From positions 63,105,743 through 63,169,742 of the forward strand of contig OY979717.1 of NCBI GenBank assembly GCA_963855995.1: 64,000 bases of DNA, read 5' to 3'. This stretch comes from Muricea muricata (lineage: Eukaryota > Cnidaria > Anthozoa > Malacalcyonacea > Plexauridae). Positions within the stretch are counted from its first letter, which is position 1, and each line of letters starts with the position of its first letter. The position numbers and the translations under genes are program-made. A model generated the notes under the pieces. That model saw nothing but the letters and a program-made list of their open reading frames with translations, made no database searches and was not told the DNA's origin. Positions 1 through 64,000 of this stretch are shown here, piece after piece.

Positions 1-1292
1 TCAAAAGTGTAAACTATAAGCATGCAAAGGATGATAGATTTTTATTCATTTAGGCCCTGATACTCAGAAAACTACATTTGATGCAGGTAAATTTGCCATC
101 ATAAGTTTCCTATGTGCCCTCTATGCTGTTTTAAAGAAATAATCCAATCTTTAGAGGTCAATAACCAGTCATCACTTGCACACTCATAGTTTACAGTTTA
201 TGCTTTTAGAATAACTTTTAGCCTTAATTGCTCACTGTTCACAGTTTGAGCACTTTGGTGACTTCACAATGCAATCCTTCAAAACAATGTATTTAAAGCA
301 TACATCTGTGCCCTAGTTGTTCAGGAGTTGTCATGAAGCCGTTATGGTAATAACCAGGAGGGCAAACGGCATGAAATTAACATTAATTGTGAGACAAACT
401 TTCCAGCCATTCCTTGTCACTTTAAACTTCAGCCAGCCTCTGGGACCAGTTACTGTACATACAACTTACTGTAACTCACCAAGATCCACCTTGGACCATC
501 TTTACATCAACTGTACATGTATTTATCTGTCATAGACCTTTGTTTTATTGAAAACTTCGGTACTTCGGAAAATGTTTTACATTTCTTAAATAACATACAT
601 CTCTTGACCATTGAAAATGCAAAATGAACTCATATTATCACATGTAAAAATGGTTTCTTCAAGGCTGCACGCCAAGGATAATTTGGCATCAAGTTCATTT
701 GAAATCCACTGTTTTTATGGCTGGTCAACAAAAATATAAGTATCCGCCCTCCCCAATTATCGAGCTAGCTGCGGAGCTGAATAGCAGATAAACACTATAC
801 ATAAATATTGCAATTTAATGTAGTAAAGAATAGATCTAAAGAAAATAGATGTCTATGACGAGTATGATGTAAACAATAGAAAATTGGATTGTTCCACAAT
901 GCCCAAATTGTTTTAATAATTACTTTAGTATATGACGGTAAATAAAGCTGTATCATCTTTCATAGGTAATACAGCGACGTTGAACATGAATTCAAAATTT
1001 CAAGAACAAACACATTTTCTAATTTCTAGTTTCTACACTTTAATACCTGTCGAGCTGCACTCAGGAGATGGTGTAGATCCTTAGGAGAACGACCACCATT
1101 ATACGAAGCCATTTTAACCTCATCTAACTATCCACAATAATGCAAAACAAAACTTTTATACACAAAAATCCAAAAATCCGGCTAAAAGCGAAATGCCAAA
1201 TTTGAACCAATGTCAGTGACATCGCCATATTGTTTGTTTCTATAGGCAACAGGCTTCGCGCCACCGCGCGCCTCATAACACGTGACATTGGT
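1..1292. other. non-coding left flank
   Basis: No coding region, RNA gene or clear repeat boundary could be supported here. The short open frames lack any recognisable domain. The stretch is AT-rich apart from a small GC-rich patch just before the element that begins at 1301. Confidence 0.5.
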
Positions 1293-1300
1293 GATTGGAC

Positions 1301-2128
1301 CATAGAGATTATAAAAGAATAGAGGCGGCATCCTGATTAAAATTCAGTCAAGCTCGCGGGACAAATTGAAGCTCGCTAATGGGGGGCAAATTTAAGACCC
1401 GGATGTAACATCTTACACCTATTGGCTGTTGATCGACTGTTCGCAACAACAGATTGAGAAAGCTTAGAAAAAACTTTTTACGATTTTTTCGCACTAAGAG
1501 TTTTTTAATAAAAACTAAGGCGAAAATGTTAAAGATTAGTGCGGGATTGCCTTGAAAGGTTTGAATTTTGTGTTTTGAATACTGGATAAAATTGGGTATG
1601 TTTAATATTGAGTATTTGTTAGCGAAAATGCAATTTTTGTATTCGAAAAATCAAATGAACACACTTGAAAAGTCTTTAAAGTTTAAATAGATCGCAGTAT
1701 TGTGGCTGTACACCTTGTTGCACCTCTAAAACAATTTTGATAACTGCCTGAAGGCAAAAAAGTTCAATTTGTGTCCAGATGTGAGATATTTTGGCAGATA
1801 TTTTGCAAACCCTCGCAGTGAAAAGCCGGTCAAAAACTGGTTGCTATGCGTTGCTAGGGAGAACCTAAGGTTGAAAAACTCTGATATTTACACAAAAATC
1901 TGGCTGTCTGCACCTAAAATTACAAAAACTAGAAAGCTAAAAACATGTTTTCCTAGTATAGTCAGTATCTGTGTGCATCATGGTCATAAAAACAAGCAAA
2001 AATTGACAAAAACAGTATGTTTTTCATCGCTATACATCCGGGACCTAAATTTGCCCCCCATTAGATTTGTTCAATTTGTCCCGCAGTTCGTCCCGCGATG
2101 CCGACTCTATTCTTTTATAATCTCTATG
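1301..2128. mobile_element. TIR element with 8-bp target duplication (P- or hAT-like, non-autonomous)
   Basis: The first and last about 95 bases are imperfect inverted repeats. Both ends start CATAGAGATTATAAAAGAAT and continue through conserved GGGACAAATTGAA and GGGGGGCAAATTTA blocks. The element is flanked by a perfect 8-bp direct repeat, GATTGGAC, at 1293-1300 and 2129-2136. An 8-bp duplication is typical of hAT and P superfamilies, and the CAT terminus fits P slightly better. No transposase frame is visible in the 640-bp interior, so it is a non-autonomous, MITE-like copy. Boundaries are seen directly; the superfamily is inference. Confidence 0.8.
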
Positions 2129-2136
2129 GATTGGAC

Positions 2137-3150
2137 AACTTGCATAATAAAGTCTAACTGGGCAGGAAGAACGAAACCTTTTACTACAGTTAGAACGAGC
2201 ATCATAAGATTAGTAGAATTGCAAAGTTTGGTATGGAAATGTTGTAAAATACGGAAAATAGTTTTAGTCCAGGTCCTGTATAGGGTTTTGTATGCGTTTC
2301 ATTAACCATGCCATAGATAATATCCGCTGTTCTAGGGTAAAATGACCGGCGGTCCACATTGCATATGTGCCAAAACCCGAATCCAGGACAAAAGTCCTCA
2401 AAATGACCCCGCCCTGAAACGGCAGTGTCGACATAGCTCTAACTTCAGACCAATGCAAGCAACAGCCTTTCTGAAGTGATTGTTATTAGAAGCAAAACAT
2501 TGCCCAACTAAAACATTTTCCAAGAAAATCACCACTCAACATGCCAGGTCAGGAGCTAATTATGCATAAAATCACTAAAATCGCTAGCAGAAATTAAATT
2601 TTCTTTTCATATTTCCTACAAAAAATTATTCTAACATGAAAAACCACGTTCAATTGAATCCAATTATTGCAGATTTCAAAAGGATTGACATTATTTTGTT
2701 GATATATATAAGCCATTGTATTTCACTTACCCCCCGCAAAAACACAATTTCAGCCATATTTTCCGTCTTGTTTGCTTTTTTATCGCTGAGTAGCCGGAGA
2801 ATCATACAAGTCTTATACCTTTCCATAATCACACATGACTAAAGAACAATTCAGCTCAGTTTCGACTTGTTCGGAGACTGTGCCATCCACTTTACCTCCG
2901 TTTTTGTATCCTTGACAGTTAGCCAAAATTGCGCCATTACGAAGTCTTGCCGCTTTTGTGTCCGAATTTCGTCTTATTTAATTTTCATGTGTATTAGTGC
3001 GTTTTATTTTGTTTTTAAGCTTTAACTACAAGAAGCCCACGTGCGCGAAATTCATGAGCCGTCACGGTTGGTCGGGTATTTCGCGAAGATCAGAAATTTC
3101 GCTTGACACCGCACAGGCATCCCAGCAAGTAGTGCGAGTGACGCACGTTA
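2137..3150. other. intergenic DNA without recognised genes
   Basis: Nothing supported. Short overlapping frames on both strands carry no domain signature. Confidence 0.4.
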
Positions 3151-3761
3151 TGCCTCAGTCATTTGTAACCACGCCCCCCCCCCCACCCCCGGGACATAGC
3201 GGGGATGTTCAAAAATATAACGGGGATTTAACGCCATTTAACAGCGCAATATGCCCCGTAGTGCCGTGGAATTAACTACGAAATTTAACACCGGGGAATC
3301 AAACCGGGATTTTACAGCCGGTCTTAAAATGGCGTCCCACAAAACAACTTGTAGAAAGTATGATTTTTTAAATGTTTATGTATCCTTAACAATTCATAAA
3401 CGTACTGTAGGTATACATTATATCAGGTTTTACCTTATTTATTTCAGCTATTTGAAATTTGATATGCATGATGGAACGCAATTTTAATAAACACGAGCTT
3501 TATATATTTGTTATATTAACTGTTACTATTTTCTTGTTATATTGGCGTAATATTTTTAACACTTCATAAGCTTTTAAATTAATTTGTGATCTGGTTGATT
3601 TGGATGTTTTGAGGCCCTGCCATACTGTTTGCCATACTGGGGGTTTAACAAGTAACTTTGCACCAGGGGTGGGGAAATTAACAGTTTTTAACACTTGGTT
3701 AGTATTAAGTTCCCCGCTATGTCCCGGGGGGGGGGGGGCGTGGTTACAAATGACTGAGGCA
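3151..3761. mobile_element. GC-ended TIR element just upstream of the acyltransferase
   Basis: Inverted termini begin TGCCTCAGTCATTTGTAACC and run through a C-rich tract into CGGGACATAGCGGGG; the mirror copy ends at 3761 in ACTGAGGCA. Arms are about 55 bp. The interior has no transposase. No clean target duplication was found. The right end lies about 60 bases before the acyltransferase start codon, so part of that gene's leader or promoter probably derives from the insertion. Confidence 0.7.
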
Positions 3762-3822
3762 CAGTTCACTGCTGAGGCATTACGTCTTGCAACATACGCG
3801 GCCGTGCTTCATATCTTTTAAA

Positions 3823-5370
3823 ATGGAGGCGACATGGATTCATGCTCAAATGTTCACGACATTTTTAGCGATTATATTTGTTATCCGACTGGCAACTAGA
3901 CTATTTTTTCATGGGAGAACTGTGCATCCAAGACGAAATATTACCTCCAGCCGTCGTTTGGGCAAGTTTGAAGAATTATTTAAGATAATGAGTGAAGAAC
4001 GAGAAGGTACCACAAACAGTTGTTATGTGACGACGTTCTGCTCGAAAGAGAGCCTTAAAGAATCGCTCGTTCGCCAAGCTCTACTCCGTTCGGCCAAACG
4101 ACAACCATTACTTCGAGCTATTACTAAAACTGTTTCAAATTTTTCATGGCTTGGACGAAAGAACGAAACCTATTTTGAAATCATTGAGCCCAATAAAGTA
4201 GCGGACATGCTTGATCTAACAAAGTCTGATCTTCTTGCAAGCCAATGGCAAAAGGAATGGTACGACATCCTTTCGACACAGATAGAGAGAGGCTTGCAAT
4301 GGAAAACAGTATTGTTCAAAGAGGAATACAATCCAGATAGTCAGAACTACGTTAACACAGTAATGTTTCGAGTAAATCACTGCATTATTGATGGCATATC
4401 AGGCATAAAATTATGCAAACAATTCCTGAAGGACCTTAATAATATCTCCCAAGACCCAAGCAAGGACGAAGACATTCTGAGTCTGGAACTTGTGCCAAGT
4501 TTCTATGAAATAATCAGCAACACGCGATTACGGTCGTTTTGGGGTGATTTGCAGGAATCTCTAGGAATGAATTTCATTTACAAATTTGTAAGAAAAATGA
4601 AGTTGCAGATCTTCCTGGCTGTCCAACCACAAAAACCTTACCCATTGTTAATGTTTCAACCCTCAATTGAAGTACAAGATTTAATGTACAAAGTGTTTTC
4701 TGAAAGCCAAACATCGCAAATTTGCAAAGCTTGTAGATCCAAGGGGGTTACTGTGACTGCGGCACTTGTTGCTGCATCCCATAAAGCATTTTGCAAGCTT
4801 AATGAAAGTCACAGGTCAACGATGCCCCAGCAAGAGTCAATTGTACATGGATTTTCTATTAGTGGTCTGCGTGTCTGTAGGCCCAAACCTCCTGTTGAAT
4901 ACTTGGGAAATTACATTCTTCACGAAATGTTCTCTATTTCAAAGAATGAAGGAGATTTTTGGCTGATAGCTGAGGAAGCAACAAAGCAAATTCGAACTAT
5001 AATCACAAAAGAAAGATATGTTTCTGCACCATTGGCTGAATTTGATATTTTCACACCAAGCGAAATTGTGAATGAATTTCAATCTCCTTTAGATCCAAAA
5101 AAGAAATTGAAATTATGTTTTGGAAATTTCATCTCAAGTGCTGGTGCATTTAGCTTTGATGATGATAGTACTTGTACTTATAAACTGCAGGAGTGTGTTT
5201 ATTATTCTCTACCATTTGGATTTTCAAGTTTTTCTCTTCATTCCAATTCAACAGTTAATGGTAAAATGTCATGGGTAATTACATGCAGTAAATTTGTTCA
5301 ACGTACAATTGAAGAACAATTTGCAATGCTTTGTTTTGAAACACTTCTAAAAGCAACAGCACAAGAATGA
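3823..5370 (+). CDS. HxxxD-type (condensation/alcohol-acetyltransferase-like) acyltransferase, membrane-anchored
   Basis: An intronless 515-aa protein from the ATG at 3823. That start is preferred over the in-frame ATG at 3787 because it has a good Kozak context (A at -3, G at +4). Residues about 8-28 form a hydrophobic segment (MFTTFLAIIFVIRLATRLFF), suggesting an N-terminal membrane anchor. His186 and Asp190 lie in NHCIIDGISG, the catalytic HxxxD motif of CoA-dependent acyltransferases such as condensation-domain, alcohol acetyltransferase and BAHD folds. A GNYI segment and a C-terminal LPFGFSSFSL segment (about residue 463) are where this fold carries its structural motifs. It probably transfers an acyl group from a thioester to an alcohol or amine; the substrate cannot be told from sequence. 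An AATAAA signal follows at 5446. A TIR element ends about 60 bases upstream. Family assignment is from motifs only. Confidence 0.75.
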   Translation: MEATWIHAQMFTTFLAIIFVIRLATRLFFHGRTVHPRRNITSSRRLGKFEELFKIMSEEREGTTNSCYVTTFCSKESLKESLVRQALLRSAKRQPLLRAITKTVSNFSWLGRKNETYFEIIEPNKVADMLDLTKSDLLASQWQKEWYDILSTQIERGLQWKTVLFKEEYNPDSQNYVNTVMFRVNHCIIDGISGIKLCKQFLKDLNNISQDPSKDEDILSLELVPSFYEIISNTRLRSFWGDLQESLGMNFIYKFVRKMKLQIFLAVQPQKPYPLLMFQPSIEVQDLMYKVFSESQTSQICKACRSKGVTVTAALVAASHKAFCKLNESHRSTMPQQESIVHGFSISGLRVCRPKPPVEYLGNYILHEMFSISKNEGDFWLIAEEATKQIRTIITKERYVSAPLAEFDIFTPSEIVNEFQSPLDPKKKLKLCFGNFISSAGAFSFDDDSTCTYKLQECVYYSLPFGFSSFSLHSNSTVNGKMSWVITCSKFVQRTIEEQFAMLCFETLLKATAQE

Positions 5371-5445
5371 CAGTGTGTGATTTTTGCTATACGTGAAGAT
5401 AAACAGAGAAACTATTACCAATGTTATATAATATCTCAATTTTTG

Positions 5446-5451
5446 AATAAA
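5446..5451 (+). promoter_or_regulatory. polyadenylation signal of the acyltransferase gene
   Basis: AATAAA lies 76 bases after the stop codon, on the coding strand. Confidence 0.6.
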
Positions 5452-6219
5452 GGCTAGTTGTTCAAAGCTGGGTTAACTCTATGCCTGGGTTCATGCCTAA
5501 GGAATCAGTTCCTGGGTTGAAGATTCACCCATTGTTTTATCACTTCTGTTTTTCTACATGTTTGTTCTGATTTCAAAACATCTGGAACCGAAAATTATTA
5601 CAATTTCCTTTGAATTTTACTTTAATTGACCATAATGGAAAAAAAATGGCAGCATGTACCTTTTACCAAAATGTTGCAGGCATCAAACAAAAATGACAGA
5701 AAAAAAAGATGCCAAGAAAAACAGTAAAGCCATGAAACTTTAACAAAACAAAGAGAATAACCACCTCTCCTATGCTTGTCTTTCGACGGGTGTCAATTTG
5801 TATTTGAAACAATTTCTAACTGCAATGCCTTCCTGGTAAAATGTACATCTGCCATCTTTTTCAATATATACAGTCAATTCAATGTTAAGATAACCACCTT
5901 TTAAACAAACAGGCTGTGAGGTCAGGTACTTCTACATACATAACAGCAGGGATTACCTGGAGGCCTACAAATTTTTAAAGCTACTTTTCTTTTTGTTTTT
6001 ATCTAATCCTGTGCAATACACAACCAGCTTGTTACAACCTGTCAACAAGTTGCAGCAAACTTGTCAGCTCATTAAGTTGCCACAAGTCTGTTAAAATCAG
6101 GGTTGGTAGATTTTATGAATAAATAAGCCAAACCGTCATTAGTACCATCAAAATAACAAAGAGAACAAAAGGCGAATACAAAGGAAAACAATGAGCATTG
6201 TTGAAAATTTGGCTTATTT
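5452..6219. other. intergenic DNA, nothing recognised
   Basis: AT-rich, with A-tracts. No supported feature. Confidence 0.4.
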
Positions 6220-7058
6220 ATGCAGGCAATCTATAGCGATACCTCAATTAGACCACATTATGTCACCATTGCGAAAAATGGAAAAGTGTGTTGTAGTGAC
6301 TGCCTGAGCTGGAAAGCACGAAACCTCTGTGTGCACTACTTAGCAGCTGCGGAAAAGCTTGGCATGACAGCAAATGGCCTTAAGCAAATAAACTTAGGCG
6401 CTTTAGTAACTTGCGATAGTGCTAAAGGTGTTGGCAAAAAAGGCCACTGCTGTACGCAAAGGAGGAAGAAATGCTGGAAAAACCCCGCCGACAGTAGTGG
6501 TAGATCGGATCAGCTTCAGAGCCGAACCTCATCCACAGAATGCTTTCGCTTCTCTGTCAATGCCAGCGATGTTCGAAGCTCAACATTCTAGTAACCAAGT
6601 ACCTGTGCCAACGTATCAGTGTCAGTTACCCAATTCCGCACAGCCACGTTTATCGCATCCTTCGCAAGTTTCGACCTACCCACCAGTTCCACCTGCAACC
6701 GAGTTTTATGTGAAACCACCACCAGAAGCGATTGGCGACCTACCAGGAAGAATTCCTTTTTATCAACCACCTGTTTCCATCAACCCTGCATCATCAGATC
6801 CAGAAGGTTTCACCATTTCACCATCAGTCTCCTACAGTTCTGCCACTCGTCGGTTCGTGTGTGCTTTGGTTGTTCCCAGTCGCTAAAACCAGGCGGTAAC
6901 ATACCCAATCCCCCCCCCACGACCTTACGATTACGTCAAAAATGGAGGGAACCTTTTGTGATCCCTCAACAGGCGAGGTTAGGAGCAGACGAGGAAATGT
7001 GTATTTTCATTTAAATTTGGATTGTGTCAGGAGGAAACAGCCTTATTTTATAGCCTAA
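6220..7058 (+). pseudogene. SWIM zinc-finger protein relic (MULE-transposase-type C-terminus)
   Basis: The frame from 6220 encodes VCCSDCLSWKARNLCVH followed by LAAAEKLG, a SWIM-type CxxC...CxH zinc finger like those ending MULE transposases and their domesticated relatives. The reading then shifts near 6430 into a second frame rich in proline and glutamine. It shifts again near 6850 and 6950 into segments CFGCSQSLKPGG and CDPSTGEVRSRRGNVYFHL that look like one continuous C-terminus. A splice-acceptor-like TTTATGCAG lies just before 6225. Three frames are needed to read the homology, so it is a decayed copy. What the complete protein did is not known from this fragment. Confidence 0.6.
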
Positions 7059-7059
7059 A

Positions 7060-9084
7060 TGGCAAAAGTACCAAGCAATGTTTTTCAACACCTTAGGCCA
7101 GAGCACTTGCACCTTCTTCGAAGTTTGGGATATTGCACATAGACATAATTATACATGAACTTTTATGCGTCATGATATGCTGTTAGTACAAGCTAGCTTG
7201 TGCCAACGCATTAACAATGTTAAACCTTTTAATACTTTAAGACTTTTTTAGTGTAAACCATATCGTTATTTGTAAAGTGGGAAAGTGCAAAAGAATATTT
7301 TGATGCACTCGGAAAACTCTATCTATTGGAATATTATTACCTTATGTAATTGTCGCTTTAATTTTGAAATGTGCGAAGCAAGTTTGCTATAGAATTGCAA
7401 ACCCATCAAAAGAAAATATTCTAAATGTTCACGCCTGTTTTATACAGGTACGTCGAATTTCGGTCGCGTCGAATGCAGTTATACAAAACGGGCCTCACTA
7501 TCGCCTGTACTGGGGCCTCACATCGCCATCGCACGCTTGTAAAAAATATTTACCAAAATATTCAGTGGTATTTTCGGCCGTATTTTCCCACGTTTAAATT
7601 TGAATAGTCGATAATTGCGTTCGTAGACATTGTCGTTTTTGTTTATAAAACATGTAAATATGTGGAAATTTCGCCTGAGTTTTTATTAAAAATATGACAT
7701 CCTTGATAAAATTGAACAAGCTGCAGTACCCGCTTTGGCTAATAGCCTTATCTCACGCTATGTAATTCACTCAAAATATCTGCATTCAAAGTTTCTATAA
7801 TGTAATCGACTTTCAATACACTTTTTAATTACTGGCAGTAGACGCATGTAACATCGCTGGGATATATAAACTTTACTGAACCTCGAAGCCTAGTTTGTAT
7901 TTTTTTAAGCAGATGGACATATTAATGATTACAATTCTTATTCCTCGTCGCTGCCCAAACTGTCGTACTTAACTATCAACGATTTTATGACAATAGCAGC
8001 TCAGTCTTCGAGCAGTAAAGTAGAATGGTAAAGTTTTCTCGTCCATATTTCCTTCAATTTCGCGTTTTATCCCAAATTCCGCGTTTTACCCCCAATTCCG
8101 GATTCCGGATTCTGCAATTCCGGTTCCGCGTTTTACCCTAACCCCATAGTTGGGCGACTATGGAAATACTGCAAAAACTGAAAATACGCATCTTGACTTG
8201 GCCAGTGATTGGCCCAACAATGAATCGACGACATGAACTTACCAGAGGGCGTAGGGAGCATTGTGGGGGACGATACGGACCCATTGACATGATGTTTTAT
8301 TTAGTAGCTGCTGGACCTATGTAGGCTATGTTTTCGTCATTTTGACTACACTGGCAACGTTAATTCGACTATTTAAAAATAAGGCTAGTTCACTGAACAG
8401 TTTCGTCGTTTTGACTGCACTGCCGATGTCGGCAACGTTTGTTCGAGTTTTGAAAAAAAAAATGGTTAGTTCAAAATTTCGTTGTTTTGTTAACACCAAG
8501 GTTAAGTAGCTAACCGGCTTTTCCCATAGGACATAGGCTTTTCCCAATAATGGTCCCTACCTACTTCTTTAAACAAAATGTATGAAAAATGAAATAATGT
8601 ACGAGTCTCATCAACATTACAATAAAAAATTGTACATTTTAAGCAAACAAAGCATAAAAAGGTTAATAATTTAAATTTATGAGTTTTTATGCGAGACTTG
8701 ATCATCACGGAATGAGGTCCCTGCAGCGAAATCCATTGGATTAACATTCATGCTGTTATACGAGCTGTTAATGTTTTTCCTGCTTGCTATGAAAAATATT
8801 GGTGTTTCTATCTACCTACATACGTATAATATCACGGTGAGATTTTGATTTATCAAGGTTGTTCGTGCACGAAAACCAAGTTTGATGAAATAGGTTATAA
8901 TCCTTGCTAAGAGTCTTGTTGATAGTGGATAGCTCGAGGCTATCACAGTGTTATTCTTCGCTTTTTGTCAACCTAAGCAACGGATTAACATTGTTGACAC
9001 AAAGTTCTGTATGTTTGGCTTGTATAGTTATTGTAGTATAGATATTGACAAAGCTCCATGGATACAGAATATTCCTTGAAATAA
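7060..9084. other. intergenic DNA with a short tandem duplication and CGCGTTTTAC motifs
   Basis: No gene is supported. At 8050-8146 there are several CCGCGTTTTACCC-type motifs like those inside the elements at 12960-14270 and 25990-26195. At 8329-8475 a block of about 70 bases is repeated in tandem: TTTTGACTRCACTG, then GGCAACGTT, then TAGTTC. Confidence 0.4.
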
Positions 9085-9537
9085 ATGAAAGGTTTGGGGA
9101 TGGATGAGCATAAAGAATCTTTACTTGCATCACGAAAGAAAAACAAGTTACACCACGTCCCAAAAATGTCAACTGAAGCACAACTTGTGCTACAAGAAAT
9201 ACGCTCTTTGAACAGACAATCGCACGGGAGAACTACAGACGTACAATATCTGGTCGTTTCTCCTATCCGTCACGGCCATGCTGATAAACTGCCCGATGTC
9301 AATTCAAGTACTCTGTCCACTGACAGTACACATGATAACACAACTCAAGAATTGACTAAAATAGCAAGGTTAAAAGATGTCGAGTATCCATTTGTCCTCA
9401 CCTTACCAGGTTTTGATATAAGATACAATATGACAGCACTGAGACCTGGTCGGGAATCACCGCAAGAAAGAGAAAGAAATATTTCCATACAGAACAAGTC
9501 GATTGCAAAATGTAAGGAGTGGTTACAGAAGACTTGA
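9085..9537 (+). CDS. small uncharacterised protein (150 aa)
   Basis: An ATG-to-stop frame of 150 aa with protein-like composition: acidic, polar, and no transposon signature. Lys/Arg-rich N-terminus, a central Ser/Thr-rich stretch, then a C-terminal block with LTLPGFDIRYNMTALRPGRE and KCKEWLQKT. No signal peptide, membrane segment or known domain is recognised. It could be a complete intronless gene or the last exon of a larger one. Function unknown; judged real mainly from length and composition in AT-rich DNA. Confidence 0.4.
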   Translation: MKGLGMDEHKESLLASRKKNKLHHVPKMSTEAQLVLQEIRSLNRQSHGRTTDVQYLVVSPIRHGHADKLPDVNSSTLSTDSTHDNTTQELTKIARLKDVEYPFVLTLPGFDIRYNMTALRPGRESPQERERNISIQNKSIAKCKEWLQKT

Positions 9538-10174
9538 CTCATGTTATAGTCTGCCCTACCCATTGTTTAACATAAAGATGAGATTATTAAGAATAGATCG
9601 CTACATAGTCATTGACATTGGATAAATACTGAGAATTTTCACCCGACAAATGCTTACTTATAAATATGAGTTTGTAATGCACAGTTGCACTGCAAACTTA
9701 CTTCGAGATTTTATATTATTGTGACACAAATAACCACTCGACGCTTATTATAGAGCATCTTAGAGCAATAGATAGAGCTAAGATATCGGTAATATTTATT
9801 AGAGATATAATATTGATATATAGTTATTGTACTATGCAATTAGGTAACCTTAAATGTGCATCCTAAACTTAAATGCTAGTTTCTTAGACACATCGCATGT
9901 GCATGTCGGAAAATTTCTTGGTGTTTTAACGTATCTGTCAATTTGTAGAGTGATATTTTGACACTAAAAATTTGATATGTTTAACAGTGTATAATCTGGT
10001 TATCTAATAGACTTTGTTCTTAATTTTAGTGGGGGTTTAGCTCACACTACACATGACATGCGAAGCTAAATAGCTTTTGCTACTACAAATGCAACAAATA
10101 TTAGAATACCAGTTATGCCACGATTTAAACTATGAACAAAAAACTCTATAAGTATAGGATACAAACCGAAGAAG

Positions 10175-10239
10175 GAGGTTGTAAGCTAGATAAATCCTGA
10201 GGGGCCGCAGGTCCCGAGGGATTTATCCAGCTTACAACC
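10175..10239. repeat. near-perfect palindrome (hairpin)
   Basis: GGTTGTAAGCTAGATAAATCC is mirrored by GGATTTATCCAGCTTACAACC around a GC-rich centre. It could be the core of a foldback MITE; no flanking duplication was identified. Confidence 0.6.
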
Positions 10240-10397
10240 GACTTCTGACACAATCAAGTCGGTATCGTTTGTTCTTTCTCGGGATGTATTTGACTAAGAA
10301 ACCTTCAACTGTTTGAAAAGCTGGGGGTGGCTTTTGAATTCTCCCAGGGGAAATCAGGGTTGATAAAAGAATAATGATTAGGAGGGTTTGTATATGC

Positions 10398-10462
10398 AAT
10401 CCGGGGACTGTATATACAATCCCAGGGACTGTATATACAATCGCAGGGACTGTATATCGACA
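10398..10462. repeat. 21-bp tandem repeat, about three copies
   Basis: Unit CAGGGACTGTATATACAATC, repeated head to tail with single-base changes. Confidence 0.75.
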
Positions 10463-10639
10463 GCTTCTTAGCATAATTGCCATTCACGGCTCATTAATTG
10501 TGTTGCTAACCTCCTTGATTGTGTTGTAATAACATATACATATATTATATTCAACACTGACGCCCACCATTAGAGACTTTACACCATAAAACTAAAAGAT
10601 ATCTACTATTTCTATATATGGTCTACACCCATATCCACC

Positions 10640-11400
10640 CTTAGAGACCACTCACAGATGGAGACCTCTACGTACACTAACACCCACTGTTAGAAACTTC
10701 AACACTGACACCCACCTTAAGAAATTTCTACACTGATACCTTCAGAGATTTCTGCATTGACACCCAGCTTCAGAGACTTCTACACTGACACCCAGCTTCA
10801 GAGATTTCTACACTGACCCCCAGCTTCAGAGACTTCTACACTGACGCCCAGCTTCAGAGACTTCTACAATGACGCCCAGCTTTAGAGACTTCTACACTGA
10901 CGCTCAGCTTCTAGAGATTTCTACATTGACGCCCAGCTTCAGAGACTTCTACACCGACACCCAGCTTTAGAGACTTCTACACTGACGCCCACTGTATGAG
11001 ACTTCTACACTGACACCCAGCTTCAGAGACTTCTTCACTGACACCCAGCTTTAGAGACTTCTACACTGACGCCCACCGTATGAGACTTCGACAGTCTACA
11101 CCGACACCTAGCTTTAGAGACTTCTACACCGACACCCAGCTTTAGAGACTTCTACACTGACGCCCACCGTACGAGACTTCTACACTGACGCTCAGCTTTA
11201 GAGACTTCTACACTGACGCCCACCGTACGAGACTTCTACACTGACGCTCAGCTTCAGAGACTTCTACACCGACACCCAGCCTTAGAGGCTATACATCGAC
11301 GCCCACCGTACGAGACTTCTACACTGACACCCAGCTTTAGAGATTTCTACACTGACACCCACCGTACGAGACTTCTACAATCACATCCATCTTCACAGGC
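10640..11400. repeat. 28-bp minisatellite, roughly 25 diverged copies
   Basis: Consensus unit GACTTCTACACTGACACCCA plus GCTTTAGA. Variants alternate between CCCAGCTTTAGAG and CCCACCGTACGAG, giving a higher-order pattern in the second half. It ends about 330 bases beyond the CCDC47 stop codon, in that gene's 3' flank. No protein-coding frame runs through it. Confidence 0.85.
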
Positions 11401-11729
11401 TTCTACCCTCATTTTTAGGAAACTTTATTAAATACACAAAAAGCTCTTCAATTTACTTTTTCTGTACACAGTTAAAAACCGAGATGAATTTTGAAGTTAA
11501 TTTTGCGTTGAAAACAACACTTTTTGTCAACGTCGTACCCAGCGTCGTTTACCTACGCACTACGTGTAACAATATACCAGATGCACATCGGCATACTGCA
11601 TGATTTTTATTAAAGACATCCATGTTAGTTTATCAATTGTACAAGTTTAAAAACATTAATCCAGACAGGTTATGATGCAGTGTTAGAGCAAAAATCATGG
11701 TTTAGTGCAGTTTGAGTGCAATACAGTTG

Positions 11730-14700
11730 TTATGCTCTGGCTTTTAGCTGCTTCATCTTGTACGCAGGGTTTCGTTTCTTCATTTCTTTCTTATGTAGTT
11801 TGTCCTGAAATTGCGAAAATGTCTGTTATTATGAATTTTTTGCATTTTGTGCATTGTGTTCAATTTATAGGGTCTTACATAGTTTTTTGGTAATATTTTA
11901 ACATAGTGTTGACAGGTTGAATGGTATGTTGTAATCATTATTTCTCATGTAAACTGCTATACCTCCCATCGTCTTTGTTTGTCAGTATCATCTTCATTCA
12001 TTATTCGTTCTTTCTCTGCGCGCTGTTTCTCCTCACGACGTTGTTGGGCCGCCTTAACATAAACACAGATACAGGTCATGCAGATGTGGGGGTACAAGGG
12101 TACATCGTGGAACAATAAAATTCTCACAAAAAAAGTGTCGCTTGTGAAGTGCCAGCTCTCATCAAACTCTACCTTTTAAGATTTCCTATTTGATAACAAA
12201 ACCCTATGGTCAAGACAAAGTCCCTGGAGAAATGTCATCACTTGTGCCTCATATTTTCCTATACAACCCTCCATTCAGAAAATACACCGCACATATATAC
12301 CTACCTCTTGACGTGATGCATGAGCTTGTTTCCAAAAGGATTCTTCCATTTCTCGTCTTTTCTTATCAGATTTTGCTTTAGCCTTTAAGGAAACCAAACA
12401 GTATTCATTTACAACACGCTACTCTATCTTAGTAATTTATTGCATTGCGTCTTAAAAATACTAAATTTGACAAATATATCAAATCCTTGTGCACTTAAAA
12501 AACAGCATGGATTGATGGAAAACTCATTTGCATTAACTTAAATGACATCAGATCTGTGGTAAAGAGCCAAAAGACTATGAAAAAGATACCTTTTTCTCTA
12601 TGGGGCGCCAAGTGTAAATTTATTATTTAGCGAATATTTGTTCGTATTTTTCATTATTTATAAATAAAGAGTGTAGAGCAAGATATTTATTTATAAATAA
12701 TGGACGTTTACATCTTCATTATATCTATATAATTGGTTGCACAAGCATTATTATTTATAAATAATACACATGTTTGCCTCATTATTTATAAATAATAACC
12801 GTTTTTAAATTTATTATTTACATATAATGAAGTGCATTGTGCTGCATTTTTATATACAAGTGTTTTACATATAAGCGCCGCAACGCATTATTTACATATA
12901 ATTAAATAAGGACTTGCCACCAATCCATTATTTACATATAATAAATTTACAAACGGCGGACGAGTCAAGATAAGGGTAAAACGCGGATACGGACGAATGT
13001 CCGGACGGATGCTCGGACGGATGTCCGGACGGACGGACGAGAGGGTAAAACACGGATATTAGAGTAAAACGCGGATATGAGGGTAATACGTGGATGTTTT
13101 GATGCAGGTACTTTAAACCAGACGCTACCTCAAATGCTGCGTGAGTAAGTACTGCAACATTCATCCCATCGCATTTAGACTGTTTGCAAACCACTAGAAA
13201 TTCAGCAAGGCTGTGAGTCTGAATATCGCATCCAAATGGACTGAAATCAAAATATGCATATTCCAGCAGTAAAGAAAGCTGGTCCGTGCATATTCCCTTA
13301 AACTCTACGACATTAGTATGGCGAAGGTTTTGGAGCAATCGCGCTTCTTTAATAAGAAATTTCTTAGTGTCTTTGTCAGCACTTATCCAGTTTTTAACTA
13401 CGACTTTGCTTTCGTCAGGAAGCTTCGCCGGAAAAACAACCGCAAATGCGCCGACTCTTATTTCCTCCTTATCGACCAAATTTTTGTATGAAAAAATAGA
13501 CAGTTCTCTAAAATCTAAATCGGATTTAGTCTGTCCGCACCAAGTTTCCGAAGAGCGGCATTTTACTTTAATGAACACGCTCTAGATTTGTGCTCCACAT
13601 GTCATGCTGTCTTAATTACAGTTGAGGTCTTTAAGGGGCTTATTGAGTTGACTCGCCTTGCAGAGTTGACTTGCAAATTGCGATTACATGTGCCGGGATG
13701 GCTCAAAAACGCATTAAGATTAATAATGCACAACACTCGAAAAATCGTGGCAAATTTTTTATTAATATATAATGGTTTGTATATTGCATGTTATGACTTC
13801 ATTACGTATAGAAGGAAGTTTTAGCTATTGGTAGCTATAGCTATTAGTAGCTATTGGCCCCGATCGGTTTTTCGCTTTTCAATCTTACGATTTGGGTTTT
13901 CGTAAAATGTTTTAATTTTGCAGTCCAAAATGTTATTAAAGCGTGTATTGAAACATAAAACATCATTCATTTGCTATTTTGAGTTTCATGACTTATATTT
14001 GTTTACATTTTCAAGATTAAAATCACTCCCGTGCCCGAATTCAACTCACTTTGCAGGACAACTCGCCCATGTAATCGGTGCCTTAAAATGTTATAATGAT
14101 GATTACCAATGTTATGATTACCAATGTTATCCACGTTTTACCCTCATATCCACGTTTTACCCTCTCATCCACGTTTTATTGTCATATCCGTGTTTACCCT
14201 CTCGTGCGTCCGGACATCCGTCCGAGCATCCGTCCGGACATTCGTCCGTATCCGCGTTTTACCCTTACCTTGACTCGTCCGCCGTTTGTAAATTTATTAT
14301 ATGTAAATAATGGATTGGTGGCAAGTCCTTATTTAATTATATGTAAATAATGCGTTGCGGCGCTTATATGTAAAACACTTATATATAAAAATGCAGCACA
14401 ATGCACTTCATTATATGTAAATAATAAATTTAAAAACGGTTATTATTTATAAATAATGAGGCAAACATGTGTATTATTTATAAATAATAATGCTTGTGCA
14501 ACCAATTATATAGATATAATGAAGATGTAAACGTCCATTATTTATAAATAAATATCTTGCTCTACACTCTTTATTTATAAATAATGAAAAATACGAACAA
14601 ATATTCGCTAAATAATAAATTTACACTTGGCGCCCCATATTTCTCTAGGAATAAAACTTACATTTCCTAAAGTGTCCTAAATACAACAAATATGTCAAAT

Positions 14701-17700
14701 CCACAAAGGCTGTATGTGCACTTTAAGTGGACATGATATGAGCTATCATTGTAAATATAATAGTTTTGTACGACCAGAAAGGATGCAATGCAAGATCTGA
14801 TATAAACTTACATCTTTACTAAGTTTAAATTTCTTTACTTTATCCATAAAATGAAATATTAAATTTATTAGAGGCTTGCACACTTCCATGTAGGTGTATT
14901 TCGTCTTGCCTTTACCAGGAACTAAACATAGTGGGAAAGCAACAAAAAGTAAAACTAGTTTAAAAGCAGAAGCTTAATTAATATACAGTAGTTGAAGTAA
15001 AGTAGGATAATTTAATCAAATCACATCAATGATCTCCAGAAGATGTCAGTCAGATATAATGTCAGGTCAAAATAGAGCAAGATAACTCCCAAAAAGAGGT
15101 AAGGTGAACATACAAGTTGTTTTAAATATGTATCTGCGTACAGCGCAAGCTATGTATGGAAGTAGTTGTCATACTTACGATTAAATGTAAATATTAAGAC
15201 TTTTCTTGCTTTAGGTGGTTTTATTTCCTCAGGATTCTCAACCTCACTAAAAGATATAACTTTGTCATTATTGAATCTTTTTGCTGTACATGACCAGAGT
15301 ATGTCGAACATAAAAACGTTATCACCGTTAATTCAATGAAATTATTACATTCAGAAACTTTGCCAGGAAAGAATTATTGAAAAAGTATAAACTAGATACA
15401 TTGTATAAAATATATCGTTGTTTTACAACGATATACATGTACTTTGATAGTTTACTTCTCAGAATGACCCGTTTACTATTGAACTACACGTATCACACTC
15501 TATCCATCATACTAAAGTTAGACTAACGACTAACGTGTGGTCTAATGATGAGAAAACGCAGAAAAAAATAGAAATATTTCAAGGTGTGCATAATTTTGTA
15601 TTGTAACTCAGTGATGACCGTAACTTTAGTCCAAGTTACTTACTCTGGATTCTTTTTATACCCAACATATTGATCTGAGAAATGAAGACTTTCAAATAAA
15701 TCACTTTTATCTGTGATTAATTTCGTAACCTAAAAAAGCAATAATACAGTACAACCTAAGAATCTTCAGAAGCAATGAAATTTTTTTCTATTCGACGAAT
15801 TTGTACAACTGTGCAAACATCAGTGCTTACCGTTACTGAAAGCAAACTTAAAATTTCTGTACTTTCTGATAAAACACTATAGGTAGCAGGCAAGCCAAGT
15901 TTCTCTCCTGGCCGTCGTTCTGGGCAGAAGAAACTCTGTGAAAAAAATAATAGAAATTAAAATCAGCAAATATCTACAGTGTTTGCAATAGAGGCACCCC
16001 ACACGCTGCAATTTTCTTGCAACTTAATTTTCTCCATTTTTTTCCGTGCAACGCAATTCTACTCTTAAGAGATGTTGATTAGTGAAGAGTTTTACTATGT
16101 CAAGGAGGCATTAGCAAAATATTACGAAGACGCGTACAGTATTTGCCAATTTTACATCTCTCGTGAGTAGAATTGAACAAACTGCAGCATGTGACAGTGC
16201 GTTAATAAAATAAAACGAGATCACATACTAAATCTTGAAGTTCTTTTTGCATTTTTCCTGCTGTACGCTTTGGATAGATTGCAAAAACAAAGTTATCCAT
16301 ATCCTCATCACTCATATAAACTGTAGCAACCTTAAGAAAATATCAAGTGAAGAATTGAGGTGCAATCACACAGACCTGTTGTTTAGATAAATTCAAAATA
16401 CCCGAATCACAATGCTAATATGCTCATCGTTAACTAAATTATTCTTTACGAATGACTAACAAACAAGGTTGCTACCAAGGTACTTTTTAAATTTTTGTTA
16501 AATTTTATGTGAGTGACGTCTGGATCCACTCCTCCGCAAAAGGCTTTTTAGATTAATATTAGATGGGAGATAAATGGATAAATATTTACATGTAGAGGTT
16601 TACATGAAGTACCAGAGAAATTACCAGAGAAAGAAAGGAGAAGATCTACCCTTATTATATACTGTACTACTTTATACATACCATTTTATCTGAAGTTGGT
16701 TTGAACATGTATGTGAGAACATGAACTAAGTCGTGTCTTTTTAGTAGCTGAAAATATAATAAACGTACAGTTTTTATACGAGAAATATAATTTCGTACAA
16801 AACCATTGAGACATAAAATTGGTACAAAAATATTTTTTCGAACATTTTGAAAAAAAAACCCAAAAAGTGGGAATTTATGTTTGAGAGATAAGTATTTAGA
16901 CCGGCATAGCGTACCGATGCAAGTTTCAGCAGCTTGACTTACTTTCAGTTCAATAAGAAGTCCTTCACAATTAACTCTTCCGGAACTCCAAAGAGAATAA
17001 TGACTTTCACTCTCTTTGACAAGAATTCCCTGTTGAGGTTCGTCACCCGATCCATCATCACCTGTAAATCAATAAAAAAGCCACAAATTTGTCAGTCAGA
17101 TTTATACTATTTATCAACTTTGCCACAACGCAGGGTGAGGAGCGGACTAGCAATTTTCCGGCCTAGGTCAGGAATGGAACTCGGGCTTGGGTACAAGCGT
17201 ATAAATACGAAGTTTTTAAAGTAATTATTTTCTTTGCTTAAAATAACACGTAAATTCTATTGTAGTAAACAAAAGAGCAAACGCAGGACATTCTAAACAT
17301 CACTGCTCTATAACATTTTCTCAATATAAGGATGTGATTTGAATCAAATTGGAAAGACACTGCAACAAAATTGTACAAACACTTGTAAAACAACTTTTTT
17401 AAAATATAAAGATTGTGGTACCTGTCCTTTGCTAAATAGAGGCCAATTAACTCGCCTTTACAACCAGTTGCACTTACCAACAATCGAAAAATTATCTTGC
17501 ATGATGTTTCTGTTATACTTCATCCTAACAATATGTGAACAGTCACTTAAAAATGACGTTGGTAGTGCATGTAGCAATACAATTACAGTAATTGCAGCAT
17601 AGGATGTCACACAATGAAAACGTTACGAAAAATAAAGCACTGTTGGGGCAATTATATGCGAAAAGGTGAGAAAAATTTGTACATAATATATAACCAAATA

Positions 17701-20700
17701 ATCATAAGATAAAAATCCACAGAAAGTTTGTTTGCCAATGTAAAGAATACTTTACATTGACTAAGCTATTAAAAAAGCTATTAAAAAATCTACTGTAGCC
17801 ATCAAAGAAAGCAACCCATATTCAACAAATCCCTTCACCATGCAAACATCTACAAATCATCTTATACAACTTACCATGCTGTGGCCAGTTTTGAATTTTT
17901 ACTTCTTCCAGCAAAGAAATTCAAAGCATAAGCCGCTAAACCAGCAATCATAAGAATCTCAAGATAAAAACCTTCCCAGTTTGCTCTCAAATGATATGGA
18001 ACCTAAAATTATGATACACACGCAATTAAGATCATATACTTTAATTTTTTTAATTTTTTAATTTTATTAGGCTTTGCCAAGACTATACACACATTAACAA
18101 AAACAATATATATGACATTGACATGGCTAGGTAATCGCTACAGCTCAAGCTAATTACAGCGATCCTTCACACAATACGAAAAATACAATCAAATTAACAC
18201 TTAAAAATTGCACGGAAAAGCAGAATACCTCATCTATTTCTATACATACAAGCTAACTACAGCACGATATTGGACAGGACAGGTTACGAGACGTATTACA
18301 ACACAAACATATAGATTTCCACGTTCGTGGATTCTCTGCATCATAGGCAGTTTTTGAGGCAAGTTTATAGTAAGTTAGAAGACCGCTTTTAAAACTGTTG
18401 AATGTAGTGTTTTTATGTGTCAGGTCTTTTGGTAGAATGTTCCACAATCTCGTTGATCTCGTCAAGAAAGACTTCTGATATGTTGCGGTCTTGCACTTTT
18501 TTGTTTTATACATCAGATTGTTCGGATCAGCAGATCTTGTTGCTCTTTCCCTGTTTTGGATTGTTGGTGATAACTCGTTATTGATGACTGTTATCCCACG
18601 AGTGCATTTGAAGAAGAAAACCATGTCAAGATACTCGTACCAGTAACAAACAGGAATTAAACCAAGCATTTCAAGTCTCTGGTTATAACTAAACTCGCAG
18701 AAGACAGGAAGATCCAAAATGTAGTTGGTTGCTCGCCTTTGTACCCTTTCTATACGCTTAATAAAGTTGACTGATTGGGGAGCCCAGACCTGAGAACCAT
18801 AGCATAGTTGGGATCGGACTAAGGACAGAAATAAGGTTCGACGAACGGAGGTAGTTTTTATGTCAAGCGTTTGCCTTCTTATATAACCTAACATCTTACT
18901 TGCTTGTGTGCATTGATATTCAACATGTTTTGTCCAGTTAAGGTTAGATGAAGTCCACACTCCCAAGTCACGTTCAAAATCGATGCTTTCCAAGACAGTG
19001 TTGTGTACTTTGTAAGGGTGTTCTATCTTCTTCTGTTTCCGCGTTATTCTTAGAATTTTGCACTTCTCAGCGTTAAGTTCCAGATTGACATTGCTGGTGC
19101 ACACTTCGAAGTGTGTGAGGTCTTGCTATAGTGCTGTGCAAACTCCGGTTTTGTCACCTCCGCCTCCGGCAAAAAAAACTCCGGCTCCGGGAAAAAAACT
19201 CCAGCTCCGGCAGAAAATTTTAGGCTTGTGCAAATTTGTCAAAATTGGAAATTTTTACAGTTTGGAAGTTTTTACTTTCACATGCTTTACCGTCTTGCGG
19301 ACGTCACAGTTATACAAAAATAACATAAAATACCATAATTATAATTTGTATGTTTGTGTCAAGCTGTATTGGGCTGTATTTACTTTTTCTTCGATGGAGT
19401 TAGTTTTTCGTTGATCTATGATATAAGTTTGCAGCACAAATAAGTGCTGCCGGAGGTGAACAAACTCCGGCTCCAGCTCCGGCTCCGGCAAAGTAGGTCA
19501 AAACTCCGGCTCCGGCTCTCCGGCTCCGGTGCACAGCACTACTTGCAGCAAGGATGCGTCGTGTATGGAGTTTATGGTTCTGAAGAGCTTCGTGTCGTCA
19601 GCGAAGATCGCGATAGTTGAGTTACTTACGGTGTTGGAGAGGTGGTTTTCGTACAACAGGAACAGCAATGGATCAAGTATCGAACCTTGTGGAACTCCTG
19701 ATGTTACGGCTAACGGTCTTGATGTTACTCCATGAACCGTTGTTTGCTGACGTCGATTACTGAGATACGATGAGAACCAATTCAGGATGTTTCCACCGAA
19801 CCCAAATTCGCGTAGTCGTTTCAGAAGCTTAGCATGACCTACTTTATCGAAAGCCTTACATAAATCTAGATAAGTCACGTCAATTTGTTCACCACTGTCC
19901 AGTTTGCTCCCAATCTGCTCGAATACTTCAATAAGTTGCGTTACACACGATTTTCCTGGCACAAATCCGTGATGACAAGGGTTTATTTGTTGGAATACAT
20001 GATTTTTGATATTATAAAAGACACAACGTTCCAACACTTTAGAGACAAGGGAAAGCAGCGAGATTGGTCGATAATTCTCTACGTACGATTTCTTCCCTCG
20101 CTTATGCAAAGGTACGACATTAGCTAATTTCCAATCATCAGGAAGGTTCCCGCAGCGTTATGATTTGTTAAGGAGTGCGCAAAGTGATGGAGCGATCTGG
20201 TATGCTGTCTCTGTCAATAGTTGCGCAGGAATTCCGTCGGGACCGTGGGCTTTGTTGTTATCTAAATTCCTCAGCCCGGCAATTACCTCATCATTTGTTA
20301 GTGTTATCTCGTCCAGTATAATGTCAGTTTTCGAATGATTTTCTTGCTGGTGATCGGTATCAGAGTCGTGCGTAAAAATGGAGGCGAAATACGTGTTAAA
20401 TGAATTTGCTATTTCTATGTCATTGTTGGCAGACGTTCTTTCTGTGTTATTGTCTAAAAGACAGGGTTTCTCTCTATTAATTAAGATGTAGTGAATAAAT
20501 ATTAACTGTACTTATAGGGTTTTCGACATATTAATGTACCGTAATAATTGGTAAGAAATCTAATATCGGTATATTGGCGTAATATTTTCAGTAATAACAA
20601 TGTGTCTAAATTTCTGGTATACAATACATCGATTTTACATTGTTGAATCATGGCATTTTTTGCATCATAACAAAGATGCTTTTTTAATAGTTTGAAATTG

Positions 20701-23700
20701 GCTGAATATGACTGGCAAAAATTACTTGCAAACAACTTCAAAATTTTCGAATATCAGTAGCATAACCAGAACATAATTACTCCGCCCATCCACAAGGCAT
20801 GGCAGGGTTTTAAATGCGCCCCGTTTCTGTTTTTTTTCCGGTGTCAGAGGATGGTGCAGTGCTAATGGGTGATACTGCTGACATTGCTGTGTGGACTGAG
20901 ACCAATTCATTTTCAAGCACAATATCTCAACAAAACACACATTTTAACAAGTATAATAAAATATCTAAACGATAAAAGGTTCTGTGTACAAAAATTGCAT
21001 CCAAGTATTTTACAATGGCAGATCACAACTGTAAATAAATACTCATACTGGTACAACACTCATTCAACACTATATTAGCTCTGTTACTTATACATGCAAT
21101 ATGCTTCACTTGAATGACACTTAATTGGAGTTTTTCTCATGTATACAAGTGTGGTGTGATTAGCTTTTCACACGCCTGGTTCATCCACCAATTTTGGCTG
21201 CTGCCTCTTTTTCAAGTCCCATGACAATATAATGCAATTAAAGGATACAAATTACAATCATATAATAGAGAAGTTTCATAACGAGTTACTTAACTAGCAG
21301 CAATCCATTGATCAGCAAAACTACTCAACAAGATTAATACAAATAAAAGGTTTAACAGCAAGAAAATGAACTACAAAATTTGACCAGTCACCTTGACAGG
21401 CTTTACCGGTGTTAAATTATTGTACTAACATACCTTTGTTATTGTCAAATCAGGCTCTGATTGTTTGCTTTTACTTCCAGATTTATCCTTTGAATAACCC
21501 TAGTAACAATGGAGAATTAAAACAACCAACTACAATTAGGCAACCCTAACAATATAATAGATTCACATTATCCTGTATTAATTAATATCTAAAGTATTAA
21601 ATATTAAGAAGTTCCTTTTATGTTTGCATGTTGAATATAATTTTGTAGAAACACCATGTGGTGTATGAAAACCTAAAATGCTGTATGTTTGTAAATTTGC
21701 AAATCTTTCAAAATTACTAGGATATAATTTGTTATAATTTTGCATAATTACACTGTACATACCTCAAATTCTTCCTCATCAGCAAAGTGATCATAATCAT
21801 CATCAGCCTTTGAAAGATAAATTCAATTTTTAAGATATTAATTAATTATTCACACCTTTTTTACACCATATGCAAAATTCTTCACATGCAAATTTATGTA
21901 AAGTCCCAGGTTTTATAACTACATTTTACAAATACCAAGTTGGATATGCAAATATCACAGTAAGGTAGACACCATAAAAGCAGTCATCAACTCTGAAGAG
22001 CTTGGTGTACCAGGGTTTTTTGTGGAAATTTTTTGGACCAAAAAAAGCCCTCAAAACTTAATTTTGAATCATGTTTTAAAACCCAATCATCTTACCAAAA
22101 TGCTTAGCACAGTTAAAGTGAGGTCGTTCGATTTAAATTCAACATATATAGAATTATTTTTTAGCTGGAAACTTAAAAATTAGACAAGAGTAGCTGGAAA
22201 TCATTTCACAACACGAGAAAAAAATACACATTATAGCAACAGTTGTATTCAGTGCATCCTCAGGCTGCTCCATTTACTGTTTTGGAATACTTAAAACACC
22301 ATTCCAGAACTGTGTGTAATGGAGTGCACACACTGTTCTAGAACAGTGTTCAGTGTCTTATATATGTGTGCAAACAAGCATTGTTATATTTCATTACTTA
22401 TTCACATAATACACTGTACAATGATTTACAGTCTTTTCATATCAAAAACATAATATATAACATTTGTTTGAACATTACTACATTAGAGTATTTAAATATT
22501 AGACTAAATGTTCGATAAAGTCAGAGGATTTCAATGAAGTTGGAATTAAGTAGTATGAGTATATACAATACATGAATTGTTCATAATCTACGAACAATTA
22601 GCCATATAGTGCTTCAAGTAATGTATTACTGTAAAATAACATTTGTTTCTAACCACACCACCCCACCTGCAGACTGTTTACTTTATCTCTCACTCCATTG
22701 AATTTCACCTCACCACAATACAACATACTTTACCTCAACTGTTATTTCATCTTCTGAATCATCACCTTCATCATTTTCACTGCTATCATCTGAAATAATT
22801 TATTATACAGTGAATAAATATATAAGGCACAAATTTCCTCCCTTGGAAATGCTGCTAATGGAAATCCTATCTCATTAAATGGAGTAACATCCAGCATGCC
22901 AAACCTTCACACAAATAAAACAGAAAAATAATACCTACAGAGATATTGAGATTAATAGAATAGGATAATGTATGATCCAACAAAAAATGTTTGCTTAAGA
23001 TATTACTTATTACTTAGCAAAGCTAGCCGGACAATTTATACAAAGTTAAATCATGATCATTATTCATTCCTTTAAAAGTTCATGCCTTATACGGTCTATC
23101 AAAACAGAAAAATTTGCATTTTCATAACCAAATGTGGGGCTGACTTTGAAACTGTGATCTACAGTAGGTACCTGGTTAACAGAGAGTAATGAAGTTGATA
23201 ACATCTGCATGAGCAAAAGGTTTTATAATTAGACTCAAAAGTCAAGCACAAAATCTTATTACTTTCTGTCTTGAAACTAAAACATTTTAGAATACAATTT
23301 TCTCATTGCTTTAATATCTACAAATTAACATACATACAATTACAGAACTAAAATATTGACCTGATTAGAAATGCCTAGCATACAAAAAGATTAAAAATGA
23401 AGTGATGATGCAGGAAATATATTTTATCTGCAGTCTTCATTGTGCAGTTTGCCCTCACCACAGGTATGCAGTATGTATTTTACATCAACTGCATCAATAA
23501 CTGGCATAACTGGCTTGCTAACAAATTAATTCCAACTTAGGTTAATGCTGATATTTTAATTTTTGCAATTAGTATGCACTTGGCGCTGTGATACCAACAT
23601 CACGTCCATTTTGCTTTCAAAGTAGAAAGAATGAGTTGAGTGAAGTATGTTTGTCAGTGCTTTTACAGCTACAAACTAAAAATAAATTAGTAGTTTCTTG

Positions 23701-25119
23701 TTTGTTTGTTTCTATACTTTCTGGATATTTTTCCCTCTTAATTTCTTATCAAATGATACACCATAAAATGCAAATAATATACTTTATGGAGTCTGTAAGA
23801 ATAGCAGAATGTTACACAAATTTGTGCACCAATACATTGCCAACACATTGCTCCAAGCACATCCAGACAAGTTTCAAACACATTCAAGGGTTGTCAATGA
23901 TTTTCAATCTCTATCTATTACTGAAACTAAAACTAATTCGGCAACCTATAGTGATATGGCATGCGTTAATGGCACATGCCAGACTGCTTTCCGAGGCCTT
24001 GCTGCCACAGAAACACGGAGAGAAATTGCTAGGCTACTTTAATGCAATATAGTCTAGTTCTACCTTACATTCCGTTTGTCAACTGTATTCAAATCAATAA
24101 CCACTCCAAAGGGGTTATGGCAGGTATGTTTTTACACTACAGTTGAACTGGCAAGCTAGCAGTCAGTGTTTTTAATTAGTATCAAACAAAATAAAAAAAA
24201 TAGTATCAAACAATATGATATAATTTTATGGACTGGCAGGCTTATTAATTGTTGTTGCTGGCAGAAATATCTGGCAGAAAACAAATTATAGAATGCAGTC
24301 TGAGGCATATGTATTTTGTGTTTACTCTTGTACGGTACAGCACTGATCATGGGAACGTTAACAGTTCCCTGCAAGATGTGATTCCCATTCTCCTGGACAG
24401 GGCCTTTTCCCCATGGATGGAATTCCTGTCCGGCAGGACAAACAATTCATCCCGCTGGTTAGCTTCTCATCCAGAGCAATGGATTTTCTCAGGACAAGAA
24501 TCTGTTGTTTCGAGTATGTTTTATCAATTTCTTTTAACAAGACATACAACATTCATGGAGAAGAAGCTTGTATAGTAGACAATTTTCAAATGATTCAAAA
24601 GCACTTTTTGTACACAATAAATATGTATTTAAATCAGTCTCAATGTCTACTCACCAATGCAACACATACTGAAAAACAAAACAGACCATAAAAAGTGCTT
24701 TCACAGTTTCACTACAACAGGGAATTACAGGGAAACAAGGCAAATTTGAGAAGATACTTGAATCATGACAGCATAACTCGATGATTTCCTTTGTAAAATA
24801 TTAATATTTGCGCGTTTTGCAAAAAAAAGACATTTTGAATGAGACTAATTACTGTTTTGAAATGAAACGTACCCGTTTCAATATCAGCTTCATTGTCATC
24901 AAATTCCTCAGCCTTGTTTCGTTCAGCCGGCTGATTTTCAATCTCATCTTCATAAGAGTCGTCAACATCATCATCATCTTCTCTCTCAAATTCAGCGAAA
25001 TCATTCATCTCGGAATTTTTGTCTGATGCTTTACCTTCTTGCGCAGCCAATGAATACGACAGTAACAGTACAAAAAGAAATAGTATCGAAAAAATTGATT
25101 TGCACCAAATTGACGCCAT
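11730..25119 (-). CDS. CCDC47: CCDC47, PAT-complex ER membrane chaperone subunit (16 exons, 495 aa)
   Basis: Exons on the minus strand, 5' to 3': 25119-24873, 22789-22734, 21807-21763, 21499-21434, 18002-17875, 17524-17478, 17061-16943, 16747-16682, 16330-16229, 15935-15831, 15729-15644, 15246-15179, 14921-14812, 12382-12305, 12052-11963, 11804-11730. All have GT/AG borders; they sum to 1488 bases with phases closing, giving 495 aa against 483 in human. The protein has a signal peptide (FSILFLFVLLLSYSLA), an acidic luminal region, one membrane helix (about residues 150-172, in WEGFYLEILMIAGLAAYALN), a cytosolic domain (LWSSGRVNCEGLLIELK) and a basic coiled-coil tail ending KMKQLKARA. Known role: with Asterix, CCDC47 forms the PAT complex that shields polar membrane helices at the translocon, and it affects ER calcium. 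Introns 4 and 13 hold a LINE and a gene-capturing foldback element, apparently tolerated. Confidence 0.95.
12599..14639. mobile_element. foldback/TIR element that captured a kinase exon (in CCDC47 intron 13)
   Basis: Arms of about 500 bp (12599-13100 and 14116-14639) are nearly perfect inverted copies starting TATGGGGCGCCAAGTG. They contain repeated TTATTTATAAATAATG and TTATTTACATATAATG blocks, then GTCCGGACGGATG-type repeats and CGCGGATA/GGGTAAAAC repeats. TTTCTC flanks both ends (12593-12598 and 14640-14645), a candidate 6-bp duplication; a 10-bp duplication with one mismatch is also possible. The interior holds a truncated protein-kinase exon, making this a Pack-type element. No transposase is present. 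It lies wholly within an intron of CCDC47. Confidence 0.85.
13103..13585 (-). pseudogene. captured protein-kinase exon fragment, truncated before the catalytic loop
   Basis: Reading on the minus strand from an apparent splice acceptor (AATCTAG, about 13585) the frame gives a kinase N-lobe: a degenerate glycine loop (VGAFAVVF), the VVVK lysine, the helix-C glutamate in KEARLLQNLRHTNVV, a hinge-like LLLEYAYF, and subdomain VIa ending GLKYLHQN. Homology stops exactly where HRDLK should follow and runs directly into the element's TCCACGTATTACC repeat. The fragment therefore lacks the catalytic loop, DFG and C-lobe and cannot be an active kinase. The partial exon plus acceptor implies capture of genomic DNA rather than a processed copy. 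Confidence 0.75.
15405..15440. repeat. small perfect hairpin in CCDC47 intron 11
   Basis: ATATATCGTTGT and its complement ACAACGATATA are separated by about 3 bases. No function assigned. Confidence 0.5.
16049..16175. repeat. short inverted repeat in CCDC47 intron 9
   Basis: CAATTCTACTCTTAAGAGATG at the left is mirrored by CATCTCTCGTGAGTAGAATTG at the right, about 125 bp overall; a MITE-like hairpin. Confidence 0.45.
18253..19104 (-). pseudogene. LINE reverse transcriptase, C-terminal part
   Basis: A 283-codon open frame equivalent to the thumb and C-terminal region of non-LTR retrotransposon reverse transcriptases. Typical segments are LNAEKCKILRITRK, SLVRSQLCYGSQVWAP and TRLWNILPKDL. It would be continuous with the part at 19541-20109 but for the inserted MITE, so it is not a separate gene. 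Confidence 0.8.
19130..19540. mobile_element. CCGGCTCC-rich MITE inserted in the LINE reverse transcriptase
   Basis: Terminal repeats AGTGCTGTGCA and TGCACAGCACT are each followed by multiple CTCCGGC motifs. The insertion falls exactly between the reverse transcriptase segments ending HDASLLQ and beginning DLTHFEVCTS. The flanks share CTTGC, so a degenerate duplication is likely. It is younger than the LINE it splits. Confidence 0.75.
19541..20109 (-). pseudogene. LINE reverse transcriptase, catalytic part
   Basis: This frame carries the fingers and palm motifs of a CR1/Jockey-like reverse transcriptase, including FADDTKLF with the catalytic aspartates. Upstream homology continues to about 20480 in a shifted frame. 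It ends at the MITE boundary. Confidence 0.85.
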
Positions 25120-25621
25120 GTTGGTTTGTTACTTCTCCGTGAATGAACCATAATGAACCTGAGAATGACGCTGAGCTCTACCGATATACTGGGGCAAGAA
25201 CATTACGCAATGCTTCACCCTGATCAATGGACTGGAAACGCAAGCTAAAGCAATCAGTGGTAGGTTTCGGCAATTCCGTTTTTCACTAAATCTTGATTTT
25301 TGAAAACTGAATTCTGCACAAATTTCAGGTTTCTACTTTTTACTGTTTTTGATTGACACGAATTTCCTACCCTTTTTTGCGTTTTCCATCAGTTTGATAT
25401 AACGTGCAAAAGGGTACCCTTTTTTGATGAATATGTCAAAAAATGTCCACCTTTTTTCGTCTTATCACAGAGAATTGAAAAGCAGCGAAAAAGATAGCTT
25501 TTTCGAGTTTATCGCTTCCGGACCAAAAGCTGAAAAAAGGGTACCCCTTTTGAGCTTATTGCGCGAAGGCGGAAAGCAAACAAAAAGGTGTCTTATCAGA
25601 TGAAGACTTCCTGAAAGATTA

Positions 25622-26192
25622 GTGATTTGATTGGTTACTCTACTCGCTATCTATTCCTCGATAGATAGCGAGTAGCGAAACAATCATCTTCCTATAGAGA
25701 TTTCTTTTAAAAAAATTGCTTAATTTTGTTGAATATTCCATGTTTGACCTATGATTCTACTAAAACAATTAGATTACTCGCTCTCGATTTATATGCGTTG
25801 ACAGTTGATTCGGGCTTCGCCCTCATCAACTATCACTGCATAGAAATCTCGAGCTCGTAATCTAATTGTTAAATAGCAGGCTACATAATCCCCCAACCCA
25901 TTTAAATCAGATGAGACATGGCAGCGAATTCTGTTTTATCAAGTACCATAACATGTTTTCGAAAAAGATTTAAGCTTTAATTCGCACAAAAAACAACCCA
26001 TCCGTGTTTTATCCTCATATCCGCTCCGCGTTTTATCCTCATATCCGCTCCGCGTTTTATCCTCATATCCGCTCCGCGTTTTATCCTCATATCCGCTCCG
26101 CGTTTTATCCTCATATCCGCTCCGCGTTTTATCCTCATATCCGTTCCGTCAATCCGCTCCGTTCCGCATCCGTATCCGCGTTTTATCCTTAC
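25622..26192. mobile_element. insert with hairpins and CGTTTTATCCTCATATCCG tandem repeats
   Basis: Comparison with the intact right arm shows that about 570 bp were inserted here. The insert contains a hairpin (CTCGCTATCTATTCC... CGATAGATAGCGAG), a second hairpin around TTAGATTACTCGCTCTCGA, and six or so tandem copies of a 24-bp unit, CGTTTTATCCTCATATCCG plus CTCCG, ending TTATCCTTACCCC. Hairpins plus a minisatellite are reminiscent of Helentron-type non-autonomous elements; that class is only a guess. No protein is encoded. Confidence 0.6.
26004..26150. repeat. 24-bp tandem repeat array
   Basis: Nearly identical head-to-tail units reading CGTTTTATCCTCATATCCGC plus TCCG. Both strands are open by chance of unit length, not because of coding. 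Confidence 0.85.
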
Positions 26193-26292
26193 CCCAGCAA
26201 AGTGGTAGCGCGCAATTTTGAATATAATATATAATCTATGATAATTTTTTAGCGCAAAATTCGTCACCGTCTGTCGCACTGTTTACATCAAT

Positions 26293-26815
26293 ATGGAGTA
26301 TTTAGAGGCAAATAACGAGCAAATTCGACTGTGGGTAAAAGAAAATTATACTCATCGTATGATTAGCGATACGCTGCAGCAAAATTTCCCTGAAGTAACG
26401 AGAGGGTTTTCGGAAAGAAATATAGGACTATTTTGCTCGCAACACGAAATCCATAAAAGAAGTGATTTGGAAGTTGATAGATAGTATTGTCGAAGATTCG
26501 ATACGCGAGGTATGTATTAAAATGCACATTCATAATTTGGGTGGAAAAGTTGCACACAGTTTATATGGCGCCATATCGGGTTTTATCTAGTTTTATACTT
26601 CGATTAAATTCTTATTAAATATTGAATAGGTTGGGGCAACATATGGAAGGAAAATGATGGCTGGGTATATTCGAAGCAAAGGTCAGCTTCTAAGTCGACA
26701 CAGTTCGTGTAAGAGCTGACACAGTTCGTGTAAGAAATCCAATTCCATATAATGCAGGTTATGCAGCATATTATGGACATAAATTACACTGTGATCAAAA
26801 TGAGAAGGTTTCTAT
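26293..26815 (+). pseudogene. integrase-like transposase, N-terminal copy in the left arm
   Basis: The plus strand encodes an N-terminal helical region (LWVKENYTHRMISDTL...), then GRKMMAGYIRSKGQLLSRH at about 26650-26700, then AAYYGHKLHCDQNEKV near 26762-26812. These match in order the start of the copy on the opposite strand of the right arm. A stop interrupts after 26484 and the homology ends at 26815, before any complete catalytic domain, so it is a dead partial copy. Confidence 0.6.
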
Positions 26816-27907
26816 GATTATATCCAACATAGCTACACAGCATATATAGCTGCATTGCGTTTTGTGTCACAATTAAGTCACCTATACTATAGCTAATAGG
26901 CTAGCTTATTACGTGCATGCATAGAAATTATTAAGTATCAAAAATTAAACTACTAAAAGTTCTGCACACAGCGACTACGTCTATGATTTAATATAGGTTG
27001 ATTTACAAGTCAGCTTCGTTCTTACCTCCCTAGACCGAGATTGAATGTATGGTTCGCATTGCTGATTCCCCCTTTGGTTCCTTAGCAAATCCTGTACATA
27101 CAACATCAAACATGATTCGGTTCCATGGTCTACTCTAATCATGTCCCAAATACCCTCTTGGAGCAAAATCTCCCCACGAAAATTGTTCAATAAGTCTTCG
27201 TTAAGAGTTAATTATGGCTTATCATACGAATTGTATTTATTCGCACATTTAGCATAATTGTATAGTAAATGCTTTAATAAATGTCTTGAAGATTGGTGAT
27301 GACTAAATTTTCGTATCAATTAGTTTTTGCCATATGCATGCATGTCCGCCAAGCATCAAGCACAGAACTTTTTTCAACATTAATTTAACTTGCGCTATTT
27401 AAAAAAAACATGAATGCGTTTTAAGTTTTAGGGCTTAATTTAGTTTTTCTCTTTAAGGAAAGGCGGGGGTTTGTCGGATATTCAAGAGACTTATTAAATT
27501 TGCAACATGCACCACCGGAAAAAGCGAATTAGTTTTCTGTCACCGTTGAAACACGCCGCATGTACAATTGGTAAACATACAAAATTCTTGCATAGTCTAA
27601 TTTATAGCACTATTTATTTCAGTGCATAACAGGTAAACTGTTTAGGACCACAAACCTGACCTGAGAATACACGATGGTTGCGTTTTTCTTAGGCATGCAG
27701 AATATTCGAACTATTTTGGAACTGCATCTATCGTTGAAAGCAAATAATGTGCAGCCATATCTAGAAAGCTTCTCGTTTTGATCACAGTATAATTTATGTC
27801 CATAATATGCTGCATTATATGAAATTGGACTTTTTACACGAACTGTGTCAGCTCTTCTCCTTTCGTGATCGGTTGGATTAATCCGTTGAAGTGTTTGCGA
27901 ATCCATT

Positions 27908-28655
27908 TACACGAGCCCGGGCTGTTTTTCAACCCGGGTCAGCACACCACGGGTGGTAATATTTTTATCGTGTTTACACGGACCCGGGTTGACGGTAATT
28001 CTCGCCGACCCGGGTCAGCAACTCTCAACCCGGGCTGACTGTGGAAAAGCGTCTGAGTTGACAGACTGGAGCGGAGTTTAATTTGAACAGGTATGTCAAT
28101 AGGCCCGAAGCATTCTGTGTCAAAAGCTAACGCCATGCATTCGCGCAGTTTCGAATACATGGCAACAACATCGGAGTTGAAGTCGACATTCTTGTAGTCC
28201 ATCTCTGCCTTATAGTCTTTTAGACTTATAATTAAATGGTCTATCATTTCGGGAGTCCACTGAAAATTAGGTTGCGTATTTTTATCCTTTGGAGCGCTTT
28301 GACTTGCCATACTGTATAGTTCCGTATTCAGCCAAGAAACAAGAGAAGATACGCGCGCAAAATGTAATATGATATGCAATGTGATGTGATGATGCGACCA
28401 AAGTTCATGTACCACAGTTTACACGAGTCCGGGTCGAGCCAACCCGTGTTTACATGAAGATTTATGCACAATTTTCACACCTCGCCAACCCGGGTCAACC
28501 CGGGTCTCGAGAAGGGTTACCCGGGTTGGCGAGGTGTGAAAGGGTTGACCCGGCTGTCGTGTAAAGGCTAATAGTAATTTATATGTAGACGGGTTGACCC
28601 GGGATGACAAGCCAACCCGGGTTGACAGCCAACCCGGGCTCGTGTAAACGGGGCC
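27908..28655. mobile_element. TIR element with Myb/SANT-like ORF, rich in ACCCGGGTT
   Basis: The left end TTTACACGAGCCCGGGCTG and right end GCCCGGGCTCGTGTAAA are inverted repeats. AACCCGGGT palindromes recur throughout the subterminal regions. The insertion splits the integrase-like gene between SKGQLL and its continuation. The interior encodes a Myb/trihelix-like domain on the minus strand. Myb-like second proteins are typical of PIF/Harbinger transposons, but no 3-bp duplication could be confirmed. Confidence 0.65.
28045..28311 (-). CDS. Myb/SANT (trihelix)-like DNA-binding protein fragment
   Basis: Starting from the methionine of MASQSAPKD (28311), the frame gives FQWTPEMIDHLIISLKDYK and a downstream MYSKLRECMALAF. 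This is the tryptophan-containing helix pattern of Myb/SANT-like domains in Harbinger-type elements and related cnidarian proteins. Beyond about 28045 the frame runs into the CCCGGGT repeats and homology is lost. It probably binds the element's own ends in a complete copy. Likely partial. Confidence 0.5.
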
Positions 28656-29503
28656 TTAGAAGCTGACCTTTGCTTCGAATATACCCAGCCATCATTTTCC
28701 TTCCATATGTTGCCCCAACCTATTCAACATTTAATAAGAATTTAATCGAAGTATAAAACTAGATAAAACCCGATATGGCGCTATATAAACTGTGTGCAAC
28801 TTTTCCACCCAAATTATGAATGTGCATTTTAATACATAACTCGCGTATCGAATCTTCGACAATACTATCAACTTCTAAATCACTTCATTTATAGATTTCG
28901 TGTTGCGAGCAAAATAGTCCTATATTTCTTTCCGAAAACCCTCTCGTTACTTCAGGGAAATTTTGCTTCAGCGTATCGCTAATCATACGACGAGTATAAT
29001 TTTCTTTTACCCACAGTCGAATTTGCTCGATATTTGCCTCTAAATACTCCATATTGATGTAAACAGAGCGACAGACGGTGACGAATTTTGCGCTAAAAAA
29101 TTATCATAGATTATATATTAAGTTCAAAATTGCGCGCTACCATTTTGCTGCTAATCTTTCAGGAAGTCTTCATCTGATAAGACACCTTTTTGTTTGCTTT
29201 CCGCTTTCGCGCAATAAGCTCAAAAAGAGTACCCTTTTTTCAGCTTTTGGTCCGAAAGCGATAAGCTCGAAAAAGCTACCTTTTTCGCTGCTTTTCAATT
29301 ATCTGTGATAAGATGAAAAAAGGTGGACATTTTTTGACATATTTATCAAAAAGGGGTACTAAAGGGTAAAAAGGGGGTGTCAATCAAAAACAGTAAAAAG
29401 TAGAAACCTGAAATTTGTGCAAAATTCAGTTTTCAAAAATCAAGATTTAGTGAAAAACGGAATTGCCGAAACCTACCACTGATTTAAAGCGCCAATGTTG
29501 CTG

Positions 29504-29923
29504 ACGCGACATCCGTGATACGGCCTGATATGCTATACTTAGGAACCCTGTAACTTCACTTTAAATATACTTTAGGACTTTCTATTTATATCATATTTTC
29601 AATCATATTTTAAACAAGAACGGCAATGTCTATGCAACTATCGACTTTTAAAATTCTTTATGGATATAACAAAGCTAAGACCCAACGCTGAATGTTTGCG
29701 TTCTTTTTGACTACAGAAATGTCGCCATTGTTGTTGTTGAAAAAGGTTTACAGAAACATTAAATGGTGATTTTCCGCCTTCTTTATCTTCCTGAAAAGTT
29801 TTAAAAGTCGATAGTTGCATTCACATTTCTGTTCTTGTTTAAAATATGTGAATACGGAGTCCTGAAATGTATTTAAAGTGAAGTTACAGGGTTCCAAAGT
29901 AAAGCGTATCACGGATGTCGCGT
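29504..29923. mobile_element. MITE with about 130-bp inverted arms
   Basis: Ends read ACGCGACATCCGTGATACG and its complement. Arms also share GGAACCCTGTAACTTCACTT and CAACTATCGACTTTTAAAA. The interior has no coding capacity. It interrupts the outer part of the integrase composite's right arm. Confidence 0.75.
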
Positions 29924-30335
29924 AAACTTGAGCTTGCGTTTCCAGTCCATTCCTTAGATTGTCTATGCCCTGATGCATTCATGCATGACGCTTGTCCAAA
30001 AAAGCTTGTCCAATCTATTTCACAATTGCGCGCGGTGGAATGGTACGCCTGTCTTGCCGTACTGAAAACCAATACTTATTTCAAAACTCTAAAGCTTAGG
30101 TTTTTTCGGCGATATTGTATGGCGACCGATGACGTCATCTATCCCATGAAAATTTGATCCAACGAGGCTGCTGAATGTATTTTAAACGTTAACAATAAAG
30201 CAAACTTAATGCTTTAAAGAGAATTTAGATTGAGGGTCATTACAAATGTAATACGTAACATTAGAGGACTACTTGACGAACGCAGGTATTCGACATGAAA
30301 TTATGATATTCTTTACATTGCATTAATTTCATTTA

Positions 30336-33300
30336 TCAATAATATAAGACAGTTCCATTAAGAATTGGCTCAGTAACCATTTCGACGTAACATTTTTCAG
30401 GCTGGTCACAAGGTGAATGCTCTAATTCAAATATTATCAAAGTGTTTTCATCCTGAGTAAAAGCACTGGCTGGAACATATAATGTAACTTGAGGACCTTC
30501 CACTGGCCAGTATCGACCCAAGTTGAAATTGTTTAGAAAAGCTACACCCTATAAACATTAAAATCAAATGTTGTTTCATCTTTACATAACGGTCAATTGC
30601 AAATTTTATGCATTACTTGGTCACAGAGTATACGCTTATTCCCAGATCAAATGGTGATAGAGGTGTTCTCCTAACTTCTTTTCTACCTTCAATAAAGATA
30701 ACAATTTACTTACATAATACCATAGAATAATAAATACCTTTGTCCAACCGTTCAATAATAGGTAAGTATCTTGAGGTGCTTGTCCGGCAGGCATTGGCGG
30801 TACAGTTCCTTTGAAGAAAGCAGGCATATCCTCATCTGGCAAATCATTAGTCTTTTCCTCGTAGTAACTTGGCGGGTTCTTATAATGCACAACTGTCCAG
30901 TTCGTGAGTATCACACCATTTATAGTCACATTGCTAATCAGCCCTTTAGGGTCATTCATATGGCCATAGTTAATACGACCTTGGTTTTCTACCACAAGTT
31001 CCAGGAAGCTGTTCGGACTTATTTCGATGTCCAAAGTTTTCTCCTTGTCGTTTCGTTCAATCACTCCTTGTCTCTTCTACAACAAGGATATAATTACATT
31101 GTATTTTCTAACCCAGCTTAATTTTACTCAAGGGCCGGTTGTTTAATCCGTTAACATTTAACACACTGTTTTAGTTTCTGTATTTGTGCACCTTCGTTTT
31201 TTTTAAAAACGGAAACCAAGACAATTATTGATCCAGACAAGCCCTAGACAAGATTTCTTAAGAAATGTTTCCAAGCCTCTAAACAGCCTGCTAGAAAATG
31301 ACCTATAGATTTGAAGGTTGGTTAAGCGAACCAGTTTTTGAGCAACCGACCCTAAGTGTCTGCTGGCCAGTCTTATGGTCCAGCCCGGCTTGCCAGGATC
31401 ATTTCCCAACATTTCGAAATATATCATTTCCCACAAAATATATTACCGTGATGTTTACGTATAGGAACGTGATAACTACCTTATCAACAAATACAATCGC
31501 CCGATCTCGCACACCTGGCGCACTAAGCTTGGTTGTTTGTTGATTATACAATGACGGTGTTACGATGCTCGTCATGTAAATGGCAAAGCCATAATACATG
31601 CCTAATTTTTCCATAGCTACAGGATATTTTATTGTCACTGATTTGGATGAGTCTGTTTGAATCTATAAAAACAATAGAATAGATAATGAAAACATAATAT
31701 ATACTTCATAGATAGATACAGAGACATGTAGAGATGCAAAGTGTTATGCACAGTGCGTAGTTGTATAGTGTTATTTTTGCACTTCCCACCCCCCAATCAT
31801 CCCGTTAGTTATATCCAAGTTATCTCATTTATAGTTATCTTAATTCTGACTTCTCCTTACCTTAGTCATTTGTATTTTTCCATAAGCATGCTTAGGTGTA
31901 GGCGGTGGAATAGGGATTCCTGGATCAGGGAGATATTTAGTTACAATTTTCTTTATAGCTTTATATTTCTGATTACTGACATTAGGATCTCCAGCTTCTG
32001 ACAATGGAGCATCGTAATCGTAACTTGTGGTACATGGACGGTAAATCGAGTTACCAAACGTTGCTCCTATACAGGCATTAAAATTATACATAATACATCA
32101 AGGAACAGTGGGATACATTACTGGCGGGATCTTAGCAACTGTCCCGTCCCGTCTAGCCGCGATCAATCCGATCATATAAACAGGCCCTTACAAAGTTAAT
32201 AATTTGTGTACGGCTGTTATTAAGGCATTTGCCTATCATGCCACATGCACTCAATATTCAAGATTTATAACTTTATTATGAAGAACAACCTTTTTTTGAA
32301 TTGACTATTTAATCTAGCAAAGTTTACCAGTGGCTCACTTCGACACTGTATGACTACGACGTGCTCAAAGAAATATGCATGTTGACAAAAGCTAGCTCAT
32401 TAAAACAAAAAACAATATATCCAATCAACTATAAATAAAAAATAGAAATAATCAATAATGAATGAATAGCTTGAAGTAGAATGTTTCAACCATGCATACC
32501 AGAGAGTACTGTAGGTTATATTACTAGAAAACGTACCATTCATATATCCAAAATTTGTTCCTCCTTCAAACATGTACATGTTCACTGAAGCATTCATAGC
32601 AAGAATCTTGTCAAGATAGTTAGCAACTGTGATAGCATCAGTTGTTTGATGTTTGATACCCCAACGATCTAGCCAACCAGTGTAATATTCAGAATTCACT
32701 AATGGTCCGTGGGCCTGAAATTTCCTTTGGACAGCAAATGCTTTTGCTGCGTCTGTTCCTAAGCACGTTAAAGAATTTGCCAACATTAGACAGAACATGA
32801 AAATTTCATGGGCAAACCACATACAGTTTACCCAAACTACGGCACGTATACAAAAAGGCTTGAAAGTGCATTCGAGTTACTTATGCTTTTTGCCGGGGAA
32901 ATGGGATTTGATGCACTGGGACTGGGACTCATTGGCCAAAAACAATGGAAAATGGAAATGAGATTGAGATTTGAGCAAGACAGATACTAAGAATATCATG
33001 GATTTATTCAAAATTTGGGCTGGGAAATTGAAATAGGACCCCCTCTCTTTAGGACCCTGCATGATGAGTGGTTTGTCATGACAGACTACGCAACATAGCC
33101 ATGCAGAATAAATAGCGAACGTATCTCACCTGGTCCAAAATCAACAGTACTAAACAGACTTGGTAATGTTCCACATTTTAGGAGACTTTCAGAATCACCA
33201 TCCGTTGTAAATAAAATTAAATCTTTCCCAAAAGATTCTTGAAGCAAAGTTTGCAAGTACTCCAGATACTTCTGGTCGCAAGTGAAGTAACTGCCGTATT

Positions 33301-36300
33301 CATTTTCTACCTAGTACATAATAAGCAAAGTTTTTTTATACTAGCTGGTGAATATTTTGTATTAATAATTTTGAGCATAAATTAAAAAAACAGTAGCGTG
33401 TGGTGCCCCTATTTATAAGTTTCCATTTGAAAGATATACAACAATTCTCCCTATTGGCACAGAGCATACACAGGTTCAGCTTGTCATTAATTATGCATAC
33501 CCCTTGCTTAGCCAGTGCGCTAAAAAGACACATTCTCCCCCTGAAAATAGTCATCATGGATATTTAAGATGGCCAGGGGGGAGAAGGCCTCTTCTTAGCG
33601 CACTGGCTATATTGTGTCGTCGACGATCAGACTTTGCTACAGTAACTACATTACATTTAGATGCAGTTCTAAACTGTACAGACTCATGCACATACTCGAA
33701 GTATTCGCGCACTAAAAAGTGTGGTTTAATGAAAAGCTTACCTGGGCAGAAATAATTGGTCCACCATTGGAATATAAATATGGTTGCAATAATGGTAAAA
33801 GAACTCTAAACCAACTTGTAATTGCCGAGATATACACTACAAATGGATGTAATTATATTGAGGAAGAAACTGAGATCAAAGTTATTAGAGTAAATGGTTT
33901 GGAAACTCATTACAATAACAATATAACTCATTACGGTATCTATGTTGGTCAACGTTTATGCAAAAATATTGTTCTTCATCGTCACGTGTGTATTACCCTA
34001 TTTTTCTAACTTTTCTAAAACGTTGTTATCTGTTAGTTAGGTAAAAATACAATACGCGCGTGACGACGAAGGAGCTTATTTTTGCATAAACCAAAACGAA
34101 AACACAGAGTGACTTTGTATATTGTAGTTCTAATGAGTTTTAAAACCATATAGCTCTATGCTGAGATTACGTATGACTTCAGGAATGATAGAAATTCCAG
34201 TATACCGACTTGCACTAATGGATTTGCACAATCCACGATTACGGAAAAATAGCGGCATTATATTTTCCTAGAATACATCCCTAATGTAGAGCTGTGCGGT
34301 TCCAAAAATTTCATCTCGGTTCCGGTTTCGGTTTTCTGGTGCTAAAAAAACCTCGGTTCGGTCCCGGTTTCGGTTCTTTTTAAAACAAAACCCTCTATAA
34401 CAAAAGCAACAACTCCCTCCGCTGCTTTTGCCAGACATTGTGAATAGTGTATATTTTCAATGTGTTTTTATCATATTGACATTTGACAATTATAATGTTA
34501 TAGCTTCAGATATGTTTTTAATTTTATTGTTTGTGGTGCGGTAGACATGTTAATAAATAAAGGTTTCAGGACTATTATCTCACTTTCGAACTAGCAGTTG
34601 AAAAGAATTTGAAGGCAGGCATGTATATCCAAAACTCGAAATTCCTATCTAAAATCCTTAAAATTAGAAAAATGCAGGAAAACCGAAACTGTCGGTTTTC
34701 CTCGTACGCTCGGTACTTTCTTCGGTCCTAAAAAGAGAACCGAAACCGACCGAAAAATTCGGTTAACCGCACAGCTCTACCCTAATGTCAAGTGGAAATT
34801 ACTGAATACATTAAGATGACACAAGATCACGTAATAGACCACCTCAGAAATTTAGCACAATAAACAAAACTACGTACTCGACCTCCTGTCTCATGTCTTT
34901 AAAGATTTTCGACCGTAATAATGCACTACTTGGAAGATGTACGCCAGCCATCCAAAAGAAGGCCCTGGGTACTTTTCCATAATCTTGCAGGTTTTCATGC
35001 TGTTGCAATTCTTGATCCCAATTATTTAATTTCTAAATTCTGTTTCAATATTTTTCATAACTTTGTAAATTTTATAATTTTACCGCGTAATTTAGTCCAG
35101 GCGGCAATGCGGTGCATCAAACTAGTTCATGCACCCTACCTGGATCTTTTGAGGAACGCAAAATAATGGATGCATTCTTTAACAACCAAGGTGGAAATCC
35201 CCCCTGCAACGCATTAAAGAATTTTACGATATTTGTACGTGTTTAAAAAATAATATAAAACAGTTTTACTCAGTATTTGGTTCAGAAGGAAATCACTGCG
35301 TGTAAATTTATTGGTATACCTAAATTAAATAAAGTGAATGATTATTTTATTTACTTAGAATTAAAAATATTACAATATTTGTTGATGCGAACATAGGCCT
35401 TTTCTGAAATAAGAGAACAAGATGCATGCTGGTATAGCTTCAGTACAAGCAATTCCATATAAGGTATGATAAATTAATTATTTTGTACTGAATCTAAACC
35501 ACAATGCACCATGCTTTGTAGTTCAGAAAAGGTCTATTGAACATAGCCTGGTTCACACTACTGATATGTATTAAAGCTGGATAGCTAGCCAGGGGCGGAT
35601 CCAGCTTAAAATCTGACTGTAGCGAAATCCTAGGTCCCGCATAACTAGGGGGGTCCGGGGGCATGCCCCCCCGGAAAATTTTTGAAATTTGAAGCCCGGA
35701 AATGGCATTTCTGACGTTCTGAGCACTGCATTATGCCATAAAATATGGCCTTAACCAGGCCATATTTTAGGCAAAAAAGCACTTTATTAACTGAAAAAAT
35801 TCAAACAGCATATGATGCAGCAGTAAATGTTTATTTGTAAACCATGTTCAAACAGTATAATGAAGGAAGTTAGATGAATGTTCATTTGTAAACCATGTTG
35901 AAACAGCAGGACGAAGGAAGTCATATAAACGTACATACAAAACGTTTTGAGCAATGACCCTAAGTATCCTTCAGTATTAATTTTCTCAAAACGTTGAATC
36001 TGACTGTTGTATTATATAGGTAGTGGAACTTTTATGGCATTCTGATGTTATTATCCACTACCAACACTGGTCAGCCTGGCCACATGTTAAAGCTTGAGAT
36101 AGATAGATTACTTAGATTATCTACCTAATCAGATATATGATCTTAGGACACTGGCTGAAATGGCGGCATTGATTATGTAACATATTAGGCTTCGTTCAGC
36201 AACACTGCCATGATTATAAGGCAAATTTTCATTTTACCCAGCTGATATCATGGGCATCAAGCTCTACATATATGCTGCTATGCTGCCTGGGAAGACATGC

Positions 36301-39300
36301 TCAGAACATAATAGTTAGCCATTAAAAAAAACACTTTTAACCATCAAGCTGCAATATGCCTTGCTCATGCCAAATGATATTACTTATCAAGGGGGGTATT
36401 GGCCACTGATGCTGATCGCATAGCATTTAAATGGCAGAAGCTGGCTCATGATATATTAGATGTATTCTTGATACTGTAGGTTATATAAACCATTCTAAAC
36501 TTTGTTAACACATACATGCCTTATGTTTAAACAGAGCATCCCTCCACACCTTTATAAACAAGAGGACATGCCTTTAACTCACTACATGAGTAACTTCTTT
36601 GGTGTCATACAGAGTAATAAAAACAAAGTAAGGCAAATTAGGTAGCATTGCACCTTAATAGGTTAAATTAGTAAGGCTGAGTGGAAATATAAAAAGTATA
36701 AGTTGCTGCTATAAATAACAGATTTATTAAACGTGTACCAGTGAATTTTATCATATATTGAGGGTTAGTCTTTGATTTATATATTCCCCTTAGCATAGGG
36801 AATATATCTATCAATATTCTTCTATATTATAGTGATTGAAATGACAGAGTTTAGATAAATTTGTGATGAGAACTCACGCTAATGTTCGTATGTCCCGACA
36901 AGGCTTTATAGTACACTGTATCAATAATTTTATTGAGCATGTGCACAGCACAGTTAGGCCAGCCATTTTTATATATTTAAATTTATGTAGGAATATAATA
37001 TATCATTGTGAATGCAAATTAATAAATAATAGTATTCACGTGAACTCAAGCAAGAACTTGACCGACAAGAGATACATATTAATATATTCACGAGGCAACT
37101 GGCCTACCTGACAGGAAAGTGATTACACGCTCGCAATTGCTGGGTGACAGAGAACTGCAACTGGGCAAAATTACACACAAACACTTCACGTTCGATGCCA
37201 CGCTTTGCTTTGTAATCGGCAGACAATGTCTCTTGACACAAACGCTTGATCTCTGACAGCTTTTTTGCTTTCTCGAAGAAAGATACTTGCTCGTTAAGCG
37301 TACAATTCAGGCGGTCTAATATAGCATTGGACGCCATCGTTGCAAATCAAGCTAAAGCACTTTGTACTTGCCATCATATAACATCGTTCATAACGCAGCA
37401 TAAGATTGCGCAACTGTATCTGACTGTAGCGAACTCTAGCCACTATAGCAAAAATGCGTTATTTTGATTGGTTAGATACAGTCTGACTATAGCAAATACC
37501 CCCCGCTGACTGTTGCAAAACTCATAGGAACCACCGCTGACTGTAGCAAAATCACCAAGATTTTGATCGCAGGCTTCCAACGAAACGTCATGATGTCCAT
37601 CTAAATGATGTTATTTAATGAAAGGCGAATGCCTAAAAAGCAGGCCTATTTGCGGGCTTTAAGGTCACTGGAAATCCCAGGAAAGCGACGAAACAATTTC
37701 ATAGACAACCTACTTCAAAAATTAGAATATAATAAGATCCAAAAATGATGGGAAAATGATAAAATTGGAATAAATAAGTATGAATAATTATTTCCAGAAT
37801 TAATTATGTAGAAAATAATTTTCGGAAAAGATTCTTCCGAAAAAAATCTGACTGTAGCATTTGCTACAGTTGCAATAGTCTAGATCCGCCCCTGCTAGCA
37901 CATCTGTTGTTGGGTTTTGAAGCCGGAACTACGTCACATTTTTAAACTTGCCGCTATGTTGGATGGCCTCACTTCAGCATCGATTGCTATAGATTTCTGC
38001 CACAGGATGTTTTGCTTTCGTTTCGAAATAAACGTTTTACGTTTCAAGATAAAAGCTTCCTAAAAATCAGTTTTTTAACAGAAACTATCTTGATTCACTC
38101 GTTGAGTGGGGCCAATCAACATGGCCGCGGATTTCAAAATTAAATACGACGTGCATGTTTCCGGCTTCAATTTTATTATGGGTTTTGTATCAAGCCTGTT
38201 TGCCACTTCAGCTGTATCGTAGCGAAACGTAGCGTATTTCATTGTTTCGCAAATAGTCAGGCTGGACTAATGATTTGGATACAATAGAATACGCTACGTT
38301 TCGCTACGATACGGTTGAAGTGGAAAAAATACCCCGACCCTCTGCGGAAACGTGCTACACAATACTTACAAATTCCCATTCAGCACATATATATGGACCT
38401 AGTAGAGAAGAAAGTTAAATCGTTTCGGTTACTATGATGCATATCTCCCATCTTAGTTAATAGTCATCTCATTCACGAAAGAAACTTGAGCCAAAGTTGT
38501 GGGAGAGTTTGTGAGAGTGAAGATCTCAATTATTTAGTGGTATAATCCGCGCAAAGTCACTGGTCGGAGTTTAAGTGGGAAAACGCAGTCAATATTGGAA
38601 GATTTTATTTTCGTAGTAAAATTTATTCGTAGTTTATTCGTAGTTTTAGTTTTCATAGTTTATCAAAAGAGTTGAATTAACAGCTAGGCCATCACTGCAA
38701 CTAAGATTGAAAGCATGTGAGCTGATTGGCAAAAAAATTTTTGGGAAATCTTAGTTGAAGTAAGAGTTATATATCTAGTATCATCTAATTAAATACCCAA
38801 GGTAAATAGTCGCGGTACATCAAAAACCGACTCAAAAATCTAAATAATAAATTATACCAACCAGGTCGTAGGATAAGCAAGAGGCCAGTCTCTTGAACTA
38901 ATTCAACAAAGCTCACAATATCTGCATCGCCGTCAAAGTTGAATGTTCCTTGTTCTGGTTCATGAACGTTCCATGCAATGTATCTATTGGTGATATTTAT
39001 GAATGATTAAGCCCACCATCATTAGTTCCGTCAAAAAATTTGCCCTAAATATAGCTTTAACATTACTGATTTAATAACAGTTTACTTTAACTAGTGCATT
39101 ATTAGGTATGCCAGTCAGTCAATCAGACAGAAGCGCGAGAGGCTCGTGAATAAATGAAAGTGATTTGGTTGGGATTATTTGTTTCGTTTGTGTGTAACAC
39201 AGAATACCGGTATATCCAAGATAGAGACTGTATATAAAATACTTCGAGCATACATACAACTACCTTCAAGAATATATAGCAGTCAAACGCGTGGGGCGGG

Positions 39301-40350
39301 GGAGGGTACAATTATAGAATACCAGTGCAGGGCGATAAACTGGCCAGGTATTCTATAACTACTCCGCGGGGGGCAAATTGAAAGCATCAAATGTTTGTTA
39401 AGTTAAGTCCCGATTTTAGTTTACGTATGTAAAAAACCTGAATAACATGTGGGTCCAGATACCTAAAAATCAAATTCTGGAGCTCATCGCAACTATCTTA
39501 GTCCACCATATGACCACGTTTGTTGTTTTTACTGCCTTATGTGGGCATAGCCGCATAGGAGGTTGTTTTAGCATAATTCTCACAACTAATTCTCCTTACT
39601 TTTCTTAAACAAAGGAAAACAAAGAAAGTTTATTATTGTCCACCATCTTGGTACTCTTAATCGATTTATATTTATGGGACATTAAAAGGACTAAAGTGCT
39701 TCTGATGAATAGTGAATAATCAATATTCTTTGGTTTTGTTTTTTGACAATTTGCTTAAAAAGAACTAAAAATCATGAAAAAACTCAAAAGTTTTTCATTC
39801 TTTTTCCGCTTCCCGCCTTCTCCCGCATCCCGCTCCATCTCCTGCCGCCCTTATTCTCCCGGGTTCCCGCCACCCTGTTCCGCTCCACCGATGTGTATTT
39901 CCCATCCGGGAAATTTACATACGGGACTTAAATGCGCCCTCTTTGTCGTTCGATTTTTTGGCAATTAAACATGAATATGACGTTCCAGTTCAATGAGCTG
40001 TAAAGAAGCCAATAATTAATATCGATTACTTGCCTGATTTGGGCATTTATCTACTAAATGTTAAGAAGTTTAATACACTAAATCCTAAAATAACACATGC
40101 AATATAATTTTTCTCACGTTTGAACAGCGTTCAGACCAGCAGCTTTAATCTTCAGTAATCTATCCTTCCAGTACGCGCGCGGTACTCGAAAATAATGCAT
40201 CCCAGCAGAAATATATCGAAACGGTTTGCCATCTTTCAGAAAACAATCGTTTTCATAATCGATCGTGAATGATCTAGCGTGAATAGGGTCAAAAATAATA
40301 CACAGTAGAACAAAAAGAATGAATCTTAGGCCTGTGATGTTTGCTGCCAT
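30336..40350 (-). CDS. GLB1: beta-galactosidase, GH35 lysosomal type (12 exons, 627 aa)
   Basis: Exons on the minus strand, 5' to 3': 40350-40118, 38983-38862, 38398-38370, 35203-35140, 34896-34878, 33814-33742, 33310-33130, 32758-32537, 32066-31861, 31662-31480, 31076-30738, 30548-30336. Phases close over 1884 bases. Hydrolyses terminal beta-galactosides in the lysosome. N-terminal signal peptide ([16 protein letters not shown]), then the TIM barrel with [10 protein letters not shown] and GGFPPWLL. Acid/base Glu184 lies in VENEYGSYF and nucleophile Glu264 in [15 protein letters not shown] (human Glu188 and Glu268). C-terminal beta domains include [14 protein letters not shown] and [18 protein letters not shown]. 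Exon 5 is only 19 bases; it was chosen because it alone restores phase and the EV-D-WFRVLLP junction. Introns 3, 5 and 6 contain MITEs or hAT elements. Could equally be a GLB1L paralogue. Confidence 0.93.
33508..33610. mobile_element. 100-bp palindromic MITE in beta-galactosidase intron 6
   Basis: TTAGCCAGTGCGCTAA at the left is mirrored by TTAGCGCACTGGCTA at the right. Too short to encode anything. Confidence 0.6.
34287..34779. mobile_element. hAT-type MITE with 8-bp duplication in beta-galactosidase intron 5
   Basis: Inverted termini TAGAGCTGTGCGGTT are flanked by the perfect 8-bp direct repeat CCCTAATG (34279-34286 and 34780-34787). Subterminal CGGTTCGG/CCGAAACCG motifs recur at both ends. 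There is no transposase, so it is a non-autonomous hAT derivative. Its left boundary is about 465 bases from exon 6 and its right is about 100 bases from the microexon. Confidence 0.88.
35590..37894. mobile_element. non-autonomous hAT element (5-bp duplication) in beta-galactosidase intron 3
   Basis: Ends CAGGGGCGGATC and GATCCGCCCCTG are flanked by the 5-bp direct repeat CTAGC (35585-35589 and 37895-37899). CAGGGGCGGATC termini with 5-bp duplications fit the hAT5 group. CTGACTGTAGC motifs recur near both ends (about 35620, 37425, 37485, 37510, 37540 and 37850), possible transposase-binding repeats. The 2.3-kb interior has only short frames. A minus-strand 77-codon one at 37104-37337 has no recognised domain. 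Confidence 0.82.
38203..38323. mobile_element. 120-bp palindromic MITE beside beta-galactosidase exon 3
   Basis: CCACTTCAGCTGTATCGTAG and CGAAACGTAGCGTATT are mirrored by AATACGCTACGTTTCG and TACGGTTGAAGTGG. It ends 47 bases from the donor side of the 29-base exon 3. Confidence 0.7.
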
Positions 40351-40434
40351 GTTTACTAACGACAGGTTGTGCTACCAACAAGGAACTAACACAGCATGTG
40401 ACATTTGCCTAAACGTCATAGAGGTCAGCCAGGG

Positions 40435-40569
40435 TTAGGCCTGTTTTAAAGGTTGTATTTCAGTCGCGTCAAATGAAATTCAAACAATAGATAATGAGGT
40501 TAGCCATCTCGTGACCTATCTTTTTATTTTATTTGACGCGACAGAATGCGACGTACAATACAGGCCTTA
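40435..40569. mobile_element. MITE upstream of beta-galactosidase
   Basis: TTAGGCCTGT at the left and ACAGGCCTTAA at the right, with an inner GTCGCGTCAAAT copy in each arm. It lies 85-220 bases upstream of the beta-galactosidase start codon. A related GTCGCGTCGAAT stretch occurs near 7465. Confidence 0.6.
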
Positions 40570-41029
40570 AGAAATCCGCGAACACAGGCGTAATTTGCGT
40601 TATGCCCAACGAAGTTATTTTGAAATCCTATCGATCGATGTCATGTAATACATACATAATATTGTCATGTAAACAGGCACAGGGTTAAGGGTTTACTAAA
40701 AAACCCGCAAATTATTGTAAATGATCTATTGCTAGAATTTCAATGACCTAGCACGAAGCTAAATGTAGAGTGCAAAATATTGACATGCTGCAATATTAAT
40801 TAAGTATTTGATTCCATTGCGTTTAAGAAATCACAGGTTTTATTCAGTTTATCCAGCATACAGGGTGTACATACGGGGACTTTTTGGGGACACCCAGTGA
40901 AAAGCCTCGTTTGCAATTGTTGACTTTTCATTCGTAAAATTAAGGATTTTGAGGTCTCAAATATTAGTTTAATTCAGTAGTTTTAGTCATATCTAATAAT
41001 TATTTCTAACCGTGACTCATCTGTTGGAA

Positions 41030-41975
41030 TCATATCAAAAGCCATAAAAAATTTCCGTCAATACTTACGACACACTGTTGGTGCAGAATATAGTAATGCC
41101 ACAGCAATCCGATGAAGTGGCCAAGACATGCACTCAGCACAAAGACGAAACGAGCTAACATTTGCCCAGGAAGAGTTGCCCAATAACAGGAAGCGAGGTC
41201 AATTCGGATGACCAGCAATACGATTCTGAATTGTTTGGCCAACAGTTTCACTTCCAATGCTGCCAAATGGTATTCGAAGTTGGAACAATACCGCATTGAA
41301 ATTTGTTGCTCCAAAATTAACTTCTTATTCATGACATCAACAGCTTGATATTGGTACAATGTTTGGTAGCTGGACATGCTTCTTTGGTATACTTCTGATA
41401 CTATTGTTCCAAGACATGACGCTAAACGAGATTCCGAGATAACGAAGGTACTGGATAAACTTCCTGATTGAATTTGAATTGACGATGTACCATCTCCCAG
41501 AGCAACAACTGAAATACCAGCTGTTCCATTGGTAAGATTAGTAGAGGAAGCAACTGCGAGTCGATCAAATGAACTCTCTATAGCTGCTCTTACCAACCTA
41601 TACCATTCAAACGATGGAAGGTTAACAGCGACAGTATTGTCAACGCCCGTCATAGTGAGCTTGCTCAAAAATTTGAAAATGTTATAACGTAGACATAATG
41701 CCTCAAATACCAGATTGTGGGCTTGTTGGATTGTTAAACCGTCAATTTGAGCGACAGTTCTTCCAGTGAGTAATCCAAGACCAGATTTTGAAAAGCCATA
41801 TGTTTGCAACAAGAGTGTAAGGTATATTGTTACTCATGATCAAACTCAAACTACCAGATCCATTTAATGTTCTAATTGAGGAAGCAACTTGTGGTATTGA
41901 ATACGCTAAAATTTGAGCGTCGTTGAGACCTCGAAATAAGAGGCGTTTCCACCCAGATACCATCTGAAATGGCAA
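41030..41975 (-). pseudogene. unidentified long ORF with one frameshift
   Basis: Two overlapping minus-strand frames (41975-41742 and 41812-41030) read as one protein of roughly 300 aa broken by a frameshift near 41815. The upstream end coincides with a good splice acceptor (TTGCCATTTCAG before 41964). The product is hydrophobic-to-mixed, with segments such as GWKRLLFRGLNDAQILAYS and NLPSFEWYRLVRAAIESSF, and no family is recognised. Codon use looks protein-like over more than 700 bases, which is exceptional here for non-transposon DNA. It could be a host exon, a coding part of an unknown element or an endogenised viral sequence; none can be chosen from this sequence. Confidence 0.4.
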
Positions 41976-42509
41976 ACAATAATTGATAGAAATTAAACTG
42001 ACCAGCTTGAGATACCTCTTGCGTTTCTAATTAAAAATTAAATTACGAGCTCCAGATTTCTATGCGGTGAAAGATAGCATTGTGCAAAAGCAAAATGTAG
42101 TAGAAAACGTCGGTCGGGCTATTTAACGTTTCCTCGTATATCTTTTGTAAAATCCTGTTTAGAACGGAAATTGTCAGAGGTGAAATTTCGACTTCTCGGT
42201 ATAACTATGAAGAAACGTTACGACTTCATCGACTCAGTAAATAAAAAATAATTGTAGTTTTCGTTTATTTGCAAAACGCGCGGCAGTCAGTAACATATTT
42301 AGTGGCCATATCATATTTGTAACATGAAAGTGGAGTGAATTCCGAAGAGAAAAATTTTTTAAGCTCCATAATAAAAACGAAAACTATGCACTAAAATGAG
42401 GCAAAGAGAAAATTTATTACTAAAATATACAGAAAATACGCAACAAGTAATTACTAGAAATACATTACATTGCAAGATTCATCTCTAGTCCAGCTCTATG
42501 CTTAGCTAA

Positions 42510-42754
42510 TAGAGAGCTTAGCTGGCGACGTTTTTGTCAACACGGACGGCAGCCGGAAGTAAGTTGCGTCGTTATAGATGGCGAATGATGGCGTCAGCCG
42601 TTCTTGTTTGAAATCAACAACGGCAGTCAGTCAACTTTCACGTTCATGATTTCAAACGAGAACGGCTGACGCCATCATTCGTCATCTATAACAACGCAAC
42701 TCACTTCCGGCTGCCGTTCGTGTTGACAAAAACGTCGCTTGCTTAAGCTCTCTA
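42510..42754. mobile_element. 245-bp foldback MITE
   Basis: Nearly the whole length is two inverted arms of about 110 bp. Each starts TAGAGAGCTTA and includes CGACGTTTTTGTCAACACG and ATGGCGTCAGCCGTTC. It lies just downstream (on the minus strand) of the exon at 42772-42867. Confidence 0.8.
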
Positions 42755-42771
42755 ATAAATGACAATGACTT

Positions 42772-42867
42772 ACCTCTGCCTACTTCTTTACTTGCTTGAT
42801 CTTGTATTTCCAGGCATCGTTCTTGATTCTCTTCCGTAACTACATCCATCGTAACACTTTCCATTTT
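42772..42867 (-). CDS. possible first coding exon of an unknown minus-strand gene
   Basis: Minus-strand ATG (MESVTMDVVTEENQERCLEI) followed by DQASKEVGR and a strong GTAAGT donor at 42771. Composition is protein-like and acidic. The next good acceptor downstream is at 41964, which opens the unidentified ORF; the phase from this donor does not match that ORF's longest frame, so the link is uncertain. No domain is recognised. Confidence 0.35.
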
Positions 42868-43704
42868 CCCAGATGATTTGTGATTTATAGCAAAGTTAAA
42901 TTGTTTCAAAACTGCTTTCCAGATCGATAGAAAGAAATTTGTAAAATTTGCAAAATGCAAAAAAATTACAGTAAAATTTCGTGTCGTGACTAATACAAAA
43001 ACAAAATATATCAATTCAGCTATAAAAGGTCGAACCAAACCAAACCAAACCAAACCGATACATAATGGCGGATGACTTTTTCATCTCAGAATTAGTAACC
43101 CTCAGCCCGGGCTTGGGGACAAAAGAGAAGAAATGTGAAAGATATATATGGTCCAATAATATATTGCGACACATCGTGCAGTATATTGTTTTTATGTAGT
43201 ATGGTATCAATAAAGTATAGACACTACATAGTCAGTTGTGCCAGTAACATATGAACCCATCGCGTAACGTTACATTTCAAGAGAATTGCATGCAGTGTAT
43301 GTGGTTATATAGGGTGTATAAAGAAAAATGCATTGTTCTAGGCATATGGCCTCAATATTTGTATAAGTACATAAATAATTATCTCGCAATTGGAAAGACC
43401 AGGCTTTTAACTTTTCAATGTCACCGTTTCTGTAAAATTTGAAGTAGATAACAATTGCCGGTCGAAATCGCATTTTCCCACCGTTGTGAATGTACTGAAA
43501 ATCTTAATCTGTTGAAATATACCTCAATCAGTAGAAATTTTTTAATCTGTGGAAACGATATCGTGTTTCTCAATTTTGCTTCAAATTTCACAAAAATATT
43601 GATAATCGAAAGCTAAAAGCCTGTAACGATATGATTTTCTAGATTAAATATTGAATTGCTGGAGCACTCCAAAGGTTGGTTAGTTTTTTATACATTTCGA
43701 TATA

Positions 43705-44192
43705 CTAAGGTAATTCCTCGTATATGGATTCTTTAGCGGACGCATCCCCAGACATCACGGTGACATAGCCTTTATCTGCGTCATCTTCAGGTTTGTTTCT
43801 TAATGAGGTATGCCTTTGGTCATCTTCATTTCCTCTTTCCTCTGAACTAACTTGCTTGTTTTTATGTATTAAACTTTGATAGTTTGCATCAATGGGAACT
43901 CTCTTGGAACTGTCTAGCTGTTGATATTCAGCAGGTTCTTCATAATCACTATTAGAAGAGGGTACCTGCGGAAGACTTCTCTGTACTGGCGTGTCCCCTT
44001 CGTAAGCTGCATTTTTTATGTTATTAATGCTTTGCGTGTTTTCGTTCGCACGTTTTCTTCCTGGTTTTCTTCGATACAGAAACCAACAAATTATTAACAT
44101 TACAACTATGATTACGACCATCGCAGCTACCACGATACCGATAATAACGCCAATGTTGTTGCCTGATGACGATGAACCTGGTCCAGGATCTT
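43705..44192 (-). CDS. last exon of a single-pass receptor with tyrosine-rich cytoplasmic tail
   Basis: An exon beginning at a splice acceptor (AAAACAG, just above 44192) and ending at the stop at 43705. It encodes a short Gly/Ser-rich stalk, a membrane helix (VIIGIVVAAMVVIIVVMLII), a basic stop-transfer (YRRKPGRKR) and a tail with many tyrosines in DYEEPAEYQQL, NYQSL, GYVTV and SIYEELP. SIYEEL matches the ITIM consensus and several others are possible SH2-binding sites. It therefore looks like the cytoplasmic end of an adhesion or immune-type receptor. Its extracellular exons lie upstream on the minus strand. The calcium-binding EGF exon at 51918-52040 is a candidate, but no continuous model was built. 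Confidence 0.7.
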
Positions 44193-44772
44193 CTGTTTTA
44201 TAAAACAAAAGAAAAGCCGCTCGTTTTATTACTCACACGAATTCATCTTATAAAAATCCGTAACAACAGTGCAAAAATCTGTAACAACAGAAGAACCAAG
44301 CAAATTTGACGTAGAAAAACGGGAGTGCAATTTTCTTAACAAAAAACAAACATGTTGGGTGAAATTTTGAGAGCGATTGCGGTCAAATTTTGCTGGGTTT
44401 TTAACGAACTCTATTCATTCAAATAAAATACATCACAATTGGGAAGTTCCGACTACTTTACACGTATTTTTCACGATGTTATGGGCATAAGTTTAAAGTT
44501 TTCAAGGAAGAATTGAAGGGGAGCGATCTCGATGTAAGTACAGTTGTATTGCGTGTATTCTTGTTTCGAATATTTCCTTTTATATTATTATTGGCGTCAT
44601 TGAAAAACTCACCCGTGCATGTTATTTCCAAATTGCACTCGAAACCATGCTATTACCTATACTTGTAGTTGGCAACTTTTTTGGTTATGGTAGTTTAATT
44701 CGTACCTCTGGTGTAGTACGCACTGATCTGGTACTTATCATTATTTATCTGATGACTGTAATTTAGGTACAC

Positions 44773-44988
44773 AAACTAGATTCATATTAATCTGATACTA
44801 CTGAGAACAATGAAAAATTCCTTGTCTCGAGCGGGATTCGGAATCGCATCTTCGTGTTGCGAGACCCTTGCTCTACCAATTGAGCTATCGAGCCAACTGG
44901 AATTGGTAGCGAGTCTTGTCCAATTTAAGTGCACAAATTTTTCGTTGTTCTCGATCTACAGTGTCAGATTAATATGAATCTAGTTTTT
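44773..44988. mobile_element. foldback element enclosing a tRNA-like sequence
   Basis: Arms of about 50 bp (AAACTAGATTCATATTAATC at the left, its complement at the right) flank the tRNA-like segment. No coding capacity. The structure suggests a MITE or SINE-like unit. Confidence 0.6.
44824..44894 (-). tRNA. tRNA-like sequence or tRNA pseudogene
   Basis: On the minus strand GGCTCGA and TCGAGAC pair as an acceptor stem (6 of 7). TAGCTCAATTGG matches the A box with a good D arm (GCTC/GAGC), and GATTCCGAATCC approximates the B box. The anticodon stem does not pair well (AGGGT against CACGA around a CTCGCAA loop) and the T stem has mismatches. It is therefore more likely a tRNA-derived repeat than a working tRNA. 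Confidence 0.4.
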
Positions 44989-46329
44989 CATATCTCTGAG
45001 GATGGTTCTAAAATAGAATCCAAACACTGCGCGTCCTCAGAGACAAGCGTTAAGTCGTCACAAAAAAATTTAGGTGCAAGTGTCTCAAATTTTAATGTCA
45101 CTGATTGTCTGAGTTATCCGTGGTTGTTACGACTTAGAGATTTGTTAGTATTGATTTGCTAAGCAGTGAGGTCGTCTAAATTACCATCGGTGCTTCTTGC
45201 TCAGATATCATTCTATTATATGCAGATGGCAAGTTCATTCCTTTAAAATTGTACGCCAAAAGTACTTTTGCTGAAGGTTCTAATATGCTTATATGTTCTA
45301 GGATATCATATTTAGAAGGTTGTAGCGCGCGTTATATGCTATTTTATTTTTTCGCTGTTGTTAAGTTAACAAGTAACGCTTATGTAGGCTGTTATACTTA
45401 CCATTAGCTAGTGAGACAAAACTCTGTATATTGTAATCCATCAGGTTTCAGCGACAACTATTTATTTATCGCGCACATGTGCATACAGTTTACAAAGATA
45501 AACTTGCTATATAACAGTGGAATTTCTTCATCTGATTCGAAAGAATGTGAGTTAGGTAGGAGGTAAATCCGAAGTATAGTCAAGCCAACACAACAAAAAT
45601 TTCCACGAGGAATTCCTTCGCTGAAGCTGTAATAAATGTATTCCATAGTGGCTCTGCAAAAGTTCTGAACCGGTGCTGCTCAGAAGAGTCGCACATTCAA
45701 GAAGTTTGGAGTGCACATGTTAAGGGCTCCAGCTACCAATGGCTGCTTGGTAGAACTTTGCTTTCTTACATAATTTCATCTTTTTGAAAGGGTAGGCAAC
45801 TATCTTCCACGTTGCCATGAAAACGGGTTTTTGTTTATTGTGCTTTGTTTCTTGGTTGTTTGCGGGCGGTTTGATTTTTTGCTGATCATATGTAAATCCA
45901 CAACCTAAGAGACTGGTAGCAAATTAAGGCCTGATCGCATAGCTATTCTAGACCACATTTTCCCTCACTGTTCGAAAACATTGCTATATAGAGCTGAAAA
46001 CACATCAAAGATTGACACTTTGTCTGTATTATATTTTATTTTCTTGTTTAGTGCTATCTGAAAGTAGTCTCTTAGAGATTATATTTTCTTTGCAATGCTA
46101 GAGGTAACAGAAAAGCGGAGATTTCGTGGCCAGAATTGATGGAATGTTGATACATCAAATTCAAACAACAACAATGTTTCATCTCTACGTGTGTATACAC
46201 CAGTGCTTGAAATAGCACCTGTACAAAAGGTAAGGAGTATGAATAATAAAAGAAGCGAGTATTTCGATGGGGCACAAAGCTATAGACTGATTAAGCTGTA
46301 AATTTTATTCAGTGCGTTTCAGCCTCTAC

Positions 46330-47892
46330 CTAATTGCCAATCTTGAGGAGTTGAAAGTAAGCGAAGACGAGGCCTGTAGATATGGGAATAGCTCTGTGAT
46401 CAATGGAGAGTGTTCCAAATGCGACGTTAAGATTCATCTTCAAACCTCTGGGAACAACAGCCAAGTGTGGAAACCCCAAAATGCATGGACACAAACAGGC
46501 GTATGGTTTACTCAGCAATGGAGATGGGTGTAGGAAGAGGACTATGTCAGCAGTTATGCACACATAACTGACATCTCTCTTCCAACACTCATCTCCATTG
46601 CTGAGTAAACCATACGCCTGTTTGTGTCCATGTCCTGTGTATGTCCATGTCTTGTGTCCACGTCCTGTGTCTTGTCACAACATTTTCAATAATCTCCCCG
46701 TTGCCATCATAAAGCTAGGGACCAACATGAACATGTTGCTGCACTGTATGTGGCTCATAAGAAAACTGTTGCGGAACAGTTACAGAAGGCGAGAAACAAA
46801 GGGTTTTCTCTTCATTGCTCGGATGAAACTGATGTCGCAGAAATTGCGGTGAGCTATGATGGGTACATGGTCCAAACGAGGACACGCAGCTAATTTTGGG
46901 GTTGGTTTTTGTCATCTCGGTTTAAACTGGCGAAGTGTTTGATTTCGATTTTGAGTCAAAGCTGTGCTCAGAGTGTTGTACATAAGCAAAGAAGGATCTT
47001 GGTGAAGATTCTGCTGAGTATGCCATTTGGTACGGTGGGCATAAAGGTGCAAGCAAACCCATGGAGTGCTTAATAGCCAAAAAGATCTGGGACAGATCTG
47101 AGGATAGTAAACTTACATTACAAATTTATGATCAGTGACGGTAACAGCAACTCCACAAGAACAAAAGAAGCAAATAGAATTTATGCGAAAGGCTATATAC
47201 TGACAGTTCTCTACCACACTTGTGAGATTAGTGACAACAAAGAGAGACATGAATACTGTCCACGAGAACCAGATAGCTGGTGCTCTTATGGGAGAGATGG
47301 TACTCTATAGAGAAAAAATCATCATTTACATGCTGTTTTCTTAGATTTCTTTTTATCTCAGTTTCAACGCCTCAGTGAGTATTCCCTGTTGCTCCGCTGT
47401 CTTTCTGGGTATTCACAGAATGCAAACGAAAGCCTCAACAGCCTTGTTTGGAACCGTGCCCCTAAACAGCGGTACAAAGGGGCTCATGTTGTGGAAATTG
47501 CTGTCATGTCTCCTGTCATGTCCTTCAATGCTGGTGCAGCCACCAAGCAAGATGTCATGAAGGCAGCTAACATTCCAGGCGGTCAATTTACCTTCGAGTG
47601 GCGTTCAGCAAAAGATAACACGAGGATGGTAGATTCGGTGAGACAGGCAGCAGCGAAAGTGAGAGAAAGGAGAAGGAAAAGAAGGCAAGCTAAGCTGGCT
47701 GCAAATAAAGAGGAATGCTCTTATGACAGCGGCATGTTTAGTGATGTGGATCCACTTGACTTTCACCCTTCATCATCATCTTCATCATCATCACAGGATC
47801 ATGAAGATGACTTTGACGATGAAGATGACTATCCGTTAGCTAGATTTGCTCATAATGATGAGTCTGATGACAGTGATGCCCGTGATGGGTGA
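46330..47892 (+). pseudogene. Mutator-like (MULE) transposase relic
   Basis: Plus-strand homology in several frames, in order: ACRYGNSSVINGECSKCD (46372-46425), then about 46790-47090 pieces that read FHCSDETDVAEIAVSYDG, GEVFDFDFESKLCSEC and SIWY/AIWYGGHKD-like segments. YSQNANESLNSLVWNRAPK follows (47400-47460), then a Ser/Asp-rich tail ending at 47892. The order matches Mutator-like transposase-domain proteins common in cnidarian genomes. Stops and shifts break it at least four times and a foldback sits at 46483-46632. The last 167-codon frame (47389-47892) is open, but it is only the C-terminus. Confidence 0.65.
46483..46632. repeat. 150-bp inverted duplication inside the MULE relic
   Basis: CATGGACACAAACAGGCGTA and TGGTTTACTCAGCAATGGAG are mirrored almost exactly across a centre near 46556. 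This is an inverted duplication of the transposase coding sequence itself, not an independent MITE. Confidence 0.7.
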
Positions 47893-49374
47893 TATATATC
47901 ATTGGCTCAATTTGCCACTAAACAAGAAAAGTGACTGTGACATTCCTGTAATCATGAGTGTTGGCTTTGGACAGGTATATTGCACCCAAACATCTGAAAA
48001 CACTAGCAATATTGTTTACTAACTTTAAATGGCGTTTTCTCGAAAACCATACTTTGGTTAGCAGCTTAGTGTTACTTAAACCCTATCTTCTCGAAAAGTA
48101 TTCAAGCAATCTTGCTGATTTTTTCTGAGATTGTCCTTTGGATGTTTGTGCACAAATTATTGGATGCTTTTTACACTCTGATCAAAATTGAATGTTCTAC
48201 ACCAAAATTCGTATTGGACGTGAGTAAGTTCGTTACCTAATACTTGTTGTTATTGCAACAAAATAGAGAGTTAGACCAAATGCATCCATTATTTTGTTCA
48301 CAGGGATGTAATCTATTATTCAACTTAAATTCATCAAGTTTGAATGCTTACATTTTGACTAGATAGGTTTTAAACATAGAAATTTATAAGCTTCAGAATG
48401 ATATATGGCATGCTGCATATGGATAATAAGATAGAGCCAAGGTTGCATCATAGGTTTGCGAACAAAAAGTTCAGGCGGCAGGAGCAGAACGGTGGGTACT
48501 TGTTAAGAAATGTCTTCAGGAAAATCATATTATTTCAGTGCATTTCTTCAGCGTTCAGGCAAATTGTTACACGGCTGGGAAGTACATCACCAAAGAGGAT
48601 AAGTCATCCCAGGCCATTTGAACAACTGCGAATGACCGTGGCCGTCAAATGCACTTATGGCAATTGTAATCGGAGAATTAAACAAGGTGAGAAACGACAG
48701 TTTACAAAGCAAGCTAACCCTGACAATTTAGAGCAAGGTGATGAAGTCGGCAGACGAAGCAGAGTCGAAGAGACGCGGAAAAAAGCGAAAGCGATTGACT
48801 TTACAATCGGAAGTAATTTTGAGAAAACGTTTGCGATATCGAACGGAGCTTTAAGCTTATTCCAACCAGCAAAGGCAGGAAGAAAAACGGATTTGGCCGA
48901 GTTCATTGCCAACTTAGGTAAAAGGTTGTTAATGAAGTCATCGACAAGAATGCACATGCAACACTGGCCGCGATTGGCGGCATAACTGCAAATAATAACA
49001 TTGCAAATAATAACATTGCCGTCGAGGAATTTTGCTGGCTGCGTCAAAGAGCAGCTAATGAAAGGCCGTCGGAAGTTCCGGTAAAACATTTCTGCTCCAT
49101 CCGCTCAACAAGCTATTTAATGTCTTCACAATCCAGCATCTACAAGCTTCGCATGGGTAGGAGCTGAGAAAGAAGAGGTGGTTTTCTTAAACATTTTTTT
49201 GGTTGGTCGCCGCAGTAATCACGTGGCAATATTTACTCTAAGGTCAACTAATAAATTACAATTGTCTTATCTACATATTCTAACAGGACCGATCAAATAT
49301 TATATCTGACCCCATCAACAAACGCGTCGTGTCTGATATATAATGTTCTTCTCTGGGATTTCTGCCACCATATC
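47893..49374. other. intergenic DNA with one unclassified ORF
   Basis: A plus-strand frame at 48398-48985 contains a basic stretch (NRRIKQGEKRQF) and EETRKKAKAIDFTIGSNFEK but no recognised domain. Its antisense partner (48655-49089) is equally open. Not called as a gene. Confidence 0.3.
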
Positions 49375-50198
49375 ATTAACGGCAAAATCCCAGATATATA
49401 TTGTTCTGCCATAGGATCATTGCCCATTACAAGTAAATAACTGTCCTTGTGACGTCAAACAGAGTGTGAAAACGACAGCGCATAAACCGTACAGAATACG
49501 GTTCAGAATCCCTTTTTACACATGGTTCGGCACAAATAGCACCTTTCCCGTGCGCTATGGCCACGAGCAAATGCAATTGTTTGCCACCAGCAAGTTCTTT
49601 GTTACCTTTCGCGATCAATGACAAACCATCCCCTCTCTTTCGCCAAACACGATTTTTCGGCTCAAGTACGTCACTCATTAAATTACTTTTGAAAACGAAA
49701 GAGACGCCGTCCAAATAGAGAGCAAAATCTGACGTCCAATAGTCTTGGGTTTATTTTGCATATTTCGGACAAACGTACGGCATATCTTTAAATCTTTCTT
49801 TGCGAGAACCTCTTTCTTTCTACTTTGAAAGAAACCCTTTCCCCAGCTGTTTCAGGTATGTGGAAATATCTTACGTCACAATCGTCGATGAGATATCGCT
49901 ACGCTGCACCACTGCATCACTGTGAGATTGGAACTTCTTTCCGGAGTTGTATAATTGCTCTTTTTAGTTTTCGCTCAGATAGTTCCGTCAATGATTTAAT
50001 TTACGGCGACCTTGATCAGATTTCTTTCGCACTTTGTTTTTCTTGATTTTTACGATCAAAACGTTTAATGATTCTCTGGACGCTTGCTTTTCAAATCTTT
50101 GTTTTTAGCGCAATCTGCCGATATGACTCCTCAAATTTTTGACTAAGTAAAAGAACTAAAGCTCGCTGCTGTGGCGTTAGATCATAAATCTGAACCAT
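49375..50198 (-). pseudogene. Tc1/mariner-type transposase relic
   Basis: From the minus-strand ATG at 50198 the product begins with a helix-turn-helix (MVQIYDLTPQQRALVLLL, YRQIALKTKI). After several stops and shifts it reads into ALYLDGVSFVFKSNLMSDV, RVWRKRGDGLSLIAKG and LHLLVAIAHGKG (49714-49427). The LDG aspartate is where the first catalytic Asp of DDE/D Tc1/mariner enzymes lies. A following MGNDP stands where DNDP is usual, suggesting loss of the second Asp. At least three in-frame stops make it inactive. Confidence 0.75.
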
Positions 50199-51917
50199 TT
50201 TATGCTGATTGAATTGGATGTTTTGTTAAGCAACATAGTTAAATTATGAATCTATTAATAGCACGATTACCACAGAACACGTGCTGAAAAGTACATGAAG
50301 ATATCTTGTTTAGCTTTAAAGTGGTATACGTTTAAAATTTAGAGGAAAGCGTAAAATGCTCAGACAATCAGTGAGAAAATTATTGGACCGGTTGCTCAAA
50401 ACAACTTCGCCCTTTCGGATTCTTTTGCCCTTCTTTCAATGTCATTTTTCCACCAAGCAATTTAAATGTTAACGGCTAATGTTTTGTATTATGCCTGCTA
50501 ACAATTTTCCTTCCTGATATATCAGCTTTGAAATAGGGGAGGGGGATTACAGGTGAATTTCGCACAATTGTATTCAAAAAATATTATTATTGTCTGGTGG
50601 CTTATGGTAAAAATCGTTACTGGCGGTGACAGACTTGGGCACCCCTTCTACAATTGATTAACTATGCATCCCAATGAATTTAAGAAGGGGTGCCTAAAAT
50701 TTTTAAGTCAGGGACGTGTTACCTCAATGAGATAGCACGTTAACGGTTGGCAATTTTTTTCTGTCAGTCAATAATATTTAATTTGAAAACATCAAACAGA
50801 AAGTTTTATATGCCCTATAGGCCCAAAAAACCAAACACATTATTATTAAATACAATAATTAAGTGTGACATGAACAAACGTTCGCAACCTATTTCAAAAA
50901 AGTACTTTTTTCACCCCCCCCCCCCCCCGAGAGGGATAAATTTTTGAACTTCTTCATTACACCCCCAAAAACATTTCAATTGTCATGAGGAGTCGGGGGG
51001 AAAGAGAATACTGACTTTGTCAGCTTAATTTGTCACGATCTTGCCAATTTTTGACGCTAAGCGACCGGACTATTAGGATATAAGTGTCTCAAATTTCAAA
51101 GTCACTGATTGTAGGAAGGGCATGACTTTGCTTGTTTTTTAAAGAAATATAAACTGGAATTGCTGTCAGTTGTTGCTGTGTCTGGAAGGTAGTATCGTGA
51201 AAATATCCCCGAGTATTAGGTCAACGCGTTGTTTTCGTATATTTTAGATTACAACTTTAAATCAGTTTGAATATTGGCTGGAAGAAAATTTTTTGGGGTG
51301 ATAAAATGTTCTTAGACGTCATACTTTTATGGTATTATATTGCCTACGTTTGTATTCTATACATCGATATGTGTCTAAAGTACAGCGACTGACCATTTAC
51401 TGTCCACCCAGGAAGAAATGAGAGATTTACTTGGGCCATGTCTGGACAACATGACAGCTTGAAAATATATTTGGGTGTGGTCATTTTTGGGAATTTGTCC
51501 CGTAATGGCAATTATCTGTCCTAAATGAAATGCAAACAGACTCATATACACTTCCTAGACTAATGCGGGATTAATGTTAAGACAACAATACTTTTTATAA
51601 ATTTCCAACCTAGTTTTTCAAACAAACTTCTAATCTGTCCAGCACGCACTTTAAGTTTCTCGTAATTTGAAATGAACAAGTGACACCTCATGAAAATGAC
51701 AAAAGATCAGGCCAAAAATTAAACTCAAAATGAAGGCATAGAAGTTGGTTTTGTCCGAGTTAGGTTATACAGCACGATATTTGAATCTCGTTTTTTGTAC
51801 ACTTGGTATTTGGACTTAAAGGTTTTTACTTTTTTCGGACCGTTTTTGTAGATGAGTAGATTACTAAATATAAACTTATCCCATATAATACATATGATGA
51901 CAACAATAAATACATAC
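50199..51917. other. intergenic or intronic DNA with small hairpins
   Basis: No coding feature supported. A hairpin at 50638-50697 pairs GGGCACCCCTTCT with AGAAGGGGTGCC. GTGTCTCAAATTT...GTCACTGATTGT at 51082-51111 is a near copy of 45079-45108. Confidence 0.4.
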
Positions 51918-52040
51918 CATAACAATATACACCATTTCCATTAAAACCATTTCTACAATCACAATAAAATAATCCGATGGTATTTATACAATCGGCATTC
52001 ACATGGCAATCGTGCAAATTCTTATCACATTCGTCAACAT
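51918..52040 (-). CDS. calcium-binding EGF-like domain exon
   Basis: A 123-base exon with acceptor GGTTTCAG and donor GTATGT encodes DVDECDKNLHDCHVNADC... ending NGNGVYCY. It has all six EGF cysteines and the DVDEC plus N...Y/F pattern of calcium-binding EGF domains. One whole domain in a phase-1 exon is the usual architecture of shuffled extracellular proteins. It is probably one extracellular repeat of a larger minus-strand gene, possibly that ending in the receptor exon at 43705-44192. Neighbouring exons were not identified in this window. Confidence 0.75.
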
Positions 52041-52347
52041 CTGAAACCAAACAAGAAATATTGTATTTTTATCCATTTTTATACGTTGTTAACTTTCACA
52101 TTTTGAGAAATACTCTACCATTATGTTTCAATTAAAGTTTTTAAACTTGCAATTCAATCGGGATCTCAAAAAGCCACTGGCGGAATATGTATGCCAGTAT
52201 ATAAAATTTTTAGCTTAGCATGAGAGTGCGACATTTTCTGGAAGCATACGTTGCATTTTCCGGCTTCCAGGAAAACGTCCAAGAAACTTGTCTTACGCAA
52301 GCAGTTTACCGTCTTTGCATTCTTAGTATTATACTAGAAATGCATGC

Positions 52348-53754
52348 ATGGTACTCATACTGACACTCAACATGGCGGACAGTTCTAATTTTGTGAGCTC
52401 TACAAAATTCCTTCAAAATATCCCGAAAATATGGAATGCTAAAGAAATTTGTAACCATATAGCTTCTTCCAACTTAAGTTATGAAAATAAACGAATTAAA
52501 TGGATTGGAACTCTCGATATATTGCAGAAATTTGTCAAATACGATCTTAAATTGGATGGCAAATGGTCTTCGCCAGGCGGTTCTTCGAAGAAGTTTACGT
52601 GCTATAATCTGGATATATCGATGACTTGGTATCCCAAGAAATTAAATACACTCGTATTTCACGGTGAGGAAAGCTCGGGTTTGGTTGACGCGTTAAAAGA
52701 TGTGTGTGCAGAGGCAATTTCTAAAAATGACGGTTTAACAAACAATGTATGTGTGCCGGCCAAACATTGTTCGATTGCAACTACAAACTCAGCTGTTGAT
52801 AAACCTAAACAGTCATCCAATCACTGTATTAAGGACTCTGGGTTGACCGATAATCACCAAAATGTCAGTACAGAGCATGATTTCAAACTTGGCTGTCAGT
52901 GTAGAATTTTAACTGCCGAATTGGAGGGAGTTAAGCTCGATATAGCAATCATGTGCAGAGACATAGAAACTAAGTTTCTTGCTGCTTCCAACTCACGGGT
53001 TAGTGATAGTGAACAAATAAGTGAACTTAAACAAGAGCTTCTTAAGGAAAAGGAGAAAAGTAGTCAGTTGGAGGCTGATATATCTATTTTAGTTCAAGGA
53101 AGGAACAGAGAGATAAACGAATTAAAAAATATTATTACCTGTCTCGAAAACAAACTTAAATCAAGTGATGCGATAAATGAATCCCTAAGACAATCGTTAA
53201 AGCAAATTGATTCAGAAAAATTCAATGGTGTACTGAGTGCTGAACAAAGCTTGTCAAACCAACCTGAACAAATTATTACTTATAATTGCACCATTTGTTT
53301 ACCAGGTAAACCTACTATTCCGGAAACAGTCAGCGTCGAAAGCCCCCTTGATAATTCATGTTTAATTGTCCAACAAGCAAGTGGTAATAGACCCAGCAAT
53401 AAACTCGACAAGTCATTGTCGCTGAAATCGCTTGGAAACTTGGCTCTTATCAAAATGTCCAAGCCATTTAATACTCAGAAGAAGGAAATCTTCCTTGAAA
53501 ATCCATCAAATATATTGGATGAAAGTGCAACTGGTACTGAGTCGGTTACTCAGCATGTGTGCATTGGTCAAATACCAGCTGACATCTCTGAATATGTTGT
53601 CTTGGACGGCGGTGAATGCATGTCTGAGTGCAACAACACAAATAGCTGTCCTTTTCGGCAGAGCTTTCCAAAACGTCCCCCGCCCTCGCCTCATGTTCGA
53701 AGAGCGGAATGGTTGGCGCATTTGAATCTTGTTCGCCGGCTGACGACAAAGTAA
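52348..53754 (+). CDS. LINE ORF1 protein
   Basis: A 468-codon frame; the second methionine (MADSSNF, 52372) may be the true start. The N-terminal third is globular (WIGTLDILQKFVKYDLKLDG...). Residues about 195-295 are heptad-rich and likely coiled coil (LKQELLKEKEKSSQLEADIS). The C-terminal part is polar with Cys residues. Its placement just before, and 46-base overlap with, ORF2 identifies it as ORF1, which in such retroposons binds RNA. No standard RRM or gag-knuckle is evident. Confidence 0.75.
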   Translation: MVLILTLNMADSSNFVSSTKFLQNIPKIWNAKEICNHIASSNLSYENKRIKWIGTLDILQKFVKYDLKLDGKWSSPGGSSKKFTCYNLDISMTWYPKKLNTLVFHGEESSGLVDALKDVCAEAISKNDGLTNNVCVPAKHCSIATTNSAVDKPKQSSNHCIKDSGLTDNHQNVSTEHDFKLGCQCRILTAELEGVKLDIAIMCRDIETKFLAASNSRVSDSEQISELKQELLKEKEKSSQLEADISILVQGRNREINELKNIITCLENKLKSSDAINESLRQSLKQIDSEKFNGVLSAEQSLSNQPEQIITYNCTICLPGKPTIPETVSVESPLDNSCLIVQQASGNRPSNKLDKSLSLKSLGNLALIKMSKPFNTQKKEIFLENPSNILDESATGTESVTQHVCIGQIPADISEYVVLDGGECMSECNNTNSCPFRQSFPKRPPPSPHVRRAEWLAHLNLVRRLTTK

Positions 53755-54959
53755 AGTTCAGTTCTACTTCTCCTCTCCCAACCGATACTTATACCTCCCA
53801 TATCCACCCTAATAATTCCCTACTAACATCAAATTTCCATTTCCATTATGTCCCTAAATTCCTTTTGTCTAATGTAATGTCACTTGTTCCTAAAATAGAC
53901 GAAGTACAAGAAGTTGTTAGAAGTGGAAATTATCAATTTATTAGTTTAGTAGAGACCTGGTTACAAAATCACATACATGACCACGTGATTGATATTGAAG
54001 GATATAACTTAGTACGCAGAGACAGAATCAACGGCCAACATGGAGGCGTTTGTATGTATATTAAAGATTCAATTCGATTCGAACTATTAGAAACTATAAG
54101 TAACGAACAATTTGAGGTTTTATGGATCAATCTTAATCTCCCCAGATTACCAAGAGGATATAATAACTTAGTAATAGGAACAGTTTACCACCCTCCAAGT
54201 GCGGATAACTTGGCAATGTTAAACTATTTAATGAATTGCCTTTCGACGCTTGAATCCCTTTTTTCCAACTGTGCATTTATTATCTTGGGCGACTTTAACC
54301 GATTAAATATTTCACAACTAAAATCAAATTATGGTCTACGACAACTCGTTAACTTTCCTACAAGAGGAAGAAATACTCTTGATCTTGTCTTGACTAACCT
54401 CCATGAATATTATGACCAACCGACTAAATACGCTCCATTTGGCTTCTCAGATCATATGTCTGTAGAATTAAAGCCGAAAAACCGAATCCAATTCCAAAGT
54501 GCTCAAAGAATAAAGATCAAAAAAAAGGACCTTCGGCCAAGTTCTCGCCTGATTTTTCGAAAATATTTAGAGCTGTTGGACATTCCTAATATGTTTAATA
54601 ACGTTCTTACTTGCACTGAAAAAAATGTTCTATTGGAAACTATACTAACAGTCGGCTTGGACTACATTCTTCCACTACGCTCAGTTAAAACTTGGAGCAA
54701 TGAACCTCCTTGGATGACTCCAGAATTATCATCATTAATTAAGAAGCGCCAATTTGCTCTTAAACAAGGAAATATTGTTCAATTCAAATACCTTAGAAAC
54801 AGAGTTAATCGTAAAAGGAAATCGTGTCGTGCAAAGTATACGCGAAAAGTGTACAGCATCTCAAACAGTGTAAACCATCAGCTTGGTGGGATGAAGTTAA
54901 GAAACTTAGCGGAAGTAAATCTGTTTATAAAAATAACGAAGAAATTCTTAGAGCCTTAA
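53709..54959 (+). CDS. LINE ORF2, AP-like endonuclease part
   Basis: An apurinic-endonuclease-like domain: LSNVMSLVPKIDEVQEVV, the VETWL glutamate region, RDRINGQHGGVCMYIKD, GTVYHPPS, the ILGDFN aspartate/asparagine motif and the C-terminal SDHMSVEL histidine motif. The frame ends after the reverse transcriptase frame begins, because of a one-base shift near 54830-54850. In a functional copy it nicks target DNA for priming. It overlaps ORF1 by 46 bases in another frame. Confidence 0.85.
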   Translation: MVGAFESCSPADDKVKFSSTSPLPTDTYTSHIHPNNSLLTSNFHFHYVPKFLLSNVMSLVPKIDEVQEVVRSGNYQFISLVETWLQNHIHDHVIDIEGYNLVRRDRINGQHGGVCMYIKDSIRFELLETISNEQFEVLWINLNLPRLPRGYNNLVIGTVYHPPSADNLAMLNYLMNCLSTLESLFSNCAFIILGDFNRLNISQLKSNYGLRQLVNFPTRGRNTLDLVLTNLHEYYDQPTKYAPFGFSDHMSVELKPKNRIQFQSAQRIKIKKKDLRPSSRLIFRKYLELLDIPNMFNNVLTCTEKNVLLETILTVGLDYILPLRSVKTWSNEPPWMTPELSSLIKKRQFALKQGNIVQFKYLRNRVNRKRKSCRAKYTRKVYSISNSVNHQLGGMKLRNLAEVNLFIKITKKFLEP

Positions 54960-56569
54960 GACCTGATAACTACTTTTCGAAAACCGTTAAAGTCGAAATT
55001 GCGAACGAAATAAACAATTCCTTCCTGTCCCCAATGAGAACCTTCACCCCCCTTACTCCAGATCATTACCAAGATATGGTACCTATCAATCTTAACAATC
55101 TTATTCTTACCGTTAGCAATGAAGACGTGTTTAAAAAACTTTCTACGCTTAACTCAAGAAAGGCCAATGGTCCCGACGGAATTCCACTGTGGGTACTAAA
55201 AGAAAATGCTGATTTGCTAGCGTTTCCAGTTACAGAGATCCTAAATTGCTCGTATCGAGAATGCCGTCTTCCACATTCATGGAAAAAGGCAGATATCATC
55301 GCTATCCCTAAAACTAAATCCATGACTGATATTAATGACCATCTACGCCCGATTTCGTTAACACCCATTTTATCAAAACTAGCCGAAGAATTCGTGGTCG
55401 AACATTACATTAGACCTGCAGTTTTGGAAAAACTTGACGAAAGGCAATTTGGATCAATCCCAAAATCAAGTACAACACACGCTTTAATTAGCATGCTGCA
55501 TTCCTGGAATAAAAGTACGGATGGTAACGGTGCCACTGTCAGGGTTATGCTATTTGATTTTCGTAAAGCTTTTGACTTGATCGACCACCATATTCTTTTG
55601 GAAAAACTGAAGAAATACGATATTCCTAAATCCATTCTGCATTGGACCATGGATTTCCTTACCGATCGCTGTCAAAGAGTAAAATTAAGCAACGATTGCT
55701 TTTCTGAATGGAAAAATGTTCCTGCCGGTGTTCCACAAGGCACCAAATTAGGTCCTTGGCTTTTTCTAGTCATGATAAATGACCTGGACGTTGCAGAAAA
55801 CAAGCACCTTTGGAAATACGTAGATGACACAACTATGTCAGAAGTTATTAATAAAGATCAACCAAATAGTGCAATGCAATCTTATGTTGATACAGTTTCT
55901 TTAAAATCTGCAAACAATGGTATGCAGTTGAAAGAGTCCAAATGTAAAGAGCTTCGCATTAATTTCTCAACTGGAGAGTCTAGTTTCGATCCTATAATTA
56001 TAAATAACAAAGATATCGAGGTGGTTCACAGTGTAAAACTGCTTGGATTAACCATTACCGATAATCTTAAGTGGAACAATCACATCGAATCCGTATGTAA
56101 GAAGATCTCAACTCGTCTCTACTTTTTGAGACAATTGAAACGTGCAAAGTTACCACCCAAGGACCTGCTTTTGTTCTATGTTACATGCATCCGTCCTGTT
56201 GCTGAGTACGCATGTGAAGTGTTCCATGACTCTCTTCCTAAATACCTGTCCGATGATCTAGAAAGAATGCAACGGCGAGCTTGTAAAATCATCCTTCCTG
56301 AGCATGGTTATAAAGACTCGCTCAATGTCCTAAATATTCCACAATTGACCGATCGTAGACAAAATCTGACTGCAAAACTTTTCGAAAAAATAGTCAACGA
56401 TACAAATGACAAATTACATTGCTTATTGCCACCTTCAAACGCCTCAGAAGTTTTCCTCAGAGGAAGACGAAAATTCCAACTTCCCCATTGGAGAACGATT
56501 AGATTTAGAAATGATTTTATAAATGCTAACTCTAGAATATATAAATGTATAGATGGGAAATTGAGTTAG
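54824..56569 (+). CDS. LINE ORF2, reverse transcriptase part
   Basis: Reverse transcriptase blocks in order: STLNSRKANGPDGIP, LRPISLTPILSKLAEE, MLFDFRKAFDLIDHH, AGVPQGTKLGPWLFLVMIND, the catalytic KYVDDTTMSE box, LLGLTITDNLKWNNHI, and the C-terminal RMQRRACKIILP region. The real ORF2 would start in the endonuclease frame; this frame's own ATG is unlikely to be used. Apart from the upstream shift the domain is uninterrupted over 580 codons. Confidence 0.88.
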   Translation: MSCKVYAKSVQHLKQCKPSAWWDEVKKLSGSKSVYKNNEEILRALRPDNYFSKTVKVEIANEINNSFLSPMRTFTPLTPDHYQDMVPINLNNLILTVSNEDVFKKLSTLNSRKANGPDGIPLWVLKENADLLAFPVTEILNCSYRECRLPHSWKKADIIAIPKTKSMTDINDHLRPISLTPILSKLAEEFVVEHYIRPAVLEKLDERQFGSIPKSSTTHALISMLHSWNKSTDGNGATVRVMLFDFRKAFDLIDHHILLEKLKKYDIPKSILHWTMDFLTDRCQRVKLSNDCFSEWKNVPAGVPQGTKLGPWLFLVMINDLDVAENKHLWKYVDDTTMSEVINKDQPNSAMQSYVDTVSLKSANNGMQLKESKCKELRINFSTGESSFDPIIINNKDIEVVHSVKLLGLTITDNLKWNNHIESVCKKISTRLYFLRQLKRAKLPPKDLLLFYVTCIRPVAEYACEVFHDSLPKYLSDDLERMQRRACKIILPEHGYKDSLNVLNIPQLTDRRQNLTAKLFEKIVNDTNDKLHCLLPPSNASEVFLRGRRKFQLPHWRTIRFRNDFINANSRIYKCIDGKLS

Positions 56570-56754
56570 ACTATTCTCAATTGTACATAGCCATATATTT
56601 TACATGAAATTTAACTTAGCTATAAGATATAAACTTGTAGACGTATATTTATTTAATAATTCTTACCTTATATATATATTATACCTTTTTGTAATGCTTA
56701 ACGTTTTTCAGCTGGAGTATGTTACAAAGGCTGCAAGTTTTAAGTTAATAAACC

Positions 56755-56784
56755 ATCTATCTATCTATCTATCTATCTATCTAA
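56755..56784. repeat. (ATCT)n microsatellite at the LINE 3' end
   Basis: About seven ATCT units directly after AATAAACC, marking the retroposon's 3' terminus. Confidence 0.85.
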
Positions 56785-58553
56785 CCCCTCGCCTTAATAT
56801 ATCAAAGATGCAACTATATTTTCGGAACATGAAGTATTCTCAGGATTGTTGTCATATCAATACGCCGACACGGCAGTTTTTAATAATGCGTTCTATATCT
56901 TTTAAATAACTGTGAAAATAATGAAAGAAATTCCAGTTTTAATAACAAAATACTTAATACCAAATACTTAATACCAAATAATTTAACATTCCCGTAAGGA
57001 TAACATAACATCCCAGGGGACGGTTGAAGCGATGTCATAATAATTCAAGCAATTTAGTAAAAATAGTACCAACATCTTCCCACCTTCAAAGCAAGAATAA
57101 AAGAAGAAATTGTCTTCCTAATGTGCTATTGTTTAACGCAAAATCGATATGTTCTAAAATTTCCGAAGTTGAAATTGCATCAGCATGCATAAATCTGATA
57201 TTGTGTTTGTGACAGAGACGTGGTTAAACCACAATATTCCAAATGAATCAGCTCAAATACCGAACTTTAACTTGCTGAGAAGTGATAGAGCATCGGGCAG
57301 AGGAGGTGGAGTTGCATGGTATATACATGAGAACATTCCTGTAAAGGTTCGAAACGATTTGAACGATGAAAACTTCGAATGATTATGGGTTGTCCTGCGA
57401 CCGATATGGCTTCCTCGTGCAATATCACGAATCGCGGTCGCGTGTGCATATATTCCTCCATCAATTAGTCACGATGATCTGAACAGTTTTTATGAATATT
57501 TTTTTTATTGTTGCGATATTCTTAAATCTGAAAGCCCAGATACCAGTATTATCGCTGCTGGTGATTTTAACCCGTTAGTAACGGTTTTAATCCAAGAGTT
57601 ATAAACACTCAGTGCAACTTGAAGCAAGTAGTTAAACATCCTACTCAAAATTCAATAATCCTTGATCTTATCATGTCGGATATACATAAATTTTACCAAG
57701 AACCACTTGTACTGGCTCCAATTGGTGGCTCAGACCATTGTACGATCGTATGGTCATCAAAAGTACAGTTACAACCTCAGAAAGTGTCAAAACGCATTAA
57801 TGTAAGACCACTTAAATCCTCATCATTATTGGCCTTTGAACAATTCATCAAAGAACATAACTTGTCAGGTGTTTTGAGTTCTACAAATGTAAATGATAAA
57901 GTAAATTCCTTCTGGGAGGAAGTATCTAACGTGGTGGATTTTTTCTTCCCGCTAAAATCTATCAAAGTCCACGAAGATGATAAACCTTATATTAATGGAA
58001 GGATAAAACATCTTATCCGGAAACGTGATAAAGCTTACCAGTCTGGAAGAGTTGAACATTATAAGGCTCTACGTAATTTAATTGTCTCTTAAATTAGGAA
58101 ATCGAAACACAAATTTCATAACGAGAATAATATAGGTCTTCGTAATGAAAATGCAAGGGAGTGGTGGAAAAGTGTAAAGAAAATTGTTGCCATAATTTCA
58201 CTCTTGGAAATGTTGTGTCGGAAAACATGAGCAATGAACAAACAGCTGACTATACAGCAGTTTGACTAAAGACTACCTTAGAATTAACAGTGAATGGTTA
58301 TTGTTTGGGAGTGCTGAACATTTGCCTAAAATTGCTGTTCAAAGTGTCGCAATGAAGCTCTTTTATATTGATGTGAACAAAGAACCTGGACCCTTTGACC
58401 CTAATTTAAAAGTTGTTTAAGATGTTCCCTGAATATTTTGCCATACCACTTACTGATATATACAATCAATCATTTAATCACAAGATTTTCGCGGAAGTAA
58501 GCTGGGACCCATAGCTTTTATAATAAAAATTAACGATCTTCCCTCAGCTACAA

Positions 58554-58952
58554 ATAGACCTTTCCGATAATTACGTCACAGCTAACACAGCTTTCAACTT
58601 AGGACCGCCTTAAATGTAGTGGATTTTATAAGTTTGTTTCTCACAGGCTATGGTCATAGGCCCAGAACATCCTTCGTCAACACATGCATAAAAAACAATT
58701 TAGGATTTTGACTATTAAACATGGAAATAAGCTTAAACACGAAAACAAGGCTGAGGGTCATGGCCCCTCAGCCTCGGTTTCGTGTTTAAGCTTATTTGTA
58801 CATTTATTGGTCAAAGTCCAAAATTCTTTTTATGTGTTGACGAAGGATGTTCTGTGCCTCTGACCATAGCCTGTGCTTTAAATCCACTCTATTTAAGGTG
58901 GTCCTAAGTTGAAAGCAGTGTTAGCTTTGACTTAATTACCGGAAAGGTCTAT
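58554..58952. mobile_element. 400-bp palindromic foldback MITE
   Basis: The whole insert is two inverted arms: ATAGACCTTTCCG, GCTAACAC, CTATGGTC, CATCCTTCGTCAACACAT and GCTTAAACACGAAA, each with its complement. The centre lies near GAGGGTCATGGCCCCTC. It sits inside the decayed LINE. Confidence 0.8.
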
Positions 58953-59014
58953 TGGGACCCAAATGATGAACAGAATTTAAGTAATGGTTGTGACGGGGAG
59001 ACTGTATACTGTTT

Positions 59015-59743
59015 ATGGATGATACCATTTTGTCCGAAGTGTGTGATGTATCAAATCATATCTCCGGCATATGTCTTGGTAATTCCGAAACAAATGTTGA
59101 AAGAGTAGCCTGTTTTGCACATCAAGAGAGAATGGAGCTTAATGCCAAAAAATGCAAAGAAATGATCATTGATTTTAGGAAAAATAAGACAATTATTCCA
59201 GAAACAATAATTGGAAATCAACCAATGCCCCGGGTAAAGTCATACAAGCTGCTGGGTATCTGGTTAGATGATGATATAAAATGGTCGACAAATACGGATT
59301 ATACTACTAAAAAAGCAGCTAAGCGGCTTTATTTGTTAAGAAAGTTGAAAAACTATGGTGCTTCCAAAGACGATCTAAAATTTTTCTATTGTGCTACAAT
59401 AAGATCTATTGTTGAATATGGAGCCCAAATATGGCACGGAAATCTTTCCAACGAGCAGCATGATGCAATCGAAAGATTCCAAAAAAGAGCGCTCAGTATT
59501 ATTTATCCTGGTTTGAAATATGGCGAAGCTCTCGAGAAAGGAAAATTGAAATCATTGAAGCAACGAAGAAATGATCTTTGTGTGGGACTCATTAAGAGTA
59601 TGATGCAGCCTTCGCATACCCTTCATCGTTTGTTACCGGAGCAAAATTTAGACATGAAATGTATGGCAACTAGATCAAGGGAAAGGAAATTTACAATTTT
59701 TATTGTAGAACAGAACGTTTTAAGGGTAGCCCAATTGCATTAG
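59015..59743 (+). pseudogene. C-terminal reverse transcriptase fragment of the decayed LINE
   Basis: An open frame of 242 codons starting at the remnant of the YVDDT box (MDDTILSEVC) and running through LLGIWLDDDIKWSTN and FYCATIRSIVEYGAQIWHG to the end. The upstream catalytic domain is deleted, so this is not a gene in its own right. Confidence 0.75.
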
Positions 59744-60406
59744 CGGTAACCAAATATAATGAGCGCATTGGCCAACACTCAGCTATGTATTTCGATATTT
59801 CTATTAGCTTTAAAACATCTACTTAATTCTATTTTTTTAACTAGTTTTTTAATTAATGTAAAAAACAATTTGACAATGTAAATATTTAAATTCAGAACGG
59901 TAGTTATTGTTCTAATATTACTTGTAAACATATGATAATTTAGCTGTATATAGCTATTGTAATATGTTATTAAAACCATTACCAATATTTTAAATATCTG
60001 TGGTCCACATGTCATCATGCGTTGTGTGAACTTTGGTACAGTATGAAATACAATTTATACGCTACATTATTAAAACGTTTTGATGAATATTTAATTTATA
60101 AACTATTAAATCTTTGTTTTGCAATAAAAACCATAGTCGCCCAACTAAGCTCGCACGCAGTGGCACGCACGCACACACGCGACTGCCTATCTATTATATA
60201 CTTATTTTCATTATTATTTTATTTAAACTTATTTACACACGGTAACTAATCAACCTATATGTTAAATTACTACTTCCACTCTATTTAAACTACTTTTTAT
60301 ACTATACTAGAAATATACAAAAAAATATTTATTAGCTAGTTTATAAATTTATATTTATTAATTAATAATTTATTAGCTAAAAGCCAATTGTGCATTATTT
60401 AGTTCA

Positions 60407-60595
60407 TTATTCAATTTTTCTTCCTAAATCTTTGGCTGTTTCCGCAGAAATAGTAATATTTGTGTCATCGGCAAACATAGCAGGTACAGAATTTACCAAA
60501 CAATTCGGAAGGTCATTTATATATAACAAGAAGAGGAGAGGCCCAAGATTTGATCCCTGAGGAACAAAAACTGAGCGACAAGCCTGAGCGAGCCC
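60407..60595 (-). pseudogene. reverse transcriptase scrap of a third LINE
   Basis: The minus strand reads PQGSNLGPLLFLLYINDLPN and MFADDTNITISAETAKDL, the B-C block (with catalytic FADD) of a Jockey/CR1-like reverse transcriptase. Only about 60 residues survive, and sequence on both sides is unrelated. Confidence 0.75.
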
Positions 60596-61124
60596 CAGTT
60601 TTGTGGCTAACCGTGCTGAAGCGCAATGCATTATGGTGCGTACGTACACGGGAATTTTCTACAGTGATTAAAATCCCATCGGCCTTTCACCATCCGAACC
60701 TCGATCCCGTTCTCCCAGTTTGTTGTCAACTTACCATGAACTTCGAAACGAAGTTCGCAACTTCAGCGTCAACTTGCATGGCTTCACACTTCGCAAGACG
60801 TAAGTTGCTAGCTGGTCGAAGAAATACAATAAATATGCCTTGGGTGAACTTAGGCCGGTTTAAAGTGCTTATAAACCCAAAATGGTTTTTTGGTGATCCA
60901 AATAGAGCTCAAAAAGTTAGTTGGTAAGTTGTAATTTAGTTTTTTTGTTGAGCGTTTAGTTGTGGAGATAAATGCAGTCAAACGTGCTAGTTTGGCCACA
61001 TTTGGGAAAAAAAGTGCGCATCCAAATTTTATGCTTAAAGGCCTGGGTCCCAGGAACCAATTTTCACAGTCACTAGGCGCGTTCTATTGCGAATGCATGT
61101 GTCACCGTAGTTTTTTGTGGAAAA

Positions 61125-61358
61125 ATGCCTGAAAGATGCGTTGTTTACGGGTGTTCTAATACTACAGACAAGAAAAATGATATATTCTTGTACCAGATAC
61201 CATTTTGGGATGAAAGCTCATCCGACGCAGTAAAACGAAGGAAGAAATGGATGGACTTCGATCGACGGAGGCGAGATAAATGGACGCCAACACGTTCGTC
61301 TGTTGTTTGCTCGAAACACTTTACGCCAGAATGTTTCGAGTATTATACCCAGTACTGA
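61125..61358 (+). CDS. THAP-domain protein (N-terminal zinc-binding module)
   Basis: MPERCVVYGCSNTTDK begins a THAP domain: C5 and C10 as the first zinc ligands, the FLYQIPF strand, tryptophan in RRKKWMDF, and VVCSKHF giving the Cys-x2-His pair, followed by TPECFEYY. The start is at a Met directly before the conserved N-terminus. The frame stops at 77 aa. About 35 bases on, a different frame encodes a basic Cys cluster (CKMCKQPMKGHKNVASCP, ending at 61504) that looks like the C-terminal zinc knuckle of a larger protein. The middle appears to have been lost by deletion, or an intron joins the parts. THAP domains bind DNA and are the N-terminal module of P, Kolobok and related transposases. Confidence 0.75.
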   Translation: MPERCVVYGCSNTTDKKNDIFLYQIPFWDESSSDAVKRRKKWMDFDRRRRDKWTPTRSSVVCSKHFTPECFEYYTQY

Positions 61359-61399
61359 TGCTTCATATGTTATTGTACACAGTTCCAGCCGCATCAACT

Positions 61400-61504
61400 A
61401 CCAGCACCAAACCAAAAAGAAATGCACCAAAATGCAAGATGTGCAAGCAGCCTATGAAAGGCCACAAAAATGTAGCTTCCTGTCCAAGAAATAAAACAAA
61501 CTAA
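61400..61504 (+). pseudogene. zinc-knuckle C-terminus remaining from a THAP transposase
   Basis: KPKRNAPKCKMCKQPMKGHK then NVASCPRNKTN and stop: a basic linker and CxxC...H...C knuckle. The frame differs from the THAP domain. A possible acceptor (TTGTACACAG) precedes it at about 61381. Interpreted as the other end of the same protein after an internal deletion. Confidence 0.5.
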
Positions 61505-61584
61505 ACTTGCACTGCATTGCACTTGGAATGTATATATTACAGAAGCACTTGTTTGCCATTACCAAAAATATTTTTCTTGTTTAA

Positions 61585-61842
61585 AGGATTACTGTCACAC
61601 CATAGTATTGCAGGCTTTTGTTATTGTTTACAATTTGTTAGATTTTGTCAAAAATTAGAAGTAATATCAAAAAGTCTTTGTTTGCTTCCATACCAGTAAC
61701 AATCAGGTTAAATAAGCAAAGATTTTCAAATAAATTGATTTGTTATTAGATGGATTATAAAAAGTTTTTATCTTGGTGTCCCAGATAAAATGGCTGCCAT
61801 AAGCAAATTGAGCACACAATGCCATGGTGTGGCAGTAATCCT
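61585..61842. mobile_element. nested 258-bp TTAA MITE
   Basis: Termini AGGATTACTGTCACACCATA and the mirror AATGCCATGGTGTGGCAGTAATCCT are flanked by TTAA at 61581-61584 and 61843-61846. No coding capacity. It lies between the two genes of the larger TTAA element, downstream of both. Confidence 0.82.
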
Positions 61843-62399
61843 TTAATGAAATAATAATATATTATGCACATATTAATCCAACACAGATGTCTCTGAATGT
61901 AAAAACCTGCCAGTCAATGGAAAATATACTCCCAAGATAGCATCTTGTCAAGCTGGGTTATGAAAACAAACTTTAGGTAATACTAACTGATATTGATGCT
62001 CACCATGCAAACTTACGAAGAACTTAATAATAACACTGTTTGACCCAGTATTTTGAGATGCTCAAGATTCTTGAGTGGCCGATAGAATCAATAATTAGTA
62101 GGGGGAGGGCAGGGGGATGATGATAAAATTCAAATTCATTCAAGTTAACGTTGAGTGAAAAATTAATTTTAATGTGGAATAACTAGAAAATATTGTCAAA
62201 CAAGTTTGTTCATTTTTATGCAAGATGCTATTTCTCAGAGCACATGTAACATTTACTTGCAATTGTGTAGAGACATAATTAACAGAAATTATTGCAGCTG
62301 TTAAAAGATTTTATATACTTCAGATTAGATACTTAAGTCTTTGAATTTCTAATAGTGGGCTAGCATATTAAAAACATGTCTGTACCCATTCAAAGATAA

Positions 62400-63363
62400 T
62401 TATTGACTCTCGTCATCTGTTTCAATATCATCATAGCCAGTAAATGCATGATCAAGCTTAAAAGTGGAACGAATAGCAGTATATGCACAAGAAGGCAATG
62501 GTATTCTTTTATCCCTTAACCGACCATGTACCATCCGTGTGAACTGTCTATATGCAACACCTTGAAGAAACCTATATTGAAAAAATACATATCAAGGTTA
62601 CATAATAGTTACATCTTCAGCTAAAATGAATGGTAATAAGTCTACCTTTCTTTTGAACCACTCTGTCTGTAACACCGACCATCTCGAGTTTTATAATTAT
62701 CAGCCGCAATCTCTAACGACCACTCGTTGAGGCAAACAGCTGGAAAACCGGGGTGATCTGTTATACATTTCAGTGCTCCTTTACCATCTTTACAATAAAC
62801 TTCAATGAACTGTAAGCAATTTTCGATCTCCAGACAACAACAGCATTGTTTGGCATTTTGCAACAATCCAGTGCCACAAGTGCACCTATGGAACGAATAT
62901 TGATGGTAGAATGAATTTAAATAAACCCACTTTACAGTAATTATGAAATGTAAATGACAATGCTCTTTAATTAATAAGGCAACTCTCAGTTTGTTGAAAA
63001 CTTAATTTGCGCATATGATGTGAAACACATACCAAGTGACGTGCATGGCAAAAAATAAAAATTGTACGAAAATTACCATGATGTTACAGGTTTACTCTCA
63101 TTCCATCGAAGTTGTAATTCTTTAACTTTTTCAGCTTCCTCTTCCCGCCTCCGGTAATACTCTTGAAGCCAATTTTCGTCAGCAATTGGCTCGTCTGAGT
63201 AAGCATCCATGTAATAGTTTTCGCCATCATGGCTACCTTGAGTGCCTTCATCGTGTGATTTTTCAATTAAATTTTCACTTTCGTACTGTTCATCTTCGAT
63301 TTCAAGAGGCGTGCTCGTAGAAGCCTTGCTATGTGTACTTGAGAATGAATTTGAGCCAGGCAT
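62400..63363 (-). CDS. P2X7-receptor ballast-domain protein (3 exons, 232 aa)
   Basis: Exons 63363-63077, 62885-62646 and 62571-62400 on the minus strand; GT/AG borders and phases close to 233 codons. Residues 1-60 are Ser/Thr/Glu-rich. About residues 60-90 form a charged helix (YYRRREEEAEKVKELQLRWN). The rest is the zinc-binding P2X7 C-terminal domain: WCTCG, CCCCLEIENC, CITDHPGFPAVCLNEWSLE, AYRQFTRMVHG, RIPLPSCAYTAIRSTF. In vertebrates this domain follows the second membrane helix of the P2X7 channel, where it binds zinc ions and guanine nucleotide. Here no channel part is present, so it is a free cytoplasmic or nuclear protein of unknown role. The gene is intact and lies inside a TTAA transposon, convergent with a THAP ORF. 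Start chosen at MPGSNSF; an upstream in-frame Met would fall in the inverted repeat. Confidence 0.88.
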
Positions 63364-63623
63364 TCCAACTTTTTTACGCAAAAATAGCTGATTTTTGAGC
63401 TTCGAGACTAAAATTACTATGTAATTGTATATAAAGTACATAAACATGTTCCTGGGATCCAGTCTCCCACAGGCGCGCACTTTTTCAACGAGCTGGCTTC
63501 TTTGAGCCCGGTTATCTCCGTAACTAAACGCTTAACGAAAAAACTAAATCATAACTTATTAACTAACTTTTTTAGCTCTATCTGAATCACCAATAACCCA
63601 TTTTGGGTTTATAAGCACTTTAA

Positions 63624-64000
63624 GACATCGCATTTCGTAGAATTTAACTCTTTTCCATCGCGATTGGGCCCTTAACTCGTTCACTGGTGAACGACAGACG
63701 TTGCGAAGCATCTCAATATCTCGGGCTTAGTCTAAGCTATTTAGACAAGAAAAAATCATTTTAAACGGCATTAAAATCTCTTTCAGGCAGGTAAATTATT
63801 TGTTGGTTTACTATACATAAAAAGTGATTATTTTCCGTTAAAAAGCAGCTAGCGATTACTTCACAGTTTTTAAGTTGATTAATAGTGTGCAAATTAGATA
63901 TTTTGTCACAAATGAAAGCGATAGTAAATTAATTTTATTTGAACGACGTTTCGATGTCATCTTTACATCATTTTCAAGTTCATTTAAAGTTCGTTACGAC
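63624..64000. other. right edge, possible tail of another retroelement
   Basis: No gene. The last 60 bases on the minus strand read TGAAAATGATGTAAAGATGA and CATCGAAACGTCGTT, a motif style often seen at Penelope-like element ends; the window stops before this can be judged. Confidence 0.25.

Follow-up and report, generated by a model that had tools for sequence, protein, structure and literature searches.

The window, the whole stretch of 64,000 nucleotides analysed here, contains at 60860-63623 an element with terminal inverted repeats, a truncated reading frame on the plus strand and a spliced gene on the minus strand. Its features are, from left to right:

60860-63623, no strand: whole element, 2756 bp between the TTAAs and 2764 bp in all, starting AG and ending CT
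60860-60982, plus: left terminal inverted repeat including TTAA (123 nt, 85%; 112 nt, 88.4%)
61125-61358, plus: truncated THAP ORF of 77 aa, Pfam THAP, C-terminal part of the domain missing
61280-61504, plus: knuckle-like ORF in another frame, with the tail C-x2-C-x6-H-x4-C
61581-61846, no strand: nested MITE-like element, TTAA-flanked, 258 bp between its TTAAs, 26-bp terminal inverted repeats
62400-62571, minus: exon 3 of the KolX-like gene, with the AYR, LPSC and IRxxF motifs and the stop codon (stop to 62400)
62646-62885, minus: exon 2 of the KolX-like gene, with the rest of WCxCG, the Cys cluster and the CIT motif
63077-63363, minus: exon 1 of the KolX-like gene, with the start codon and the N-terminal part
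63501-63623, minus: right terminal inverted repeat including TTAA (123 nt, 85%; 112 nt, 88.4%)

Termini, THAP remnant and nested element

The first-pass annotation had placed TTAA on either side of the element, and both copies are indeed found, at 60860-60863 and 63620-63623. The terminal inverted repeats start exactly at the TTAA. In a BLAST search against the window they align over 112 nt including TTAA with 88.4% identity (E 9e-36), and the alternative measure gives 123-nt arms with 85%. The first 22 bases inside the TTAAs, AGTGCTTATAAACCCAAAATGG, are the same at both ends. Inverted repeats of about 190 bp had been proposed; the repeats are real, but good conservation is limited to 112-123 nt, and the rest up to about 190 bp aligns in gapped patches. 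Compared by eye, the 20-base flanks beyond the TTAAs show no likeness between the sides. Chance does not explain TTAA-bounded inverted repeats with unrelated flanks. The termini AGTGCTTATA...TATAAGCACT read 5'-AG and CT-3', in agreement with the 5'-RR/YY-3' rule that Kojima & Bao (2022, PMC9587614) give for separating Kolobok from piggyBac at TTAA sites.

The ORF at 61125-61358 matches Pfam THAP with 44.8 bits (E 2.2e-11) over profile positions 1-63 of 87 and then runs into a stop, soon past the stretch CSKHFTPECF. It also matches the solved structures of THAP1 (2jtg, E 5.2e-8) and THAP2. The AVPTIF box, speculated in PMC6402169 to form the C-terminal boundary of the THAP domain, is absent from the three plus-strand frames up to 61504. 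A complete THAP gene restored by a short intron was rejected as a candidate, the box appearing in none of the enumerated GT-AG joins (donors from 61275, within 61125-61504). The earlier description of a THAP module convergent with the ballast gene therefore holds for the THAP match and for the opposite strands, but not for an intact module.

The knuckle-like ORF at 61280-61504, which has no Pfam match at E<=1, is possibly the far end of a deleted transposase gene. None of the 14 ORFs of at least 40 aa overlapping 61359-62399 matches a transposase family in Pfam at E<=1, and one of them has a weak EGF-type match (E 0.14). Given this result for all 14 ORFs, the copy is probably unable to make a transposase.

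Between the THAP ORF and the KolX-like gene lies an apparent second TTAA element of MITE-like form (61581-61846), which seems to have landed between the genes and was absent from the first-pass annotation. Its inverted repeats begin AGGATTACTG and agree at 90% over 30 nt including TTAA. Its ends, AGGAT, are similar to the end rule AGGRR of T2-MITEs (PMC6004289), but the fifth base breaks the rule.

The ballast-type gene on the minus strand

The gene model joins 63363-63077, 62885-62646 and 62571-62403 into three exons with an open frame that encodes 232 aa. Both introns, of 191 and 74 nt, are GT-AG. The complete spliced 232-aa frame that had been read from this strand is thus recovered. Enumeration of splice sites in four set ranges yields two products of more than 200 open codons, with 232 and 224 aa. 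The GC content by codon position of the KolX-like frame is 0.50/0.42/0.31, as in coding sequence, and the rough chance of 232 stop-free codons is 3e-7 at the stop rate seen in adjacent non-coding sequence, where 55 of 874 triplets are stops.

In profile searches, Pfam P2RX7_C matches a 145-aa core with E 5.3e-4 and 20.4 bits, which is below the gathering score of 23.5 bits, and matches the exon-3 ORF alone with E 0.019. The full 232-aa protein has no P2RX7_C match in Pfam at E<=1, and phmmer against PDB returns no match for the 232-aa protein (E<=1) or for the 145-aa core (E<=10). Smith-Waterman alignment of a 144-aa core with the ballast region of 9e3m, 6u9v and 9e3q gives scores of 65, 63 and 53. 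These scores are reached by 0 of 2000, 0 of 2000 and 4 of 2000 shuffles, respectively, so that the four belong to 9e3q with its score of 53. We take 9e3m to be human P2X7 and 6u9v to be rat P2X7.

In the P2X7 alignment, the motifs follow each other in the order WCxCG, CIT, AYR and LPSCx4IRxxF, with LPSC ahead of IRxxF. They agree with the three cysteine clusters described by Rump et al. 2020 (PMC7016195) except for cluster 1 (PxWCxCx2C), whose third Cys is Gly in the 232-aa protein. The WCxC, CIT and PSC cysteines are retained. According to the same report, R546 and R578 are the two GDP-contact residues kept in invertebrates; R578 is kept in the protein encoded here, and R546 aligns with Gln. 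Identity as a P2X7 ballast, as initially assigned, is therefore weak by profile, with the score below the gathering score and the full-length and PDB searches empty, yet it is backed by the motif order and the shuffle tests. We conclude that the predicted 232-aa product is a ballast-type protein that is divergent from P2X7. It shares with the vertebrate P2X7 C-terminal ballast the order of motifs and local alignment scores above those of shuffles, and differs in having 232 aa without the P2X channel part and in its weak profile score. With the KolX, nanor and invertebrate ZCD proteins (Rump 2020; Kojima & Bao 2022) it has in common the short length and the C-terminal series WCxCG, Cys cluster, CIT, AYR and LPSCx4IRxxF, a likeness by motifs and not against KolX sequences; the Gly for the third Cys of cluster 1 and the Gln at R546 set it apart.

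A probable Kol0-type Kolobok derivative and its rivals

A Kolobok transposase is usually made up of DDE, THAP and H2CH parts (PMC6004289). Kol0 elements code in addition for KolX, a protein with seven conserved cysteines and a reported ballast fold (Kojima & Bao 2022, PMC9587614). The element very probably derives by internal deletion from a Kol0-type Kolobok DNA transposon, is non-autonomous and would depend on the transposase of a relative to move. This fit is based on the TTAA sites, the AG...CT ends, the THAP remnant and the KolX-like protein. Against Kolobok identity stands that the defining DDE enzyme is missing from this copy. Since the search for a DDE transposase was negative, the element is filed as a derivative, one that would work like Kolobok provided that an intact relative exists, and not as a proven full member of Kolobok. 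In comparison with Kol0 elements of the Kolobok-1_XT type, which encode transposase and KolX, the ends, the TTAA sites, the reading frames and their order can be observed directly: TTAA, 5'-RR/YY-3' ends, a THAP-coding start of the presumed transposase gene and a second gene, for a ballast-type protein, are common to both, while the element here has no detectable DDE core, a truncated THAP, a length of 2764 bp and a nested MITE-like element.

For the origin of this arrangement, we infer a parent with a THAP-DDE transposase on the plus strand and the accessory KolX, with its ballast fold, on the minus strand. The transposase gene would have lost its DDE core, so that only its THAP start, in truncated form, and perhaps its distal end remain. 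The smaller TTAA element may have inserted between the two genes, and the KolX frame stayed open. The transposase of an intact relative would recognise the terminal repeats and move the element by cut and paste at TTAA. KolX would probably act in transposition as an accessory or regulatory zinc-binding protein. That the ballast protein might be an accessory to the transposase had been suggested in the first-pass annotation, and this is in line with the literature, which counts KolX as an accessory protein encoded by Kol0 elements (PMC9587614).

The open KolX frame may mean that the deletion happened recently or that KolX is used in trans, two possibilities that a single copy does not distinguish. 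A more far-reaching idea is that elements with KolX only form a selected class, in which KolX is kept after the loss of the transposase for acting in trans on the ends of the element itself, for example as a zinc- and guanine-nucleotide-sensing transposase partner or repressor. We regard this as improbable. If true, the P2X7 ballast would have an ancestral role in transposition control.

The same open frame next to a broken transposase gene would also be expected from a domesticated host KolX gene, similar to nanor, that sits in old, immobile transposon ends and is kept open by host selection. This reading is unlikely. It agrees with the description of nanor as a likely domesticated KolX (PMC9587614), with the shared synteny of ballast genes in several animals (PMC7016195) and with the 12% difference between the left and right repeats, and it is opposed by the persistence of the ends and of both TTAA sites. 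The 12% difference gives no age, because the left and right ends of Xenopus Kolobok elements differ too: in Table 5 of PMC6004289, the 16-bp ends are different in 10 of 10 full-length rows. A piggyBac-type TTAA element that acquired a ballast-like gene would account for the TTAA ends, but the AG...CT termini fit the Kolobok rule instead and a THAP remnant is present. In addition, Kojima & Bao, where they describe ballast-like piggyBac proteins, report that these lack most of the seven cysteines (PMC9587614), while those of WCxC, CIT and PSC are kept here. Such an origin is very improbable.

The order of a THAP start and a second gene could, in principle, represent a functional two-gene derivative that works in the manner of the P-element KP copy: its short THAP product would attach to the ends and so inhibit the transposase, and KolX would help. 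Repressors are a common product of small non-autonomous P elements, the 207-aa KP protein among them, and a 66-kDa truncation of the P protein, which contains the THAP domain, acts as a repressor that binds P DNA (both PMC7776569). The THAP start also remains open here. The THAP ORF ends short of the AVPTIF box, and its product therefore probably does not fold; no listed GT-AG join shows the box. KP is also longer, 207 versus 77 aa. What the element shares with KP-type deleted P elements is a short non-autonomous copy that leaves the THAP-coding start, whereas THAP is incomplete and a second open gene is retained here. Of the rivals considered, we give this one the least credence. The derivative of a Kol0-type Kolobok is the preferred reading.

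Relatives, earlier literature and the surrounding window

At E<=1e-3, a search of the window with the element finds the element itself, its own repeat arms and the nested-element arms, and no second copy. The joined flanks find only themselves, without an uninterrupted copy of the site in the window. Outside its own exons, KolX matches the window at 5931-5815 (E 0.25 and 1.4) and in two places with E 2.6-2.7, which we take as chance. The THAP ORF matches only itself in the window, and the knuckle-like ORF has two weak matches (E 0.44 and 2.9). For the nested element, with the low-complexity filter off, a 39-nt match of 79% is seen at 18638-18674 (E 0.004), followed by four more with E 0.16-0.57.

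Searches were extended to collections of viral contigs and prokaryotic genome contigs. The terminal-repeat patterns have no match in either, and the nested-element end pattern has none in the viral contigs. KolX patterns give 229 stretches in viral contigs, of which none was confirmed as a relative. A degenerate KolX motif was built from the window protein and from invertebrate ballast proteins. Its strict form has no match; the looser form has 11 loci in genome contigs and 4 in viral ones, and translations inspected by eye show no ballast motifs near the match in any of the 15. By tblastn, 4 of these 15 loci reach E<=1, with a best E of 0.012 (L013 and L015). No KolX relatives are found in phage records or PHROGs. 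Since the collections consist of prokaryotes and viruses, this absence says little about animals.

The first-pass annotation had also proposed that the ballast spread as cargo of a DNA transposon, from which a P2X gene could have captured it. This has already been published: Kojima & Bao (2022, PMC9587614) derive P2X7 from the fusion of a P2X4-like gene with KolX. Among the matches listed, no further paper treats the link between Kolobok or other transposons and the P2X7 ballast. According to Rump et al. (PMC7016195), a species has fewer than 10 ballast genes, and these show shared synteny across several Metazoa. Low number and synteny suit host genes better than transposons, and some ballast genes may therefore be ordinary host genes. 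The same authors describe an ORF from Ixodes in which a THAP-type ('TAHP') N-terminus precedes the ballast (PMC7016195). What is new here is the copy itself, its deletion beside a KolX-type frame that is still open, and the element nested in it. The element opens no new question by itself. It adds one more readable case to the published association of Kolobok with the P2X7 ballast, with two convergent genes and clear TTAA ends, and it offers a testable case for KolX function, as a KolX-type frame can outlast the loss of the transposase.

Several other coding regions lie in the window. At 6205-6591 (plus), an ORF without a Pfam match at E<=0.001 has a C-x2-C...C-x-H pattern, which we presume to be SWIM-like. 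A 538-codon stop-to-stop ORF at 3754-5370 (plus) encodes a domain of the alcohol acetyltransferase type (Pfam AATase, E 2e-8). Beside a kinase fragment, the opposite-strand ORFs at 12928-13581 (minus) and 13906-14310 (plus) share a terminal peptide stretch, which suggests an inverted repeat. A long LINE-type reverse transcriptase ORF is found at 54815-56566 (plus; RVT_1, E 1.1e-24), and a LINE-type reverse transcriptase fragment lies near the left end of the element at 60407-60658 (minus; E 7.6e-7, 29.5 bits, just short of the cut-off at 29.6). The window also carries spliced genes, GH35 and kinase fragments, and these, together with the LINE-type reverse transcriptase fragments, point to an animal host.
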